Shown in pieces: positions 1-64,000 of a stretch of DNA of 64,000 nt; within the stretch, counting starts at the first letter, position 1; the number at the start of each line of letters is the position of its first letter. The translations under genes and the position numbers were made by a program. The notes under the pieces were generated by a model. The model was not told where the DNA came from. It made no database searches and was given only the letters and a program-made list of their open reading frames with translations. The DNA comes from Flavobacterium proteolyticum (GTDB lineage: Bacteria > Bacteroidota > Bacteroidia > Flavobacteriales > Flavobacteriaceae): assembly GCF_015223105.1 (NCBI RefSeq), contig NZ_JADFTZ010000001.1, positions 186,001-250,000 on the forward strand. Reading direction: 5' to 3'.

Positions 1-2456
1 CCGATACGCAAAAATGTCTTCGTGTTTCGGGAAAACACAATGATTTAGAAGATGTAGGTTTTGACACCTATCACCACACTATGTTTGAAATGCTAGGAAA
101 CTGGTCGTTTGGCGATTATTTCAAGAAAGAAGCATTGGCTTGGGCTTGGGAATTCTTAACTGAAGTATTAAAGTTAGACAAAGACCGTTTGTATGTTTCT
201 GTTTTTGAAGGAAATCCAGCAGAGAACGTTCCATTTGACCAAGAAGCATTTGATATTTGGAAACAATACGTTTCGGAAGATCGAATCATTTTAGGAAATA
301 AAAAAGACAACTTCTGGGAAATGGGTGACCAAGGTCCGTGTGGTCCATGTTCGGAAATTCATATCGATTTAAGAACTGACGCTGAAAGAAATGCTGTTTC
401 AGGAAGAGAATTAGTAAATGCTGATCATCCGCAAGTTGTAGAAATTTGGAACAACGTATTTATGGAATTCAACCGCAAAGCCGATGGTTCGTTAGAAAAA
501 TTACCAGCGCAACACGTAGATACTGGAATGGGATTTGAGCGTTTGTGTATGGCAATGCAAAACGTAACTTCAAATTACGATACGGATGTTTTCACGCCGC
601 TTATCGCGAAAGTTGAAGAAATTACAGGATTAAAGTACACTTCAAACGAAGTTAAAAACATATCAGAAGAGCAAAACAAAACGAACATTGCGATTCGTGT
701 AATTGTGGATCACGTTCGTGCGGTAGCTTTTGCTATTGCTGATGGACAATTACCATCAAATACTGGCGCCGGTTATGTAATTCGTAGAATTTTACGTCGT
801 GCGATTCGTTACGGATTTACGTTTTTAGGAACTAAAGAACCTTTCATTAATAAATTGGTTGAAGTTTTAGCGAATCAAATGGGTGAATTTTTCCCTGAGA
901 TTAAATCGCAACAACAATTGGTTACCAATGTAATTCGCGAAGAAGAAGCATCTTTCTTAAGAACATTAGAACAAGGATTACAATTATTAGATAAAGTAGT
1001 TGCGGAAACGTCAGGAAAAGAAGTTTCTGGAGAGAAAGTATTCGAATTGTACGATACTTTTGGTTTCCCGAAAGACTTAACGGCTTTGATTTTAAAAGAA
1101 AAAGGCTATTCGTTTAACGAAACAGAATTCGAAACCGAATTACAAAAACAAAAAGCGCGTTCTCGTGCAGCTTCTGAAGTAACTACTGACGACTGGAAAG
1201 TTTTAATTGACGGAAATGTAGAAACATTCGTAGGTTATGACCAAACGGAAAATAATGTTAAAATCACCAGAATTCGTAAAGTAGATTCTAAAAAAGATGG
1301 TGTTTTGTACCAAATTGTTTTAGATAATACGCCGTTCTATCCAGAAGGTGGTGGACAAGTTGGAGATAAAGGAACTTTAGTTTCAGCAAACGAAACGATT
1401 GAAATTATTGATACTAAGAAAGAAAATAACTTAATATTACATTTCGCAAAACAACTTCCTGAAAATGTTGAAGCAGGATTTATGGCAAAAGTAAATACCG
1501 ATTTAAGAACTTCGACTTCTAAAAATCACTCGGCTACGCATTTGATGCATTTAGCTTTGAGAACGATTTTAGGAACGCATGTGGAGCAAAAAGGTTCGTT
1601 GGTAAATCCAAATTACTTGCGTTTCGACTTTTCGCATTTTTCTAAAGTTTCAGACGAAGAATTACGTCAAGTTGAAGCAAGTGTAAATCAACAAATCGAA
1701 GCGCAATTACAATTGGTAGAACACAGAAATATTCCAATCAAAGAAGCATTAGACAAAGGTGCAATGGCTTTATTTGGAGAAAAATATGGCGACAATGTTC
1801 GTATGATTGAATTTGGCGATAGTAAAGAATTATGTGGTGGAATTCACGTGAAAAACACCGCTGATATTTGGCATTTCAAAATTGTTTCAGAAGGAGCTGT
1901 AGCGGCTGGAATTCGTCGTATTGAGGCGATTACTGGTGATGCTGTGAAGGATTTCTACAAAAACCAAGAAAATACGTTAGCAGAAATCAAAGAAGTATTG
2001 AAAAATCCGCAAGATGTTTTAAAATCGGTAGCTTCTTTACAAGATGACAATGCGAAATTGAAAAAACAATTAGAGCAATTAGTTAAAGAAAAAATCGAAG
2101 GATTAAAAAATACATTGGTTGCTGATTTCCAAGAAATCAATGGAATTCAATTTTTAGCCAAACAAGTAGATTTATCCATGAGTTCGACTAAAGATTTAGC
2201 ACAAGCTATCGGAACTTGTAAACCAAATGCGTTTGTGTTTTTAGCTTCTATTGAAGATAATGCTCCAAATATTCACTGCTACATTTCAAAAGAATTAGTT
2301 GCTGAAAAAGGATTAAATGCTGGAAACGTAATCAGAGAATTAGGAAAACTAATCGACGGAAATGGTGGTGGACAACCTTTCTTTGCATCTGGAAAAGGGA
2401 AAAATGTAGGTGGAATTAAAGAAGCGTTGGAGAAAGCAATAACATTTGTGAAATAA
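1..2456 (+). CDS. alaS: Alanyl-tRNA synthetase (5' end missing)
   Basis: Charges tRNA-Ala with alanine in the cytoplasm. The reading frame is open from base 3 to the stop, giving 817 visible residues; the true start lies before the window. The visible N-terminus is already inside the class II catalytic core ([13 protein letters not shown], then [18 protein letters not shown]). It is followed by the tRNA-recognition region ([10 protein letters not shown]), the editing domain with the zinc-binding HSATHLMH and LCGGIHV motifs, and a C-terminal coiled-coil/DHHA1 region ending near [14 protein letters not shown]. All expected AlaRS blocks are present and I see no disruption. A hairpin terminator follows the stop, so it ends its transcription unit. 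Confidence 0.98.
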
Positions 2457-2477
2457 AATAGAAACATTCTATATTAT

Positions 2478-2520
2478 AAAAAAACCTACATTGATACAAA
2501 ATCTTTGTAGGTTTTTTTTT
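2478..2520 (+). terminator. Rho-independent terminator after alaS
   Basis: A perfect 10-bp stem (AAAACCTACA at 2481-2490 with its complement at 2506-2515), a 15-nt loop and a T-run ending at 2520. Confidence 0.85.
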
Positions 2521-2552
2521 CTATATTGCTAACCAATTAACAAACAAAAAAA

Positions 2553-3284
2553 ATGAAAAAACTACTTTACCTTTTTAGTGCTGTTGCGCTAACTTTAACT
2601 TCTTGTTCTAATGAAGATGATTCTAATAATTCATCAAGTACTGTATTATTAACTAAAATAATTGAAACCTTTGAAGACAATAGTACATTAACAACTGAAT
2701 TCCGATATTCTGGAACCAAATTGACTCGAATAACTGATGATGATGGCCGCTTTGACTTTACTTATACAAACGACTTAATAACAGAAGTTAAGTACTATGA
2801 ATCAAACACATTATTACAAACTGAAACTTATCAATATGACTCAAGCGGAAGAGTAACTACATATGTAATAATTGATAATATTGATACTGACTGGGGAAAT
2901 AAAGAAACATATACTTATAATACTAATGGAACAGTATCTGTAAATTATTATTCTGGTGATGCGTCATCTCAGACAAATTTAGACAGAACTGGAACAATTA
3001 CTTTTTTAAATGGAGAAATAAATCAAATTTCTTTTTCTGATGGAAAAATAATAACATATTCCTATGACAATAAAAACAACCCATTTAAAAATGTAACTGG
3101 ATATGATAAAATAAATTTTTGCAATCAAGAAGGGAATGGTGTTTTACACAATATTATTCAAGAAGACGATTCTACTGACTTAGATGATATTTCTACAACA
3201 TACACCTATAATAGTAATGATTATCCAATTACATCAACTGAAACAGGTTTTGAAGTAACTACTGCTCAGTATTTCTATAATTAA
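2553..3284 (+). CDS. Lipoprotein with YD-like repeats, function unknown
   Basis: A 243-residue exported protein. The N-terminus is a lipoprotein signal peptide with Cys18 at the end of the lipobox (LTLTSC), followed by an acidic, Asn/Ser-rich linker (SNEDDSNNSSS). The rest is built of beta-strand units such as FRYSGTKLTRI, FTYTNDLITEVKYY and TYQYDSSGRVTTYV. These resemble the RHS/YD-type repeats seen in many Bacteroidota lipoproteins of unknown function. It stands alone between two terminators. The acidic residues after the lipidated Cys fit the lipoprotein surface-export signal described in this phylum, which is an inference. I do not recognise a specific function. Confidence 0.8.
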   Translation: MKKLLYLFSAVALTLTSCSNEDDSNNSSSTVLLTKIIETFEDNSTLTTEFRYSGTKLTRITDDDGRFDFTYTNDLITEVKYYESNTLLQTETYQYDSSGRVTTYVIIDNIDTDWGNKETYTYNTNGTVSVNYYSGDASSQTNLDRTGTITFLNGEINQISFSDGKIITYSYDNKNNPFKNVTGYDKINFCNQEGNGVLHNIIQEDDSTDLDDISTTYTYNSNDYPITSTETGFEVTTAQYFYN

Positions 3285-3303
3285 ATCTTCAAACAAAAGA
3301 TAC

Positions 3304-3340
3304 AAATCCCGATAAGCTTCAAACCTTATCGGGATTTTTT
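3304..3340. terminator. Bidirectional terminator
   Basis: A perfect 12-bp stem (AATCCCGATAAG at 3305-3316 with its complement at 3325-3336) with A- and T-tracts on either side. It lies between convergent genes and can serve both. Confidence 0.85.
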
Positions 3341-3723
3341 TATTCTACTACTGCAATTGCTTCAATCTCAATCAACCAATCTTTTCTGCCTAAATTTTCT
3401 ACGCCTACTAAAGTGCTTGCTGGATAATTTTCATTTCCTAGAAATTCCTTTCTAACTTTTCTGAAAATAGGCAAATCAATTTCAGGGTTAAAATTTACGA
3501 TGTACGTATTCATTTTTACTACATCTTTAAAAGTAGCATTGCAATTGATAAGTTGTTTTTCTAAATTTTGAAATGTCGTAATGGTTTGCGCTTCTAAATC
3601 TACACCATCACCTATTTGTCCTGAAATGTATAGCGTTTTGAAATTTCCAGTTTTTACTAAAACGGTTTGAGAGAAACCTTCGCTAGGTTCGATGTATACT
3701 TTTTCAATCATTTTGTATTGCAT
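3340..3723 (-). CDS. RidA/YjgF-family protein
   Basis: 127 residues, the usual size of the Rid family (trimeric enamine/imine deaminases that remove reactive 2-aminoacrylate-type intermediates). The family's features are visible: the ISGQIG strand near residue 35, the central FQNLEKQL helix with VKMNTYIVNF, the PASTLVGVENL stretch and the terminal IEIEAIAVV strand. The usual Arg position near the C-terminal strand is not clearly aligned (LGRKDWLIEIEA), so it may be one of the non-RidA Rid subfamilies. A second ATG four codons in (MIEK, at 3711) is an equally plausible start. It is monocistronic and convergent with the lipoprotein gene. Confidence 0.88.
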   Translation of the reverse strand: MQYKMIEKVYIEPSEGFSQTVLVKTGNFKTLYISGQIGDGVDLEAQTITTFQNLEKQLINCNATFKDVVKMNTYIVNFNPEIDLPIFRKVRKEFLGNENYPASTLVGVENLGRKDWLIEIEAIAVVE

Positions 3724-3765
3724 TAAATCTTGAGTAAAAATACTCGTTTTTTGTAAAAAGTAGTT

Positions 3766-3773
3766 TAAATTTG
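3766..3773 (+). promoter_or_regulatory. -7 promoter element for the GSCFA gene
   Basis: TAAATTTG matches the Bacteroidota TAnnTTTG consensus exactly and lies 20 bp before the TTG start at 3793. I see no well-spaced -33 TTG. Confidence 0.5.
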
Positions 3774-3792
3774 GACTTTAAACCCAACTGAT

Positions 3793-4746
3793 TTGCAATT
3801 CACTACCAAAATACCCGTTCAAAAAAGCGCTTTCCCAATCGATTACGATTCGAAAGTTATGTTATTGGGTTCGTGTTTTGCGGAAAATATGGGTAAAAAG
3901 TTTGATTATTTTAAATTTCAAGCTATTACCAATCCGTTTGGAATTATTTTTAATGCGGTTTCTTTAGAAAAGTTAATCCGTCGCGCTGTTGAAAATAGAA
4001 CTTTTACCGAAAACGATATTTTCTTTCATAACGATTTATGGCATTGCTATGAAGTGCATTCTGAATTATCAAATCCAAATAAAGAAGTATTTTTGAGTAA
4101 TTTGAATTCTATTTTAGAATCAACATATCGACACATTGCTTCATTGACACATTGTATCATCACACTAGGAACTTCATGGGTTTATAGAAATATTGAAACC
4201 TATGAAATCGTTGCCAATTGTCACAAAGTGCCGCAAAAGCAATTTATAAAAGAATTACTTTCGATTAATCAAATTGAAGAAAGTTTACAAAGTATTATTT
4301 CATTAATACATTCGGTAAATCCAAATTGCAATTTTATTTTTACGGTTTCTCCTGTACGCCATATAAAAGATGGATTTGCAGAAAACACGCTAAGTAAAGC
4401 GCATTTGATTGCGGCAATTCACAAAACAATCACCCATCATCCATCACCCATCACCTATTTTCCTTCTTACGAAATTATGATGGACGAATTGCGCGATTAT
4501 CGTTTTTATGCTGAAGATATGTTGCATCCGAATCAAACTGCAATCGATTATATCTGGATTCAATTCTTTGAAAATTATATTTCTGAATCGGTGTTTGGAT
4601 TGATGAATGAGATTTGCTCTATTCAAAAAGGATTGCAACATCGTCCGTTTAATCCGAATACAGAAAATCATCAGAAATTCTTAAATCAACTCGATTTAAA
4701 AATCAAAGCCATTAAAAATCAATATCCTTTTATAAAATTTTGTTAA
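3793..4746 (+). CDS. GSCFA-domain protein
   Basis: 317 residues with the family-defining motif LGSCFAENMG near residue 27. GSCFA proteins are uncharacterised and are thought to be SGNH/GDSL-like hydrolases. I place the start at a TTG codon because the residues before the motif (MQFTTKIPVQKSAFPIDYDSK) match the usual family N-terminus; the first ATG would cut into the domain. Further conserved stretches are NPFGIIFN, HSELSNPN, ITLGTSWVYR, FTVSPVRHIKDG and FPSYEIMMDELRDYRFY, so the protein is complete. Residues near 213-222 (TITHHPSPIT) are encoded by a short 7-bp repeat array. The stop codon touches the first palindromic operator of the next operon. Confidence 0.9.
   Translation: MQFTTKIPVQKSAFPIDYDSKVMLLGSCFAENMGKKFDYFKFQAITNPFGIIFNAVSLEKLIRRAVENRTFTENDIFFHNDLWHCYEVHSELSNPNKEVFLSNLNSILESTYRHIASLTHCIITLGTSWVYRNIETYEIVANCHKVPQKQFIKELLSINQIEESLQSIISLIHSVNPNCNFIFTVSPVRHIKDGFAENTLSKAHLIAAIHKTITHHPSPITYFPSYEIMMDELRDYRFYAEDMLHPNQTAIDYIWIQFFENYISESVFGLMNEICSIQKGLQHRPFNPNTENHQKFLNQLDLKIKAIKNQYPFIKFC
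4429..4456 (+). repeat. Four 7-bp repeats inside the GSCFA gene
   Basis: Units ATCACCC, ATCATCC, ATCACCC, ATCACCT in direct tandem. They are more C-rich than the flanking coding sequence and fall where the protein has a hydrophilic loop, so they are tolerated in frame. Confidence 0.75.
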
Positions 4747-4767
4747 AATACGTCAATTGTCGTATTT
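4746..4767. promoter_or_regulatory. 22-bp palindromic operator, copy 1
   Basis: AAATACG and CGTATTT arms around TCAATTGT; 20 of the 22 positions are symmetric. It starts 42 bp before a weak -7-like element (4788-4795), so its centre is about 35 bp upstream of the -7 box, the position expected of an activator touching RNA polymerase. Near-identical sites occur at 7578-7599 and 10289-10310. The likely binder is the LuxR-type regulator encoded at 9630, which is an inference. Confidence 0.75.
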
Positions 4768-4787
4768 CCTACTTTATCCTTTTTTGT

Positions 4788-4795
4788 GAATTTTG
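4788..4795 (+). promoter_or_regulatory. Weak -7 element of the exported-protein operon
   Basis: GAATTTTG, 7 of 8 matches to TAnnTTTG, no good -33 element, same distance from the palindrome as in the two other copies. The start codon is at 4826. Confidence 0.6.
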
Positions 4796-4825
4796 ACTTA
4801 TCAATAAATATAAAAATTCACACTT

Positions 4826-5305
4826 ATGAAAACTTTAAAAAATTCAACTCTATTTTGTTTATTACTTTTATTCGTTTCGATTCAATTCGCAACAGCTCAA
4901 AAACTAGTTAATGCATCGGAAGTTACACCTTCTTTATTAAAAGAAACTTGCGACAATGCCTACATAGAAGTATTAGAAGTTAAAGACACTTATATAAAAA
5001 TTAAAAACACTTATAGTGTCTATCTTGATATTGACGACAATAAAAGGTTCGTAACATTTAGTAGCGTTTATAATCTTGTTGATGGTGCTTCAAAAAAAGA
5101 TGCTTTAGAATTAGTAAACAAATTAAATGCTGAAGTAGCTTTAATTAAGGTTTACTATTCCGAAAGCACAAACACTATTACTTATTTCTATTATTTTTGG
5201 ACAGAAGGCGGATTTACTCAAAAATCATTAATTAGTTCGTTACGTCTTTATAAAACAGCATTGGATTTATCTTTAGATAAAGATACAGGTAAACTTATTA
5301 AATAA
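4826..5305 (+). CDS. Exported protein of unknown function, first gene of operon
   Basis: 159 residues with a clear signal peptide (hydrophobic LFCLLLLFVSIQFA, cleavage after TAQ near residue 25). The mature part is small and mixed alpha/beta (TPSLLKETCDNAYIEVLEV, a strand-rich centre, YFYYFWTEGGFTQKSL). It has a single Cys and no motif I recognise. It is the first of three genes whose products all carry signal peptides, with gaps of 8 and 17 bp, so they are probably one transcript starting from the palindrome-controlled promoter. The LysM/TonB families and other common small periplasmic families do not fit. Confidence 0.75.
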   Translation: MKTLKNSTLFCLLLLFVSIQFATAQKLVNASEVTPSLLKETCDNAYIEVLEVKDTYIKIKNTYSVYLDIDDNKRFVTFSSVYNLVDGASKKDALELVNKLNAEVALIKVYYSESTNTITYFYYFWTEGGFTQKSLISSLRLYKTALDLSLDKDTGKLIK

Positions 5306-5313
5306 AAATATTT

Positions 5314-5685
5314 ATGAAAATAAGAATCGCCTTTGTATTCCTTGTGATTAATTTTTTTTACAGCGAATCCATCTGGTCTCAAAGACCTGTTCTTACAGAC
5401 GAAGAAACGGTTTCTGAAATGGTTATATCCGAAATGCATGAAGTATTTCAATCTCCTGATTTTATTAAAAAGAAAAACAAGAAATTTTCTGAAGTAACAG
5501 GCGACATGACTATTGACATTACTGTAATTCAGAGCGGAAAAGTTGCCACTTTTTTTAAAGTAGATAGCACAATAAAAGACATCGATTTTATCAACTTTAT
5601 GTCAGAATACATTCTTACACACAAATTCAAATTCAAATTAGAGAAGAAGAAAAGATACAAAATTAGATACAACATATCATTTTAA
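5314..5685 (+). CDS. Small exported protein, TonB C-terminal-like fold possible
   Basis: 123 residues with a signal peptide (IRIAFVFLVINFFYSESIWSQ). The mature domain runs DMTIDITVIQSGKVATFFKVDSTIKD, a helix (DFINFMSEYILTHKFKF) and a final strand (KRYKIRYNISF). This strand-strand-helix-strand order resembles the C-terminal domain of TonB-like proteins (I-x-I-x-V-x-x-x-G-x-V). However, the proline-rich spacer and inner-membrane anchor of a real TonB are missing, so I treat this as a fold guess only. It lies 8 bp after the previous gene and 17 bp before the beta-propeller gene. Confidence 0.7.
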   Translation: MKIRIAFVFLVINFFYSESIWSQRPVLTDEETVSEMVISEMHEVFQSPDFIKKKNKKFSEVTGDMTIDITVIQSGKVATFFKVDSTIKDIDFINFMSEYILTHKFKFKLEKKKRYKIRYNISF

Positions 5686-5702
5686 CATTAAAAACGAAAC
5701 TC

Positions 5703-7517
5703 ATGAAAAAATCAATTATTATGTACTCTCTTCTTGTAGCAATAGTGGGAACTACTCCTGCAACTGCTCAATTTGGGAAGTTGTTAGACAAAGTCAAAGG
5801 AAGTGGTGGTTCTAAAAAATCAGGAAGTTTTGCTACTGTATGGGAATCAGAATTTGGAAATAAAGCTACAAGATTGGCAGTAAACAATCATGATGGCTCT
5901 TATATTTTAGGAACAGATGACAACTCTGCTTCAGTATTAAACGGAGAAGGAAAATTAATTTGGAATGGCGATTACAAAAACATCACAACCAACAAAACTA
6001 ACAAATGTGAATATCAATATGTTATTTGGAAAGATAATGGAGGTTATTTGTTCTTGTTTGACGAAAGAAAAATGGGAACTGACCGCGTTGCTGTAATTGA
6101 TATTGCTTCGGGAAAAGAATTATGGAATTCTGAATTGTACCAAAATTTACTTCCAAAAGGAACAAAATCAGAAGATGGTGCTGATCAAGGGGAATTAGAA
6201 ACTGTAAAATACATTTACGAATTAGATGCCTTTTTAATTTCTCAAAAAGCTTCTGTTATTTTAGTAAAAGCTAACACTGGAGAAAAAGTTTGGGAAACCA
6301 ATCGTTTCAAAGGTGGTGTTGGAAAATACATTTACGATGCTAAAAAGAATGAAATTATTATGGTGAATTTTAAACCAACGGCATTAGGGGCTTTGTTTGC
6401 AGGTTTCAAAAATCAGATGGTGAAATTAAACGCTAGCAATGGAGAAATCATTTGGGAAAACACTTTTATGGGAACTGTAGAAAAAGAATTAGTTACCAGA
6501 AGAGCCATCTTAGATTTATGGATTAAAGGCGACAAAGTATTCATGTATTTGAATGGATTACAAGTTTTCAATATCAATTCTGGACAAAAACTTTGGGAAT
6601 CGGTATATGAAAATGACATGGATGGTGGTGGCGGAGGCATGTTCTCTAATACAACGCAAAAAAAATATTACAGAACAATTGCTGATCCATTATTTACAGA
6701 CAATGCGGTTTACATTGTAATGTTAGGTGGAAGAGACCGAGCTAAATACGTTCAAAAACATGATTTAGAAAGTGGTAAAATCATGTGGACGTCTGAGAAA
6801 ATTACAGGTGCTTTTTCTATGCCAAATATTTACAGATCGGGTGATAAAGTAATTGTTCAAGTTGGTGGAAAAGTACAAGTTCAAGAGTACAGAAAAGAAC
6901 AACAACAAAGTTTGTATGGAGGAACTTACACTTCACTTGTTCCTTACATTTATTGGGATTATAAAGCGCAAAAAAATAGCTTATTAGCTTTAGATGACAA
7001 AACAGGAACTACTTCATGGCGTTCTGAAAAATTTGACAAACGTATTACAGATTTCATTATTCATGAAAATAAAAATGTTTTTGTTGGAGATGGCGATCAA
7101 TTCTATTGTTATGACATTGCTTCGGGAAAACAAATTTTTGATGTAAAACACAACGATGCTGGCGTTGGTAAAGCTACTGACGTAATTGATTTTGGAGAAA
7201 CTGTAGTTGTATTATCTGAAAAAGGATTAGCGTCTTACAATAAAAAAGATGGTTCAAGAGCATATGCAACAGAGAAAATCAGAGGTGTAGATTATTTCTA
7301 CGATGTAAATGGAAATTACTTTTTACGTGATCAAAGAAACAGTAAAAATATTCTTCACGCAATTGATATGACGAATGGAGAAACAAAAGGTTCAGTTCAA
7401 TCAAAAGGAAAAGGCGGAAGTCCAAAATACGGTGACGGTTTAGACATTACTGACGATGGAGAATTCATTTTTGCTTTTAAAGGCAAAAAAGTAGAGAAAA
7501 TTAAAGTGAACAATTAA
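5703..7517 (+). CDS. PQQ/BamB-like beta-propeller protein, exported
   Basis: 604 residues with an N-terminal signal peptide (IIMYSLLVAIVGTTPATAQ). The mature chain is a series of PQQ-type propeller blades whose strands end in Trp motifs such as GEGKLIWNGD, ASGKELWNSELY, NTGEKVWETNRF, SNGEIIWENTF, NSGQKLWESVY, ESGKIMWTSEK and KTGTTSWRSEKF. No quinone-binding or lipid-anchor residues are obvious, so a scaffold role in the periplasm is more likely than dehydrogenase activity. A Gly-rich loop (MDGGGGGMF) lies near residue 305. It is the last gene of the operon and is followed by a strong terminator. Confidence 0.85.
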   Translation: MKKSIIMYSLLVAIVGTTPATAQFGKLLDKVKGSGGSKKSGSFATVWESEFGNKATRLAVNNHDGSYILGTDDNSASVLNGEGKLIWNGDYKNITTNKTNKCEYQYVIWKDNGGYLFLFDERKMGTDRVAVIDIASGKELWNSELYQNLLPKGTKSEDGADQGELETVKYIYELDAFLISQKASVILVKANTGEKVWETNRFKGGVGKYIYDAKKNEIIMVNFKPTALGALFAGFKNQMVKLNASNGEIIWENTFMGTVEKELVTRRAILDLWIKGDKVFMYLNGLQVFNINSGQKLWESVYENDMDGGGGGMFSNTTQKKYYRTIADPLFTDNAVYIVMLGGRDRAKYVQKHDLESGKIMWTSEKITGAFSMPNIYRSGDKVIVQVGGKVQVQEYRKEQQQSLYGGTYTSLVPYIYWDYKAQKNSLLALDDKTGTTSWRSEKFDKRITDFIIHENKNVFVGDGDQFYCYDIASGKQIFDVKHNDAGVGKATDVIDFGETVVVLSEKGLASYNKKDGSRAYATEKIRGVDYFYDVNGNYFLRDQRNSKNILHAIDMTNGETKGSVQSKGKGGSPKYGDGLDITDDGEFIFAFKGKKVEKIKVNN

Positions 7518-7542
7518 TTGCTTTTATAGTTTGATTAGTTTG

Positions 7543-7575
7543 AGTGGATTGATGTTCTGTCAATCCACTTTTTTT
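7543..7575 (+). terminator. Terminator of the exported-protein operon
   Basis: A perfect 10-bp stem (AGTGGATTGA at 7543-7552 with its complement at 7560-7569), a 7-nt loop and a 7-T run. It ends only 2 bp before the second palindrome. Confidence 0.9.
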
Positions 7576-7577
7576 AT

Positions 7578-7599
7578 AAATACGTCAAATGTCGTATTG
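7578..7599. promoter_or_regulatory. 22-bp palindromic operator, copy 2
   Basis: Identical to copy 1 at 20 of 22 positions (AAATACG arm, TCAAATGT centre, CGTATTG arm). It lies 42 bp, start to start, before GAATTTTA at 7620 and 71 bp before the ATG of the small ORF at 7649. The gap between terminator and start codon holds little else. Confidence 0.75.
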
Positions 7600-7619
7600 A
7601 AAAACGCCTTATTTTAAAC

Positions 7620-7627
7620 GAATTTTA
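7620..7627 (+). promoter_or_regulatory. Weak -7 element before the small membrane-peptide ORF
   Basis: GAATTTTA, one base different from the corresponding element at 4788, at the same distance from the palindrome. No -33 TTG is seen. Confidence 0.55.
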
Positions 7628-7648
7628 CGCTATTAATAATTCTGAATT

Positions 7649-7777
7649 ATGTCTAAATTATTTCTTTCCATCGAATCATTGAGTCAAAAGAAAGAATTGT
7701 TTGTTATTCTTTTTAGACTATTCGTTTTACTTTGCTTGCTATTGAATGTTTATAATCTTATTTATGTATTGCATTAA
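7649..7777 (+). CDS. 42-residue single-span membrane peptide
   Basis: ATG to TAA, 42 residues. A polar N-terminus with charged residues (MSKLFLSIESLSQKKE) is followed by one hydrophobic span (LFVILFRLFVLLCLLLNVYN) and the tail LIYVLH. The tail LLLNVYNLIYVLH matches LLLNCYNIIYCN of the small ORF at 10360 at 8 positions. Both ORFs start exactly 71 bp after the start of a copy of the 22-bp palindrome. The canonical kinase promoter overlaps its 3' end. I infer a real, regulated microprotein; the alternative is a chance ORF in AT-rich spacer DNA. Confidence 0.55.
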   Translation: MSKLFLSIESLSQKKELFVILFRLFVLLCLLLNVYNLIYVLH

Positions 7778-7798
7778 TTTAAACGCACTTTAAATTTG
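7769..7798 (+). promoter_or_regulatory. Canonical promoter of the kinase/regulator pair
   Basis: TTG at 7769-7771, 19-bp spacer, TAAATTTG at 7791-7798: an exact Bacteroidota -33/-7 promoter. It suggests the two-component pair is made constitutively, independent of the palindrome-controlled promoters. Confidence 0.7.
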
Positions 7799-7836
7799 AT
7801 TTTATACTTTTATAGTAAACATTGATCAATTTCAAA

Positions 7837-9609
7837 ATGAAAAACTATATATCTATCCTATTCGCTTTACTTCTTACACAACTCTTTAGTCTTAGTTGGG
7901 GCCAAACCTATTCTGTAAAACAAATCGATTCGGTTTTGAATATGCCATACGATGATATTGTTGCTAATACTTCTAAGTCATTACAACTGTTCAACAAAGT
8001 TTTATCGGATGCTAAAAAGCAAAACTACAAATTAGGTATTGCCAACAGTTATGATAAAATGGCGCTTTGCTATTTTTATCAAAGTAAGTATGATTTACAA
8101 TCTAAATATATTTTCATGGCAATTGATTATTTTAATCAATTAAAGCAATACGATAAAGTTGCCTCGCTTTATGGAAGTTATGGTTATCATTTAAAAAGAC
8201 GCAACTTAGATTCTGGGATTTTGTACATGCAAAAAGGCTTGAAAATTGGTGAAAAACACAATGCAGAATACGAACTTAGAGCTATTTATGACAATTATGG
8301 TGTTTTAAAAGAAATGAAAAAAGAGTACGATAGTGCTTTTTTGTTCTACAATAAATCGCTGACTTTAAAAGAAAAAGCGAATGATAAAATTGGAATCCCT
8401 TACAGTTTGAATAAAATTGGAATGCTCCAATTAACCTTAAAGCAATTTGCTAAAGCGAAACAAAATTTAGACAAAGCCTATCAAATACGACTTGAGATTG
8501 ATGATAAAATTGGAATTGCAGAAAACCTCAATTTCTATGGTTACTACTTTTTTGAAACCAAAGACCATCAAAAATCAATTGAATATTTCAACAAAGCTCT
8601 CAATTATAGTAAAACTTACAATTACAATTATTTAACCCAAGACAATTATCAAAAATTATCTGAGTTGTACGAATTAAATTCCGATTATAAAACGGCATTG
8701 GACAACTTTAAGAACTATACGATTTATAAAGATAGTATTTCCAATATCAACCTTAGAATTAAACAAGCCGAACTTGATACAGCATTTGACACCGAACGAA
8801 AAGAAAAGGAAATTTTAACTCAAAAAGCAGATTTAGCAGTTAAAAACACCTACATCGTAATCATTATTTCTCTTTTAATTTTATCCATAATCGTTGGCTA
8901 TTTTATGCTAAAAAATCAGAAAATGAAAACCCTTCAATTGCAAAAAGAAAACGAATTAAAAGATGCGTTATTAAAAATCGAAACTCAAAATCGACTTCAA
9001 GAACAACGCCTTCAAATTTCGAGAGATTTGCATGATAACATTGGAGCGCAACTTACTTTTATCATTTCTTCTGTAGATTCATTAAAATATGCTTTTGCCG
9101 ATGGAAATCCGAAGTTAGAAGATAAATTAAATAATATTAGTTCGTTTACTAAAGAAACTATTTATGAATTGAGAGATACGATTTGGGCCATGAATAAAGA
9201 AGCAATTACAATTGAAGATTTGAAAACCAGAATTTCAAACTTTATTGATAATGCCCAACTTTCATTAAACGGAATTCAATTTAATTTTAATTTCAACACA
9301 AAATCGTTTCAATCTTTTAGTTCTAGAGACGGAATGAATATTTATCGTTTAATTCAAGAAGCGGTAAATAATGCTATCAAACATGCAAAAGCAAGTCAAA
9401 TTGACGTATCTTTAACAGAATCAAACAACAAAATCAATATTGTTATTTCAGATAACGGTAAAGGATTTGATTTGGCTACAGCCGAAATTGGAAATGGGTT
9501 GAATACCATGAAAAAAAGAGCTACCGAATTAAAAGGAAATTTCAAAATTGAATCCGCAGAAAATGGAACTTCAATATACCTAAGTTTACCTAATCAAACT
9601 GAATTTTAA
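7837..9609 (+). CDS. TPR sensor histidine kinase (HisKA_3 type)
   Basis: 590 residues from the ATG at 7837; a TTG five codons upstream is less likely. Order: signal peptide (ISILFALLLTQLFSLSWGQ), about seven periplasmic TPR-like units (for example AIYDNYGVLKEMKKEYDSAF and SYDKMALCYFYQSKYDLQ), one membrane span at 337-360 (IVIIISLLILSIIVGYFML), a coiled-coil linker, the HisKA_3 dimerisation box with the phospho-acceptor His399 in SRDLHDNIGAQL, and a HATPase domain with EAVNNAIKHAKA, DNGKGFD and GNGLNTMKKRA. This is the NarX/DesK-like kinase class common in Bacteroidota. Its partner gene starts 21 bp downstream. The signal sensed by the TPR domain is unknown. Confidence 0.93.
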   Translation: MKNYISILFALLLTQLFSLSWGQTYSVKQIDSVLNMPYDDIVANTSKSLQLFNKVLSDAKKQNYKLGIANSYDKMALCYFYQSKYDLQSKYIFMAIDYFNQLKQYDKVASLYGSYGYHLKRRNLDSGILYMQKGLKIGEKHNAEYELRAIYDNYGVLKEMKKEYDSAFLFYNKSLTLKEKANDKIGIPYSLNKIGMLQLTLKQFAKAKQNLDKAYQIRLEIDDKIGIAENLNFYGYYFFETKDHQKSIEYFNKALNYSKTYNYNYLTQDNYQKLSELYELNSDYKTALDNFKNYTIYKDSISNINLRIKQAELDTAFDTERKEKEILTQKADLAVKNTYIVIIISLLILSIIVGYFMLKNQKMKTLQLQKENELKDALLKIETQNRLQEQRLQISRDLHDNIGAQLTFIISSVDSLKYAFADGNPKLEDKLNNISSFTKETIYELRDTIWAMNKEAITIEDLKTRISNFIDNAQLSLNGIQFNFNFNTKSFQSFSSRDGMNIYRLIQEAVNNAIKHAKASQIDVSLTESNNKINIVISDNGKGFDLATAEIGNGLNTMKKRATELKGNFKIESAENGTSIYLSLPNQTEF

Positions 9610-9629
9610 TTTAATTAATCATCAAAGAA

Positions 9630-10286
9630 ATGGAGAAAGTAATTAAAACTGTTATCGTAGACGACAATACGTTCCTGATAAAAGCTATCCAGGAAAAGCT
9701 TTCCTTTTTTGATGATATTCAGATAAAATTTACAGCTTTAGATGGTTCTGATTTACTAACTAAAATTAGTAACAATCATAATATCGATGTGATTTTAATG
9801 GATATCGATATGCCTATTTTAAACGGAATAGAAGCCACCGAAATCATAAAAAACAAATATCCGCATATCAAAGTCATCATGTTAACCGTTTTTGATAATG
9901 ATGAGAATATTTTCAACGCAATTAAAGCTGGCGCAGATGGTTATTTATTAAAAGAAGTAGAGCCTAAAACTCTTTATGAAGGCATTATCGACACTTTAAA
10001 CGGAGGAGCAGCTATGAATCCTTCCATTGCCTTGAAAACTTTAAAACTACTTCGCAATCCAATAGATTTAGATAATAAAAAGGAAGAAGAAATCATCAAA
10101 TTAACTACAAGAGAAGTTGATGTTTTAGAACAACTAAGCAAAGGATTAAATTACATTAATATTGCTGAGAATTTATTTTTGTCTCCAGCAACGGTAAGAA
10201 AACATATTGAAAATATTTACACGAAACTTCAAGTTCACAACAAATTAGAAGCAGTTCAAAAAGCAAAGAAAAACAATCTTATTTAA
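9630..10286 (+). CDS. LuxR/NarL-type response regulator
   Basis: 218 residues. The N-terminal receiver domain has the acidic pair VIVDDN, the phospho-acceptor Asp58 (ILMDIDMP) and the conserved Lys in LLKE near residue 110. The C-terminal LuxR helix-turn-helix (LTTREVDVLEQLSKG, LSPATVRKHIENIYTKLQV) occupies about residues 150-215. Such regulators usually bind as dimers to palindromes of about 20 bp. It is co-transcribed with the kinase (gap 20 bp). The third palindrome starts 3 bp after its stop codon, and I infer that this protein is the factor that binds the three sites. Confidence 0.93.
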   Translation: MEKVIKTVIVDDNTFLIKAIQEKLSFFDDIQIKFTALDGSDLLTKISNNHNIDVILMDIDMPILNGIEATEIIKNKYPHIKVIMLTVFDNDENIFNAIKAGADGYLLKEVEPKTLYEGIIDTLNGGAAMNPSIALKTLKLLRNPIDLDNKKEEEIIKLTTREVDVLEQLSKGLNYINIAENLFLSPATVRKHIENIYTKLQVHNKLEAVQKAKKNNLI

Positions 10287-10288
10287 AA

Positions 10289-10310
10289 AAATACGCTATT
10301 CGATGTATTG
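10289..10310. promoter_or_regulatory. 22-bp palindromic operator, copy 3
   Basis: The arms AAATACG and TGTATTG are kept while the 8-bp centre (CTATTCGA) differs. It again lies 42 bp before an AATTTT-core element (10331) and 71 bp before an ATG (10360). The conserved geometry despite a changed centre argues for selection on the arms. Confidence 0.65.
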
Positions 10311-10330
10311 ATTTAAGATTAAAAATCTAG

Positions 10331-10338
10331 CAATTTTA
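10331..10338 (+). promoter_or_regulatory. Weak -7 element before the second small ORF
   Basis: CAATTTTA at the conserved distance from the palindrome. A perfect TAATTTTG also lies at 10347-10354, which would give a nearly leaderless transcript; I cannot decide between the two. Confidence 0.45.
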
Positions 10339-10359
10339 TAACATTATAATTTTGATAAA

Positions 10360-10476
10360 ATGAGGCGGAATAATGTTATTGCATATATAAAGAAAAACAA
10401 AATGACCATGATTATCATAATCATAGTCATTTTATTCTTGTTGCTTAATTGCTATAATATTATATATTGTAACTAA
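10360..10476 (+). CDS. 38-residue single-span membrane peptide
   Basis: ATG to TAA, 38 residues: a basic N-terminus (MRRNNVIAYIKKNKMTM) and one hydrophobic span (IIIIIVILFLLLN) ending CYNIIYCN. The end matches the 7649 peptide (LLLN, YN and IY in register). It overlaps the last 4 bp of the convergent ABC-F gene. A long hairpin (10399-10433) lies inside the coding part. The ORF could therefore be chance coding across a terminator, but the shared tail and identical promoter geometry favour a gene. Confidence 0.45.
   Translation: MRRNNVIAYIKKNKMTMIIIIIVILFLLLNCYNIIYCN
10399..10433. terminator. Long AT-rich hairpin, possible terminator
   Basis: Two 17-nt arms (10399-10415 and 10417-10433) that are complementary except at one position, followed by TTATTC. 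It could end the kinase/regulator transcript or, read on the other strand, the ABC-F transcript. It lies inside the small ORF at 10360. Confidence 0.45.
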
Positions 10477-12395
10477 CTATTCAATTCTTCAATTTCTAAT
10501 TGAACGTTTTCCCAATCTTCTAATAATTGTTCTAATTCTTTTTTCTTCTTTTCATAAGCTGCAAAAAAAGTAGCATCTTCAATATGTTTATCGTAATTCG
10601 CAGCTAAAGCTTTATCATCTGCTTGAATGGCTTTTTCTAATTGTTGAATTTGGCTTTCAATTTTACTTAATTTATTTTGTAACGCTTTGGCTTTCTTTTG
10701 ATCTTCGTACGAAATACTTTTAACCGCTTTCACATTTTGAGCTTGATTATTCACTACAACATCTTTTTTCTCAATTTCACGCATGTTTATGGCGTTTTTC
10801 TGTTCTAAGAAGAAGTTGATATCGCCCAAATACTCTCTGATTTTCTGATCTTTGAATTCGTACACTATATTCGACATTCCTTGCAAGAAATCACGGTCGT
10901 GAGACACTAACAACAATGTTCCTTCAAATTGCTGTAAAGCGGCTTTTAAAACGTTTTTAGACTTAATATCCAAGTGATTCGTTGGTTCATCCATTACCAA
11001 GACATTAATCGGTTGTAATAGCAATTTACAAAGCGCTAAACGATTTCGCTCGCCTCCTGAAAGTACTTTAACTTTTTTCTCCACTTCATCTCCACGGAAT
11101 AAAAACGCTCCCAACATATCACGAACTTTTGAACGATTCGTATCGGTTGCAGCTTCTAACATCGTATCTAGTAATGTTTTTTCACCATCTAAATATTCCG
11201 CTTGATTTTGAGCGAAGTAACCTAATTGTACATTATGTCCAAGTTTTATGGTTCCATTATATTCAAATTCATTCACAATAGCTTTCATAAAAGTCGATTT
11301 TCCTTGACCATTTTGCCCAACGAAAGCTACTTTACTTCCACGTTCTACTAAAAGCGAAATATCTTTCAAGATAACTTTATCACCATAGGCTTTGGTAACG
11401 TGTTCGGCTTCTACCACTACTCTACCTGGCGTTTGCGATACTGGAAACGAAATATTCATCACCGAATTGTCGTCTTCATCCACTTCAATTCGTTCTACTT
11501 TATCTAATTTTTTAATCAACGACTGCGCCATCGATGCTTTAGAAGCTTTGGCACGGAATTTCTCGATTAACTTTTCAGTTTCTTCAATTTTTTTGGCTTG
11601 ATTCTTTTGGGTTGCCAATTGCTTTTCACGAATTTCCTGACGTAACACTAAATACTCGGAATATGGTTTACTAAAATCGTATGCTTTTCCTAAAGAAATT
11701 TCGATAGTACGATTTGTAACATTATCCAAAAACATTTTATCGTGAGAAACAATTACGACTACTCCAGGGAAATTTCGTAAAAAACCTTCTAACCAAATGA
11801 TACTTTCAATATCCAAGTGATTCGTTGGCTCATCTAAAAGTAAAATATCGTTTGATTGTAATAACAATTTTGCTAATTCAATACGCATTCTCCATCCACC
11901 TGAAAAAGTATCGGTTTGATTGTCGAAATCCTCTCTTTTGAATCCAAGACCTAAAAGAATTTTCTCAGTATCTCCAACATAATTATATCCTCCAAGAACT
12001 TCGTAATGATGCGTAACATCGCTCAATTCTTCAATTAAATCAGAATATTCTTGACTTTCATAATCGGTTCGTGTTACCAATTGGTGATTGATTTCATCAA
12101 TTCGGAATTCGGCACGTTTAATTTCTTCGAAAGCCATATAGGCTTCTTCTAAAACAGTTCTTCCTTTTACGAAATCAATATCCTGACGAAGAAATCCAAT
12201 TTTCACTTCTTTTTCAGTAGCTATAGTTCCGCTATCAGGTTTAAAATCACCCGCAAGCATTTTCAACATGGTTGATTTTCCTGCACCATTTTTTCCAACA
12301 AGTCCAACTCTGTCTCCAGAACCCAATCTAAAAGTTACTTCTTCAAAAAGATAGGTTCCACCAAATGAAACTGATAAATTATGTATGTTTAGCAT
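10473..12395 (-). CDS. ABC-F family ATPase (translation factor type)
   Basis: 640 residues with two ABC cassettes and no membrane domain. Cassette 1 has Walker A GKNGAGKST, signature FSGGWRMR and Walker B LLLDEPTNHLD. Cassette 2 has GQNGQGKST, LSGGERNR and VMDEPTNHLD. Between them is the charged P-site-tRNA-interaction linker (EKLIEKFRAKASKASMAQS), and at the C-terminus a Lys/Glu-rich coiled coil of about 90 residues. This layout matches the YheS/Uup-like ABC-F proteins that act on stalled ribosomes. Nothing indicates an antibiotic-resistance subtype. It is monocistronic and transcribed away from the DUF983 gene. Confidence 0.92.
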   Translation of the reverse strand: MLNIHNLSVSFGGTYLFEEVTFRLGSGDRVGLVGKNGAGKSTMLKMLAGDFKPDSGTIATEKEVKIGFLRQDIDFVKGRTVLEEAYMAFEEIKRAEFRIDEINHQLVTRTDYESQEYSDLIEELSDVTHHYEVLGGYNYVGDTEKILLGLGFKREDFDNQTDTFSGGWRMRIELAKLLLQSNDILLLDEPTNHLDIESIIWLEGFLRNFPGVVVIVSHDKMFLDNVTNRTIEISLGKAYDFSKPYSEYLVLRQEIREKQLATQKNQAKKIEETEKLIEKFRAKASKASMAQSLIKKLDKVERIEVDEDDNSVMNISFPVSQTPGRVVVEAEHVTKAYGDKVILKDISLLVERGSKVAFVGQNGQGKSTFMKAIVNEFEYNGTIKLGHNVQLGYFAQNQAEYLDGEKTLLDTMLEAATDTNRSKVRDMLGAFLFRGDEVEKKVKVLSGGERNRLALCKLLLQPINVLVMDEPTNHLDIKSKNVLKAALQQFEGTLLLVSHDRDFLQGMSNIVYEFKDQKIREYLGDINFFLEQKNAINMREIEKKDVVVNNQAQNVKAVKSISYEDQKKAKALQNKLSKIESQIQQLEKAIQADDKALAANYDKHIEDATFFAAYEKKKKELEQLLEDWENVQLEIEELNS

Positions 12396-12402
12396 TTAAT
12401 AA

Positions 12403-12434
12403 GTTTAAATGTTTAATTGTTTATGTGTTAAAAG
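12403..12434. repeat. Four degenerate 8-bp repeats upstream of the ABC-F gene
   Basis: GTTTAAAT, GTTTAATT, GTTTATGT, GTTAAAAG in tandem. Partial inverted copies (ATTAAAC, TTAAAC) follow at about 12443-12466. The arrangement resembles the 7-bp inverted arrays elsewhere in the window but with an 8-bp period. Confidence 0.45.
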
Positions 12435-12488
12435 TTACTAACGATTAAACTCGAAATTAATTAAACAAATTGTTATATGTAATAATTG

Positions 12489-12526
12489 TTACACAAAGAA
12501 TTGTTAGTTGTTGTACCTTTGTGTAA
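12489..12526. promoter_or_regulatory. Perfect inverted repeat over a divergent promoter region
   Basis: TTACACAAAG at 12489-12498 and its exact complement CTTTGTGTAA at 12517-12526, separated by 18 bp. The right arm contains most of the exact -7 box TACCTTTG (12514-12521) of the DUF983 gene. The left arm faces the ABC-F gene. It may be an operator or just two opposed -7-like elements. Confidence 0.5.
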
Positions 12527-12538
12527 AATATTTTGCAA

Positions 12539-12955
12539 ATGTTAAAAAAAGGATCCAAATTAAATAGTATTTTAACAGGAAGTTGTCCAACTTGCCACGA
12601 AGAAAGCATGTATTTAGACAAAAATCCGTATAATGTTCTTAATGTGTACAAAATGCACGAAAATTGCAGCCATTGTGGAACCAAATATAAAATGGAACCC
12701 TCGTTTTTTTATGGCGCCATGTATGTAAGTTATGCCTTAGGTATTGCTTTTGGAGTTGCTGCATTTATCATCACATATTTTTTTGTTGGTGAAAAAAGTT
12801 TAATCAATAACTTTATTGTAATAATTGCAACATTAATAGTTTTTATGCCTGTAATTATGAGACTTTCAAGAAACATCTGGGTAAATATGTTTATAAGTTA
12901 CGATAAAGATTGGAAACAACACATCAATGAAAAAAAGAAACCTACATTGAGATAA
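12539..12955 (+). CDS. DUF983 family membrane protein
   Basis: 138 residues from the ATG at 12539 (a TTG two codons earlier is also in frame). An N-terminal zinc-ribbon-like domain has two CxxC pairs, Cys16/Cys19 (GSCPTC) and Cys43/Cys46 (ENCSHCG). It is followed by two membrane spans (YALGIAFGVAAFIITYFF and FIVIIATLIVFMPVIM) and a basic tail. This is the standard DUF983 architecture; the function is unknown. An exact -7 element lies 18 bp upstream. Confidence 0.85.
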   Translation: MLKKGSKLNSILTGSCPTCHEESMYLDKNPYNVLNVYKMHENCSHCGTKYKMEPSFFYGAMYVSYALGIAFGVAAFIITYFFVGEKSLINNFIVIIATLIVFMPVIMRLSRNIWVNMFISYDKDWKQHINEKKKPTLR

Positions 12956-12990
12956 AAAAAAACCGAAACAAATTAGTTTCGGTTTTTTTT
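12954..12990. terminator. Bidirectional terminator
   Basis: Stem AACCGAAAC (12961-12969) with GTTTCGGTT (12976-12984), 6-nt loop, flanked by A- and T-runs. It separates the convergent DUF983 and FAD-oxidoreductase genes. Confidence 0.88.
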
Positions 12991-14025
12991 ATAACATCTT
13001 ATAATGTCTATCTCTTTTTCCAATGGAATACCATTTTCAATATGTTGGAATAATTGATTTGCCAAAAATGGCCCTAGCATAACACCACGAGTACCTAAAC
13101 CATTTAAAACGTGTAATTTCTTAAATTCTGGATGTGTTCCAACCAATGGCCTCCTATCGTTAACTGTAGGTCGAACACCTGCAAAATGTTTCACAATTTC
13201 AAAATCGCACGAAATTAATTCGGATAATTTATCGATTAATTCTTGTTTACCTTCTTCGGTTGGAACATTTGTTTTGTCTTTCCAATCGTAAGTGGCACCA
13301 ACTTTATACAAATCATTTCCAATAGGAAGTATAAAAACATTCGACTTTATTACGACATCTAAATCTAAATTTGGAGCTTTAATGATAAGCAATTCGCCTT
13401 TTGTTCCATCCAAAGGCAAATCATTAAAATAAGGATTGGCATGTAATCCAAAACCTTCTGCAAAAATGATATGTTTGGCTTTTATATTTTTATATTGAAT
13501 TCCGTCTTCTAAAAATTGGATTTCATCATAATTAAAACCTTCATTAGAAAAGCAATTTAGAGCTTGCAAATATTTAGTATAAGCTTCAATCAAAATTGAA
13601 ATTTCTAAATATCCAGTATGATTTACTTTTCCATAATGAAAAGGAGAAGCAATACTTTCGTAAGAAGTTGTAACTAATTTGGAGTCTAAAAAAGGAGCTA
13701 AATTTGGTTTGTCAGCAGCATGAAACCAATTATTTTGTTCTTCAACAGAATATAATTTACGAAGTATAGGTAGTTCAAAATCAAAAACAACATTCAATTT
13801 AGATTGAATTTTATGGTATAAAGGAAAAGCAAAATCAATTTGCTCCTTTGCTTTCCAAACTTCACTGAAACGTTTTAAAACTACAGGATTGTACAAACCT
13901 CCCGCTACACGAGATGAAGGTTGCGAATTATTATCAAAAACAAAAATTGATTTATTGTTTTGCAAAGCAATTTCAGCAAATGAAATTCCAGCTAAACCAT
14001 TTCCAACGATTATAAAATCTATCAT
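12973..14025 (-). CDS. FAD-dependent oxidoreductase (DAO family)
   Basis: 350 residues. The N-terminal dinucleotide-binding strand IIVGNGLAGISFAEIAL has the GxGxxG pattern, followed by FVFDNNSQPSSRVAGGLYNPVV, typical of the glycine/D-amino-acid oxidase (DAO) fold. A C-terminal FAD-binding block reads HFAGVRPTVNDRRPLVGTHPEF and LNGLGTRGVMLGPFLANQLF. The substrate cannot be told from the sequence; a MnmC-like or amino-acid oxidase role is possible. No membrane spans. Transcribed alone, with its 3' end at a shared terminator. Confidence 0.87.
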   Translation of the reverse strand: MIDFIIVGNGLAGISFAEIALQNNKSIFVFDNNSQPSSRVAGGLYNPVVLKRFSEVWKAKEQIDFAFPLYHKIQSKLNVVFDFELPILRKLYSVEEQNNWFHAADKPNLAPFLDSKLVTTSYESIASPFHYGKVNHTGYLEISILIEAYTKYLQALNCFSNEGFNYDEIQFLEDGIQYKNIKAKHIIFAEGFGLHANPYFNDLPLDGTKGELLIIKAPNLDLDVVIKSNVFILPIGNDLYKVGATYDWKDKTNVPTEEGKQELIDKLSELISCDFEIVKHFAGVRPTVNDRRPLVGTHPEFKKLHVLNGLGTRGVMLGPFLANQLFQHIENGIPLEKEIDIIRCYKKNRN

Positions 14026-14036
14026 GGTGTAAAATT

Positions 14037-14068
14037 AAAAAACTCTTACCAAATGGTAAGAGTTTTTT
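14037..14068 (-). terminator. Terminator after gldN
   Basis: A perfect 15-bp stem (14037-14051 with 14054-14068) with T-runs on both strands. On the minus strand it closes the gldK-gldN operon. Confidence 0.88.
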
Positions 14069-14090
14069 AAATGAAATTGGAGAAATACTA

Positions 14091-15020
14091 TTAATAATTC
14101 CACATATCTTGTTCAAAGTCACGAATCTTTTCTTTAACACGATCCGATTCTAATAATTGCATTTGAGCATTTTCTTTCATGTAATCAGCAATCTTACGAT
14201 CACCGTAAACATTTTCTTCTAAATAAATCATTCCACTAAAACGACGTGCGTTTAATAAATGGTCGAAAGAAAATGGCATTGCAGAGTTTCTATTATTGAA
14301 CGCTTTAGCTTCATGTAAAATATCTCTAGTTGATGGGAAATAAACCCAAAACAAATCAATATATTCTAATTCAGCATCATTATTCTTTTTAGAGAAAACG
14401 TCTGGAACAACTGGACAAATACCTAATAATCTGTATTTTAACTCACCTTGTCTTTTATCGAAATACCAATATCCAACAATACGATAAGCACTTACATCAT
14501 AAGCTTCAATCTCAGTTTTTCTGATAAACTCTTCATCAATTTTCTTAGTACCTTTTCTATAAGCTTCCATATCCTCATTCATTTGCTCACGACCTACGTC
14601 AGTAGTATCAACTGTGAATAATGAAGATTCAATATCCTTAAGTGTCTTTTTAGTAGTAAAATAACTTGAGTCATAAACTTCCGTAATTTTACCTTCTTTA
14701 ATTCCACTAATTAGAACATTATAAAGAGGTCTTCTATCTGGTGAAGACATAACATCACCTTCAACTGGGAAATAAAGAGGAAAGTTTACTCTCTCATCAA
14801 GATCAACAAATTCCCAAATACGTTTTCCCATTAAGATATCTCTATCATGAACATATCCATAAGGTAAAGGTTTATCGTTATCAGCGCTTAACTCAGCTTC
14901 TGTTTTTTTCCCGATTTGATCAGGTGTCTTAGCATTTAATAAGTTTGACTGAGCAAAAGTAGTAGCACTTAAACCTAATACTAAAATTGCAATACTATTT
15001 CTCCAATTCATTTTATTCAT
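14091..15020 (-). CDS. gldN: Gliding/T9SS protein GldN
   Basis: 309 residues with a signal peptide (SIAILVLGLSATTFAQ). The family pattern is clear: GYVHDRDILMGKRIWEFVDLDERVNFPLYFP near residue 55, AYRIVGYWYFDKRQGELKYRLLGICPV near 180 and FWVYFPSTRDILHEAKAFN near 225. GldN binds the GldK ring in the periplasm and is essential for type IX secretion in F. johnsoniae. The gene is last in gldK-L-M-N, 40 bp after gldM. A second in-frame ATG at codon 4 is also possible as start. Confidence 0.97.
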   Translation of the reverse strand: MNKMNWRNSIAILVLGLSATTFAQSNLLNAKTPDQIGKKTEAELSADNDKPLPYGYVHDRDILMGKRIWEFVDLDERVNFPLYFPVEGDVMSSPDRRPLYNVLISGIKEGKITEVYDSSYFTTKKTLKDIESSLFTVDTTDVGREQMNEDMEAYRKGTKKIDEEFIRKTEIEAYDVSAYRIVGYWYFDKRQGELKYRLLGICPVVPDVFSKKNNDAELEYIDLFWVYFPSTRDILHEAKAFNNRNSAMPFSFDHLLNARRFSGMIYLEENVYGDRKIADYMKENAQMQLLESDRVKEKIRDFEQDMWNY

Positions 15021-15060
15021 TTTTTATTTGGTTTAAAATATAAACTCAAATTAATTTAAA

Positions 15061-16590
15061 TTATTGTATTTCGTAAGTACAAATAGATACTTTCTTAGCC
15101 ATCTGATCAATTCCAGAGAAACTAGCTTTGATTTCAGAAATAACTACTACATCACCTTTTTGTGCTTTTGCAATTGCAGATTTAGCTCTAGCATCCATTC
15201 TATTACCAGAAACTACAATTGTTGGCTGACCAGGAACTTTAACGTTAAATTGAGTTACGTTAACTGTAACTGGGAAATCGAAATCTTCCATAACAGCAGT
15301 AACAGAACAAACTTCTAAGTTAGATTTTGGTCCTTTATTTTTCTCAGATCCACCAACTTTTCCTGTTGGAGCAGGTAATCCTTTGATTCTAAATACTTGT
15401 GCACTTGACATTGCTTTTCCGTCAGGCATAGTAGCATTTACGTTAATTTTCACTTCACTTCCTGAACCTGGTTTTAACATAAATTTACCATCACCAACTT
15501 TAGTCATTCCTGGAGCACTAGCATTTACTTTGTTAGAAGCTATACCAGGTACAGAAATAGAAATTGGGTTAGGAACTCCACGGTAAACAACATTCATTTT
15601 ATCAGCTGAGATAATAGCTTGGTTAGGACGAGGAACAACAACATAAGTTCCTTCGAATTTTAAAGGAATTTCTTTTCCATCTTCTAAGAAACCAAATTCT
15701 CCAGAAATGTTTTGTTCTCCAATTCCACCAGCAGTCATCGAAATAACAGCTTGACCGTTTTCAATTTTTCCAGGACCTTTAAATGATGTTGGTTGTGTGT
15801 TAGCATCGTAACGACCTAATACAACTTTACCTTTTACAGTTTCACCTTGGAAATAAGCATTTTTCTCTAAAACAACGATAGCTTGGAAGTTTTTCATAGA
15901 AGCCGCAGTTTTCAATGCATTTCCTAAGAATAAGTTATAAGCACCAGCTTCTGTATTTTTTACATCATTCTGCATAGCAGTTAAGAATGTTAAAGTAGAT
16001 ACCGCTGGGAAACCTTTAGTTTTATAATCTAAAAATTTAACTTTAACGTTTTCTCTGTTAGTAATATCTGCTGTAGAAAATTTCTTTTCAATCTCTTTAA
16101 TAAAAGGAATGTATTTCACATCATTTCCTAATACTTTTTTGATATCAGCAACATATTTGTCTATTTTAGAAACAATTTCAGTTCCTCTTGGACTGTAACC
16201 GTCACCTGCGAACCATTTTTCATCAATAGTAGATTTGTCCATAGACTCGAAAGGCAATTTGCCATTCTCATCTGGCGCAATACCTTCTGTAACTTCTGCC
16301 TTAACTGTTTCTAAGAAAGCAACAAAATCTTTAGAGATTTTAGCTACTTCTTTAGCTTTATTAGCAGGCTCAGCATATTTAGCAGGCTCATCAGCGGCTT
16401 TAGTATTTAAAGCAGATAATAAGTTGTTATTAGCTTCTTCAGTTAATTTATTTGATTCAGTAAATTTGTCATTAAAATTACCAAAAGCAGTTAATACTTC
16501 TTTTGACATATTTAATGCCAACATTGCGATGAAAACCAAGTACATCAGGTTAATCATCTTCTGTCTAGGGGTTAATTTTCCTCCTGCCAT
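15061..16590 (-). CDS. gldM: Gliding/T9SS motor protein GldM
   Basis: 509 residues. The N-terminus MAGGKLTPRQKMINLMYLVFIAMLA gives a short cytoplasmic tail and one inner-membrane span. The remainder is the long periplasmic part that forms the dimeric shaft of four beta/helical domains; the Pro/Gly-rich stretches (VVPRPNQAIISADKMNVVYRGVPNPI, LPAPTGKVGG) lie at expected domain borders. GldL and GldM together form the proton-driven rotary motor of type IX secretion. It lies 49 bp after gldL and 40 bp before gldN. Confidence 0.97.
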   Translation of the reverse strand: MAGGKLTPRQKMINLMYLVFIAMLALNMSKEVLTAFGNFNDKFTESNKLTEEANNNLLSALNTKAADEPAKYAEPANKAKEVAKISKDFVAFLETVKAEVTEGIAPDENGKLPFESMDKSTIDEKWFAGDGYSPRGTEIVSKIDKYVADIKKVLGNDVKYIPFIKEIEKKFSTADITNRENVKVKFLDYKTKGFPAVSTLTFLTAMQNDVKNTEAGAYNLFLGNALKTAASMKNFQAIVVLEKNAYFQGETVKGKVVLGRYDANTQPTSFKGPGKIENGQAVISMTAGGIGEQNISGEFGFLEDGKEIPLKFEGTYVVVPRPNQAIISADKMNVVYRGVPNPISISVPGIASNKVNASAPGMTKVGDGKFMLKPGSGSEVKINVNATMPDGKAMSSAQVFRIKGLPAPTGKVGGSEKNKGPKSNLEVCSVTAVMEDFDFPVTVNVTQFNVKVPGQPTIVVSGNRMDARAKSAIAKAQKGDVVVISEIKASFSGIDQMAKKVSICTYEIQ

Positions 16591-16639
16591 TTTCTTTAAA
16601 TTAGTTTTTAATTAATAAAATATTTAATGATAAAACTAA

Positions 16640-17272
16640 TTATCCTCTGTTACTCATAGCAGATAACATACCTCCATAAACTGCATTTAAAGATGCAATA
16701 TTAGAAGTCATAGATTGCATTTGCTCTTTTAATTTAGCAGCATTTTCAGCAATTTCTTTGTTTGCTTGTGCATTTCTATCAGCACTTTCTAATTGAACTT
16801 TATATAAACTATTTAAAGCTTCCATTTGAGCTGCAGCTGTAGTCATTTCTTCAGCATATTTCTTTTGACCTGCCATAGCATCTACAGTAGGAGAAATTGA
16901 TTTAGCAGCACCTTCGAAGTTTTTAATACTGTTTCCTAAGCTTGCCATTAATTCACCATCAATTTTAGCTTCTTTTAACATATTATCTAATTTTTGAGAT
17001 AATAATCCTTGAGCCTCAGCTGGGTTTTCTTTTTTATCTTTTGGTTTAGCTTCACCACCTGCTAATTCAGGGTAAACTAAAGACCAATCTAATTCGTGTT
17101 CAACTGGTTCAAAAGCAGATAACGCGAAAATCGCTGCTTCTGTTAACAAACCGATTACAAGCATTGGTCCTGCACCTGGCCAGTGCATTAATTTGAATAA
17201 TGCTCCAACGATTACTACTGCCGCTCCCATTCCGTAAAGGAATCCCATCACTTTTTTGCTTAAAATTGCCAT
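16640..17272 (-). CDS. gldL: Gliding/T9SS motor protein GldL
   Basis: 210 residues. Two membrane spans occupy the first 52 residues (VMGFLYGMGAAVVIVGALFKLM and MLVIGLLTEAAIFALSAF). The second carries Glu45, which aligns with the membrane glutamate reported to be important for the GldL proton path; His30-Trp31 lies in the loop. The rest is a long cytoplasmic helical region with many Lys/Glu/Gln residues. It lies 53 bp after gldK in the same operon. Confidence 0.97.
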   Translation of the reverse strand: MAILSKKVMGFLYGMGAAVVIVGALFKLMHWPGAGPMLVIGLLTEAAIFALSAFEPVEHELDWSLVYPELAGGEAKPKDKKENPAEAQGLLSQKLDNMLKEAKIDGELMASLGNSIKNFEGAAKSISPTVDAMAGQKKYAEEMTTAAAQMEALNSLYKVQLESADRNAQANKEIAENAAKLKEQMQSMTSNIASLNAVYGGMLSAMSNRG

Positions 17273-17325
17273 AATAAATAAAATTTAGTTAGTTAAGTTA
17301 ATTATATAATAAAATTGGTTAAATA

Positions 17326-18708
17326 CTATTTTGGTCTAGTCCCTGTTGCCGCTGTACCCATATAATCTTGTACAGTTCTGAACCCAATATAACTTCTTGC
17401 AGAATCAGCATACTCATAATCACGAGTAGACACTTGTAAGAAGTAAGCAACATCTTTCCAAGAACCACCACGAACCACTTTTCTTTGATTCTTCTTGTCT
17501 GCAACATGAGGATTCATTGTAGAAACGAATTCATAAGCCTCAGCATAGTAAGAAGACTCAGTCCACTCAGAAACATTACCTGCCATGTTGTATAAGTTGA
17601 AATCATTAGGCTCATATGATTTAGCTTCTACTGTATATAAAGCACCATCAGCTGCGTAATCTCCACGATTAGGTTTGAAGTTAGCCATAAAACATCCTCT
17701 ATCATTTTTAGCATATGGACCACCCCAAGGATAAGTTCCACCTTCAATTCCACCTCTAGCAGCATATTCCCATTCAGCCTCTGTTGGCAAACGGAATGAG
17801 TTTACTTGATCTCTTCCTTTTTTCTTTTTAATGTAAGCATTTTTATACATTGTTCTCCAAGCACAAAATGCTTTAGCTTGATTCCAAGAAACACCTACCA
17901 CAGGATATTCTCCGTAAGCTTGATGCCAGAAATAATCATTGTGCATTGGCTCATTATAAGAATAAGCAAAGTCTTTAATCCAAGCAGTTGTATCAGGATA
18001 GATTTCAATAGGTGGCGCATCTTCGTAGAAGTTTTTACGACCTTTTTTCTTAACAGCCTTATTTAAATCAACTTGATTGTATTTGAATTTTAATTTAGAA
18101 GCATCAATAGTTTTTAAACCATTATATGATTCTGACTCAGGCAAATACATTGAATCCATCACCTCAACATAAAATTCATCTGGATATTTCCCAGGCTCTT
18201 TAATAAGCTTGATTTTTTTATTTAACTTTCTTCCAGCATAAATATCATCATCAGTACCGACACTGTAATAATTTTCATACATATACTTGTCGTACGGAGT
18301 CATTTTTTCAGGATCAACGTCAGCAAAGGCAAAATCACCAATACTTCCACCTTTTCCACCACCAGAACCAGGCTTTTGACCTTGTTCATCGGCAAGAATA
18401 GCTAGGCGCGTTCTGATAGTTGAATCTTTTACCCATTCAACAAACTGACGATACTCACTATTAGTTATCTCTGTTTCATCCATATAGAATGAACGTACCG
18501 TAACTGTCTTAGTAGGCGCGTCTTGAATGTTAGCTAAATCATCATCGGCTTTACCCATAATAAAAGCTCCTCCAGGGATTAACGTCATACCGTAAGGTTT
18601 CTCGGGATGCCATTTTCTCCCTTTAACTCCTACTAATTCTCCTTTATCGCCTTTACCACAACTGATAAATAATGACAAAATTGCTGAAAATGCAACAAAC
18701 TTCTTCAT
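17326..18708 (-). CDS. gldK: Gliding/T9SS lipoprotein GldK
   Basis: 460 residues. Lipoprotein signal with Cys17 (LSLFISC). The body is a formylglycine-generating-enzyme (FGE-sulfatase) fold: LIPGGAFIMGKADDD, DETEITNSEYRQFVEWV, YPVVGVSWNQAKAFCAWR, FRLPTEAEWEYAARGG, NMAGNVSEWTES and VVRGGSWKD. In GldK the fold is structural; with GldN it forms the periplasmic ring under the outer membrane. It is the first gldKLMN gene. I find no good promoter in the 155 bp before it, so it may be read through from the topA/arginase-like genes. Confidence 0.97.
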   Translation of the reverse strand: MKKFVAFSAILSLFISCGKGDKGELVGVKGRKWHPEKPYGMTLIPGGAFIMGKADDDLANIQDAPTKTVTVRSFYMDETEITNSEYRQFVEWVKDSTIRTRLAILADEQGQKPGSGGGKGGSIGDFAFADVDPEKMTPYDKYMYENYYSVGTDDDIYAGRKLNKKIKLIKEPGKYPDEFYVEVMDSMYLPESESYNGLKTIDASKLKFKYNQVDLNKAVKKKGRKNFYEDAPPIEIYPDTTAWIKDFAYSYNEPMHNDYFWHQAYGEYPVVGVSWNQAKAFCAWRTMYKNAYIKKKKGRDQVNSFRLPTEAEWEYAARGGIEGGTYPWGGPYAKNDRGCFMANFKPNRGDYAADGALYTVEAKSYEPNDFNLYNMAGNVSEWTESSYYAEAYEFVSTMNPHVADKKNQRKVVRGGSWKDVAYFLQVSTRDYEYADSARSYIGFRTVQDYMGTAATGTRPK

Positions 18709-18863
18709 ATAAACTTGGGTTAAATGTAATTTCTATTTAAGGGCGTAAACCTATTCAATAATTTTGAAAAAAACAACATTTTTTTTAAAAACGTGAAAAA
18801 AATATTAAAATTTAGCTTTACACCTGCTTTAACAATGCTTTAACACTTTGAAAAATAACAACT

Positions 18864-20012
18864 TTACAAAACATTCCTTCTTTGGGCTTTCCACCATCTT
18901 TCTGGAATTTCCTGCTCGCAAGCTGCTAAATAATCTTCATGTGTGCAAGGTAATAACGTATTTCTTTTTAATTTATTGTTAACATTTGTTAAAAACGGGA
19001 TTTCTATCCACCATCTTGCAGTTTTATTGCTCTTATAAAAGATTAATTCTTCATCTTCTATAGGAACAATGTACTTTATATAGTTCTCCTTTGTACCAAA
19101 TGGATACTCATTTGAACGGAAACAAAATCCTTCAATAAAATACCAAAGCATTTGAGCTGTCAAAACAACTTCATTCCTATTAGGATTAAAATTAAAAATC
19201 CCAAAAGAAGTTACCTTATCACTTATTCCTGCATAACGAGTTAAAGCGCAAATTTCTTTACCTGTAAATCCGTTAGGATTAAAAACATCGAAATTTCCCG
19301 AATAAGAAGACTGTACCGAATGCATATCAACACTAACTAAGTCTGCATCTCTAAAAACGGGTTCTGCCACTGCAATATTATTTGAAACCTCTCCTAAACG
19401 ATAGGCTTCAAAGTATAATTTCTCGATTAAATCAATTTCTTCTTGCGAATTAAAATATGTTTGAAATCCTAAATTACTGAAATTAAATAGATTATTAGGC
19501 TCCTCTACGATAATTTTCGACAAATAAGACTCCGAATCCAATTTATTCTCTTTAGAAAAATCAAATTGATTGTCTACGGAAACCAAATTTACCATTTGAT
19601 CTAAATTATCATAACCACGATACATTGGATAAGTTAAATCTTGACTTCCTCCTATAATAACTGGGATAATTCTTTTCTTTACTAACTCAGCCACTAAACT
19701 TTTTACAACAAAATAAGTGTCTTCAACACTGGCTCCTGCCTCTATAGTTCCTAAATCTACAATTGAAGTATTCCAATTTCCAGGAAAAAGACTATAAAAT
19801 TGCTTTCTAAAGTAGTCAAAAGAATAATCATCATTGTCTTTTTCACTTCCTCTAAATTCATTAACAGTAATTATAGCTATAGCAACATTGTCTAAAACCG
19901 GAAAATCGGTTTGGGTATGAAACACCACTTTTTTTCCCAATGTTTGATTGGATAATGTTGCAATGTATTCTTCTACAGAAGTTGAGATTGGTTGTAAAAA
20001 ATCAAAAACCAT
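18864..20012 (-). CDS. Arginase-fold protein with degenerate metal site
   Basis: 382 residues of the ureohydrolase (arginase/agmatinase/formimidoylglutamase) family. The three metal-binding motifs are recognisable but altered: IIGGSQD (usual His is Gln124), VDNQFD (usual His is Gln149; Asp147 and Asp151 remain) and VDMHS (second Asp is His231; Asp229 remains). At least three of six Mn ligands are therefore changed, which makes arginase-type catalysis unlikely. The stop codon of topA is 3 bp upstream of the start and gldK follows. I infer a pseudoenzyme, possibly with a scaffold or T9SS-related role; automated tools would probably label it formimidoylglutamase. Confidence 0.85.
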   Translation of the reverse strand: MVFDFLQPISTSVEEYIATLSNQTLGKKVVFHTQTDFPVLDNVAIAIITVNEFRGSEKDNDDYSFDYFRKQFYSLFPGNWNTSIVDLGTIEAGASVEDTYFVVKSLVAELVKKRIIPVIIGGSQDLTYPMYRGYDNLDQMVNLVSVDNQFDFSKENKLDSESYLSKIIVEEPNNLFNFSNLGFQTYFNSQEEIDLIEKLYFEAYRLGEVSNNIAVAEPVFRDADLVSVDMHSVQSSYSGNFDVFNPNGFTGKEICALTRYAGISDKVTSFGIFNFNPNRNEVVLTAQMLWYFIEGFCFRSNEYPFGTKENYIKYIVPIEDEELIFYKSNKTARWWIEIPFLTNVNNKLKRNTLLPCTHEDYLAACEQEIPERWWKAQRRNVL

Positions 20013-20015
20013 TGC

Positions 20016-22517
20016 TTATTTCTTTTTAGCGGTTGTTTTCTTAGCTGGCGCTTTTTTTGTCGCTGTCTTTTTAGCTGGCGTTTTCTTTTCTATCATTTCT
20101 TGAACTTGAGCCAAAGTCAGTTTACTTGCATCAACATCTTTACTCAATTCAATTTTGATTTTACCTTTGGTGATTACAGAACGACCCCAACGTGCTTTTT
20201 CAACTTTGATTCCTTCCTCTTTCCAATCGTGAATTACTTTATCTATGTCTTTTTGTTGTTTTTCTTCGATTAGTTCATTTAAATCGGCTTGCGATAAGTT
20301 ATCGAAGTTGTATTTCTTATTGACATTAATAAACATTCCATTCCATTTAATAAAAGGTCCAAAACGCCCCACACCTTTTTGAATTGGTAATCCATCATAA
20401 GTTCCAATTGGTGCATCGGCCTGAACTTTCTCATCAATTAAACCTTGAGCCGTTTCCATAGTAACATCCATTGGATCTACTCCTTTTGGTAATGAGATAA
20501 ATTGAGAACCAAAACGAACATAAGGTCCAAAACGACCATTATTCACTTCTATTTCTTCTCCTTTATAAGTACCTAATTGTTTTGGAAGTAAAAATAAGTT
20601 CAATACTTCTTCCAAAGTGATATTTCCAATATTTTGATCTTGACGTAAACTAGCAAACTGTTTGTTTTCATCATCGGCATCACCAATTTGAGCCATTGCT
20701 CCATATTTTCCTAAACGAACCGAAACTTGTTTTCCTGAAACCGGATGTACTCCTAAGATTCTTTCCCCACTTTCTCTATCTGCATTTTTCTCTACATCGA
20801 CTACATTTGGATGGAAGTGTTTGTAGAAATCGTTCATCATTTTTGCCCAATCTACTTTCCCTTCTGCAATTTCATCGAAATCTTGCTCCACTTTTGCCGT
20901 GAAATTATAATCTAAAATAGTGTTGAAGTTCTTCACTAAGAAATCATTCACAATAATTCCAATATCCGTTGGAACTAATTTTCCTTTATCTGAACCAACA
21001 TTTTCCGTTAGAACTTGAGATTTTACTTCTCCTCCTTTTAACATCAATTGGTTGTATTTTCTTTCTTGACCTTCAAAACTTCCTTTCTCTACGTAAGTTC
21101 TAGCGATAATCGTAGAAATAGTTGGTGCATACGTTGATGGACGACCAATCCCTAATTCTTCCAATTTCTTCACCAAAGAAGCTTCTGTGTAACGACTTGG
21201 TGGACGCGAGAAACGTTCTGTAGCCGTGATATAATTATTCGTAAGCTTTTCGTTTACTTTTAACGCTGGTAACATTCCTTCTTGTTCCTCTTCGTCATCA
21301 TCATGCCCTTCTAAATACACTTTTAAGAAACCTTCAAATTTGATTACTTCTCCTGTTGCTGTAAAAGTTTCTGAATGATTGCTTGCTTCAATTTTTACAT
21401 TAGTTCTCTCTAATTCCGCATCGCTCATTTGAGACGCTAACGTTCTTTTCCAAATCAATTCGTACAAACGCGCTTGATCTCTATCAATATCAACAGTATG
21501 TCTTGACATATCCGTTGGACGAATAGCTTCGTGCGCCTCTTGCGCTCCTTTTGATTTGGTATTGAAGTTTCTTGGTTTTGAAAATTCTTTTCCGTAATAA
21601 CTTGTAATTTCGGCTTGAGCTGCTGCCATGGCTTCTTGCGATAAATTTACACTATCCGTTCTCATGTAAGTAATAAGTCCGGCTTCGTACAAACGTTGTG
21701 CAATTTGCATGGTAATTCCAACTGGCAAATACAATTTTCTCGCCGCTTCTTGTTGCAACGTAGAAGTTGTAAAAGGTGCTGCTGGTGATTTTTTTGTGGG
21801 TTTGGTTTCTAAATCTCCTACTTTGTAAGATGAACCAATATTTTTAGCTAAGAAATCTTCTGCTTCTTTTTTAGTTGCGAAGTTCTTAGGCAATTTTGCT
21901 TTGAATGTTTTTCCAGCTTCGTTTGTAAATTCTCCTGTAATACTGTAAGAAGCTTCTGGTTTGAAATCTTGAATTTCTCTTTCACGTTCTACAATCAAAC
22001 GAACAGAAACCGATTGCACACGACCAGCCGATAATCCACCTTTAACTTTTTTCCAAAGTACTGGCGATAATTCGTAACCCACTAATCGGTCTAAAACTCT
22101 ACGCGCTTGTTGTGCGTTTACCAAGTTATAATCAATTCCACGAGGATTTTCGATTGCTTTTTGAATAGCGGTTTTCGTAATTTCGTGAAAAACAATACGT
22201 TTTGTTTTTTCTGGTTTTAATTTTAATTCTTCAGATAAGTGCCAAGAAATTGCTTCCCCCTCACGGTCCTCATCGGAAGCCAACCAAACCATTTCGGCAT
22301 TTTTAGCTAATCCTTTTAATTTGGTCACCAAAGCTTTTTTGTCTGCAGAAACTTCATATTTCGGTTTAAAACCATTTTCTACATCTACCCCAATTTCTCT
22401 CGAAGGTAAGTCGGCAATATGTCCATAACTCGACTCAACTTGATACTCACTTCCTAGAAATTTCTCGATGGTTTTTGCTTTTGCAGGTGACTCAACGATT
22501 ACTAAATTCTTTGCCAT
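20016..22517 (-). CDS. topA: DNA topoisomerase I
   Basis: 833 residues from ATG at 22517. An in-frame extension to 22589 exists, but it crosses the promoter, and the family N-terminus is MAKNLVIVESPAKAKTI. Toprim domain (VESPAKAKTIEKFLG, SDEDREGEAISWHL), catalytic region with the active-site Tyr in GLITYMRTDS, and PPSRYTEASLVKKLEELGIGRPSTYA. The C-terminus has topoisomerase repeats (VSVRLGKYGAMAQIG, NNGRFGPYVRFG, GVGRFGPFIKWN) instead of Cys zinc fingers, and ends in a Lys/Ala-rich tail. Relaxes negatively supercoiled DNA. Probably first gene of a unit with the arginase-fold gene. Confidence 0.97.
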   Translation of the reverse strand: MAKNLVIVESPAKAKTIEKFLGSEYQVESSYGHIADLPSREIGVDVENGFKPKYEVSADKKALVTKLKGLAKNAEMVWLASDEDREGEAISWHLSEELKLKPEKTKRIVFHEITKTAIQKAIENPRGIDYNLVNAQQARRVLDRLVGYELSPVLWKKVKGGLSAGRVQSVSVRLIVEREREIQDFKPEASYSITGEFTNEAGKTFKAKLPKNFATKKEAEDFLAKNIGSSYKVGDLETKPTKKSPAAPFTTSTLQQEAARKLYLPVGITMQIAQRLYEAGLITYMRTDSVNLSQEAMAAAQAEITSYYGKEFSKPRNFNTKSKGAQEAHEAIRPTDMSRHTVDIDRDQARLYELIWKRTLASQMSDAELERTNVKIEASNHSETFTATGEVIKFEGFLKVYLEGHDDDEEEQEGMLPALKVNEKLTNNYITATERFSRPPSRYTEASLVKKLEELGIGRPSTYAPTISTIIARTYVEKGSFEGQERKYNQLMLKGGEVKSQVLTENVGSDKGKLVPTDIGIIVNDFLVKNFNTILDYNFTAKVEQDFDEIAEGKVDWAKMMNDFYKHFHPNVVDVEKNADRESGERILGVHPVSGKQVSVRLGKYGAMAQIGDADDENKQFASLRQDQNIGNITLEEVLNLFLLPKQLGTYKGEEIEVNNGRFGPYVRFGSQFISLPKGVDPMDVTMETAQGLIDEKVQADAPIGTYDGLPIQKGVGRFGPFIKWNGMFINVNKKYNFDNLSQADLNELIEEKQQKDIDKVIHDWKEEGIKVEKARWGRSVITKGKIKIELSKDVDASKLTLAQVQEMIEKKTPAKKTATKKAPAKKTTAKKK

Positions 22518-22536
22518 TTCACATTTTTTTGAACCG

Positions 22537-22544
22537 CAAAAGTA
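22537..22544 (-). promoter_or_regulatory. -7 element of topA
   Basis: TACTTTTG on the minus strand, an exact TAnnTTTG match, 20 bp before the chosen topA ATG. It supports that start over the longer frame. Confidence 0.55.
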
Positions 22545-22617
22545 TAGGTTTTTTTTAAATTTTAACATCTCAAATATTTTTTTACCCACAATTGACTAAA
22601 ATATTCGTCAAATTACT

Positions 22618-22631
22618 CCTATATATATAGG
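22618..22631. promoter_or_regulatory. 14-bp palindrome between topA and miaB
   Basis: CCTATATATATAGG, a perfect palindrome in the divergent intergenic region. It may be an operator or a DNA-unwinding AT tract; the sequence alone does not decide. Confidence 0.3.
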
Positions 22632-22712
22632 TATAAAATCCAAGAAAAAGGGCTACTTAGAAATAGAGAAAAAAAATAATTAAAAAAATCCTGTTAAACC
22701 TTTTCTGCCATC

Positions 22713-22744
22713 TTGTCAGATTTTATAATTTAGTATTATCTTTG
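22713..22744 (+). promoter_or_regulatory. Promoter of miaB
   Basis: TTG at 22713-22715, 21-bp spacer, TATCTTTG at 22737-22744: both elements match the Bacteroidota consensus. The ATG is at 22769. Confidence 0.7.
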
Positions 22745-22768
22745 CGTTCCGAATCTTCGGAATGATTA

Positions 22769-24232
22769 ATGGAAATCTTTGATATGGAAAAGGTAATTGA
22801 TGAAAACAAACAAGGTCAAAGTTTAGTGCTTGACCAAAAAGAAGGAAATACTAAAAAACTTTTTATAGAGAGTTATGGTTGCCAAATGAATTTTTCGGAC
22901 AGCGAAATTGTGGCGTCTATTCTTTATGAAAACGGATATAATACCACTCAAAATCTTGAAGACGCTGATTTAGTTTTGGTAAACACTTGTTCTATTCGCG
23001 ATAAAGCGGAGCAAACCATTCGTAAGCGTTTAGAAAAATACAACGCGGTAAAGAAAATCAACCCTTCAATGAAAGTTGGAGTTTTAGGTTGTATGGCGGA
23101 ACGTTTGAAAAGTCAGTTTTTAGAGGAAGAGAAAATTGTAGACATGGTGGTTGGACCCGATGCTTACAAAGATTTACCCAATTTATTAGCGGAAGTAGAA
23201 GAAGGAAGAGATGCTATCAACGTAATTCTTTCAAAAGAAGAAACGTATGGTGATATTGCTCCTGTTCGTTTGAATAGTAATGGTGTTAATGCTTTTGTAT
23301 CCATTACAAGAGGTTGCGATAATATGTGTACGTTTTGCGTTGTGCCTTTTACACGTGGTCGTGAACGTAGTCGTGAACCACAAAGTATTTATGATGAAAT
23401 CCAAGATTTGTACGATAGAGACTACAAAGAAGTTACTTTGTTAGGACAAAACGTAGACAGTTACCTTTGGTATGGTGGTGGTTTGAAGAAAGATTTCGAT
23501 AAAGCAACCGAGATGCAAAAAGCGACTGCAGTTGATTTTGCCCAATTGTTAGACAAATGCGCTACGTTGTTTCCAAAAATGCGTTTTAGATTCTCAACTT
23601 CTAATCCGCAAGATATGCATGTGGAAGTGATTGAAACTATGGTGAAACACCATAACATTTGCAAATACATTCACTTACCTGTTCAAAGTGGTAGCACCCG
23701 AATTTTAAAAGAAATGAATCGTCAACATACGCGTGAAGAGTACATGGAGTTGATTGATAAAATATACTCAATTATTCCAGATATTTCTTTGTCGCAAGAT
23801 ATGATTGCTGGTTTCCCAACAGAAACTGAAGAAGATCATCAAGACACCTTGAGTCTAATGGAATATGTAAAATATGATTTCGGATTTATGTTTGCGTATT
23901 CAGAACGTCCTGGAACTTTAGCTGCTAGAAAAATGGAAGATGACGTTCCAGAAGAAGTGAAGAAAAGACGTTTAAATGAAATCATCGACTTACAACAAAG
24001 AATTGGTTTAGAAAGAACGCAACGTTTCATTGGTCAAGAAGTAGAAGTATTGATTGAAAAAGAATCTAAACGTTCGGATGCTCATTGGAGTGGAAGAAAT
24101 TCTCAAAATACTGTAGTGGTTTTCCCAAAAGAAAATTACAAAGTAGGTGAATTCGTAATGGTAAAAATCACAGATTGTACCGCTGCAACATTAATTGGAG
24201 AAGCGGTTGGATATTCTGAAATAATGAATTAA
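22769..24232 (+). CDS. miaB: tRNA methylthiotransferase MiaB
   Basis: 487 residues. Adds the 2-methylthio group to i6A37 in tRNA. The N-terminal UPF0004 domain carries the three auxiliary cluster cysteines ([23 protein letters not shown]). The radical-SAM core has the CxxxCxxC cluster site in [14 protein letters not shown], followed by [10 protein letters not shown] and [16 protein letters not shown]. The C-terminal TRAM domain ([22 protein letters not shown]) binds tRNA. An N-terminal extension of about 30 residues before [10 protein letters not shown] is typical of Bacteroidota MiaB. A second ATG at codon 6 is also possible. Confidence 0.96.
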
Positions 24233-24314
24233 AACAATTAAAAATTAACAATGGATAATGAACAATTAGAAAACATTTAAATTATCAATTGTCAATTATT
24301 AATTATAAATTATA
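24233..24314. repeat. Inverted pair of 7-bp repeat arrays, element A
   Basis: Left array: AACAATT, AAAAATT, AACAATG, GATAATG, AACAATT (24233-24267). Right array: AATTATC, AATTGTC, AATTATT, AATTATA, AATTATA (24280-24314), whose complements (GATAATT, GACAATT) match the left units. It fills almost the whole gap between miaB and the next gene, ending 2 bp before the ATG. Confidence 0.65.
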
Positions 24315-24316
24315 TA

Positions 24317-25576
24317 ATGGAATCAGTACAAGCTATAAAACAACGATTTGAAATTATTGGGAACGATCCTAAACTCAATCGTGCTGTGGAGAAAGCCATT
24401 CAGGTAGCTCCAACGGATATTTCGGTATTGGTAACAGGTGAAAGTGGTGTTGGAAAAGAAAGTATTCCAAAAATCATTCACGCACTTTCACACAGAAAAC
24501 ATGGAAAATATATTGCGGTAAACTGTGGTGCTATTCCAGAAGGAACGATTGATAGTGAACTTTTTGGGCATGAAAAAGGTTCGTTTACTGGAGCAACAAA
24601 TACACGTGAAGGCTATTTTGAAGTTGCTGATGGCGGAACTATATTTTTGGACGAAGTTGGCGAATTACCTTTAACCACTCAAGTGCGTTTATTACGTGTT
24701 TTAGAAAATGGTGAATTCATAAAAGTAGGTTCATCGCAAGTACAAAAAACGAATGTTAGAATCGTAGCCGCTACGAATGTGAATATGTTTGATGCGATTG
24801 AAAAAGGTAAATTCCGTGAGGATTTATTTTATCGATTGAGTACGGTTGACATTATGTTGCCTCCACTTCGCGAACGTAAAGATGATATTCATTTGTTGTT
24901 CAGAAAATTTGCTTCGGATTTTGCGCATAAATACAAAATGCCACCAATTAAATTGGACGACAGCGCAGTTGAATTGCTTTTAAAATATCGATGGAGCGGT
25001 AACATTCGTCAATTGCGAAATGTAGCCGAACAAATTTCTGTTTTGGAAACGAAACGCGATATTTCATCGCAAACGCTTCTCTCCTATTTACCAATGGAAA
25101 ATCCGAATTTACCCTCGGTTATTGGAACTAAAAAATCGGAAAGTGATTTTAGTAACGAAAGAGAAATTTTGTACAAAGTTCTTTTTGATATGAAGAGTGA
25201 TTTGAACGATTTAAAAAAGCTTACGTTAGAATTGATGCAAAACGGAAGTTCAAAAGTTCAAGAAGCCAATAAAGGATTAATTCAGAAAATTTACGGCAAA
25301 CCCGAAGAAAATGCTATTTTTGAAGAAGAACCAAGAGTAGAAATGCTTCCAAATCAAAATAATCTAATTCAAGAAGAGTTTGAAGACGATGACGATGAAA
25401 ATTATTTATTTGCCGAAACCGTTGATGAAGAAGAAACTTTAAGCTTAGAAGCGAAAGAAATTGAATTAATCAAGAAATCTTTAGAACGAAATAAAGGAAA
25501 ACGGAAAGCGGCTGCTGACGAATTAGGAATTTCAGAACGAACACTTTACAGAAAAATCAAACAATACGATTTATAA
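24317..25576 (+). CDS. Sigma-54-type AAA+ transcription activator without receiver domain
   Basis: 419 residues. AAA+ domain at about residues 12-245: Walker A GESGVGKES, the sigma-54-contacting loop GSFTGAT (a variant of GAFTGA), Walker B GGTIFLDEVGELP, and the Arg-finger region FREDLFYRLSTVDIMLPPLRER. A Fis-type helix-turn-helix closes the protein (KRKAAADELGISERTLYRKI). No N-terminal receiver, GAF or PAS domain, so activity is not controlled by phosphorylation in cis. About 130 poorly conserved, acidic residues join the two domains. The stop overlaps the start of the lptE-like gene (TAATG), indicating one operon through secG. Confidence 0.9.
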   Translation: MESVQAIKQRFEIIGNDPKLNRAVEKAIQVAPTDISVLVTGESGVGKESIPKIIHALSHRKHGKYIAVNCGAIPEGTIDSELFGHEKGSFTGATNTREGYFEVADGGTIFLDEVGELPLTTQVRLLRVLENGEFIKVGSSQVQKTNVRIVAATNVNMFDAIEKGKFREDLFYRLSTVDIMLPPLRERKDDIHLLFRKFASDFAHKYKMPPIKLDDSAVELLLKYRWSGNIRQLRNVAEQISVLETKRDISSQTLLSYLPMENPNLPSVIGTKKSESDFSNEREILYKVLFDMKSDLNDLKKLTLELMQNGSSKVQEANKGLIQKIYGKPEENAIFEEEPRVEMLPNQNNLIQEEFEDDDDENYLFAETVDEEETLSLEAKEIELIKKSLERNKGKRKAAADELGISERTLYRKIKQYDL

Positions 25577-26079
25577 TGAGATATTTAATAATTGTTTTAA
25601 GCGTCACCATATCACTTCTTTTAAATGGATGCGGCGTTTATAATTTCACTGGTGCAAAACCAGTTGATGCTAAAACATTTCAAGTGAATTACTTTCAAAA
25701 TAATGCACCTCTAGTGGAGCCCGGAATTGAAAGAACTTTTACATTGGAATTGCAAGACATTATTCAAAGTCAAACCAATCTAAATCTAGTATCTCAAGGT
25801 GGCGAATTACTTTATGAAGGAGAAATCACAGATTACCGAATCACACCTATGACGGCAACTGCTGACCAAAGAGCGGCACAAAACAGATTGACTATTTCTG
25901 TAAACGTTAGATTTACTAATAAAAACAAAGAAGATGACAATTTTGAAAAACGTTTTTCCTTTTTCTATGATTTCGATGCCAATCAGCAATTAGTAGGTTC
26001 GCAATTAACAACTGCATTAGATGTTATTTTTGAACGAATTACACAAGATATTTTCAACGAATCATTAGCTAAATGGTAA
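25576..26079 (+). CDS. lptE: LptE-like LPS-assembly lipoprotein
   Basis: 167 residues. Lipobox LLLNGC with Cys19. The mature part (GVYNFTGAKPVDAKTFQVNYFQNNAPLVEPGIERTF, then ELLYEGEITDYRI and RLTISVNVRF) matches the Bacteroidota LptE family, the plug/partner of the LPS translocon LptD in the outer membrane. Its start codon overlaps the stop of the activator gene by one base. Conservation to Proteobacterial LptE is low, so the symbol is assigned by family resemblance and context. Confidence 0.8.
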   Translation: MRYLIIVLSVTISLLLNGCGVYNFTGAKPVDAKTFQVNYFQNNAPLVEPGIERTFTLELQDIIQSQTNLNLVSQGGELLYEGEITDYRITPMTATADQRAAQNRLTISVNVRFTNKNKEDDNFEKRFSFFYDFDANQQLVGSQLTTALDVIFERITQDIFNESLAKW

Positions 26080-26093
26080 TTAATTTGTAAATT

Positions 26094-26891
26094 TTGAATA
26101 TTTCCGATTTAACATATCTTTTAAATAAGCCCGAAACTATAAACGAAAAGCAAACCATTGCTTTGGAGAATGTAGTTTTGCAGTTTCCGTATTTTCAAGC
26201 GGCACGTGCTTTACATTTAAAAGGATTGTACAATCAGGAAAGTTTTAGATACAATTACGAATTAAAAAAAACAGCCGCTTACACAACCGATAGAACCATT
26301 TTATTTGAATTTATAACTTCTGATAATTTCACAGCGATTCAACAGGAAAAGATAGATGAAATTCAAAGATCATTGTTAGATATTGAAGTACATCACATAG
26401 AAGAAGTAATAGTTTTACCTGAAATTAAAACCATTACTCCTAAAGAAGAAACTAATGAGATAGAACCAACTTCAGAAGAAAAATTGGAAATTGGCAAACC
26501 TTTACCATTTACTCCTTCAGAAAGACATTCGTTTCAAGAATGGTTACAATTGACAAAATTTAGTCCAATTGAACGTGAAATTGAAGAAAAAACCATTCAA
26601 AACGACCCCGAAAAACAAAAAAAATTAGACATAATCGATAAATTTATTGAAGCTAATCCAAAAATTGCTCCAGTAAAAGAAACGACGAAACCACCTGCAA
26701 ATATTAGCAAAAGCCTTGAAGAACCAACACACTTAATGACCGAAACATTAGCAAAAGTGTATTTGGAACAAAAAAAATATACAAAAGCGATACAAGCTTA
26801 TGAAATATTAATTTTGAAATATCCAGAAAAAAGTAGTTTCTTTGCAGACCGAATAAATGAAATCAAAAATTTACAACAAAATAATAATTAA
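26094..26891 (+). CDS. Protein with C-terminal TPR-like repeat, unknown function
   Basis: 265 residues from a TTG start (MNISDLTYLLNKPETI), which is needed to keep the well-formed N-terminal helices. The N-terminal 90 residues are helical (LENVVLQFPYFQAARALHLKGLY). A long Glu/Pro/Thr-rich linker follows, with SERHSFQEWLQLTKF near residue 145. One clear TPR-like unit is at the C-terminus (ETLAKVYLEQKKYTKAIQAYEILILKYPEKS). No signal peptide. It lies 14 bp after lptE and 2 bp before secG. Context suggests a link with envelope biogenesis or secretion; the function is not known to me. Confidence 0.75.
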   Translation: MNISDLTYLLNKPETINEKQTIALENVVLQFPYFQAARALHLKGLYNQESFRYNYELKKTAAYTTDRTILFEFITSDNFTAIQQEKIDEIQRSLLDIEVHHIEEVIVLPEIKTITPKEETNEIEPTSEEKLEIGKPLPFTPSERHSFQEWLQLTKFSPIEREIEEKTIQNDPEKQKKLDIIDKFIEANPKIAPVKETTKPPANISKSLEEPTHLMTETLAKVYLEQKKYTKAIQAYEILILKYPEKSSFFADRINEIKNLQQNNN

Positions 26892-26893
26892 TT

Positions 26894-27256
26894 ATGGGAT
26901 TCACAGGTTTTTTAATTGCGATAACAATTGTTTGTTTTTTATTAATCTTAGCTATTATGGTTCAAAACCCTAAAGGTGGAGGTTTATCTTCTTCATTTGG
27001 TGGTTCTCAACAATTAGGTGGAGTTCAAAAAACAACCGATTTCTTAGATAAAAGTACTTGGACATTAGGAGGAGTTTTAATTGCATTAATTTTACTTTCT
27101 AGTCTAAGTTTTAATGGCGCTGCATCTGGTTCTAAAGTTTTGGGTAATGATGACACAGCAGTTCCTACAACTACAGTTCCAACTACTCCAGAAGCTACTA
27201 AACAAGCTACTCCTGCTACTACACCAGCACCAGTTGCAACAGATTCTACAAAATAA
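26894..27256 (+). CDS. secG: Preprotein translocase subunit SecG
   Basis: 120 residues. Two membrane spans (FLIAITIVCFLLILAIMVQ and TWTLGGVLIALILLSSLSF) flank the family motif NPKGGGLSSSFGGSQQLGG. The C-terminal tail of about 40 residues is Thr/Pro/Ala-rich, longer than in E. coli and usual for Bacteroidota. SecG is the small accessory subunit of the SecYEG channel. Last gene of the activator-lptE-TPR-secG run; a terminator follows. Confidence 0.95.
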   Translation: MGFTGFLIAITIVCFLLILAIMVQNPKGGGLSSSFGGSQQLGGVQKTTDFLDKSTWTLGGVLIALILLSSLSFNGAASGSKVLGNDDTAVPTTTVPTTPEATKQATPATTPAPVATDSTK

Positions 27257-27273
27257 GAATTGATAAAATATAT

Positions 27274-27308
27274 AAAATGCCAGCATGTCAGTGCTGGCAT
27301 TTTTTTTA
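27274..27308 (+). terminator. Terminator after secG
   Basis: Perfect stem AATGCCAGCA (27276-27285) with TGCTGGCATT (27292-27301), loop TGTCAG, followed by a T-run. Confidence 0.92.
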
Positions 27309-27327
27309 CCGAAAAATTGTCAGAAAA

Positions 27328-27362
27328 TTGCTTTGGCATAATTTCTGAAATAATGCAAGCAA
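27328..27362. promoter_or_regulatory. Imperfect 35-bp palindrome upstream of groES
   Basis: TTGCTT ... GCAT-A-ATTTC-T-GAAAT-A-ATGC-AAGCAA: arms match apart from a 2-bp insertion and one pair. The left arm also contains TTGGCATAATTTCTGA, which resembles a sigma-54 -24/-12 promoter but has GA instead of GC at -12. No CIRCE element is present. Probably the control region of groESL. Confidence 0.5.
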
Positions 27363-27394
27363 CAAATCAATAACAACATTAAAATATAAAAACT

Positions 27395-27670
27395 ATGTCA
27401 TTAAACATTAAACCTATTTCAGATCGTGTAGTAATTGCTCCATTAGCAGCAGAAACTACAACAGCTTCGGGAATTATAATTCCAGACACTGCAAAAGAGA
27501 AACCACAAAAAGGTACTGTAGTAGCCGTGGGAAATGGCAAAAAAGATTACACTATGTCTGTAAAAGTTGGAGATACCGTTTTATACGGTAAATATTCAGG
27601 AACAGAGTTCAAATATGAAGGTAAAGATTACCTAATTATGAGAGAAGACGAAATTTACGCAATTCTTTAA
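27395..27670 (+). CDS. groES: Co-chaperonin GroES
   Basis: 91 residues, full length. N-terminal [12 protein letters not shown], the mobile loop [28 protein letters not shown] that contacts GroEL, and the closing strand EDEIYAIL. Forms the heptameric lid of the GroEL folding chamber. It is 38 bp before groEL, in the usual order, without a Shine-Dalgarno sequence. Confidence 0.98.
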
Positions 27671-27681
27671 TCACAGATTAA

Positions 27682-29334
<1,653 letters not shown>

Positions 29335-29354
29335 AATTCACAGTACTCAAATAT

Positions 29355-29392
29355 AAAACCCGATTAGAACTTTCTAATCGGGTTTTATTTTT
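29355..29392. terminator. Bidirectional terminator
   Basis: Perfect 14-bp stem (29355-29368 with 29373-29386), 4-nt loop, T-rich 3' side. It serves groEL and possibly the convergent porin gene. Confidence 0.9.
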
Positions 29393-29423
29393 AAAACTAA
29401 CTTAAAACAAAAAATAAAATTAT

Positions 29424-30752
29424 CTAATTGAAAAAAACTTGATATTGTGCTACCACAGAACCATTTCTAGAAACTTGGTCTCCAGCAGTATTATAAATTG
29501 GTCTATCTTGATAAGAAACGGTAAACTTAGAAGTGTGATTTGCTAATAACCAGTTTACACCAATATCATAAAAATTCATTTGATCGTTTAATCGGTTAAA
29601 ATTAGAACTCTGAATCGATGCGTAAGGCATAAGAGTGGTTTTGCCAATTAAATTCTCTTTGAATTTATATCCAATCTGACCATATAAAGTTGTCCCTGTT
29701 CCATACATTGGAAATGCATTTCCAGCACCATTTAAAATTATAGCATTGTTGTTTCCATTTGCTGGATTCATCACACCCAAATTACGCGTATAATTATCTC
29801 CGAAATCATATTTTGTAACACTTGCATAAGCACTAATAGCCTGTCCTTTTGATCCAACTGGAGCATCATAATAAATATCAGCAGATAAATGCAACATATC
29901 ATGATTAATAGTATCTCCAACTGTATTTAACTTCCACATGGCATCTTTTTGATAAATAAATCCTGCACCAATATTAAATACTTTTTTCTTACCTAAATAA
30001 GTTCCCGTCATGTAAGGCATCAAATTACTTTCTTGGTCTTTAAATTGGTATTGAAAGTAACCGTTCCATTGCATTTTTGGTGGAGCTGCTGAAAAATTCC
30101 AATTGGTATTTATGGTTGGATTATAGTTTGCTGATTTCTGAATTGCCATAGGTTGCGCCATTGCTATTCTGTAATCTAACTTCCCTAATTTACCTTTTGC
30201 AAAAACAGATAATTTTCTTAAAAACTGATCCGTAACATCATTTGTAGTTTGCTGAAACAATGGTGCATCAACTCCTAAAATAGAACCTGTTGATGGAGAG
30301 GAAAAACGAGCTAAACCACTCCAACCTGATAATCCCATTCCTAAAGACAATTTTGTTTTATCAATTGCATATTCACCCATGGCATCATGCAAAAAGAACC
30401 CTTGCTTTCTATCAGAAATGTTATTTAAGTTGTTTTGTCCAAATTGCGAATAAATAAAAACTCTATCCGTTAATTGCCCATACATTTGAATTCTAAAACG
30501 ACGAATGCCGATATCGGTTCCGCTGCTTTTTTCATTTCCAAAAATTGTTGTTCCTGGATTATATTCTTGGCTACGAAGCCAAAGCTGAGCCAACATTGTA
30601 AACTTTACATAGTTACTTCCATCTTCATTTAAATTGAATTTGCGATCTTTAAAAAAGCTATTGGATTCAGGCTTTTTTTCTTCTTGAGCGTTTGCTTTTA
30701 TAGCAACTAACACTAATGCAAAAACTCCCAAATATTTAAAAATATTCTTCAT
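29424..30752 (-). CDS. Outer-membrane porin
   Basis: 442 residues with a signal peptide (VFALVLVAIKANAQ). The mature chain is rich in alternating aromatic strands (FTMLAQLWLRSQEY, RRFRIQMYGQLTDRVFIYSQFG, MGEYAIDKTKLSLGMGLSGWSGLARF) and ends with Phe (VVAQYQVFFN), the usual outer-membrane beta-barrel signature. It resembles the phosphate-selective porin O/P-like group, but the ligand cannot be read from sequence. It follows sulP, dabB and dabA on the same strand, 68 bp after sulP, so I infer a role in passing inorganic carbon or another anion to the pump. Confidence 0.82.
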   Translation of the reverse strand: MKNIFKYLGVFALVLVAIKANAQEEKKPESNSFFKDRKFNLNEDGSNYVKFTMLAQLWLRSQEYNPGTTIFGNEKSSGTDIGIRRFRIQMYGQLTDRVFIYSQFGQNNLNNISDRKQGFFLHDAMGEYAIDKTKLSLGMGLSGWSGLARFSSPSTGSILGVDAPLFQQTTNDVTDQFLRKLSVFAKGKLGKLDYRIAMAQPMAIQKSANYNPTINTNWNFSAAPPKMQWNGYFQYQFKDQESNLMPYMTGTYLGKKKVFNIGAGFIYQKDAMWKLNTVGDTINHDMLHLSADIYYDAPVGSKGQAISAYASVTKYDFGDNYTRNLGVMNPANGNNNAIILNGAGNAFPMYGTGTTLYGQIGYKFKENLIGKTTLMPYASIQSSNFNRLNDQMNFYDIGVNWLLANHTSKFTVSYQDRPIYNTAGDQVSRNGSVVAQYQVFFN

Positions 30753-30769
30753 TTATTGATATAAAGATT

Positions 30770-30798
30770 TTGAAAACCCAGTTTTAAAGGGTTTTCAA
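30770..30798 (-). other. Hairpin between sulP and the porin gene
   Basis: TTGAAAACCC (30770-30779) with its exact complement (30789-30798) and a 9-nt loop. No strong T-run follows on the minus strand, so it may be a processing or attenuation hairpin rather than a full terminator. Confidence 0.5.
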
Positions 30799-30820
30799 TT
30801 ATTATTTTACTACTAAGAAA

Positions 30821-32422
30821 TTAAGCCAATTTTGATTTTCTTGAAGATAATGGGTGGCTAGAAAGTGGCTGATGATTTTCAAGACCTTTAATCTTAACTG
30901 TTCCTCCATTAGCTTCATAATCATGTTTAAAGTGCTCCAAGTTTTCCATTACAGAATGGTCAACTAATTTGGTTTTCTTTAAATCGATTGTCACATCAAA
31001 ACCATAAGGAATAGCTTCTAATTTACTTTTTACTCCTAAGTAATTTGTAAAAACAGCTGCTTTACTAATTTCAACTAAATAATTATTTCCTTCAAAAGAC
31101 ACTAATGTTGGCGCTTTAAATAATGAAGAAATTGGTGTTCCATTAATTAAATGAATGATGATTTTTAAAACCATACCTGCAGCAATACCAACAAGTAAAT
31201 CTTCAAATAATGTAAAGAAAATCGTTACTAAAAAGATTGCTAACTGTTCTTTACCAATTTTAAATGTATGAATAAATTCTTTTGGATGCGCCAATTTAAT
31301 CCCTACCGTAATCAACATTGCTGCTAAAGCGGCATTTGGAATCAACTCTAATATTGGAGTTGCAAGTAATACAAATATTAAAATAAAGAATCCGTGGAAG
31401 AAATTTGCCCATCTTGTTTTAGCACCATTATTAACATTTGAAGAAGAACGTGCTACTTCGGAAATCATTGGTAAACCACCTAAAAATGCAGCAATTGTAT
31501 TTCCTATACCAACAGCAATTAAATCTTTGTTCATGTTAGATTTTCTCTTAAAAGGATCTAATAAATCGATTGCTTTTACTGTTAATAACGACTCTAATGT
31601 TCCTACTAAAGCAAACATAATTACATATTTAATAAACAATCCTGTTTGAGAAAAACCTTCAAAACTTGCATTAAAATTCAAATTATCAACAAAATTTCCA
31701 ATTTTAACTAAAGCATAAGCAGGTTCTGTTTCTTTAAAATGCATAAATAACTCGCATGGAATAGCAAATAACAATACCACAAGCGGTGCTGGAATCATTT
31801 TAATCGTTTTGTTTTTGATATAAGGCCATCCCAACATAATTGACAAACTCACAATACCAATAATAGAAGCTTTAGGATCTAAATTAGCAATGAAGTTTGG
31901 AATATTAGCTAATAATTCTAATGGTCCTTTTCCTTTTGCTAATGCTGGATTATCATTTAATAAAACTGGAATTTGTTTTGCAATGATGATAATTCCAATC
32001 GCTGCTAACATTCCGTGAATAGCAGAAAGCGGGAAGAAATCGGCTAGTTTTCCTAATTTCAAAACTCCGAAAAGAATTTGAATTACTCCAGCAACAACCA
32101 TTGCTCCAAGGGCTAATTTCCAACCTAATTCATTATCTCCTTTACCAAATTCTGCAACGGCACCTGCAACAATAACAATTAAACCAGCAGCTGGTCCTTT
32201 AATTGTTAAACGAGACCCCATGAAAAATGAAACTACTATTCCACCAATAATAGCCGTAATTAATCCCATAATAGGCGGAAAGTCGGAAGCTTTTGCGATT
32301 CCTAAACTTAATGGCAATGCCAATAAAAACACGATGAAACCAGAAATGGCATCCGTTTTAAAATTTTCTTTTAAACCTGCTAATCCATCAGCAGGAATGT
32401 ATTTTTTTATATTTGCGTTCAT
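30821..32422 (-). CDS. SulP-family anion (bicarbonate) transporter
   Basis: 533 residues. At least ten membrane spans begin with GFIVFLLALPLSLGIAKASDFPP. The family motif SRLTIKGPAAGLIVIVAG follows, and the C-terminus ends in a STAS domain (SFEGNNYLVEISKAAVFTNYLGV, KTKLVDHSVMENLEHF). SulP proteins move sulfate, bicarbonate or other anions. The location directly after dabA-dabB and before a porin gene makes bicarbonate the most likely substrate, which is an inference. The gap to dabB is 15 bp. Confidence 0.92.
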   Translation of the reverse strand: MNANIKKYIPADGLAGLKENFKTDAISGFIVFLLALPLSLGIAKASDFPPIMGLITAIIGGIVVSFFMGSRLTIKGPAAGLIVIVAGAVAEFGKGDNELGWKLALGAMVVAGVIQILFGVLKLGKLADFFPLSAIHGMLAAIGIIIIAKQIPVLLNDNPALAKGKGPLELLANIPNFIANLDPKASIIGIVSLSIMLGWPYIKNKTIKMIPAPLVVLLFAIPCELFMHFKETEPAYALVKIGNFVDNLNFNASFEGFSQTGLFIKYVIMFALVGTLESLLTVKAIDLLDPFKRKSNMNKDLIAVGIGNTIAAFLGGLPMISEVARSSSNVNNGAKTRWANFFHGFFILIFVLLATPILELIPNAALAAMLITVGIKLAHPKEFIHTFKIGKEQLAIFLVTIFFTLFEDLLVGIAAGMVLKIIIHLINGTPISSLFKAPTLVSFEGNNYLVEISKAAVFTNYLGVKSKLEAIPYGFDVTIDLKKTKLVDHSVMENLEHFKHDYEANGGTVKIKGLENHQPLSSHPLSSRKSKLA

Positions 32423-32437
32423 ATATTTTCGAATAAA

Positions 32438-34306
32438 TTAAGATGATTTGTAAGGTAACTCATGATATGTTTTAACATGAGGACCTAAGAAAAGACGAGC
32501 ATAAATTCGGATTCCAGCAATACCCGAAACCACAAAACTTGATGCTACAAAAAAGGCTAAGAAAAGTTGATTACTATCTATATGACTAAAAACTAAATCT
32601 TCGCCGATGAAAGTTGTTGTAATTGGAAAACCTGTGATTCCTAAAGTGGCTAATAAGAAAAAGAAAGCAAATTTAGGATGCTCGTAAACATGACCTAAAT
32701 ACTGATTAATAAGAATCTTTCTTTCTAATTTTCGAAGTTGTAATAAAGCCACGTACCCTATAATTCCGGCAACAATAATTCCAGCCAAATAGTAAGCAAT
32801 CTCACTAATACTTACTTTATCATTAAACACAATGGCTAAAGCAATCCAAAAATGATTCATCACAATTAAAATCCATGCTAAAAACGGACTTCTTCGCTCT
32901 GAAAACGATTTGAATACAAATACCAATCCGATAAAGGCAAACAATTCCGGAAGAATATTAGTTAACTGATAAGGCAAATGCAACTTAAATTTATAAGTTA
33001 TAAATCCTAGCAAGTAAATTGGGACAAACAAGAAATAAATTCTCTTAATATTCAAGAAATCTAGCGATTTACCAATTATTTTCAAGGGTTTCCACAACAC
33101 CATATTTAAGAATCCTTCCAAATTGAATTCTTTAAGGGCTAAAATGTAAAGCGTGTATTCTATTTTCTTTGGATACGAATCTTCGATTGCTTTTTCTCTT
33201 GGTTTGAAATTGTAAAACTGGTCGCGAATTAAATAGCTTACCACTGAAGGAGAAACTAATAATTGATAGGTTCTCAAGAATGCATTTCCAGCAAAGTGAA
33301 TTAAGGCTAATGTTTCAAAACCTAAAGCAATTTCAATGAAAATAATTCCAATTTGAGAAATTGAACTATACGCAACTTGACTCTTCACAGAAGATTGAAC
33401 TCTTGCCATAACCGATGCCGCCAAACTTGTGGTTAATCCCATTAATCCTATGGCAATTCGCATGGTGGTTTGATGTTCCCAAAATGGAAACGTTCTCAAC
33501 ATTAAGAAAACTCCTAAATGCACTGATAACGAACCATAGAAAATTGCGCTCGAAGGCGTTGGTCCTTCCATAGCTCTTGGCAACCAAGACGAAAACGGAA
33601 TCTGAGCTGATTTTGCCGCTGCAGCACAAGCCAAACAAAGTGCAATGAATATTCCGATAATAGAATGATTTTGCAAATGCTCATTCACCAATTCGTAATT
33701 ATTCAACTTCATGAAGGTAATATTCTCATGAAATAAATGGTGACTTGCCCACATCGCTAATAACAATCCGACATCGCCAATTCTATAAATTGAAAATACT
33801 TTGAAAGCATTTTTAACGGGTAAATAACGTTCTCTATAAAAAGCGATTAAAAGGAAAGAGGAAATTCCAATGATTTCCCAACCAATGAATAAGGTTTCAA
33901 AGTTACCTGATAAAATAGCTAAATTATATCCGAAAAAGAAAAACAAAACCGTATTAAAAAAACGTTTGTATCCTTTTTCTCTATGTAAGTAATAGCGACT
34001 ATAAGTAGTTATCATCGAAGTTAATAAAGCTCCAATGAATAAATAAACAGCTGAGATTTGGTCAAAATAGAAATCGATAAAAAACTCATAATGAGCTGTT
34101 TTTAATATCGATAATTCTAATAAATTCAAATCTTTAGCTCCATCAATTATCCAAAAAATGATAAAAGCTACTAATCCTACTAATTGTAAAAAAACCGTTC
34201 CAAAAGCCGTCCATGAGATGGCTTTTTCTTTAGATTCAGGCAAAAACAAACTAATGATAAAGCCTAAAAACGGTAACAGTATAAAATATTGCAATAACTC
34301 GTTCAT
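32438..34306 (-). CDS. dabB: DabB, proton-conducting subunit of the DAB inorganic-carbon pump
   Basis: 622 residues, a membrane protein of the NADH-quinone oxidoreductase subunit L/Mrp antiporter family: FIGWEIIGISSFLLIAFY, FKVFSIYRIGDVGLLLAMW, AKSAQIPFSSWLPRAMEGPTPSSAIFYGSLSVH. No other complex I genes are near. The partner dabA ends 3 bp upstream, so the two are translationally linked. In the DAB system this subunit is thought to supply cation/proton-motive energy to DabA for one-way CO2 hydration. Confidence 0.93.
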   Translation of the reverse strand: MNELLQYFILLPFLGFIISLFLPESKEKAISWTAFGTVFLQLVGLVAFIIFWIIDGAKDLNLLELSILKTAHYEFFIDFYFDQISAVYLFIGALLTSMITTYSRYYLHREKGYKRFFNTVLFFFFGYNLAILSGNFETLFIGWEIIGISSFLLIAFYRERYLPVKNAFKVFSIYRIGDVGLLLAMWASHHLFHENITFMKLNNYELVNEHLQNHSIIGIFIALCLACAAAAKSAQIPFSSWLPRAMEGPTPSSAIFYGSLSVHLGVFLMLRTFPFWEHQTTMRIAIGLMGLTTSLAASVMARVQSSVKSQVAYSSISQIGIIFIEIALGFETLALIHFAGNAFLRTYQLLVSPSVVSYLIRDQFYNFKPREKAIEDSYPKKIEYTLYILALKEFNLEGFLNMVLWKPLKIIGKSLDFLNIKRIYFLFVPIYLLGFITYKFKLHLPYQLTNILPELFAFIGLVFVFKSFSERRSPFLAWILIVMNHFWIALAIVFNDKVSISEIAYYLAGIIVAGIIGYVALLQLRKLERKILINQYLGHVYEHPKFAFFFLLATLGITGFPITTTFIGEDLVFSHIDSNQLFLAFFVASSFVVSGIAGIRIYARLFLGPHVKTYHELPYKSS

Positions 34307-34309
34307 GAC

Positions 34310-36805
34310 TTAAATGGTATTAGTAATTATTCCTACCGGAAGATTCTCTTTTGTAGTTTCAACCAGTTGCATTTCATCTTTGATAAAATTCACAGTTTGA
34401 ATTGGTTGATAGGGAACCAACTTTTCATCTTCAAAAACAAAAAGCTCTTTAGTTTCAGGTTGAACTGCCACTAATTTCACCCAATCATTTTTAAACCATT
34501 CGTATGTAGCTGGATTTTTAGAAATTGCATATAGTACTTTCTCTGGGAAATGTTCGGCAATGACTAACAAACGAACTGGATCATGAACCTCAATCATTTG
34601 ACTTGGTAAACCTGGACGTAAATCGCCATCAATTCCGTTAGCAACTCCAATTAATCCCATTACGTTATGAGGTAATTTAGAGCCAGCTCCTAGTTTTTGA
34701 TTGTCAACTCTTGAGAAATAATATTCTAAATTAATTCCACCACCAACTGGAGCAACTGCACCTAAGATAATGGCTAAATAATCTCCAGAAGGATCTACTT
34801 CGTAGTCATATGAATTCAAGAATGAACGTCGATCTAAAAACAATTGTTTTGACAAACTTCTTCTTCCTACAATACACATCGCATTTGTAGCATGATTTAA
34901 TTCAGGACGAGGTTCAAATAAAGATAAAGAGCGACGTTTTACTTTTTCATGAACTTTTTCTAAAGTATCTGAAGTATCAATCGTATCAAAACGTCTTGAA
35001 CGCTCTTTTGCATTGTTATCTAAGGCTTTTGTAAATGTGATTACATTTTGTTGGTGTAAAGCTTTATTCGTTTCTGATAACGTATCTTCATCATAAAAAG
35101 CAATTTCATCACGAGTAGTATCATGCAAAGCTGGTAAAAATTGAGTTGAAGTTGGAATGTCGATTCCTCTTTGTCTCAAAATAGCTCTAACATCTGGATG
35201 ATTTGCTGCAAACGAAGCTACTTTTGCGTTAACAGAACTTGGTCTTCCGCAACAAGCACCACAATCATAACCTGCATAATGCGTATTATTGATACTGGTT
35301 GCTCCGTGACCAACCACGTAAACTATTGGCGAAAAATTCGAAACTAATCCGATACTTTTTAGTAAACCTTCTACTCTATTGGCCATTTCTTCTACCGAAA
35401 AACCAATTTGCAAATCATTCTCTTTTTGATTGGCATCAGTATTTTCAATAACTAATTTCGATTTTTTATGTAAATGCTTGAAAGAAGCCGTTGTAGCAGG
35501 CGACATCGAAGGTTTAAAAATATTCAAAAACAATTTTAAAGCTGATGAAAAACCTAACGTTTGACTAATAATCCAACCAAAAAACAATGAGTGCGATTGT
35601 TTGTGATAATGCAAATCTTTAGCCTGTTTTTTCTTTCTATGTTCTTCTTTGATTAAGAATTTTGGAGTAACAGGCGCTGGACATAATTTGGTGTAAAATT
35701 TCCCATTTACCGGTTGATAGAAAAACTCGAAATTAAAGAAAGCCGCAGTTCCAAAAGTGGACACATTTTTATCGATATGTTCAATATGTCTTCTGAACGA
35801 ACATTCTCTGTCGTCCATACAAAACACACCTTGAAAACTTGGAATTTCTTCTAACTTTTCTTCTTTTACATTTTGAACATTCGATAAAACAGCATCGTAA
35901 AAATTCCATTCGAATGCTTGTTGCCAAATAGATAAAACATCAAAAAGCTCGTTGTATTCTACTTTTTCAAATAATAAGAATTCTTCATCTTCGATTTTAA
36001 AACCAAGTGGCGCCCAAATATCATTGAACTTTGAATCTAAAGTGTCAATCTCAAGAAGTAATTCAAACTTGATTAATTCTTCTAATGTAATTTGTTTTGA
36101 ATCTAATAAAGAACTTGGATTGTTTTCAATAGTCGCAATCATTCCGCTCCAACCTGGATGACCGAATTGTTGGTCAAATAAATATTGTTCGAATAATTCT
36201 TCTTTTCCTACAATTAATTCTAATAATTGGGTAATAGAAGCGTTTTCTTGTAATAATTTTTTTGCTCTATTAGAAGTAAAAATCCCTTTAAAGGTATTCT
36301 TTTCTAACTCTTTAATTGAAGCTAAAAAACCTTTATCATGTATAGGGAAATTCCAAATGGCAATTCCTTGATCTAAATAACTACACAAAACGCGAAACAA
36401 CAAGCTATGTGTTGATTTTTCAAGATTTATAGCATAGTATTTTTTCCAATTAGAACGTAAACTTCCTATTCTTGGAGAAACCGATTCATCATAATTGGTT
36501 TTTAATAATTTTTCTTTCCAAGTTTGAAGATTTTCAGCTCCTTTTGCTTTTATAATGATAGCATCTAAAACCGCTTCATTGATTTCTTTATTAGCAAATC
36601 GTTGTCTAAAATCGGTTATTGATAAATAGGTTTTATAACCAAAAATAGTAGAAGCTTCTAATAGTGCGTCGTGAAATTTTTTACTTTGAAAAGCATGCAA
36701 AGTATTGTGGTGCACAAAGTCTTTCAACGGATTTTGCGCTGGTAAATAATGGGTTAAGTGATGAAGAACTTCGTGTTCGTCAAAACCAACGGTATGTGTT
36801 TTCAT
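34310..36805 (-). CDS. dabA: DabA (DUF2309), carbonic-anhydrase-like subunit
   Basis: 831 residues, family UPF0753/DUF2309. The putative zinc site is intact: Cys329 and Asp331 in VFCMDDRE, His500 in VVGHGAT and Cys515 in CGACCGRPS. The His-to-Cys spacing of 15 is the same as in the characterised Halothiobacillus DabA2. Other family blocks: HHNTLHAFQ near residue 34 and FVFEDEKLVPYQPIQTVNF near the end. DabA hydrates CO2 to bicarbonate on the cytoplasmic side, driven by DabB. First gene of dabA-dabB-sulP-porin. A heterotrophic gliding bacterium probably uses it to feed carboxylases, not for CO2 fixation. Confidence 0.93.
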   Translation of the reverse strand: MKTHTVGFDEHEVLHHLTHYLPAQNPLKDFVHHNTLHAFQSKKFHDALLEASTIFGYKTYLSITDFRQRFANKEINEAVLDAIIIKAKGAENLQTWKEKLLKTNYDESVSPRIGSLRSNWKKYYAINLEKSTHSLLFRVLCSYLDQGIAIWNFPIHDKGFLASIKELEKNTFKGIFTSNRAKKLLQENASITQLLELIVGKEELFEQYLFDQQFGHPGWSGMIATIENNPSSLLDSKQITLEELIKFELLLEIDTLDSKFNDIWAPLGFKIEDEEFLLFEKVEYNELFDVLSIWQQAFEWNFYDAVLSNVQNVKEEKLEEIPSFQGVFCMDDRECSFRRHIEHIDKNVSTFGTAAFFNFEFFYQPVNGKFYTKLCPAPVTPKFLIKEEHRKKKQAKDLHYHKQSHSLFFGWIISQTLGFSSALKLFLNIFKPSMSPATTASFKHLHKKSKLVIENTDANQKENDLQIGFSVEEMANRVEGLLKSIGLVSNFSPIVYVVGHGATSINNTHYAGYDCGACCGRPSSVNAKVASFAANHPDVRAILRQRGIDIPTSTQFLPALHDTTRDEIAFYDEDTLSETNKALHQQNVITFTKALDNNAKERSRRFDTIDTSDTLEKVHEKVKRRSLSLFEPRPELNHATNAMCIVGRRSLSKQLFLDRRSFLNSYDYEVDPSGDYLAIILGAVAPVGGGINLEYYFSRVDNQKLGAGSKLPHNVMGLIGVANGIDGDLRPGLPSQMIEVHDPVRLLVIAEHFPEKVLYAISKNPATYEWFKNDWVKLVAVQPETKELFVFEDEKLVPYQPIQTVNFIKDEMQLVETTKENLPVGIITNTI

Positions 36806-36831
36806 TGATTAATGAAATAGATTAATACACA

Positions 36832-36883
36832 GTGAACATTCACAATCAAACTAATGATGTGAAAAACAATAAACGTGTATTAA
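36832..36883. repeat. 9-bp inverted repeat between the 122-aa gene and dabA
   Basis: TTAATACAC (36832-36840) and GTGTATTAA (36875-36883), 34 bp apart. The right arm covers the stop codon of the upstream small gene. It could be an operator for dabA or the base of a terminator. Confidence 0.35.
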
Positions 36884-37248
36884 GAAAGATGAAACTTCCA
36901 ATTACAATATAAATCGTAAAGTGGAATGGTTTCTTTTGAAGAAAATATAAAGGTTGTATGCGAATTTGATTGCTCTTCTAGAGAAGTTTTAACAACGTTA
37001 AAAGATTTAGATGGAATTGAAAACCAATCTAATTCAACTTCAAACTCAGGTTCTGATTCAATGATAACGAATTCCCCCTCTTCAACCTCAACGGTTTGAA
37101 AATGAGAATAATCAGATACAGAATACTTTTGTTGAAATTCAGTTTGAGGTACACTTACAATTATTTCAGAAGGATTGATTGAAACACCAACAGCCCACGT
37201 AAAAAAAGTGAGCATAAAAATTGGTAATAATTGTAGAAATCTTTTCAA
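36880..37248 (-). CDS. Small exported protein with C-terminal PLYxLYC motif
   Basis: 122 residues with a hydrophobic N-terminus (LLPIFMLTFFTWAVGVSI) that is a signal peptide or anchor. The middle is acidic (VEVEEGEFVIIESEPEFEVELD). The end, IPLYDLYCNWKF, resembles the C-terminal PPLYKLYCQLVF of the HYC_CC_PP protein at 40079, so the two may be distant relatives, although this one lacks the HYC and CC cysteines. It has its own promoter (exact -7 box at 37279). Function unknown. Confidence 0.65.
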   Translation of the reverse strand: MKRFLQLLPIFMLTFFTWAVGVSINPSEIIVSVPQTEFQQKYSVSDYSHFQTVEVEEGEFVIIESEPEFEVELDWFSIPSKSFNVVKTSLEEQSNSHTTFIFSSKETIPLYDLYCNWKFHLS

Positions 37249-37278
37249 ATTGAATTTACTCTTTACCTAAAGTGACTA

Positions 37279-37286
37279 CAAATGTA
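37279..37286 (-). promoter_or_regulatory. -7 element of the 122-aa gene
   Basis: TACATTTG on the minus strand, exact consensus, about 30 bp before the start codon. Confidence 0.5.
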
Positions 37287-37331
37287 TAGTATATTTTGAT
37301 TCGAAGAATTAAATTACAGATTATTTTAACA

Positions 37332-37364
37332 AAAAATCCGATTAGAGTTTCTAATCGGATTTTT
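37332..37364 (-). terminator. Terminator of the metal-handling cluster
   Basis: Perfect 14-bp stem (37332-37345 with 37351-37364), 5-nt loop, T-run on both strands, immediately after the HMA gene. Confidence 0.88.
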
Positions 37365-37365
37365 A

Positions 37366-37710
37366 CTATTTCATTCGTTCATAGTTACAACAGCCGTGAA
37401 GCTTGTCATAAACCTCATCATTGGCTTTTACAAATTCTGTATCATGCCCTACTGCCGCAATAGCTTTTGCTACATCTTCAGCTGAACATTTCGTTTCATC
37501 TATAATTAAATGAATATCGCCATGATCTGCGTGCCACTCAGCACTTTTTACACCTTTCACAGAAAAAGCTGCTTTTTCAATACGTTTTTCGCACATTTCA
37601 CAATTTCCTGCTACTTTAAATTCTACTTTTTTGTTTTTGCTTTTCTTCTCTTGAGCTACCATAGTTAGTGAAAAAAGGCAGGCTAATACTAAAAAAACTA
37701 TTCTTTTCAT
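37366..37710 (-). CDS. Secreted heavy-metal-associated (HMA) protein
   Basis: 114 residues. Signal peptide (IVFLVLACLFSLTMVAQ), a Lys-rich linker, then one HMA domain with the metal-binding pair Cys37/Cys40 in GNCEMCEKRIEKAAFSVKGVKSAEW. A second Cys pair is in the tail (LHGCCNYE). Periplasmic copper/heavy-metal chaperone is the likely role. It lies 11 bp after a TonB-receptor gene and ends at a terminator. Confidence 0.88.
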   Translation of the reverse strand: MKRIVFLVLACLFSLTMVAQEKKSKNKKVEFKVAGNCEMCEKRIEKAAFSVKGVKSAEWHADHGDIHLIIDETKCSAEDVAKAIAAVGHDTEFVKANDEVYDKLHGCCNYERMK

Positions 37711-37721
37711 TTTTCTGTTTT

Positions 37722-40022
37722 TTAATGGTTATGAACTTCTTCCTCTATTGGAGTTAGCTCTTCAATTTTATGATTTTCTTTTTTGTCTTTAATTTTAAAT
37801 CGCAATCCAGCATAATACATAGCACCAAAAGTGGGTCCGTATATCATACTACTATCAAAATAAGTACCAAAAGGGTTTTCATTTTGAACAATTCCATTCA
37901 TTTGTTTGTAATTCCCCATGTTTTCTCCTCCCACATACACTTCAAAAGCACTTGAAAACGTTCTCGTAATTTGAGCATTCAATGTACCAAAAGCTTTTGC
38001 ATATTCATCTAAACGATACTGTACTGGATTTGATTGTGTATATGGCAAACGTTGTTCACCTAACCAATTATAAGTCACATCAAACTTCCATTGTTGTCCT
38101 TTGTCTTTGATGTGTGTTTCGTAGGCTAAATTCCCGAAAACACGGTGTTTAGCTTGTAAAGGTCTTTCTAATTGTCCTCTTGTGAATTGCGTTTGAACAT
38201 CGTAATATTTGTATGCCGTTTTAAAAGTCAAATGTGTCATCAAATCAATGGAAAATTCAGCTTGGAATGAATTCGCAAAACTATTCCCTTTTAAATTGTA
38301 AAATAAAACATCTTGTGGAGAAGCATCAATATCTACAACCGCTTGATTTTGAAAATCAGTACGATAATAATCTAAAATTACCTCAGCATCTTTTCCTGCT
38401 AATTTGAATTTTTGAATGAAACTTAATCCGTAATTCCAAGCAATTTCTGGATTTAATCCATACAATTTTCCATCCGTATTCAAAATTGAGAAATTTCTGT
38501 TAGATGCGAATAATTGCTGATTTTCAGAAAGAATATTAGCAGCGCGTTTTCCTCTTCCTGCTGAAGCTCTAATTACCGCTTCTTTCCAAGGATTGTAACG
38601 AATATGTAATCTTGGCGTGATAAAAGTTCCTAAACGATTATGATTATCTACTCTTGCACCAGCCACTAAACTGAAATTATCAGAATTGTCATAAGTGTAT
38701 TCAAAAAACGCACCAACTGAGTTATCAATTCTTGAAAAATCACGACTGAAATTCACCGCTACGAATTCGTTATAATCATCATAAGAGAAATTTAAACCTG
38801 TTGTAAATTTATTCTTGGTGTTGTTGATAATCGAATTGAATAATAAATTCGAATAAAAACTTTTTTGATGAATATCATACTGACTCAAACCAAAATACGA
38901 ATCTTGTTTGTGCGATTGAAACGAGTTCTGAAATCCGAAACTTTGATATGGCATATCTGGAAAAACGTAACCTGTTTTGTTTGAAATTTCAATTTTTTCG
39001 GTATTGATTTCACTTCCCCAAGCGTTTGTTGTTAACCTATCCGTATCGGGATTAAAATCCATTTCACCAGCTTGTTTTTCATCGTTCATGTAACGAACAT
39101 TTAAAAAACTTACGATTCCATTTTCGGCATCGTTATATTGCCAACGGTTTAAAATATTGACTTGTTTTCCAATTGGACCATCTAAAAATCCGTCGTTGTT
39201 CATATCGTTTCTGTTTTGTCTGGTATTGCCATGTAGAAACAAAGTTGAACTCAATTTATCAGAAAACTTGTTATTGAAATGCGTATTGATTTCATAGCGA
39301 CTATCTTGAGAACCATATGCATTCAAGAAAAATGGAATATCATTAACTGGTTTTAAAACTTCATAATTGATTTGCCCTGAAATACTTTCGTAACCATTAA
39401 TCACACTTCCAGCTCCTTTTGTAATTTGGATACTTTCTACCCAAGTTCCAGGCACAAAAGACAATCCATACGCTTGCGAAGCACCACGAACTGAAGGAAT
39501 ATTCTCTTCCGCTATTAAAATATACGGACTCGTTAAACCCAACATTTTAATTTGACGATTTCCAGTTACCGCATCGGAAAAATTTACATCGATGGATGGA
39601 TTCGTACTAAAACTTTCAGATAAGTTACAACAAGCTGCTTTAAGCAACTCTTTTTGTCCCATTACTTGAATGTTTTGGACTTTATACAAAGAATGTTCCG
39701 TTCCTTTTTTAGTCTTGGTAATCGTTACTTCTTTTAAAGTTTTTACTTCTTTCAAAATAACAGAGATGGTATTATTTACTACATCGATTTTTTGAGTTTC
39801 AAAACCAATATAACTGATTACTAAAGAAGACGTTTCTGGAGATTTTTTTATAGTGAAATTCCCATTTTCATCTGTGGTGGTACCTACTGCGGTATTGAAC
39901 CAAAACACATTGGCACCTAATAAAGGTTGATTATTTTCGTCTGTTACTATTCCTTTTATGGTTTCTTGTGAATAAATAAATTGAGAAACAAAGAATAGCA
40001 AAAACGCTATATTTTTAAACAT
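37722..40022 (-). CDS. TonB-dependent receptor, probably for a metal
   Basis: 766 residues. Signal peptide (NIAFLLFFVSQFIYSQ), a CarboxypepD_reg-like domain (IKGIVTDENNQPLLGANVFWFN), a plug (VQNIQVMGQKELLKAACCNLSESFSTNPSIDV, ITKGAGSVINGYESISGQINYE) and a 22-strand-type barrel ending in LRFKIKDKKENHKIEELTPIEEEVHNH. The plug carries an unusual Cys-Cys pair (AACCNLSES) and the tail is acidic and His-containing. These features and the HMA and HYC_CC_PP neighbours point to copper or another soft metal, which is an inference. Confidence 0.9.
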   Translation of the reverse strand: MFKNIAFLLFFVSQFIYSQETIKGIVTDENNQPLLGANVFWFNTAVGTTTDENGNFTIKKSPETSSLVISYIGFETQKIDVVNNTISVILKEVKTLKEVTITKTKKGTEHSLYKVQNIQVMGQKELLKAACCNLSESFSTNPSIDVNFSDAVTGNRQIKMLGLTSPYILIAEENIPSVRGASQAYGLSFVPGTWVESIQITKGAGSVINGYESISGQINYEVLKPVNDIPFFLNAYGSQDSRYEINTHFNNKFSDKLSSTLFLHGNTRQNRNDMNNDGFLDGPIGKQVNILNRWQYNDAENGIVSFLNVRYMNDEKQAGEMDFNPDTDRLTTNAWGSEINTEKIEISNKTGYVFPDMPYQSFGFQNSFQSHKQDSYFGLSQYDIHQKSFYSNLLFNSIINNTKNKFTTGLNFSYDDYNEFVAVNFSRDFSRIDNSVGAFFEYTYDNSDNFSLVAGARVDNHNRLGTFITPRLHIRYNPWKEAVIRASAGRGKRAANILSENQQLFASNRNFSILNTDGKLYGLNPEIAWNYGLSFIQKFKLAGKDAEVILDYYRTDFQNQAVVDIDASPQDVLFYNLKGNSFANSFQAEFSIDLMTHLTFKTAYKYYDVQTQFTRGQLERPLQAKHRVFGNLAYETHIKDKGQQWKFDVTYNWLGEQRLPYTQSNPVQYRLDEYAKAFGTLNAQITRTFSSAFEVYVGGENMGNYKQMNGIVQNENPFGTYFDSSMIYGPTFGAMYYAGLRFKIKDKKENHKIEELTPIEEEVHNH

Positions 40023-40078
40023 AATAAAGTTATTTATTGTTATTAATTCTTTGATTTACAGAATAAAAAACAATAAAC

Positions 40079-40486
40079 TTATGCGTAAAAAACCAATTGA
40101 CAATAGAGTTTGTAGAGTGGTGGTGCGTGAGAATCGCAATAATACGCCGCTTCATTTGAAATGGTGTTTTCTGATTCAAATGCAACTAAATTAGGCTTCC
40201 AATCAGCAACAAAAACTACTTGTTCTAAATCTAATTGAAGGGTTTTAACCAATATATCATCGGTCTTTTTTTCAACTTTGATTAGCTTGTTAGAACAACA
40301 AGAATCGTGAGAATCTTCTTTTGCACAACATGATTTTACATCTTCAACACAAGGTTCGTCTTCTTGATATTGAAAAGAAACCGATGCAATTTCATCTTTA
40401 CAATAATGTACAGCAAAACTCAACCCTAAATTGGCAAGCAATACTAAGGAAGCTAAAACTATACTTATGTGTTTTCTGAAATTCAT
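40079..40486 (-). CDS. HYC_CC_PP family protein
   Basis: 135 residues from ATG at 40486. A longer frame to 40543 would overlap the neighbouring gene and the promoter. Signal peptide (HISIVLASLVLLANLGLSFA) followed by the family motifs: HYCKDEIAS, KSCCAKEDSHDSCCSNK and, at the end, APPLYKLYCQ. Six or more cysteines and several His suggest metal binding. It is first in the operon with the TonB receptor and HMA protein. Confidence 0.82.
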   Translation of the reverse strand: MNFRKHISIVLASLVLLANLGLSFAVHYCKDEIASVSFQYQEDEPCVEDVKSCCAKEDSHDSCCSNKLIKVEKKTDDILVKTLQLDLEQVVFVADWKPNLVAFESENTISNEAAYYCDSHAPPLYKLYCQLVFYA

Positions 40487-40491
40487 CGGAA

Positions 40492-40499
40492 CAAAAGTA
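40492..40499 (-). promoter_or_regulatory. -7 element of the metal cluster, possibly leaderless
   Basis: TACTTTTG on the minus strand, an exact -7 match that ends only 5 bp before the ATG at 40486, so the transcript would begin at or next to the start codon. Confidence 0.5.
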
Positions 40500-40532
40500 G
40501 CAAATTGAATTTTAATTTGCGTTAATTTTAAT

Positions 40533-41888
40533 CTAAATTTCAATGACTTGACCTAAAAATGGCACTTGAGCATCAAAACCATATTGTTCTTGCACTTTTA
40601 AACGCAATTCATCGGCTGCTTCATTTTCACCGTGGACTAAGAATACTTTTTTAGGTTTCGTCTCCAATTCAGATAACCAATTCAGTAAATCTTTTTGGTC
40701 GCCATGTGCGGATAAACTTTCAATTAACAAAATATTCGCTTGCACAGGATAATAATTACCGTAAATTTTGATTTCTTGAGCGCCTTCTAATAATTTTCTG
40801 CCGCGTGTTCCTTCTGCTTGATAACCAACTAAAGTTACAGTGGTTTCAGGTTTATCGATTAATCGCTCTAAATAGGACAACACTCTTCCACCTGTAATCA
40901 TCCCGCTTGCAGCGATGACAACTTTTGGTTTTTTATCAAAAACTGCATTCATGCTGTCTTTGTAATCGGAAATTAAGGTGAAAACTTTGCACATTTCATC
41001 GCAATCTTCAAAGGAAAGTTTGTGCCAAGTGCTATTGTCTTTAAAAACATCTAAAACACTAATTCCCATTGGTGTATCAATGACAAAAGGAATATCTGGA
41101 ATGCGTTCTTCTTTTTTCAATTGCCAAATCAAATACATCATGGTTTGCACACGTTCCACTGCAAAACTTGGAATTACAACGGTTCCGCCTTTATTGAACG
41201 TATTGTTGATAATGGTTTCCAATTCAAGTAAAGCATCGGTTTGTGGATGAAGACGATTTCCATAGGTACTTTCTAAAAAAACATAATCTGCTTTTTTAGG
41301 TTTTTGAGGCGGAAACATTAATACATCATCATCTTGACCAATGTCACCTGAGAAAACCAAAACTTTTCCATCGATGGTTAATTCAATCGAACAAGCGCCT
41401 AAAATATGACTTGCATAAAAGAATTTAAACGAAATATCATCATCGAGTTTTATATCCAAATCTTTATCTACTACTCGAAACTTCGGAATTACAGCATCAA
41501 CTTCGGCTTCAGTATACAAAGGTTCGGCTGGATCGTGTTTTGAAAAATGTTCTTCATTCGCTTTTTTAGCTTCTTCTTCCTGAATTTTTGCACTGTCATA
41601 TAAAATCAATCGCGAAATTTCTTTCGTTGGTCGGGTGCAGAAAATTTTTCCGTTGAAACCTTCGTTAACTAGTTTTGGCAACCAACCGCAATGATCTAAA
41701 TGTCCGTGAGTAAGCAATACAAAATCAATCGTTTCAGGTAAAATGGGAAGCGGTTCTCGATTTAATTCGCGCAACGATTTGATACCTTGGAACATTCCGC
41801 AATCAATCAAAATTCGAATATTATTGTGTTCGATTAACGTTTTTGAACCTGTTACAGTTCCAGCTCCGCCTAAAAAATGAATTTTCAT
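40533..41888 (-). CDS. Beta-CASP metallo-beta-lactamase-fold hydrolase (RNase type)
   Basis: 451 residues. MBL core: HFLGGAGTVTGSKTLIE, the zinc motif LTHGHLDHCGWLP (HxHxDH), SGDIGQDDD, then the beta-CASP insert and VVIAASGMITGGRVLSYL, and the C-terminal RMMBL motif FLVHGENEAADELRLKV. This is the CPSF-like family of RNA-processing nucleases found in many bacteria; the biological RNA target is unknown. It starts 10 bp after the ATP-cone/nuclease gene, so both are probably co-transcribed. Confidence 0.9.
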   Translation of the reverse strand: MKIHFLGGAGTVTGSKTLIEHNNIRILIDCGMFQGIKSLRELNREPLPILPETIDFVLLTHGHLDHCGWLPKLVNEGFNGKIFCTRPTKEISRLILYDSAKIQEEEAKKANEEHFSKHDPAEPLYTEAEVDAVIPKFRVVDKDLDIKLDDDISFKFFYASHILGACSIELTIDGKVLVFSGDIGQDDDVLMFPPQKPKKADYVFLESTYGNRLHPQTDALLELETIINNTFNKGGTVVIPSFAVERVQTMMYLIWQLKKEERIPDIPFVIDTPMGISVLDVFKDNSTWHKLSFEDCDEMCKVFTLISDYKDSMNAVFDKKPKVVIAASGMITGGRVLSYLERLIDKPETTVTLVGYQAEGTRGRKLLEGAQEIKIYGNYYPVQANILLIESLSAHGDQKDLLNWLSELETKPKKVFLVHGENEAADELRLKVQEQYGFDAQVPFLGQVIEI

Positions 41889-41898
41889 GATTTTGTTT

Positions 41899-42729
41899 TT
41901 AATTGGTTAATTGATTGGCTTCTTTAAGTACATTTTTAATTCGATTGTGACTTAACTCAATGGTTTTCAAATAATCAGGATGCAGAATTAAATCTTTTAT
42001 AGTAATACAATCTAAAATAAGTAATTGGTCTTTTTCTGCTTTAGTCAAAGTCGTTAAACAAGTTACAGGATATACTCGATAACGATCAACCAATTCTTTG
42101 ATGCCATTTTTTTGTGGATAATCCCAACTCAACATATTCAAACCCGAACATTCTCCAAATTGAATTGCATCAGTCGTAAATTTATTATTAGTAACAATGA
42201 TACATTTTGAAATATTTCGCTTGGCCGAAAACAAGTCGTATTTTCTATCTTTCACATCATTAAATCGAGATAAAATATACATGGGTACTTTTACATCACT
42301 TTTTGCATCTTGACCTGAGTGAAATTTACATTCAATCATAGAAACTATATCATTTTTGAGAAGCAAAATGTCGATTTCATGTGAAATGCATTTTCCGTTT
42401 AATTTAACACTAACTTTCGTTTTAAAACCTTGTTCCTGCATAACTTTTGCAATGAACTTTTCAAAGAAAAATCCGGCTGGACCAAGCCCTAACAAAGCGG
42501 TTCTTAAATTGTATCGTGCCGCATGAACGTTTGAAATATTCTTTAATAATTGATAAGCACGTTTGTAGATTTTTTTTGAAGAAATTCCTTCATACATTTC
42601 GCTTTCAATCTCTTTAACGATAGTTTCCGCCATAGCTTGGTCGGCTCCTGATTTTTTTAGAGAATTGATTAGTTTTTGTTCGTCGTAATGAACTAACTCG
42701 CCGGAATATTTAGTAACTTTCATAATCAA
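41899..42729 (-). CDS. ATP-cone domain fused to a PD-(D/E)xK nuclease-like domain
   Basis: 276 residues. Residues 3-90 form an ATP-cone (VTKYSGELVHYDEQKLINSLKKSGA, ISSKKIYKRAYQLL), the nucleotide-sensing module known from ribonucleotide reductases. Residues 100-200 look like an Mrr-type restriction endonuclease fold: HEIDILLLKND with Asp120, then MIECKFHSG with Glu133 and Lys135, and later CIIVTNNKFTTDA. No ribonucleotide reductase gene is nearby. I infer a nuclease whose activity is gated by ATP or dATP. Possible starts are codon 1 or 3 (MIMK). Confidence 0.82.
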   Translation of the reverse strand: MIMKVTKYSGELVHYDEQKLINSLKKSGADQAMAETIVKEIESEMYEGISSKKIYKRAYQLLKNISNVHAARYNLRTALLGLGPAGFFFEKFIAKVMQEQGFKTKVSVKLNGKCISHEIDILLLKNDIVSMIECKFHSGQDAKSDVKVPMYILSRFNDVKDRKYDLFSAKRNISKCIIVTNNKFTTDAIQFGECSGLNMLSWDYPQKNGIKELVDRYRVYPVTCLTTLTKAEKDQLLILDCITIKDLILHPDYLKTIELSHNRIKNVLKEANQLTN

Positions 42730-42741
42730 ACGATTATTTCA

Positions 42742-42749
42742 TAAAGGTA
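42742..42749 (-). promoter_or_regulatory. -7-like element for the ATP-cone gene
   Basis: TACCTTTA on the minus strand, 7 of 8 consensus positions, 13 bp before the start codon. Confidence 0.35.
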
Positions 42750-42756
42750 CGAAAAT

Positions 42757-43200
42757 TTAGCGAGAAATTTGTTGATAATAAAATGCTGGAATAAATAAAA
42801 CTAAAAAAAGAGGTTGAATTAAAAATCTTCGGATATAGAATAAAATCAAATAATCTGGATGTTTAGAAAAATGAAGCAATCCAAAAAACAAAACTATCAA
42901 TACCACAAAAAATACACCATATAAAAGCATCGCAAATCGAACCAACGGTAATTGCTTGAATAATAGATAGATAATTCCCAAAGAAAGTAACATATTCAAA
43001 ACATACCGAATTAATAGTCCGAAAAACAAAGAAATACCATCAAAATCAGGCAATGATTTGTTTTGGTAATCTAATTTAAAAAAAGCTAAAAAAGGATCGT
43101 AAAAGAGTTGACTTTCGAATGCTCGTATGAAGATTAACCCTAAAAGAGATAAAAGAAGTAAACTAATTCTGAACTTATGCTTATTTATATTTTTTAACAT
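42757..43200 (-). CDS. Exosortase F-associated membrane protein
   Basis: 147 residues with four to five membrane spans (ISLLLLSLLGLIFIRAF, ISLFFGLLIRYVLNMLLSLGIIYLL, FAMLLYGVFFVVLIVLFFGLL, FLIQPLFLVLFIPAFYY) and short polar loops. Its start overlaps the end of the exosortase gene by 20 bp. Such a partner protein is regularly found with XrtF in Flavobacteria; its exact function is not known. Confidence 0.8.
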   Translation of the reverse strand: MLKNINKHKFRISLLLLSLLGLIFIRAFESQLFYDPFLAFFKLDYQNKSLPDFDGISLFFGLLIRYVLNMLLSLGIIYLLFKQLPLVRFAMLLYGVFFVVLIVLFFGLLHFSKHPDYLILFYIRRFLIQPLFLVLFIPAFYYQQISR

Positions 43201-43732
43201 AGCCCGAATATTTAGTTACCCAAAGAATCCATAAAACAAACACTACTCCATATATGAAAAGTGGAAATAAAGTTCCGTGAAGAACTTCTTCGTATTCTGA
43301 AAAATAAAATAAAGACAGAGACAGAACAGCAATTCTAATAATATTTAAAATATGAATTACAGAAATGCCTATCAGAATATACAAAGTGGTTTTTTTCCAT
43401 TGCGATGAAAAAGCAAAAACAAAAGAAGCAAATAAAATCATTACACTTATAGCATTACAACCTTCTATAATTCGCGCTACATATTTGGTTTTGTAGATCA
43501 TTTTTATTGAAGGCTCATTTTCATTTTTCACTATATTAACGTCATTCTCAAACCACAACATGAATTGTTGAGTCTGATAAGCTACTGACTTTGTAATGCC
43601 ATCTACTTCGTTTTTTTGCAAATCAAATTGACTTAAATACAACTTGTAAACAAAAATAAAAACGACATAAAACAAAACAAACTTTAGTAAAAAAGTAAAA
43701 AAATGCTTGTACTGATTAAAAATATTTTTCAA
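43181..43732 (-). CDS. xrtF: Exosortase XrtF
   Basis: 183 residues from a TTG start at 43732. An in-frame ATG at 43843 would add 37 residues but would run into the divergent GAF gene and cross a good promoter. Several membrane spans. The transpeptidase residues are Cys92 (IIEGCNAISV), Arg133 (NIIRIAVL) and His152 (VLHGTLFP). Exosortases cut and anchor proteins with a C-terminal sorting tag, as sortase does in Gram-positives. No obvious tagged substrate is encoded in this window. Confidence 0.87.
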   Translation of the reverse strand: MKNIFNQYKHFFTFLLKFVLFYVVFIFVYKLYLSQFDLQKNEVDGITKSVAYQTQQFMLWFENDVNIVKNENEPSIKMIYKTKYVARIIEGCNAISVMILFASFVFAFSSQWKKTTLYILIGISVIHILNIIRIAVLSLSLFYFSEYEEVLHGTLFPLFIYGVVFVLWILWVTKYSGYVKKYK

Positions 43733-43747
43733 ACTATCTATTTTTAA

Positions 43748-43755
43748 CAAAAATA
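43748..43755 (-). promoter_or_regulatory. -7 element of xrtF
   Basis: TATTTTTG on the minus strand, exact consensus, ending 15 bp before the TTG start. It supports the shorter protein. Confidence 0.5.
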
Positions 43756-43781
43756 TAGATTTTTTAATACTAAGGAATAAA

Positions 43782-43789
43782 TACTTTTG
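43782..43789 (+). promoter_or_regulatory. -7 element of the GAF-domain gene
   Basis: TACTTTTG, exact consensus, 16 bp before the ATG at 43806. Divergent from the xrtF promoter. Confidence 0.55.
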
Positions 43790-43805
43790 CAAAAAAAATA
43801 CAACT

Positions 43806-44261
43806 ATGACATTTGAAGAATTAAAACCAATTGTTTCAAACATTATTGAAAAAGAAAACGCTACTCGCGATGAAAAACTAAAAGAAGTTTGCCAATTATT
43901 AAGTGAGAACGTAAGTTATTATGATTGGGTAGGATTTTATTTCGCGAATCACGAAGCTAGAACTTTGCATTTAGGTCCGTATGTTGGAGCTGAAACTGAC
44001 CATACTGTAATTCCATTTGGAAAAGGAATTTGCGGACAAGTTGCAGAATCAAATGCTAATTTTGTGGTTCCAGATGTAAAAGCGCAAGACAATTACATTG
44101 CGTGTAGTTTTACTGTAAAATCTGAAATTGTAGTTCCACTATTCGTTAACGGAGTTAATATTGGCCAAATCGATATCGATTCTCACGTTTTAGACCCGTT
44201 TACCGAAGCAGACGAACGTTTTTTAGAGTTTGTAAATGAACAAGTTGCAAAATTATTTTAA
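43806..44261 (+). CDS. GAF-domain protein, free methionine-R-sulfoxide reductase-like
   Basis: 151 residues, a single GAF domain. It matches the fRMsr family (WVGFYF, LGPYVGAE, IPFGKGICGQVAE, YIACSFTVKSEIVVPLF, IGQIDIDSH). Two of the three E. coli fRMsr cysteines are present with the right spacing of 24, Cys76 (GICG) and Cys100 (IACS, the nucleophile position). The third is replaced by His66, so recycling of the disulfide must differ or activity may be lost. Monocistronic, cytoplasmic. Confidence 0.85.
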   Translation: MTFEELKPIVSNIIEKENATRDEKLKEVCQLLSENVSYYDWVGFYFANHEARTLHLGPYVGAETDHTVIPFGKGICGQVAESNANFVVPDVKAQDNYIACSFTVKSEIVVPLFVNGVNIGQIDIDSHVLDPFTEADERFLEFVNEQVAKLF

Positions 44262-44330
44262 GTAACAAATAATCTTTAACTCTTTTTTATACATTTGTCG
44301 TGATTATAACTAACACGACTCTGGCTATTT

Positions 44331-45563
44331 ATGGAATTTAATGTCCCAAGTTTAGAACTTCCTTTTTTTGCTAATTTATTGCTATTATTAGTTTTAGCAC
44401 GTTTTTTTGGCGAAATCATGGAACGTTTTAAACAGCCTGCCATGATAGGTGAAATTTTAGCTGGTGTTCTTTTAGGTCCAACAATTTTAAATTTCATTCA
44501 TCGTACCGAAGAGTTAAAAGTAATTTCTGAATTAGGAGTTTTCTTATTGGTTATTATTGCAGGCTTAGAAATTAATTTGGATGAAATTGTGAAATCCATG
44601 AAAGGTCGAAATATTGTGATTTCACTTTTAGCCTTTTTTGTTCCAATTGTTTCAGGTTTTTTTGTGGGAAGATATTTTGAATTAGATGTAATGTCAACAA
44701 TATTCATAGGATTATGCGTTGCCATTACTGCTTTACCTGTTAGTATTCGAATTTTGATGGATTTAGGTAAATTAAATTCTCCAGTAGGACAAAAAATTAT
44801 TTCTGTCGCCATTTTTGATGATGTAATTGCACTAACCATTTTAGGTATTTTATTAGATATTAAAGATGTTGAGCAAACATTTGCTAACATAACTCATGCA
44901 ACTTTATTAACGCTTTTAAAACTGAGTTGTTTTTTAATTTTAGTAATTGCCACCTATCGTGTTATCCGAAATGTATCAAGAGAAGAAAATTTAATAGAAA
45001 ACAAACTAAATAAGATACTTTCGCTATTAAAAGGAAAAGAATCGCTTTTTGCAGTATTTTTTGTGTTCATTCTAATCTTTGCCACTATTACCGAAAGTAT
45101 TGGATTGCATTTTATAATTGGAGCCTTTTTTGCTTCGATGTTAATTTCAAAAGAATTAGTTGGTGAAAAACATTTAAACACGTTTCACAACACAACTAAT
45201 AGTATGGCAATGGGATTTTTAGCTCCCATTTTCTTTGCAGGAATAGGTTTAGAATTTCAGTTTTCATCAATTCAAAATTACCCTTTATTATTTGCCATAA
45301 TTGCCGTTTCTTTCTTATCGAAAATTATTGGTGGATATGCCGGAGGCCGTTTTGCACGATTAGATCATAAAATTTCGCTTGCCTTAGGTTTTGGTTTAAA
45401 TGCCCGAGGAATCATGGAATTAGTAATCGCTAACATTGCTTATAAAGCTGGAATTATCAATACGGAAATATTTTCGATGTTAGTAATCATGGGACTTATC
45501 ACTACATTAGCAACTCCGTTTTTATTAAAAAGAGCCTTTAAATCAATTGATAATGTTGCTTAA
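44331..45563 (+). CDS. Cation/proton antiporter (CPA2 family)
   Basis: 410 residues with about twelve membrane spans. Family motifs: MIGEILAGVLLGPTIL near residue 38, FLLVIIAGLEINLDEI, AITALPVSIRILMDLG and IFDDVIALTILGILLDI, where the Asp-Asp pair is the ion site, and GLNARGIMELVIANIA near residue 350. No C-terminal TrkA-N domain, so it is a short KefB/NapA-like exchanger. Whether it moves sodium or potassium cannot be told. A TATA-like spacer with 7-bp repeats separates it from rpsO. Confidence 0.92.
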   Translation: MEFNVPSLELPFFANLLLLLVLARFFGEIMERFKQPAMIGEILAGVLLGPTILNFIHRTEELKVISELGVFLLVIIAGLEINLDEIVKSMKGRNIVISLLAFFVPIVSGFFVGRYFELDVMSTIFIGLCVAITALPVSIRILMDLGKLNSPVGQKIISVAIFDDVIALTILGILLDIKDVEQTFANITHATLLTLLKLSCFLILVIATYRVIRNVSREENLIENKLNKILSLLKGKESLFAVFFVFILIFATITESIGLHFIIGAFFASMLISKELVGEKHLNTFHNTTNSMAMGFLAPIFFAGIGLEFQFSSIQNYPLLFAIIAVSFLSKIIGGYAGGRFARLDHKISLALGFGLNARGIMELVIANIAYKAGIINTEIFSMLVIMGLITTLATPFLLKRAFKSIDNVA

Positions 45564-45579
45564 GATTTTAATTCTCAAA

Positions 45580-45614
45580 AATAATTCATAATTTATACTT
45601 CGTAATTCACAATT
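45580..45614 (+). repeat. Single array of five 7-bp repeats upstream of rpsO
   Basis: AATAATT, CATAATT, TATACTT, CGTAATT, CACAATT. Same unit type (xAxAATT) as element A at 24.2 kb but without an inverted second arm. It ends 5 bp before the -7 box of rpsO. Confidence 0.55.
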
Positions 45615-45619
45615 ATTTT

Positions 45620-45627
45620 TATCTTTG
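45620..45627 (+). promoter_or_regulatory. -7 element of rpsO
   Basis: TATCTTTG, exact consensus; the leader to the ATG at 45684 is about 50 nt. Confidence 0.55.
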
Positions 45628-45683
45628 CACCCGAATTGCAACCATACAATTCATACATAAAAATCATTTAAAATAATATTGGC

Positions 45684-45953
45684 ATGTACTTGACAAAAGA
45701 AACTAAAGCTGAAATCTTCGCTAAACACGGAGGAAAAGCTGAAAACACTGGATCTGCTGAAGGGCAAATCGCATTATTTACATTTAGAATTTCTCACTTA
45801 ACTGAGCACTTGAAAAAAAATCGTCATGATTATAACACTGAGCGTTCGTTAGTACTTTTAGTAGGTAAAAGAAGAAGTCTTCTTGACTACTTAAAAAAGA
45901 AAGATATCAACAGATATCGTGAAATTATTAAAGAATTGAATATTAGAAAATAA
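45684..45953 (+). CDS. rpsO: Ribosomal protein S15
   Basis: 89 residues, the standard length of bS15/uS15. Core motifs: FAKHGGKAENTGSAEGQIALFTFRISHLTEHLK and RSLVLLVGKRRSLLDYLKKKDINRYREII. Binds 16S rRNA early in 30S assembly. It is followed by a terminator hairpin and then pnp, the same order as in many bacteria. Confidence 0.98.
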   Translation: MYLTKETKAEIFAKHGGKAENTGSAEGQIALFTFRISHLTEHLKKNRHDYNTERSLVLLVGKRRSLLDYLKKKDINRYREIIKELNIRK

Positions 45954-45958
45954 TCAAC

Positions 45959-45985
45959 TAAAGGGGCTTCGTGCCCCTTTTTGTT
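45959..45985 (+). terminator. Terminator/attenuator between rpsO and pnp
   Basis: AAGGGGC (45961-45967), loop TTCGT, GCCCCTT (45973-45979), then a T-run. I see no exact -7 element before pnp, so partial read-through from rpsO is likely. Confidence 0.85.
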
Positions 45986-46090
45986 TTATTTATATTGACA
46001 GAAAAAGTTTGGTTTTTCATTGGGTTACAAACAACTACACACACAACAACAACACAACTGACCCTTTGTTTAATTTAGAATTAAAAATTT

Positions 46091-48250
46091 ATGATTCCAA
46101 AAGTATTCCAAGAAGTTATCGATTTAGGTGACGGAAGAAGCATCACAATCGAAACTGGAAAATTAGCCAAACAAGCAGATGGATCTGTTGTTGTTCGTAT
46201 GGGCGATGCCATGTTATTAGCAACAGCAGTATCTGCAAGAACATCAAATCCTGGTGTTGATTTTTTACCTTTAACAGTTGATTATCGTGAAAAATTTGCA
46301 GCAGCAGGTCGTTTTCCTGGTGGTTTCTTCAAAAGAGAAGCACGTCCAAGTGACAGCGAAGTATTAACTATGAGATTAGTTGACCGTGTATTGCGTCCGC
46401 TTTTCCCAGATGATTATCATGCTGAAACACAAGTAATGATTCAATTAATGTCGCATGACGAAAACGTTATGCCAGATGCATTAGCTGGATTAGCAGCTTC
46501 TGCAGCATTAGCTGTTTCAGACATTCCTTTTTACAACTTAATTTCTGAAGTTCGTGTAGCACGTATCGACGGAAAATTTGTTATCAATCCAAGCAGAGAA
46601 GAATTAGAGCAATCAGACATCGACATGATGATTGGAGCTTCTATGGATTCTGTTGCGATGGTTGAAGGAGAAATGAAAGAAATTTCAGAAGCAGAAATGG
46701 TAGAGGCTATCAAATTTGCTCACGAAGCTATCAAAATTCAAATTCAAGCACAAGAGCGTTTAAGAGCTGCTATTGGTTCTCCAGCTTATAGAGAATATGA
46801 AGGTGAAAAAGAAGATGAAGCTATTTATGCTAAAGTAAAAGCTGCAGCTTACGACAAATGTTATGCTATTGCTCAAGAAGCTTCAGGAAAAAGTGAGAGA
46901 GGCGAAAAATTCGCAGCTGTAAAAGAAGAAGTTAAAGCTTTATTTACAGAAGAAGAATTAGCTGAAAACGGAGATTTAGTAGGGAAATATTTCTACAAAA
47001 CTAACAAAGAAGCGGTTCGTAATGTAATCCTAGAAAAAGGCTTACGTTTAGACGGAAGAAAAACAACTGAAATCAGACCAATTTGGTGTGAAACGGATTA
47101 TTTACCTTCTGTTCACGGTTCTTCCTTATTTACACGTGGTGAAACTCAAGCTTTAGCTACGGTAACTTTAGGAACTTCAAGAGAAGCTAACCAAATAGAC
47201 TCTCCATCTGAACAAGGTGAAGAAAAATTCTATTTACATTATAACTTCCCTCCTTTTTCAACTGGTGAAGCTAAACCTTTAAGAGGAACTTCAAGAAGAG
47301 AAGTTGGTCACGGAAATTTAGCTCAAAGAGCTTTAAAAAACATGATTCCTGCAGATTGTCCTTATACAATTCGTGTTGTTTCTGAAGTATTAGAATCGAA
47401 TGGTTCTTCTTCTATGGCAACAGTTTGTGCGGGTACAATGGCATTAATGGATGCTGGAGTTCAAATGGTAAAACCAGTTTCTGGTATTGCTATGGGATTA
47501 ATTACTGACGGAGAAAAATTTGCCGTATTGTCTGATATTTTAGGAGATGAAGATCACTTAGGAGATATGGACTTTAAAGTTACTGGAACTGCTGACGGTA
47601 TCACAGCTTGTCAAATGGACATCAAAATTGATGGTTTACGTTATGACATCATGGAACAAGCTTTAGGTCAAGCAAGAGATGGACGTTTACATATTTTAGG
47701 AAAAATCACAGAAACAATTGCAACTCCAAGACCTGAAGTAAAACCAAAAGCACCAAAAATTATTACAAGAACAATTCCTGGAGCTTTCATTGGAGCCTTA
47801 ATTGGTCCTGGTGGAAAAGTAATTCAAGAATTACAAAAAGCAACTGGAACTACCATAGTAATTAATGAAGTAGATGAGCAAGGTGTAGTTGAAATCTTAG
47901 GAACAAGTCCAGAAGGAATTGCAACTGTTTTAGCTAAAATTGACTCAATCATTTTCAAACCTGTTGTAGGAGAAGCTTACGAAGTAAAAGTAATTAAAAT
48001 GTTAGACTTTGGAGCTGTTGTAGAATATACAAAAGCCCCTGGGAATGAAGTTTTATTACACGTATCAGAATTAGCTTGGGAAAGAACTGAAAATGTTACC
48101 GATGTAGTAAATATGGGTGATGTGTTTATGGTAAAATACTTAGGTGTTGACCCTAAAACACGTAAAGAAAAAGTGTCAAGAAAAGCACTTTTACCAAGAC
48201 CTCCAAGAGAAGAAAAACCTATCGAGAAAAAAGATAAACCTCAAGGTTAA
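46091..48250 (+). CDS. pnp: Polynucleotide phosphorylase
   Basis: 719 residues. Two RNase PH-like domains ([21 protein letters not shown]..., [44 protein letters not shown]), a helical linker, KH domain ([26 protein letters not shown]) and S1 domain ([17 protein letters not shown]). Degrades RNA 3' to 5' using phosphate. The 5' leader (about 46027-46060) is an unusual A/C-only stretch (ACAACAACAACAC type), probably unstructured. Confidence 0.98.
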
Positions 48251-48269
48251 TATAGTTACGTTAATTCAT

Positions 48270-48307
48270 AAAAGCCCTGATTCATTTAATTGTATCGGGG
48301 CTTTTTG
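48270..48307 (+). terminator. Terminator after pnp
   Basis: AAAGCCCTGAT (48271-48281) pairs with ATCGGGGCTTT (48294-48304) with one G-T pair, followed by T's. Confidence 0.82.
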
Positions 48308-48395
48308 ATTTTATTTCAATACATATTTATGTGTAAGAATAATTTTAACATTTTTGCGTTAAAAATTTAACTAAATTGCCATAAATTAAAAAAAC

Positions 48396-49085
48396 ATGAA
48401 TATGCAGAAGTATTATTCCCTAATTTTCATTTTTTTCCTGTTCTTAAACACCTCTCTTTATTCTCAGGATAAAATAGAAGAATTTTTCGATAATGCAGTT
48501 GGGAAAGACAACTTATCATTAAGCAATGGCAAATTATTTACAAATGATTACAAAACAACAGAAATTAATCAATTTTTTTTTCCAACATATTCAATTGAAA
48601 ATATTACTTATAAAAATCAAGATTATTCAAATATTACCTTGAAATATGATTTATATAGGGATATAGTAATTTATAGACCTTATGGGAATTCAGAAAATTT
48701 TGGAATTGAATTGATTCAAGAAAACGTAAATTCATTTACAATAAACAATAGTAAATTCGTTAAACTAAGCGGAATTTACAAAGGCTATTATGAAGAAAAA
48801 ATAAGTGGTAATAAAATAAGTCTATACATAAAACATAAAAAAGAAATAAGAGATTTAGTAAAAAATAAATTAGTTTACTACAATTTCATTTTAAAAAACG
48901 AATATGTAATTCAATATAAAAACGAATTTTACACAATTAAAAATAAAAAAGATTTAGTTGATATTTTTAAAGAAAACAAAAACGAAATAGCAGATTTTTT
49001 TAAGCGAAATTCAAATCTATTCAATGAAAATAGAACTTTGTTTTTTGAAAACTTAGTAAAGCAATTAGAAAATAATATTAAATAA
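48396..49085 (+). CDS. Exported protein of unknown function
   Basis: 229 residues with a signal peptide (YYSLIFIFFLFLNTSLYSQ). The mature chain is Asn/Lys/Tyr-rich with beta-strand pattern (YSIENITYKNQDYSNITLKYD) in the first half and helices in the last third (KDLVDIFKENKNEIADFFKRN). No motif recognised. It is 13 bp before the TonB-receptor gene and reads like the first member of that operon. Its strong A/T bias is shared with the following five genes and is greater than in the rpsO-pnp region before it. Confidence 0.72.
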   Translation: MNMQKYYSLIFIFFLFLNTSLYSQDKIEEFFDNAVGKDNLSLSNGKLFTNDYKTTEINQFFFPTYSIENITYKNQDYSNITLKYDLYRDIVIYRPYGNSENFGIELIQENVNSFTINNSKFVKLSGIYKGYYEEKISGNKISLYIKHKKEIRDLVKNKLVYYNFILKNEYVIQYKNEFYTIKNKKDLVDIFKENKNEIADFFKRNSNLFNENRTLFFENLVKQLENNIK

Positions 49086-49098
49086 TTCAATAGTAAAT

Positions 49099-51849
49099 AT
49101 GAAAAAGAGACTATCCCTTATATTATTTTTCGTTTGCTTATTTGTTTTTTCACAAGATAAAAAGATTACTATTGAGTTCAAAGATGCAACTATAGAAGAA
49201 TGTATTAATCAAATTGAAAAAAATTCTGAATATCAATTTTATTTCAAAAAAGAATGGTTAAATAAATCTCAATTAATAAATTTAAATTTCAACAATGCTT
49301 CTATAAATGAAATTTTAACTGCAATTTTTAATGAATCTAAGATAAATTTCTATCTGACAGATTCTAAAATAATATTAACTCTAAATAATTTAATTTACGA
49401 TAAAGTCTCAAATTCATTTTTAGAAAGTGAATCAAATAAAATTGAAAAAGAGTCGGCCCCAGTTTTAATATCTGATGAAGAAAATTATAGAAATTCTGAC
49501 AATGAGAATATTTCATTACATACAATAGGAAAAGAATCAAAAGAAAATCAAAGAGGAATATTTGAAATTAAAGGTAAAATTTTAAATAATAAAACGGGGG
49601 AACCAATATCAAATGCCGTCATAAAAATAAAAGGTAAATCCAACTTGTTTGTTTCCGATGAAAAAGGAGCTTACAGAATTCAACTTCAATATGGAAAACA
49701 CATTATTGAAGTTGAATCATTTGGATATAAAAAACTAACAAGTCAAATTTTAGTTTATGATAGCGGAACTTTTGATTTCAATGTTTCTGAATCAATCACT
49801 GAATTGAACGAAGTTGTTGTAGAAGCAAAAAGTGATAAGATCATAAAAAACACAACGTCTGGTGTTACCTCTTTTAATATGGAAGAGATGAAAAATGTAC
49901 CAATGGTTTTAGGTGAAAGGGACATACTAAAAATTGCTACAACTTTACCTGGAATTAAAAACACAGGTGAAGGCTCATCAGGAGTAAATGTTAGAGGTGG
50001 AAAAGAAGATCAAAATTTATTTTTACTTGATTATGCCACAATATACAACCCAAATCACTTTTTTGGTTTTTTCTCTTCCATTAATCCTTACATTATAAAT
50101 GAAGCAGACATATACAAAGGAAGCATTCCGGCAGAGTTTGGAGGAAGAATCGCTTCTGTTTTTAATATCACATCAAAAAACGGTAATTCTGAAAAGATAT
50201 CAGGAGAAGGCGGCTTAGGACCTGTTACTAGCAATTTAACATTAAACCTTCCAATTATTAAAGAAAAATCTAGTTTACAAGTTGCAGCAAGGGGGACATA
50301 TTCTGATTGGATATTAAAATCGGTCGACAACGAAGAAATTAAAAAAAGTAACGCTTCATTCTATGATTTGTTTCTTAAATACAGTCATAAAATATCTGAA
50401 AAAACAAGCTTGGATGTTTTCGGTTACTATAGTAAAGACAAATTTAAATTAACCTTAGATTCCACTTACTCATATAGCAACAGAATATTAGGTATTAAAG
50501 CAAGGCATTACTTTAAAGATGAACATAGTGCTCAAATTGGCATTACTAATTCTGAATACAAATTTGATATTGGGTACAATGGTAACAATCAAAATTCTTT
50601 TGATTTCAACTTCAAAGTAAATGAAACAAAATTATTTTACAAGGGTTCGCTAAATTTTAGAAAAAAACACAAAATTTCATATGGCTTAAATTCTGTTTTG
50701 TACAATATCAATCCAGGAACATTCTCTCCTACAGATACAAATACAATTTTAGAATATAAATCGGTTGATAAAGAAAAAGGATTAGAAAGTGCGCTTTTTG
50801 CCTCTGACATTTTTAATATCACTCCCAAGCTTACTTTAAACCTTGGGCTTAGATATTCAAATTTCCTAGCTTTAGGAAGCGGAAAACAAAGAGTTTATCA
50901 AAATAATTCACCAACAACTAACGAGTATCTTATAGAAGAAGTATCCTATGGCAACAACCAAGTAATGAAAGCTTACAATGGTTTGGAGTATAGAATAGCA
51001 TTAAGACAAATGATTACTGAAACATTTTCTACGAAATTAAGTTATGACACAAACTATCAATATATACATAAACTATCTACAAACACGACACAATCTCCAA
51101 CAGATACTTGGAAAATTTCCGACCTAAATATTAAACCAACCTATGGACAGCAGATCTCATTAGGTTTATTTAAAAATTTTAAAAATATTCCTTATGAAAT
51201 AAGTTTAGAAAGTTATTACAAAAAATCTTCAAATTTTATGGATTTTAAAACAGGAGCGCAATTAATCCTTAACGATCACATAGAAACTGAAGTTTTACAA
51301 GGAGAAGGTAAAGCCTACGGAATTGAACTATTAGTAAAGAAAACAAGTGGTAGATTAAATGGATGGGCAGGATATACTTATTCGAGAACACTAGTTAAAT
51401 TAGATAGTCCTTTTGATGGAGAAACTGTAAACAATGGAAAATATTTTCCAGCGAATTTCGACAAACCACATGATTTTAATTTAATTTTAAATTATAAATT
51501 TACTAAACGATATAGCGCATCTACAAATTTTGTTTATCAAACTGGAAGACCGATTACATATCCAGTTGGCAGCTATGATTATGGCGGATCACAATATACA
51601 CTTTATAGTAATAGAAATGAATTCAGGATACCGGATTATTATAGATTAGACATTGGATTTAATATTGAAGGGAACCATAAAATTAAAAAACTAGCACACA
51701 GTTTTTGGAATATTTCTATATACAATGTATTAGGAAGAAACAACCCTTATTCTATTTATTTTGTTACAGAAGACGGAAAAATAAAAGGATATAAAACATC
51801 TATTTTTTCGATACCAGTACCAACAATTTCATATAATTTTAAATTTTAA
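49099..51849 (+). CDS. TonB-dependent receptor with N-terminal STN domain
   Basis: 916 residues. Signal peptide (LSLILFFVCLFVFSQ), secretin/TonB short N-terminal (STN) domain at about 20-100 (KKITIEFKDATIEECINQIEKNSEYQFYFKK), an Asn/Glu-rich linker, a CarboxypepD_reg domain (IKGKILNNKTGEPISNAVIKIKG), the plug (VPMVLGERDILKIATTLPGI, GVNVRGGKEDQNLFLLD) and the barrel ending PVPTISYNFKF. An STN domain normally signals to a FecR-type anti-sigma factor, but none is encoded nearby. Followed by DUF4249 lipoproteins, a combination common in Bacteroidota. Substrate unknown. Confidence 0.9.
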   Translation: MKKRLSLILFFVCLFVFSQDKKITIEFKDATIEECINQIEKNSEYQFYFKKEWLNKSQLINLNFNNASINEILTAIFNESKINFYLTDSKIILTLNNLIYDKVSNSFLESESNKIEKESAPVLISDEENYRNSDNENISLHTIGKESKENQRGIFEIKGKILNNKTGEPISNAVIKIKGKSNLFVSDEKGAYRIQLQYGKHIIEVESFGYKKLTSQILVYDSGTFDFNVSESITELNEVVVEAKSDKIIKNTTSGVTSFNMEEMKNVPMVLGERDILKIATTLPGIKNTGEGSSGVNVRGGKEDQNLFLLDYATIYNPNHFFGFFSSINPYIINEADIYKGSIPAEFGGRIASVFNITSKNGNSEKISGEGGLGPVTSNLTLNLPIIKEKSSLQVAARGTYSDWILKSVDNEEIKKSNASFYDLFLKYSHKISEKTSLDVFGYYSKDKFKLTLDSTYSYSNRILGIKARHYFKDEHSAQIGITNSEYKFDIGYNGNNQNSFDFNFKVNETKLFYKGSLNFRKKHKISYGLNSVLYNINPGTFSPTDTNTILEYKSVDKEKGLESALFASDIFNITPKLTLNLGLRYSNFLALGSGKQRVYQNNSPTTNEYLIEEVSYGNNQVMKAYNGLEYRIALRQMITETFSTKLSYDTNYQYIHKLSTNTTQSPTDTWKISDLNIKPTYGQQISLGLFKNFKNIPYEISLESYYKKSSNFMDFKTGAQLILNDHIETEVLQGEGKAYGIELLVKKTSGRLNGWAGYTYSRTLVKLDSPFDGETVNNGKYFPANFDKPHDFNLILNYKFTKRYSASTNFVYQTGRPITYPVGSYDYGGSQYTLYSNRNEFRIPDYYRLDIGFNIEGNHKIKKLAHSFWNISIYNVLGRNNPYSIYFVTEDGKIKGYKTSIFSIPVPTISYNFKF

Positions 51850-51851
51850 GT

Positions 51852-53045
51852 ATGAAAAAAAACATCTTAATTAAATCGCTATTACTATTATTTATAGTTT
51901 GCAATTTAAGTTGTACTGAGCCTTATGTATTACAATCAGACGTTTATCAAAACTTATTAGTTGTTGAGGCTACTTTAACTAATGAATTAAAGCATCATGA
52001 AGTAAAATTAACAAGAACATCAAGGTTGAATGAAAGTCAGCCAGAAATTGAGACAGGTGCGTTTGTTAGAATAATTGGCGATGATGGTTCTAGTTACGCC
52101 TTTGAAGAAATTGACAATCTTTATAAATCTGAAAATGAATTTCAGGCACAACCTGGCATTTTATACAAACTTGTAATTGAAACTTCAACTGGTAAAACAT
52201 ATTCCTCTAATCTTGAAAAATTACCTACCAGCTCACCTATAGAAAGTGTAATTCCATTTGTAGAGAACAACAATGATGGAATAAGAGGAGTTGCAATAAA
52301 AGTGAATAGTTATGACCCAACAGCCACTTCAAATTTTTATCGTTACACATACGAAGAAACGTATAAAGTTATTGCTCCTAAATGGTCATCTGAAAAACTA
52401 ACATTTACAAGTAACAATGAAGTAGTTATTTCTTTGAGAGACGATCCGAATACTCAAGTATGTTATAAAACAGAAAAGTCAAATGAAATTATTTTGACTT
52501 CAACCAACAATCTAGCGGAAGATAGAGTAACAAATTTCCCTATCTTGTTCATTCCACAACAAACAACAAAAATAACACATCGATACAGTATTAATGTTAC
52601 TCAACATATTGAAAATTACGATTCATATGTCTTTTACAATACCCTTAAAAACTTTTCAAGTTCTGGAAATGTGCTTTCACAAGTTCAACCAGGTGAAGTT
52701 GTTGGAAATATTAAATGTGAAACTAATCCGAGTGAAACAGTAGTTGGCATTTTTAATATTGCATCAGTATCAAGTAAAAGACTCTTTTTTAATTATGAGG
52801 ATATTTTTCCAGGAGAACCTCTTCCAGAATATTATGGAAGTTGCGACGTTCAAGTATATGACAGCAGATGTCTTTCTTTGAATGATCCATGCACACCATA
52901 TGGCTATTTTAATTTGAAATATGGATACGAAAATGGACAACTAGTATATTATAGGAGTGATGGACGTTTTTTTGAAATGGTTGATCCTTTTTGTGGTGAT
53001 TGTACAGTTTTAGGTTCTAACGTAATACCTCCATTTTGGCAATGA
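51852..53045 (+). CDS. DUF4249 lipoprotein, copy 1
   Basis: 397 residues. Lipobox LFIVCNLSC with Cys21, followed by TEPYVLQSDVYQNLLVVEATLTNELKHHEVKLTR, the typical DUF4249 opening. Two later Cys-rich parts (DVQVYDSRCLSLNDPCTPYGY and MVDPFCGDCTVLGSN) probably form disulfides or bind a ligand. DUF4249 proteins lie beside TonB receptors and are thought to be surface partners in substrate capture. The start is 2 bp after the receptor's stop. A tandem copy follows. Confidence 0.9.
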   Translation: MKKNILIKSLLLLFIVCNLSCTEPYVLQSDVYQNLLVVEATLTNELKHHEVKLTRTSRLNESQPEIETGAFVRIIGDDGSSYAFEEIDNLYKSENEFQAQPGILYKLVIETSTGKTYSSNLEKLPTSSPIESVIPFVENNNDGIRGVAIKVNSYDPTATSNFYRYTYEETYKVIAPKWSSEKLTFTSNNEVVISLRDDPNTQVCYKTEKSNEIILTSTNNLAEDRVTNFPILFIPQQTTKITHRYSINVTQHIENYDSYVFYNTLKNFSSSGNVLSQVQPGEVVGNIKCETNPSETVVGIFNIASVSSKRLFFNYEDIFPGEPLPEYYGSCDVQVYDSRCLSLNDPCTPYGYFNLKYGYENGQLVYYRSDGRFFEMVDPFCGDCTVLGSNVIPPFWQ

Positions 53046-53095
53046 GAAAATATATAATTTTAAATTTTAATTATGAAAAAAAACATCTTAATTAA
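53042..53095 (+). pseudogene. Vestigial start of the MG2 gene between the DUF4249 copies
   Basis: ATG then MRKYIIL, the same first residues as the gene at 54263, but the frame leaves the homologous region after the junction and stops after 17 residues. It is the fragment carried along by the tandem duplication and overlaps the stop of copy 1 and the start of copy 2. Confidence 0.75.
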
Positions 53096-54266
53096 ATCGC
53101 TATTACTATTATTTATAGTTTGCAATTTAAGTTGTACTGAGCCTTATGTATTACAATCTGACGTTTATCAAAACTCATTGGTTGTTGAGGCTACTTTAAC
53201 TAATGAATTAAAGCATCATGAAGTAAAATTAACAAGAACGTCAAGGTTGAATGAAAGTCAGCCAGAAATTGAGACAGGTGCATTTGTTAGAATAATTGGC
53301 GATGATGGTTCCAGTTATAACTTTGAAGAAATTGACAATCTTTATAAATCTGAAAATGAATTTCAGGCACAACCTGGCATTTTATACAAACTTGTAATTG
53401 AAACTTCAACTGGTAAAACATATTCCTCTAATCTTGAAAAACTACCTAGCAGTTCAACTTTAGAAAGCGTTGTTCCATTCGTAGAAACCAACAACGATGG
53501 AATAAGAGGAGTTGCAATAAAAGTAAACAGTTATGACCCATCAGCTACTTCAAATTTTTATCGTTACACATATGAGGAAACGTTTAAAATCGTTGTACCT
53601 AAATGGTCGAATGAAAAACTAACATTTACAAGTAACAATGACATAATTATTTCTTTGAGAGATGACCCCAATACTCAAGTATGCTATAGAACAGAAAAAT
53701 CAAATGAAATTCTTTTGACTTCAACCAATAATCAAACGGAAGATAGAGTAACTAATTTCCCTATTCTGTTCATCCCACAACAAACAACAAAAATAGCACA
53801 TCGATATAGTATTAATGTAACTCAATATGTTGAAAATTACAATACTTATGTTTTTTACAACACACTAAAAAATTTCTCAAGCTCAGGAAATGTTCTCTCT
53901 CAAATACAGCCTGGTGAAGTCGTTGGAAATATTAAATGTGAAACTAATCCCGGTGAAACCGTAGTTGGTATTTTTAATGTTGCATCGGTATCAACTAAAA
54001 GACTCTTTTTTAATTATGTTGATCTTTTTCCAGGAGAACCTCTTCCTGAATATTATGGACGTTGTGAAGTTCAAGTTTATGATAAAAGTTGTCTTTCTCG
54101 GATTGATCCATGTGCAGCATTTGGCTATTTTAATTTGAAATATGCCTACGAAGCTGGTCAAATTGTATATTTTAATAGTGAAGGGGATCTTTTTGAAATG
54201 GTAGATACTTTTTGTGGTGATTGTAGAGTTTTAGGTTCTAATGTAATACCTCCATTTTGGCAATGA
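53073..54266 (+). CDS. DUF4249 lipoprotein, copy 2
   Basis: 397 residues, same length and architecture as copy 1. By my count about 50 residues differ, only two of them in the first 125 residues (34 and 82). The rest lie in the second two thirds, especially near residues 330-385 (CLSRIDPCAAFGYF, NSEGDLFEMVDTFCGDCRV). All cysteines are kept. The uneven distribution suggests gene conversion of the 5' part or diversifying selection on the 3' part. Its stop overlaps the ATG of the next gene (ATGA). Confidence 0.9.
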   Translation: MKKNILIKSLLLLFIVCNLSCTEPYVLQSDVYQNSLVVEATLTNELKHHEVKLTRTSRLNESQPEIETGAFVRIIGDDGSSYNFEEIDNLYKSENEFQAQPGILYKLVIETSTGKTYSSNLEKLPSSSTLESVVPFVETNNDGIRGVAIKVNSYDPSATSNFYRYTYEETFKIVVPKWSNEKLTFTSNNDIIISLRDDPNTQVCYRTEKSNEILLTSTNNQTEDRVTNFPILFIPQQTTKIAHRYSINVTQYVENYNTYVFYNTLKNFSSSGNVLSQIQPGEVVGNIKCETNPGETVVGIFNVASVSTKRLFFNYVDLFPGEPLPEYYGRCEVQVYDKSCLSRIDPCAAFGYFNLKYAYEAGQIVYFNSEGDLFEMVDTFCGDCRVLGSNVIPPFWQ

Positions 54267-55957
54267 GAAAATATATAATTTTATTAGCTTTTACATTTGG
54301 ATGGTTATCCAAATGTATCGCTCAGAATAACAATTTTGAAAGCGAAACTATTTTTATACATACAAATGAATCTACATTTGTAACAGGCGAAACCTTATTG
54401 TATAAAATATATTGCTTGAATGCTAATTCTAAAGAATTAAGTAACATAAGTAAAATTGCTTATGTAGAAATTATCGACAATAACGGCACTTGTATAAACC
54501 GAAATAAAATAACATTAAACAATGGCGTTGGAGCCAATGAAATTTTTATTAATACCACATACAATTCAGGCAACTACAAACTAATTGCTTACACCAATTG
54601 GATGCAAAATAACTCAAAATCAAAATATTTTGAAAGGGAAATTTCAATTATAAATCCATTTTTATCCTACAAAAACAAAGAAAAAAGCATAAACGAAACA
54701 ATTACTGAGACCTCGAAAAAGGATACCCATTTTAAAAATCAAGAGGTACTAATTAAATTTCCAAAGAATACTTATTCAAAAAGAGAGAAAGTTGAATTAG
54801 ATATTACCTCTTTATCTGAAAAATATAAGGATGGAAATTTTTCAATCTCAGTAAGAAAAACAGACAATTTAGCATTTAATAAAGCAATAAACAGTATAGA
54901 TTTTATTAAAAATAATTCAGAAAGCTTAATTAATTCGTCAACTATAAAATATTTACCTGAGTTAAGAGGTGAATTGCTATCTGGAAAAATCTCCACTAAC
55001 GATTCAAATAAAACAACCGATGAAAAACATATTGCTTTATCTATCATTGGAGAACCTTTCGAATTTAAAATTGCTAAAACAAACAGTAAAGGAGAATTTA
55101 ATTTCATTTTAGATCAAGATTTAAAAAAATCAGATATTATTCTTCAAGTTTTCGAAAATGAAATAAATGATTTTCAGATTACCTTAAATGCTTCGACAAA
55201 AACTCAAATAAATAACCCGATTTTTAAAAATAATTTAACAATTACAAAAGACCAAATTAAAGATATAGAAGCTCGATTGGTTGCTTGTCAAATTGTAAAT
55301 ACATATGCTACAAAAACAAATTTAGAGCAAAAAAATCAAAGCTCCAACCCTTTTTACGGCTCAAATGCAGAGGAATTTATATTAGATAATTACAAACGTT
55401 TTCCTACATTTAAAGAAATTATAACAGAAATTATCCCATCCGTTTATTTTAAAGAAAACAAAGGCAATTATGAATTATACATTAGTGATTATACCGTTTC
55501 TGCTGGTTCTTTTGGAAGTGCATTAGTATTAGTTGACGGACTATTATTACAAGATGTAAATGAACTTTTCACTTACAATACTAATAATATTTATAAAATA
55601 GATGTTGTAAAAAAAGCCTATTCTTATGGTTCAAAAATTTTCAGTGGCATAATTTCAATAACAACATTTAATAGAGAGTACAATCCAAAATCAAAAAATA
55701 TTTTACCGCTACAAATTGAAAGATGTATTGCTGAAAAACCTTATCAAAACATTAACTATGATTTAGAAAAAGATTATTCTCGATTCCCTGATTACAGATA
55801 TCAATTGGCTTGGGAAACAAATTTTCTACTATCAAAAGAGAAAAATCCATTTCATTTTTTCACATCTGATATTGAAGGAACATTCGAATTAAGTTTAGAG
55901 GGATTTTCACCAAATGGCGAGCCTATTTCTATAAAAGAATATTTCGAAGTAAAGTAA
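54263..55957 (+). CDS. MG2-domain protein with TonB-plug-like C-terminus
   Basis: 564 residues from ATG at 54263; an in-frame TTG lies two codons earlier. Signal peptide (IILLAFTFGWLSKCIAQ). Residues 25-115 resemble the alpha-2-macroglobulin MG2 fold (ETIFIHTNESTFVTGETLLYKIYCLNANSKELS). Near residue 410 the chain reads like the plug of TonB receptors (LVLVDGLLLQDVNELFTYNTNNIYKIDVVKKAYSYG, FSGIISITTF). Such fusions occur next to DUF4249/TonB operons and may clamp or deliver a substrate. Last gene of the operon. The N-terminal seven codons also occur, out of context, at 53042. Confidence 0.8.
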   Translation: MRKYIILLAFTFGWLSKCIAQNNNFESETIFIHTNESTFVTGETLLYKIYCLNANSKELSNISKIAYVEIIDNNGTCINRNKITLNNGVGANEIFINTTYNSGNYKLIAYTNWMQNNSKSKYFEREISIINPFLSYKNKEKSINETITETSKKDTHFKNQEVLIKFPKNTYSKREKVELDITSLSEKYKDGNFSISVRKTDNLAFNKAINSIDFIKNNSESLINSSTIKYLPELRGELLSGKISTNDSNKTTDEKHIALSIIGEPFEFKIAKTNSKGEFNFILDQDLKKSDIILQVFENEINDFQITLNASTKTQINNPIFKNNLTITKDQIKDIEARLVACQIVNTYATKTNLEQKNQSSNPFYGSNAEEFILDNYKRFPTFKEIITEIIPSVYFKENKGNYELYISDYTVSAGSFGSALVLVDGLLLQDVNELFTYNTNNIYKIDVVKKAYSYGSKIFSGIISITTFNREYNPKSKNILPLQIERCIAEKPYQNINYDLEKDYSRFPDYRYQLAWETNFLLSKEKNPFHFFTSDIEGTFELSLEGFSPNGEPISIKEYFEVK

Positions 55958-56010
55958 AACTCTTGATTTTAAGAAATTAAAAATTATTTATTATTCTTTG
56001 TAACTTTTTT

Positions 56011-56022
56011 GTAACCTGTTAC
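56011..56022. promoter_or_regulatory. Palindrome in the rpoD promoter region
   Basis: GTAACCTGTTAC, with two direct TTTGTAAC copies just upstream (55997-56015). No exact -7/-33 pair is seen between 55958 and 56064; this may be the regulated promoter. Confidence 0.35.
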
Positions 56023-56050
56023 GTATAACTACCAGAACTTTTAAAAAAGT

Positions 56051-56056
56051 AAGGAG
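56051..56056 (+). promoter_or_regulatory. Shine-Dalgarno sequence of rpoD
   Basis: AAGGAG with 8 nt to the ATG. Unusual here, because nearly all other genes in the window lack such a site. Confidence 0.6.
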
Positions 56057-56064
56057 AAATTTAG

Positions 56065-56928
56065 ATGAGACAACTTAAAATTACCAAGCAGGTTACCAAT
56101 CGTGAAACTGCTTCCTTAGACAAGTACCTACAAGAAATTGGAAAAGTTGACCTTATTACTGCTGACGAAGAAGTAGAATTAGCACAAAGAATTAAAGCCG
56201 GAGATCAACGCGCTTTAGAGAAATTAACAAAAGCTAATTTACGTTTCGTAGTTTCAGTAGCAAAACAATATCAAAATCAAGGACTTACACTTCCTGATTT
56301 AATTAACGAAGGAAATTTAGGATTAATTAAAGCCGCACAGCGTTTCGACGAAACACGTGGTTTCAAATTCATTTCATATGCCGTTTGGTGGATACGTCAA
56401 TCGATTTTACAAGCTTTGGCAGAACAATCTCGTATTGTACGTTTACCGTTGAATAAAATTGGTTCTATCAATAAAATCAACAAAATGTATGCCTTGTTAG
56501 AGCAATCTAATGAGCGTGCTCCTTCGGCAGAAGAAATTGCAAAAGAATTAGACATGACGGTAAATGACGTAAAAGAGTCAATGAAAAACTCGGGTCGTCA
56601 CTTATCAATGGATGCTCCTTTAGTAGAAGGAGAAGATTCTAACTTATACGACGTTTTACGTTCAGGTGAATCTCCAAATCCAGATAGAGAATTAATTCAC
56701 GAATCGTTACAAACTGAAATCGAAAGAGCATTAGAAACCTTAACTCCTAGAGAAGCTGATGTGGTTCGTTTATACTTCGGTTTAGGTGACCAACACCCGA
56801 TGACATTAGAAGAAATTGGAGAAACTTTCGATTTAACTCGTGAGCGCGTTCGTCAAATTAAAGAAAAAGCGATTAGAAGATTAAAACACACTTCTAGAAG
56901 TAAAATATTAAAAACCTATTTAGGTTAA
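56065..56928 (+). CDS. rpoD: Primary sigma factor RpoD/SigA
   Basis: 287 residues, the short form typical of Bacteroidota without region 1.1. Region 1.2 ([20 protein letters not shown]), region 2 ([57 protein letters not shown]), region 3 ([24 protein letters not shown]) and region 4 HTH ([29 protein letters not shown]). Directs transcription from TTG/TAnnTTTG promoters like those listed here. Monocistronic, with a Shine-Dalgarno sequence and two hairpins downstream. Confidence 0.98.
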
Positions 56929-56946
56929 TTCCTAAATCACAGTAAC

Positions 56947-56970
56947 AACAGTCTAAGACTGTTCGTTTTT
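56947..56970 (+). terminator. First hairpin after rpoD
   Basis: AACAGTC (56947-56953), loop TAA, GACTGTT (56957-56963), then CGTTTTTT. Confidence 0.7.
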
Positions 56971-56983
56971 TGATTGATGATTG

Positions 56984-57015
56984 AAACTCCGGCTGATTAC
57001 CGGAGTTTTATTTTT
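56984..57015 (+). terminator. Second hairpin after rpoD
   Basis: AAACTCCGG (56984-56992) with CCGGAGTTT (57000-57008), 7-nt loop, T-rich tail. The two hairpins in series should give efficient termination. Confidence 0.85.
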
Positions 57016-57024
57016 AAAAGCAAC

Positions 57025-57115
57025 TTCAAAATTCAACATTCGTTATTCGTTGTTCATTGTTCATTGTTGAAAACTAAAAATTTTGAATATTCAACTTGGA
57101 ATTTTGAATGTTGAA
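57025..57115. repeat. Inverted pair of 7-bp repeat arrays, element B
   Basis: Left: TTCAAAA, TTCAACA, TTCGTTA, TTCGTTG, TTCATTG, TTCATTG, TTGAAAA (57025-57073). Right (57081-57115): TTTTGAA, TATTCAA, CTTGGAA, TTTTGAA, TGTTGAA. The complements of the right units include TTCAAAA and TTCAACA, present in the left arm. The last unit contains the -33 TTG of the rpe promoter. Confidence 0.7.
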
Positions 57116-57138
57116 ATATTTTAAATATTGTACATTTG
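57111..57138 (+). promoter_or_regulatory. Promoter of rpe
   Basis: TTG (57111-57113), 17-bp spacer, TACATTTG (57131-57138): consensus match. ATG at 57167. Confidence 0.65.
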
Positions 57139-57166
57139 CACTTAACAACACACACTTTATAAGTTT

Positions 57167-57826
57167 ATGAAAAACACACTTATTGCTCCATCAGTTTTGG
57201 CAGCTGATTTTGCTAATTTACAACGCGACATCGAAATGATTAATGCAAGTGAGGCCGATTGGTTTCACATTGATATTATGGATGGCGTTTTTGTTCCTAA
57301 TATTTCTTTTGGAATGCCTGTTTTAGATGCCATCAACAAACATGCTAAAAAAACAATTGATGTTCATTTGATGATTGTTGATCCTGACCGATACATTTCA
57401 ACTTTTAAAAAATTAGGTACTGACGTTTTAACGGTTCATTACGAAGCTTGCACTCATTTACACCGAACGCTTCAAGCTATTAAAGCCGAAGAAATGAAAG
57501 CAGGAGTTGCATTAAATCCACACACAAATGTAGATTTATTAGAAGATGTGATTCAAGATATTGATTTGGTTTGTATCATGAGTGTAAATCCCGGTTTTGG
57601 AGGACAATCTTTTATTGAAAATACTTATGCTAAAGTTGAAAAACTAAAAGCATTAATTAATAAAAAAAACGCATCTACCCTAATTGAAATAGATGGTGGT
57701 GTAACTAATAAAAATGCTAAACAATTAGCTGACGCTGGTGCCGATGTGCTAGTTGCAGGTAGCTACGTTTTTGGAGCGCAGGATCCAATTGCAACTATAG
57801 CAGATTTAAAAAAGATTACGAAGTAA
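57167..57826 (+). CDS. rpe: Ribulose-phosphate 3-epimerase
   Basis: 219 residues, full-length TIM barrel. Interconverts ribulose-5-P and xylulose-5-P in the pentose phosphate pathway. Motifs: IAPSVLAADFANL with catalytic Ser, WFHIDIMDGVFVPNISFG (metal His and Asp), DVHLMI, VHYEAC, MSVNPGFGGQSFI and IEIDGGV (catalytic Asp), then DVLVAGSYVFG. Single gene with its own promoter and terminator. Confidence 0.97.
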   Translation: MKNTLIAPSVLAADFANLQRDIEMINASEADWFHIDIMDGVFVPNISFGMPVLDAINKHAKKTIDVHLMIVDPDRYISTFKKLGTDVLTVHYEACTHLHRTLQAIKAEEMKAGVALNPHTNVDLLEDVIQDIDLVCIMSVNPGFGGQSFIENTYAKVEKLKALINKKNASTLIEIDGGVTNKNAKQLADAGADVLVAGSYVFGAQDPIATIADLKKITK

Positions 57827-57830
57827 TTCA

Positions 57831-57864
57831 AAAAAGCCTAACACTTTAAAATGTTAGGCTTTTT
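57831..57864. terminator. Bidirectional terminator between rpe and the CBS gene
   Basis: Perfect 13-bp stem (57831-57843 with 57852-57864), 8-nt loop, T-runs on both sides. Confidence 0.9.
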
Positions 57865-57867
57865 CAT

Positions 57868-58287
57868 TTAATATTGATCGATTAAGTATTTTATTAAATC
57901 GGTTGTAGTTACAATTCCTACTAATAATTCTCCTTCACAAACGGGTAATGCATGGAACTCTTTTGTAGCTAAAATTTCAGCTGCTTCTTTAATTGTTGTT
58001 TCAGGAGAGATAGAAACTATTTTTTTAGCCATTACTTGCTCCACAGTAAACATATTATAAACCGTTGTATCCACAACATCTTCGTCGTCATAAACAGCAT
58101 CTGCAAAAGAAATACGCAACAAATCGGTATAACTTAACATTCCTACAATTTTATTACTATAAACTACTGGAATGTGCCTTATGTGGTACTTTTTAAACAA
58201 GCTTTCCGCTTTTGTTAAATCATCTGATAAGTTCAACTTCACTACATTTTTCGTCATGATAGTTGACACGGGCACTTTTTGTTTCAT
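57868..58287 (-). CDS. Protein with two CBS domains
   Basis: 139 residues made almost entirely of two CBS repeats (VSTIMTKNVVKLNLSDDLTKAESLFKKYHIRHIPVVYSNKIVGMLSYTDLL and VMAKKIVSISPETTIKEAAEILATKEFHALPVCEGELLVGIVTTTDLI). Such stand-alone pairs bind adenosine nucleotides and regulate other proteins. No partner domain; the target is unknown. Convergent with rpe. Confidence 0.92.
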   Translation of the reverse strand: MKQKVPVSTIMTKNVVKLNLSDDLTKAESLFKKYHIRHIPVVYSNKIVGMLSYTDLLRISFADAVYDDEDVVDTTVYNMFTVEQVMAKKIVSISPETTIKEAAEILATKEFHALPVCEGELLVGIVTTTDLIKYLIDQY

Positions 58288-58356
58288 AATACCGAAATTT
58301 TAATGACATAAAGTTACTCAATATCCCAGTATAAAAACATGATAGATATCAGTATT

Positions 58357-59217
58357 TTAAGCTACAGAAGAAATAAAATAACTTTCATTAAAGTTAATCA
58401 TATGCTTAACTTTCAAGAATATAGACGGAAATCTTGACTTAAATTCATCTGGTGACTCAAAAAAGTACTCCAACAAAACCGCCACAAATTCAAATTGATT
58501 TTCATAAGCATAATCTCTTAAAAATCCAGATTCAACTAAGCGTTGTTTGACTTCCGGTTTTGAAACTACTCGGAATAAATTTTGAAGTGATTCATTAAAT
58601 AACACAAAAGTTGCTTTATCACTTTTTAACGCATAAATATGAAAAGCGTGTGTAAACTCATGCAATCCTAAATTCAGATTATCATTTGTTATATCGATAC
58701 CTTCTTTGAAATGTTTCCATGAAAAAACAATAGATTCCATTCTCGGATTGAATTCGCCTTTGTGGTAATTATCATTTTGGGAAGAATAGTAAATATCTGG
58801 ATAAATAACTATTCTCTTGAAAAGAGGATTCAAATACTCGCGCATCCCAAAGGTTAACATCACATAAGTAGCTGAAATGGTTACTTTCATTTCTTCTGTA
58901 ATTTCAATATCTCTTCCGTCAAAATCGTAATGAAGAATTAGTTTTGAAACACGATGTTCAAAATAGCGCTTATATTTAGGCTTTAATCGATTATAGAATT
59001 GAAAATTAGAAACTAAAATATGCTTTCTAGTATCACTTAACTTTAAAAAATTAATATTAGCAAATACTATTAGAGGTTTTTTATAATTTCGGAGATAAAC
59101 GATTTCGGCTACATAAAATGCAAAGGAGAAAAATATTACAGCAAAGGGCGCTACCACTATAAACATACCGATATAATCGGCTAAAAATAATTCGTGTTCT
59201 ACAGGTGGTGGATTCAT
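58357..59217 (-). CDS. Membrane-anchored zinc peptidase, M90/MtfA-like
   Basis: 286 residues. One membrane span at about 14-38 (YIGMFIVVAPFAVIFFSFAFYVAEI), then a cytosolic or periplasmic domain with the zinc-binding HExxH, His186-Glu187 to His190 (LGLHEFTHAFHIYAL), and YPDIYYSSQND and VLLEYFFESPDEFKSRFP further along. This matches the MtfA family of zinc peptidases. The MtfA of E. coli acts on the regulator Mlc, absent in Bacteroidota, so the substrate is open. Monocistronic. Confidence 0.85.
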   Translation of the reverse strand: MNPPPVEHELFLADYIGMFIVVAPFAVIFFSFAFYVAEIVYLRNYKKPLIVFANINFLKLSDTRKHILVSNFQFYNRLKPKYKRYFEHRVSKLILHYDFDGRDIEITEEMKVTISATYVMLTFGMREYLNPLFKRIVIYPDIYYSSQNDNYHKGEFNPRMESIVFSWKHFKEGIDITNDNLNLGLHEFTHAFHIYALKSDKATFVLFNESLQNLFRVVSKPEVKQRLVESGFLRDYAYENQFEFVAVLLEYFFESPDEFKSRFPSIFLKVKHMINFNESYFISSVA

Positions 59218-59265
59218 TTATTTGAGACTATCTTACAAATAACGTAAAAATAATGTGTTTAAAAA

Positions 59266-59297
59266 AAATAAACGTCAAGAAATCTTGACGTTTATTT
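59266..59297 (-). terminator. Hairpin terminator of the tRNA-Arg transcript
   Basis: Perfect 15-bp stem (59266-59280 with 59283-59297), followed on the minus strand by a T-run. It begins 2 bp after the tRNA 3' end. Confidence 0.8.
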
Positions 59298-59298
59298 G

Positions 59299-59372
59299 TG
59301 ACCTCGGCAGGGTTCGAACCTGCAACCCTCAGAGCCGAAATCTGATATTCTATCCAGTTGAACTACGAAGCC
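59299..59372 (-). tRNA. tRNA-Arg (anticodon UCG)
   Basis: 74 nt on the minus strand folding into a full cloverleaf. Acceptor GGCTTCG with CGAGGTC (two G-T pairs), anticodon stem TCAGA/TCTGA with loop TTTCGGC, so the anticodon is UCG (reads CGA and other CGN codons). T-arm GCAGG-TTCGAAC-CCTGC, discriminator A. The CCA end is not encoded. Confidence 0.95.
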
Positions 59373-59380
59373 TTTTTTGA

Positions 59381-59455
59381 GTGATAAGTGATGAGTAAAA
59401 AGTGACAAGCAAAATTTAGACTTTTTACTTATCATTATTTACTTTTCACTATTCT
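59381..59455. repeat. Inverted pair of 7-bp repeat arrays, element C
   Basis: Left: GTGATAA, GTGATGA, GTAAAAA, GTGACAA (59381-59408). Right: CTTTTTA, CTTATCA, TTATTTA, CTTTTCA, CTATTCT (59421-59455). Read as TGATAAG and TAAAAAG, the same units occur in both arms in opposite orientation; arms 59390-59403 and 59420-59433 pair with one mismatch. It lies between the tRNA and the stop of the YqeY gene. Confidence 0.7.
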
Positions 59456-59456
59456 A

Positions 59457-59906
59457 TTAAACCAATAATTTCTTTACAATTCCAGAAATTACTTTTCCTT
59501 CCGCTTGTCCTCCAATTTGTGCAGTTGCTAAGCCCATTACTTTACCCATTGAAGCAATCCCTGAAGCACCAGTTTCAGCAATGATTTTAGCAATGATTGC
59601 TTCTACTTCTGCTTCTGATAACTGAGCTGGTAAAAACTTCTCAATTACTGCAATTTGTGCTAATTCTGGTTCTGCTAAATCAGGACGGTTTTGTTTTGTG
59701 AAGATTTCAGCACTATCCTTACGCATTTTTACCAAACGCTGTAACATTTTAATTTCTTGATCTTCTGTTAATGTATCTGTAGCTCCAGCTTCTGTTTTTG
59801 CTAAAATAATTGCCGATTTAATTGCTCTTAACGCTTCTAAAGCTACGCTATCTTTTGCTTTCATGGCTTCTTTCATTTGATCCATGATTTTTACTTCTAA
59901 ACTCAT
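59457..59906 (-). CDS. GatB/YqeY domain protein
   Basis: 149 residues, the free-standing YqeY family (related to the tail domain of the amidotransferase GatB). Motifs: MKEAMKAKDSVALEALRAIKSAI and IAVIEKFLPAQLSEAEVEAIIAKII, GKVMGLATAQIGGQAEGKVISGIVKKLL. The family probably binds tRNA or acts in tRNA-dependent amidation; the precise role is not established. A promoter lies about 70 bp upstream. Confidence 0.93.
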   Translation of the reverse strand: MSLEVKIMDQMKEAMKAKDSVALEALRAIKSAIILAKTEAGATDTLTEDQEIKMLQRLVKMRKDSAEIFTKQNRPDLAEPELAQIAVIEKFLPAQLSEAEVEAIIAKIIAETGASGIASMGKVMGLATAQIGGQAEGKVISGIVKKLLV

Positions 59907-59974
59907 ATTGTATTTTTTTATTTATTGTAGTTGATTTATGTCCAAACCCTAAAACAGGTTTTGCAAACATAGTG

Positions 59975-59982
59975 CAAAAGTA
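59975..59982 (-). promoter_or_regulatory. -7 element of the YqeY gene
   Basis: TACTTTTG on the minus strand, exact consensus. Confidence 0.45.
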
Positions 59983-59983
59983 A

Positions 59984-60015
59984 TAAAAAAACCCGAAAAT
60001 TGCTCTTCGGGTTTT
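59984..60015 (-). terminator. Terminator of the fts operon
   Basis: AAAACCCGAA (59988-59997) with TTCGGGTTTT (60006-60015), 8-nt loop, T-run on the minus strand, located after ftsZ. Confidence 0.88.
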
Positions 60016-60039
60016 AAGGGTAGGTTAGTTTGTAATAGA

Positions 60040-62028
60040 TTAATCTACATTATCGTGAAGGAACGAATTGTTAGAACGAAGTTGGATATCATCGTTACTA
60101 TCGATTCCTAATGACATTCGAGACTGATTGTTGGCGGTGTTAGGTTGTGATGCAACGTCTAACCCCATTCTTTTATATGCTGGAACTCTTTCAAATTCAT
60201 CAATTTGTGCATTGTTGTTGAATTTATGATTGAATTCTTTCATTTTTCTTTTACGTTCTTCTGCTCTGAATTTCAATGTTTCTTCGATTGACATTTCTAA
60301 TGGAGAAACGTTGTCTAATTTAATTTCGTCTTCCAACTTTTGAACATTGGTTTTCATAGTAAAGTTTAACTCCTCATCCACTGGCTCGTTAACTACTGCA
60401 ACTGGTTTTGAAGCTACTAATTCTTCTTCTTTTTCCAAGTAATCTTCTAACGAATATTTGATAATTCCGTTCTGATTTACTTCAGTAACTGGAACCACGT
60501 TAATAGGATCTTTCACTTCCATTTGACGTGTTTCCGGAGTTAATTCGAAAACGATAGTACTCTCTTGTATTACTTCTTTTACTTCTTCTTTTGTAGCAAA
60601 TAAATCGAATGAAAAACTAATTTCTTCTTCTTTTGCTACTACAAATTCAGGATCTTTTACTTCGATTTCTCTGATTTGCGGTGTGATGATTTCGAATGTT
60701 GGTGCTACATTTGGAGTAATTACCTCAAATGTCACATCGATATTTTTGATCAATTCAGAAGTTGGAACTAAATCCATTGCTGGAGCAACTGGTGTATGAA
60801 TTTCAAACTTTGGCTCTTCAACTTCTTCCTCTAAAGTGAAAACAATTTTTTGCTCTACCACTTCGTCACAAATAGGATTGATGATATCCGCTTTAACTTC
60901 TTCTACTTTTGGAGTTTCGAAAATTGGATTATTTACTGTAATGTTTGAAGCCGCTTTATTCATTAATTCGTGAACAATTTTTTGCTCATCTTCTAACGAA
61001 TGAATAATTTTCTTAGGCTCTGTATTTACGATTTCAGCTTGTTGCTCAATGTTAAAACCTGTAGCAATTACCGTAACAGAAATAGCTTCACCTAAAGCCT
61101 CTTCTTCACCAACTCCCATGATGATATTCGCATTGTAACCAGCTTCTGACTGAATAAAGTCGTTTATTTCACCAATTTCATCAATTGTGATTTCGTTAGC
61201 TTCGTCAGTTCCTGAAACGATTAATAACAATACGTTTTTAGCACCTGTGATTTTATTATCATTTAATAAAGGAGAATCTAAAGCACTCATAATCGCCTGC
61301 TTTGCTCTTTCAGGTCCAGACGCAGTTGCAGAACCCATAATAGCAGTACCACTGTTTGATAATACTGTTTTAGCATCTTTAAGGTCGATATTTTGAGTAT
61401 AGTGATGTGTAATAACTTCAGCAATTCCTCTTGAAGCCGTAGATAACACTTCGTCTGCTTTAGAGAAACCTGCTTTGAAACCTAAGTTTCCGTACACTTC
61501 ACGTAATTTATTATTATTGATAACAACTAAAGAATCTACTTGTTTACGTAAACGTTCTACTCCGGCTAACGCTTGCTCAGAGCGAACTTTCCCTTCAAAT
61601 TGAAAAGGAATCGTAACAATACCTACTGTTAAAATGTCGCGCTCTTTTGCCAATTGCGCAATTACAGGAGCCGCACCAGTACCAGTTCCACCACCCATTC
61701 CTGCGGTAATGAAAACCATTTTGGTATTGCTGTCCAACATTTTTTCAATTTCGGCAATACTTTCAATAGCAGATTGTTGACCTACTTCAGGATTAGCACC
61801 AGCTCCTAAACCTTCGGTTAAGCTTACTCCTAACTGAATTTTATTTGGTACAGGACTGTTTTGTAATGCCTGAGAATCAGTATTACAAACTACAAAATCA
61901 ACACCTTTAATACCTTGTTTAAACATGTGGTTAATGGCATTGCTACCTCCACCACCAACGCCAATCACTTTGATTACGTTAGATTGGTTTTTTGGTAAAT
62001 CGAATGAAATGTTTCCAAATTCTGACAT
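60040..62028 (-). CDS. ftsZ: Cell-division protein FtsZ
   Basis: 662 residues, much longer than E. coli FtsZ (383) because of an extended C-terminal half. GTPase domain: [15 protein letters not shown] and the tubulin signature [21 protein letters not shown], then [22 protein letters not shown]. From about residue 320 on there is an acidic, Pro/Val/Glu-rich linker with repeated units ([26 protein letters not shown] and [12 protein letters not shown]), then [27 protein letters not shown] and a short polar tail. A long tail is usual in Flavobacteria. It lies 11 bp after ftsA and has a Shine-Dalgarno sequence. Confidence 0.97.
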
Positions 62029-62033
62029 AGTAT

Positions 62034-62041
62034 CTCCTTTT
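62034..62041 (-). promoter_or_regulatory. Shine-Dalgarno sequence of ftsZ
   Basis: AAAAGGAG on the minus strand with 5 nt to the ATG; overlaps the stop region of ftsA. Confidence 0.6.
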
Positions 62042-63416
62042 ATTCTGCGTTATCTAAAAATTCTTTAATCTTATCAATGTATTTATCAAAAAACGAACGT
62101 TTGATTTTGTCATCAGTTGTTTCGTGCTTGATAGGCTGAGTTGCTTTTGGCTCCTCTTTTTCTTCCTCAACAACTGGCTCTTCCACCACTACTTGAGGGC
62201 GAACCACCACAGGTTCTTCTTTTTTCATTTCTACAAATGGAGTAGCACTTTTCGTATTATTTCTAATACTGTTCATTACTAATCCAACCGCTGTAGCATA
62301 TAATGGACTTGACAATTCTTCGTCTGAATCTCCTGCTAAATGCTCGTTTGGATAACCAATTCTGGTATCCATTCCTGTAATGTATTCTACCAATTGTTTG
62401 ATGTGTTGCAATTGTGCTCCACCACCTGTTAATACAATTCCAGCAATTAATTTTTTCTTAGGATCTTCGTGTCCGTATAATTTAATTTCGGCATATACTT
62501 GTTCAATAATTTCTACCACTCTAGCGTGAATAATTTTTGACAAGTTTTTCAACGAAATTTCTTTTGGCTCTCTACCTCTTAAACCTGGAATAGAAACAAT
62601 TTCGTTGTCTTTATTTTCTCCTGGCCAAGCAGAACCAAAACGCGTTTTTAATAACTCCGCTTGTTTTTCGATAATTGAACATCCTTCTTTTATATCTTCC
62701 GTAATTACGTTTCCTCCGAAAGGAATAACTGCTGTGTGACGAATGATTCCATCTTTAAAAATGGCTAAATCGGTTGTTCCGCCACCTATATCAATTAAAG
62801 CAACTCCTGCTTCTTTTTCTTCCTGACTCAATACTGCATCAGCCGAAGCTAATGGCTCTAATGTTAATCCAGATAATTCTAATCCGGCACTTTTGATGCA
62901 TCTTCCTAAATTACGAATAGAAGCCGCTTGCCCTACTACTACGTGAAAACTAGATTCTAATCTTCCTCCGTACATTCCGATAGGTTCTTTAATTTCAGCT
63001 TGACCGTCGATTTTAAACTCTTGTGGCAACACGTGAATAATTTCTTCACCTGGCAACATCGCTAATTTATGAACTTGTCCAATTAACGTATCAATATCAG
63101 CATCACCTATTACTTCTTCTGCATTTGGGCGACTGATATAATCGCTATGTTGAATACTGCGAATGTGTTGTCCAGCAATACCAACCACTACATCATTAAT
63201 TTTGTAACCTGAATCGTTTTCAGCATCGGTAACCGCTTGTTGAATCGATTGAATGGTTTGTGTAATATTATTTACAACACCTCTGTGAACACCTAAACTT
63301 TTTGATTTTCCTATTCCTAGAATTTCAAGCTTTCCGTATTCATTCTTCTTCCCTATCATCGCTACAATCTTAGTTGTACCAATGTCTAATCCTACTGCAA
63401 TGTTGTCTTTGTTCAT
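62040..63416 (-). CDS. ftsA: Cell-division protein FtsA
   Basis: 458 residues, an actin-fold ATPase that anchors FtsZ to the membrane. Motifs: VGLDIGTTKIVAMIG at the N-terminus, VALIDIGGGTTDLAIFKDG near residue 205 and IVLTGGGAQLQHIKQLVE near 320. The C-terminus has a Pro/Val/Glu-rich segment (VVRPQVVVEEPVVEEEKEEP) before an amphipathic helix (RSFFDKYIDKIKEFL) that would bind the membrane. Lies between ftsQ (gap 8 bp) and ftsZ (gap 11 bp). Confidence 0.97.
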   Translation of the reverse strand: MNKDNIAVGLDIGTTKIVAMIGKKNEYGKLEILGIGKSKSLGVHRGVVNNITQTIQSIQQAVTDAENDSGYKINDVVVGIAGQHIRSIQHSDYISRPNAEEVIGDADIDTLIGQVHKLAMLPGEEIIHVLPQEFKIDGQAEIKEPIGMYGGRLESSFHVVVGQAASIRNLGRCIKSAGLELSGLTLEPLASADAVLSQEEKEAGVALIDIGGGTTDLAIFKDGIIRHTAVIPFGGNVITEDIKEGCSIIEKQAELLKTRFGSAWPGENKDNEIVSIPGLRGREPKEISLKNLSKIIHARVVEIIEQVYAEIKLYGHEDPKKKLIAGIVLTGGGAQLQHIKQLVEYITGMDTRIGYPNEHLAGDSDEELSSPLYATAVGLVMNSIRNNTKSATPFVEMKKEEPVVVRPQVVVEEPVVEEEKEEPKATQPIKHETTDDKIKRSFFDKYIDKIKEFLDNAE

Positions 63417-63421
63417 AACTT

Positions 63422-63427
63422 CTCCTA
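63422..63427 (-). promoter_or_regulatory. Shine-Dalgarno sequence of ftsA
   Basis: TAGGAG on the minus strand, 5 nt before the ATG. Confidence 0.55.
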
Positions 63428-64000
63428 TTTCTTACAAACCACTTGTTGTGTAAACATCAAGTTTACTTCTTTATAATTTTTAATCAATGTATCTCTAATA
63501 GCATGATGGTAAAAAGCTTTATAATTCTTAAACTTTCTTTCCACGTTCTTTGGTTGCCCAAATACTATTTTATAATCATAACTTCTGTTGGTTAACACCA
63601 CATTTCCAGAAGGCATAATTTCAGCAGCCGTAATGTTTTTGCTTAAGAAATCATCTTTTTTGATTTCGTTAAACAACTTCAAATATGGCTTACAATTTTC
63701 TTCACTTATTGCGCCGACAACCAGCGGAACACGTGCCGAAAAATTTTCCGACAATGACATCCTATCTCCTTTTGAATCAAGATAGTAACTATCAACATCA
63801 GTAATAACTCTTACGATTGGGGTCTTTTGAGTAATACGCGTATTTAGAAATCCGTCTACTGTTGAAAAAACTTGTGCTTTTTCAATCATCTCGTGATCAT
63901 CGAGAACAGTTTCTAAAGTATTCAAATCTAATTTATCTTTTTGAATTGTTGAAGCACCTCCAAAATTTTGTATTAACAAGTTATTAACCATTTCATGTGT
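63425..64000 (-). CDS. ftsQ: Cell-division protein FtsQ (N-terminus beyond the window)
   Basis: The frame runs off the window edge; residues THE precede the ATG at 63991 in frame, so that ATG is most likely internal. The visible part shows the FtsQ/DivIB beta domain: LNTLETVLDDHEMIEKAQVFSTVDGFLNTRITQKTPIVRVITDVDSYYLDSKG and the later FQxx-type strand AAEIMPSGNVVLTNRSYDYKIVFG. FtsQ scaffolds the divisome in the periplasm. Position directly before ftsA confirms the identity. Confidence 0.9.
   Translation of the reverse strand, partial: THEMVNNLLIQNFGGASTIQKDKLDLNTLETVLDDHEMIEKAQVFSTVDGFLNTRITQKTPIVRVITDVDSYYLDSKGDRMSLSENFSARVPLVVGAISEENCKPYLKLFNEIKKDDFLSKNITAAEIMPSGNVVLTNRSYDYKIVFGQPKNVERKFKNYKAFYHHAIRDTLIKNYKEVNLMFTQQVVCKK

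What the first reader, a model, noticed from the sequence alone, without database searches (positions are those of the whole stretch)
7649..10476. Two paralogous membrane microproteins flanking a histidine kinase
ORFs at 7649-7777 (42 aa) and 10360-10476 (38 aa) each encode a charged N-terminus, one hydrophobic span and a shared ending LLLNxYN(L/I)IYx. Both start codons lie exactly 71 bp after the start of a palindrome copy. By analogy with MgrB, a small membrane peptide that inhibits the kinase PhoQ in enterobacteria, they could be feedback partners of the single-span kinase between them. That role is an inference. I know of no description of such a pair.
Basis: partly seen in the sequence, partly recalled or inferred. 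Interest (0 to 1): 0.85.

Follow-up and report, generated by a model that had tools for sequence, protein, structure and literature searches.

The report
Regulated membrane microproteins beside a kinase
Two tiny, related membrane proteins in a Flavobacterium genome look like real, conserved genes that share control sites with a neighbouring sensor-kinase system; what they do is untested, and they may adjust that system or help carry out its envelope response.

Summary
Both ORFs are at the stated coordinates and both ATGs lie 71 bp after the start of a palindrome copy. They are conserved in frame in close Flavobacterium relatives, with pN/pS about 0.28-0.30, and are related to each other. The palindrome is an operator-like site: 72 matches in 79 kinase loci against 0 for the reversed pattern. 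It sits at a fixed distance from a Bacteroidota -7 box, so the 71 bp is promoter layout and not special to the microproteins. In 398 same-genus genomes a profile gave 14 with strong best hits, each in one syntenic neighbourhood; three of these peptides were new to the profile and found without context. Twelve of 19 genomes with a >=50% identical kinase have it, against 2 of 379 others, a count biased towards kinase loci. Those two keep an ORF2-type gene with its operator but no adjacent kinase, so it is not an obligate partner of the kinase between the ORFs. ORF2-type peptides keep two tail cysteines, as MgrB does in its periplasmic part; ORF1-type do not. Kinase feedback is plausible and untested; an envelope-effector role is nearly as likely.

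The parts
7578..7598 (+). operator-like palindrome before ORF1
   Evidence: present in 10 of 10 close loci (window included), 7 of them ending CGTATA instead of CGTATT
7621..7628 (+). probable -7 promoter box AATTTTAC, 43 bp after operator start
   Evidence: same place and letters in 10 of 10 close loci; position shared with other operator promoters
7649..7777 (+). ORF1, 42-aa single-span microprotein
   Evidence: 10 of 10 close loci keep frame and length, pN/pS 0.28; variable sites by codon position 14/3/25
7791..7798 (+). TAAATTTG, possible -7 box of a separate kinase promoter
   Evidence: conserved in 7 of 7 aligned sequences, window included; consensus from passages of PMC6847099 and PMC9723704
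7837..9609 (+). histidine kinase: signal-peptide-like start, TPR region, one membrane span, HisKA_3 and HATPase_c
   Evidence: Pfam; span located in relatives
9630..10286 (+). LuxR-type (GerE) response regulator
   Evidence: Pfam
10289..10309 (+). operator-like palindrome before ORF2
10332..10339 (+). probable -7 box AATTTTAT, 43 bp after operator start
10360..10476 (+). ORF2, 38-aa single-span microprotein with Cys31 and Cys37
   Evidence: pN/pS 0.30 over 9 sequences, 0.14 in the tail; orthologue in F. odoriferum L126
10399..10433 (.). 17-nt inverted repeat inside ORF2 (10399-10415 / 10417-10433, one mismatch)
   Evidence: read; a repeat with other bases lies in the F. odoriferum orthologue (read)
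4746..4766 (+). third operator copy, before the YbjN-like operon
4826..7517 (+). operator-linked operon of three secreted-type proteins (159, 123, 604 aa)

Best explanation
ORF1 and ORF2 are two members of a Flavobacterium microprotein family (32-43 aa, basic N-terminus predicted inside, one membrane span, short outside end, core L-x-L-N-x-Y). Their genes belong to the regulon of the adjacent TPR-sensor kinase / LuxR-type regulator and its sister systems, through an operator AATACG-N8-CGTATT centred about 43 bp before the start site. Most likely mechanism: when the kinase is active, the regulator binds the operators and induces its own locus, an envelope operon and the microproteins; these insert in the inner membrane and modulate the kinase or its sister kinases through helix contacts (feedback or connector). 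Shown by comparison: real genes, paralogy, shared operator and promoter layout, synteny. Inferred: regulator binding, topology, and above all the kinase as target.
For: Purifying selection and codon periodicity. Best profile hits with E<=5e-6 in 14 of 398 genomes all fall in the GSCFA - YbjN operon - HK - RR - ABC-F neighbourhood; for the three peptides not already in the profile (G178, G381, G316) this was not built in. Kinase relatives of about 51% identity carry the microprotein directly upstream behind the operator: F. sp. SM15, F. cauense, F. suncheonense. Co-occurrence with a >=50% identical kinase is 12 of 19 against 2 of 379. Operator 72 against control 0 in 856,473 bp of 79 kinase loci, also directly before kinase or regulator genes in several. 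A second kinase/regulator pair in the same genome is also preceded by the operator and a different single-span small protein of 90 aa. ORF2-type peptides keep two tail cysteines in 12 of 12 sequences.
Against: No interaction or expression data exist here. 7 of 19 kinase-bearing genomes show no microprotein. G178 and G381 keep an ORF2-type gene without the adjacent kinase. In some genomes the gene sits in the YbjN operon and not beside the kinase. The kinase membrane span looks alike with and without the microprotein. The co-occurrence count leans towards the kinase, because the profile was built from loci fetched with the kinase, and the genomes are related.
Confidence: 0.42

Rival explanations
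1. Envelope effectors: the microproteins are output genes of an envelope-type response and act on other inner-membrane proteins (transporter, protease, insertase, or partners of the YbjN-like or BamB-like operon products), not on the kinase.
For: They share the operator with secreted-type YbjN-like, AgmX/PglI-like (below cut-off) and BamB-like genes. In four loci (L116, L165, L166, L167; two distinct peptides) the microprotein gene follows the YbjN gene directly. ORF2 persists with its operator where the kinase has gone.
Against: ORF1 lies directly before the kinase in the close clade and in L068-L070; presence correlates with the kinase (biased as stated).
Confidence: 0.36
2. Membrane-active growth-arrest peptides (TisB-like): regulated small hydrophobic peptides that lower membrane potential under stress.
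For: Size, hydrophobicity and regulation would fit. This is analogy from recalled knowledge; no call tests it.
Against: The conserved polar core L-x-L-N-x-Y and the constrained ORF2 tail (pN/pS 0.14) suggest a specific partner. No antisense antitoxin was looked for.
Confidence: 0.1
3. Not functional proteins: ORF1 is a leader and ORF2 an open frame over a transcription terminator.
For: ORF2 holds a 17-nt inverted repeat between convergent genes, and its first 12 codons show pN/pS 1.10 in the close set. ORF1 lies upstream of the kinase gene, where a leader peptide could sit.
Against: The ORF2 tail beyond the repeat has pN/pS 0.14; ORF1 has 0.28 and no indel in 10 sequences. Protein-level similarity between ORF1 and ORF2. 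Related peptides recur at three genomic positions.
Confidence: 0.07

Closest known systems
MgrB of enterobacteria (47-aa inhibitor of PhoQ)
   Same: Small single-span inner-membrane protein with N-terminal lysines, gene in the regulon of the system it inhibits (PMC2789325 abstract, PMC8404706 abstract and passages). ORF2-type peptides also keep two cysteines near the outside end.
   Different: ORF1-type peptides lack the cysteine pair; no tryptophan in either window ORF; outside part only a few residues against about 22; the ORF2 cysteines are 6 residues apart against 11 in MgrB (C28, C39); the kinase is a TPR/HisKA_3 type; inhibition untested.
SafA (B1500; the identity of the two names is recalled) and MzrA of E. 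coli
   Same: Small membrane proteins that connect or modulate two-component systems (PMC8404706 passages, PMC2727453 listing with start of abstract, a reference title in PMC5399024).
   Different: No sequence comparison made. Their spans are said to be mainly anchors, and the SafA periplasmic part alone is active; here the outside end is very short.
HisKA_3 / LuxR-type two-component systems with TPR sensors in Bacteroidota
   Same: Kinase matches HisKA_3, HATPase_c and TPR_12; regulator matches Response_reg and GerE.
   Different: The operator-linked small membrane proteins are an addition; the rows that the paper searches listed show no description of it.

Membership tests
MgrB family | Two conserved periplasmic cysteines needed for activity (from PMC8404706): ORF1 type | tested here: not met
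   one Cys only, inside the span, invariant in the 5 rows
MgrB family | Two conserved periplasmic cysteines: ORF2 type | tested here: inconclusive
   two tail cysteines (31 and 37 in the window) in 12 of 12 sequences (9 close loci plus L126, L162, L164); spacing differs from MgrB and their place outside the membrane is only predicted
MgrB family | Conserved Trp (W20) in the span | tested here: not met
   no Trp in ORF1 or ORF2; some relatives have a Trp at other places
MgrB family | Short basic cytosolic N-terminus, one membrane span | tested here: met
   charges and hydrophobicity; topology is predicted only
MgrB family | Gene is in the regulon of the system it inhibits | tested here: inconclusive
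   shared operator-like site and promoter layout; regulator binding not tested
MgrB family | Binds and inhibits the sensor kinase | not testable with these tools
   needs two-hybrid and reporter assays
Any family of Pfam or NCBIfam | Profile match above the curated cut-off | tested here: not met
   Pfam: none for both at E<=0.01. NCBIfam: none for ORF1 and three sub-cut-off matches for ORF2 (E 0.038, 0.22, 0.95). PHROGs and PADLOC not searched
Operator-defined regulon | Operator at a fixed place relative to the promoter of member genes | tested here: met
   TTTG starts 46 bp after operator start in 25 of 52 non-redundant promoters and TTTAC in 9; means per position 0.80 and 0.23

The most novel reading that the evidence does not exclude
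A previously undescribed family of regulon-encoded membrane microproteins is the feedback or cross-talk layer of TPR-kinase/LuxR systems in Flavobacterium: one copy before the kinase, one after the regulator, and in some species one in the output operon, acting on several sister kinases that share one operator. The ORF2 type, with its two invariant tail cysteines, could add a redox input as MgrB does. A second, unrelated 90-aa single-span family plays the same part before the sister kinase. This would be an MgrB-like layer in Bacteroidota that arose independently of MgrB.
Probability: 0.35. Interest if true: 0.78.

Novelty: new variant of a known kind. Interest (0 to 1): 0.58.

Why it matters
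The small membrane proteins known to tune sensor kinases that I compared this with (MgrB, SafA, MzrA) are from enterobacteria. A conserved, operator-linked microprotein family in Flavobacterium, duplicated around a kinase/regulator pair, would show the same solution in another phylum and gives a compact system in which feedback can be tested. The operator and promoter layout found here also gives a direct handle on an envelope-type regulon in Flavobacterium.

Tried and rejected
A promoter reading with -7 boxes right before the ATGs (TAATTCTG 7637-7644, TAATTTTG 10347-10354), which would make both mRNAs leaderless, was dropped: the ORF1 box is not kept in relatives, whereas the box 43 bp after the operator start is shared by unrelated operator genes, and leaderless mRNAs were 5.5% in F. 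psychrophilum (passage of PMC9723704). The downstream box of ORF2 is well kept in most relatives, so for ORF2 alone this reading is not excluded.

I first read the G178 hit as a bare terminator remnant of ORF2; reading the other strand showed a full 37-aa ORF with an operator 70 bp upstream.

An RNA family was sought: one sub-threshold Rfam match (L20 leader, 23.5 bits against a cut-off of 58.7), taken as chance. Kinase membrane-span differences between loci with and without the microprotein gave no clear signal. A search of 299 genomes drawn from the family found the microprotein only in the window's own genome, so I treat the family as restricted to the genus as sampled.

Rows dropped before the co-occurrence count: profile hits with E above 5e-6 as the best hit in five genomes (G366, G245, G066, G163, G271; G366 may be real, since it lies before a 40% kinase), and kinase hits below 50% identity. 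G148 was counted as kinase-bearing on a partial match (53%); G139 (47%, partial) was not. One search scored only three kinase candidates per genome. Of the 62 genomes with a match at E<=0.1 to ORF1 alone, the 55 weak ones were not followed one by one.

Structure prediction was not used: only single chains can be folded, which cannot test the kinase contact.
Full report
What is there. The window lies in a 2.83 Mb genome; the nearest named relatives of its kinase are in Flavobacterium, among them F. sasangense, F. aquaticum, F. cheniae and F. lacisediminis. Around the finding the gene order is: GSCFA-like gene (label recalled, 3793-4746), operator, three-gene operon (159-aa YbjN match, 123-aa with a sub-cut-off AgmX/PglI match, 604-aa PQQ_2/BamB match), operator, ORF1, TPR/HisKA_3 kinase, LuxR-type regulator, operator, ORF2, and a convergent ABC-F-type gene (label recalled; Pfam ABC_tran and ABC_tran_Xtn).

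The observation. In the first 13 kb of the window a scan for intergenic ATG ORFs of 25-95 aa with one hydrophobic span gives ORF1, ORF2 and a 28-aa frame antisense to ORF2. The same scan over 18 stretches gives 16 such ORFs, 10 of which have an operator within 130 bp upstream.

They behave as genes. ORF1 is intact in 10 of 10 close loci (window included), pS 0.274 and pN 0.077 over all pairs, ratio 0.28; variable sites by codon position are 14/3/25 in 9 distinct sequences. ORF2 is complete in 9 of those 10 loci (ratio 0.30); in the tenth it is cut by a contig end, and the last 25 residues lie on another contig of that assembly (G023). The ORF2 tail beyond the inverted repeat has ratio 0.14, but its first 12 codons have 1.10, so its N-terminus is not shown to be constrained. 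Codon-position counts for 11 distinct ORF2 sequences are 16/14/30. Both start codons have A at -3 (read), a positive determinant in F. johnsoniae (passages of PMC6847099).

They are paralogues. Local alignment score 61 against a mean of 31.8 for shuffles that keep the polar and hydrophobic blocks, 0 of 2000 reaching it. Profile comparison of five ORF1-type with seven ORF2-type sequences: probability 95.2, E 2.7e-8. Across 16 members the columns L30, L32 and N33 of ORF1 are invariant and Y35 is nearly so. Not every pair in the family is supported by the shuffle test: the YbjN-operon type (L116) against the SM15 type is reached by 232 of 2000 shuffles, so that branch rests on synteny and on its similarity to ORF1 (12 of 2000) and ORF2 (31 of 2000). 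ORF2-type peptides keep two tail cysteines in 12 of 12 sequences; ORF1 has one cysteine, in the span.

The palindrome is an operator-like site. AATA[C/A]G-N8-C[G/T]TATT occurs 72 times in 79 kinase loci (856,473 bp), in 46 of 79 loci; the reversed pattern occurs 0 times. Leaving out the eight closest loci it is 54 against 0, in 38 of 71 loci; 33 of 79 loci have none. In ten whole genomes the same pattern gives 43 sites against 13 for the control (summed; this pattern misses the window's ORF2 copy, which ends TGTATT). In the window's genome the pattern AATACR-N8-YGTATT gives 7 sites against 1 control. Five of the seven precede genes at a promoter-like distance, and these five lie within 37 kb: the three in the window, one after another regulator gene and before a 491-aa secreted-type gene, and one before a 90-aa single-span ORF that precedes a second TPR kinase and regulator.

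The promoter layout explains the 71 bp. I collected operators with an ATG ORF of at least 34 aa starting about 51-110 bp downstream, on either strand, and thinned them to 52 that are under 70% identical; some of these are surely chance pairings on the wrong strand. Aligned without gaps on the operator, TTTG starts at +46 in 25 of 52 and TTTAC at +46 in 9; the means per position are 0.80 and 0.23. In Flavobacterium the -7 element TAnnTTTG spans -12 to -5 (passages of PMC9723704 and PMC6847099). That puts the start site about 54 bp after the operator start, the operator centre near -43, and a leader of about 17 nt before ORF1 and ORF2. ORF1 starts at 71 in five and at 72 in five of 10 close loci while the box stays at +43 in all ten. 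So the equal spacing follows from a shared promoter design.

Distribution. A search with ORF1 alone gave matches at E<=0.1 in 62 of 398 genomes, of which 7 (own genome included) are strong (E below 1e-16); the others have E above 0.003. The profile gave 19 of 398 at E<=0.003, of which 14 have a best hit with E<=5e-6. In 7 of the 14 (close clade) the kinase coordinates follow the microprotein coordinates; in the other 7 tblastn of neighbour genes places the hit next to the GSCFA-like gene together with the kinase, YbjN or ABC-F-type gene. This is partly circular: the profile was built from loci fetched with the kinase, and four of those seven hits (G011, G187, G136, G148) are the same peptides as rows of the profile. 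The three that are new, G178, G381 and G316, were found by sequence alone and lie in the same neighbourhood. Three placements occur: before the kinase (close clade, SM15, F. cauense, F. suncheonense), after the regulator (close clade, F. odoriferum), and directly after the YbjN gene (L116, L165, L166, L167; two distinct peptides). In SM15, F. cauense and F. suncheonense an upstream ATG 67-70 bp from the operator gives a 43-aa product; the shorter 36-aa form is also possible. A search of 299 genomes of the family, 236 genera, found only the window's genome.

The test of the partner idea. A kinase of at least 50% identity is present in 19 of 398 genomes (one of them partial); 12 of these have the microprotein, against 2 of the other 379 (Fisher p 1.6e-16; without the close clade 5 of 12 against 2 of 379, p 2e-7). 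Relatedness and the way the profile was built inflate these values. Seven kinase-bearing genomes show no microprotein (G096, G147, G184, G191, G267, G379, G409). In ten kinase loci of 53-61% identity (two cut short upstream) the scan found no ORF of this type, only 92-aa ORFs of another type in four and two unrelated 34-aa frames. In G178 and G381 the ORF2-type gene and its operator lie between the GSCFA-like and ABC-F-type genes with no kinase or regulator match there. G178, 99% complete, has one kinase match at E<=1e-20, a 42% identical sister about 25 kb away behind its own operator and 90-aa ORF. G381 is 84% complete and showed none. So the microprotein follows the regulon more closely than it follows this one kinase.

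Mechanism. The parts fit a loop in which the regulator induces small membrane proteins that act back on the kinase family, as MgrB does on PhoQ (PMC2789325 abstract, PMC8404706 abstract and passages). The same parts fit envelope effectors. I give the kinase-modulator reading 0.42 and the effector reading 0.36. Membership in the MgrB family is not supported: no tryptophan in the span, no cysteine pair in ORF1, a cysteine pair of different spacing in ORF2. That lowers the claim of kinship and leaves the claim of similar working open.

Literature. Searches (small membrane proteins with histidine kinases or two-component systems in Flavobacterium or Bacteroidetes, small ORFs with Ribo-seq, one form of the operator sequence, TPR/LuxR systems, feedback peptides, the flavobacterial promoter, YbjN) listed no paper whose title or shown abstract describes this family or operator. 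Searches listed only part of their hits (15 of 20, 12 of 177, 15 of 26), and the library holds open-licence PubMed Central papers only, so a description elsewhere is not excluded.

Noticed in passing
G000 C9:170510-170794 (outside the window); L063, L066, L067, L069, L093; L187 (G178): A second small membrane protein family (90-94 aa, one span at the N-terminus, then a charged, coiled-coil-like part). The operator precedes 6 of the 7 copies seen, and in G000, G178 and F. cauense the gene directly precedes another TPR kinase.
   Followed up: partly
window 10399-10433: ORF2 codes across a 17-nt inverted repeat between convergent genes; the F. odoriferum orthologue has a repeat with different bases at the same place, so the stretch may be both coding and a terminator.
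   Followed up: partly
L069 (F. cauense) 1065-9050: GSCFA-like gene, microprotein, kinase, regulator, operator, OmpA-like gene (label recalled), 230-aa gene, operator, 93-aa ORF and second kinase lie in one run; in the window's genome the matching blocks are about 20 kb apart.
   Followed up: no
window 7791-7798: A conserved TAAATTTG box just after ORF1 suggests the kinase also has a promoter independent of the operator.
   Followed up: partly
G000 C9:157824-161884: A third kinase/regulator pair with the operator directly after the regulator gene and before a 483/491-aa secreted-type gene (ATG +71); a one-letter variant of the operator lies at C9:162084 just upstream of that pair.
   Followed up: partly
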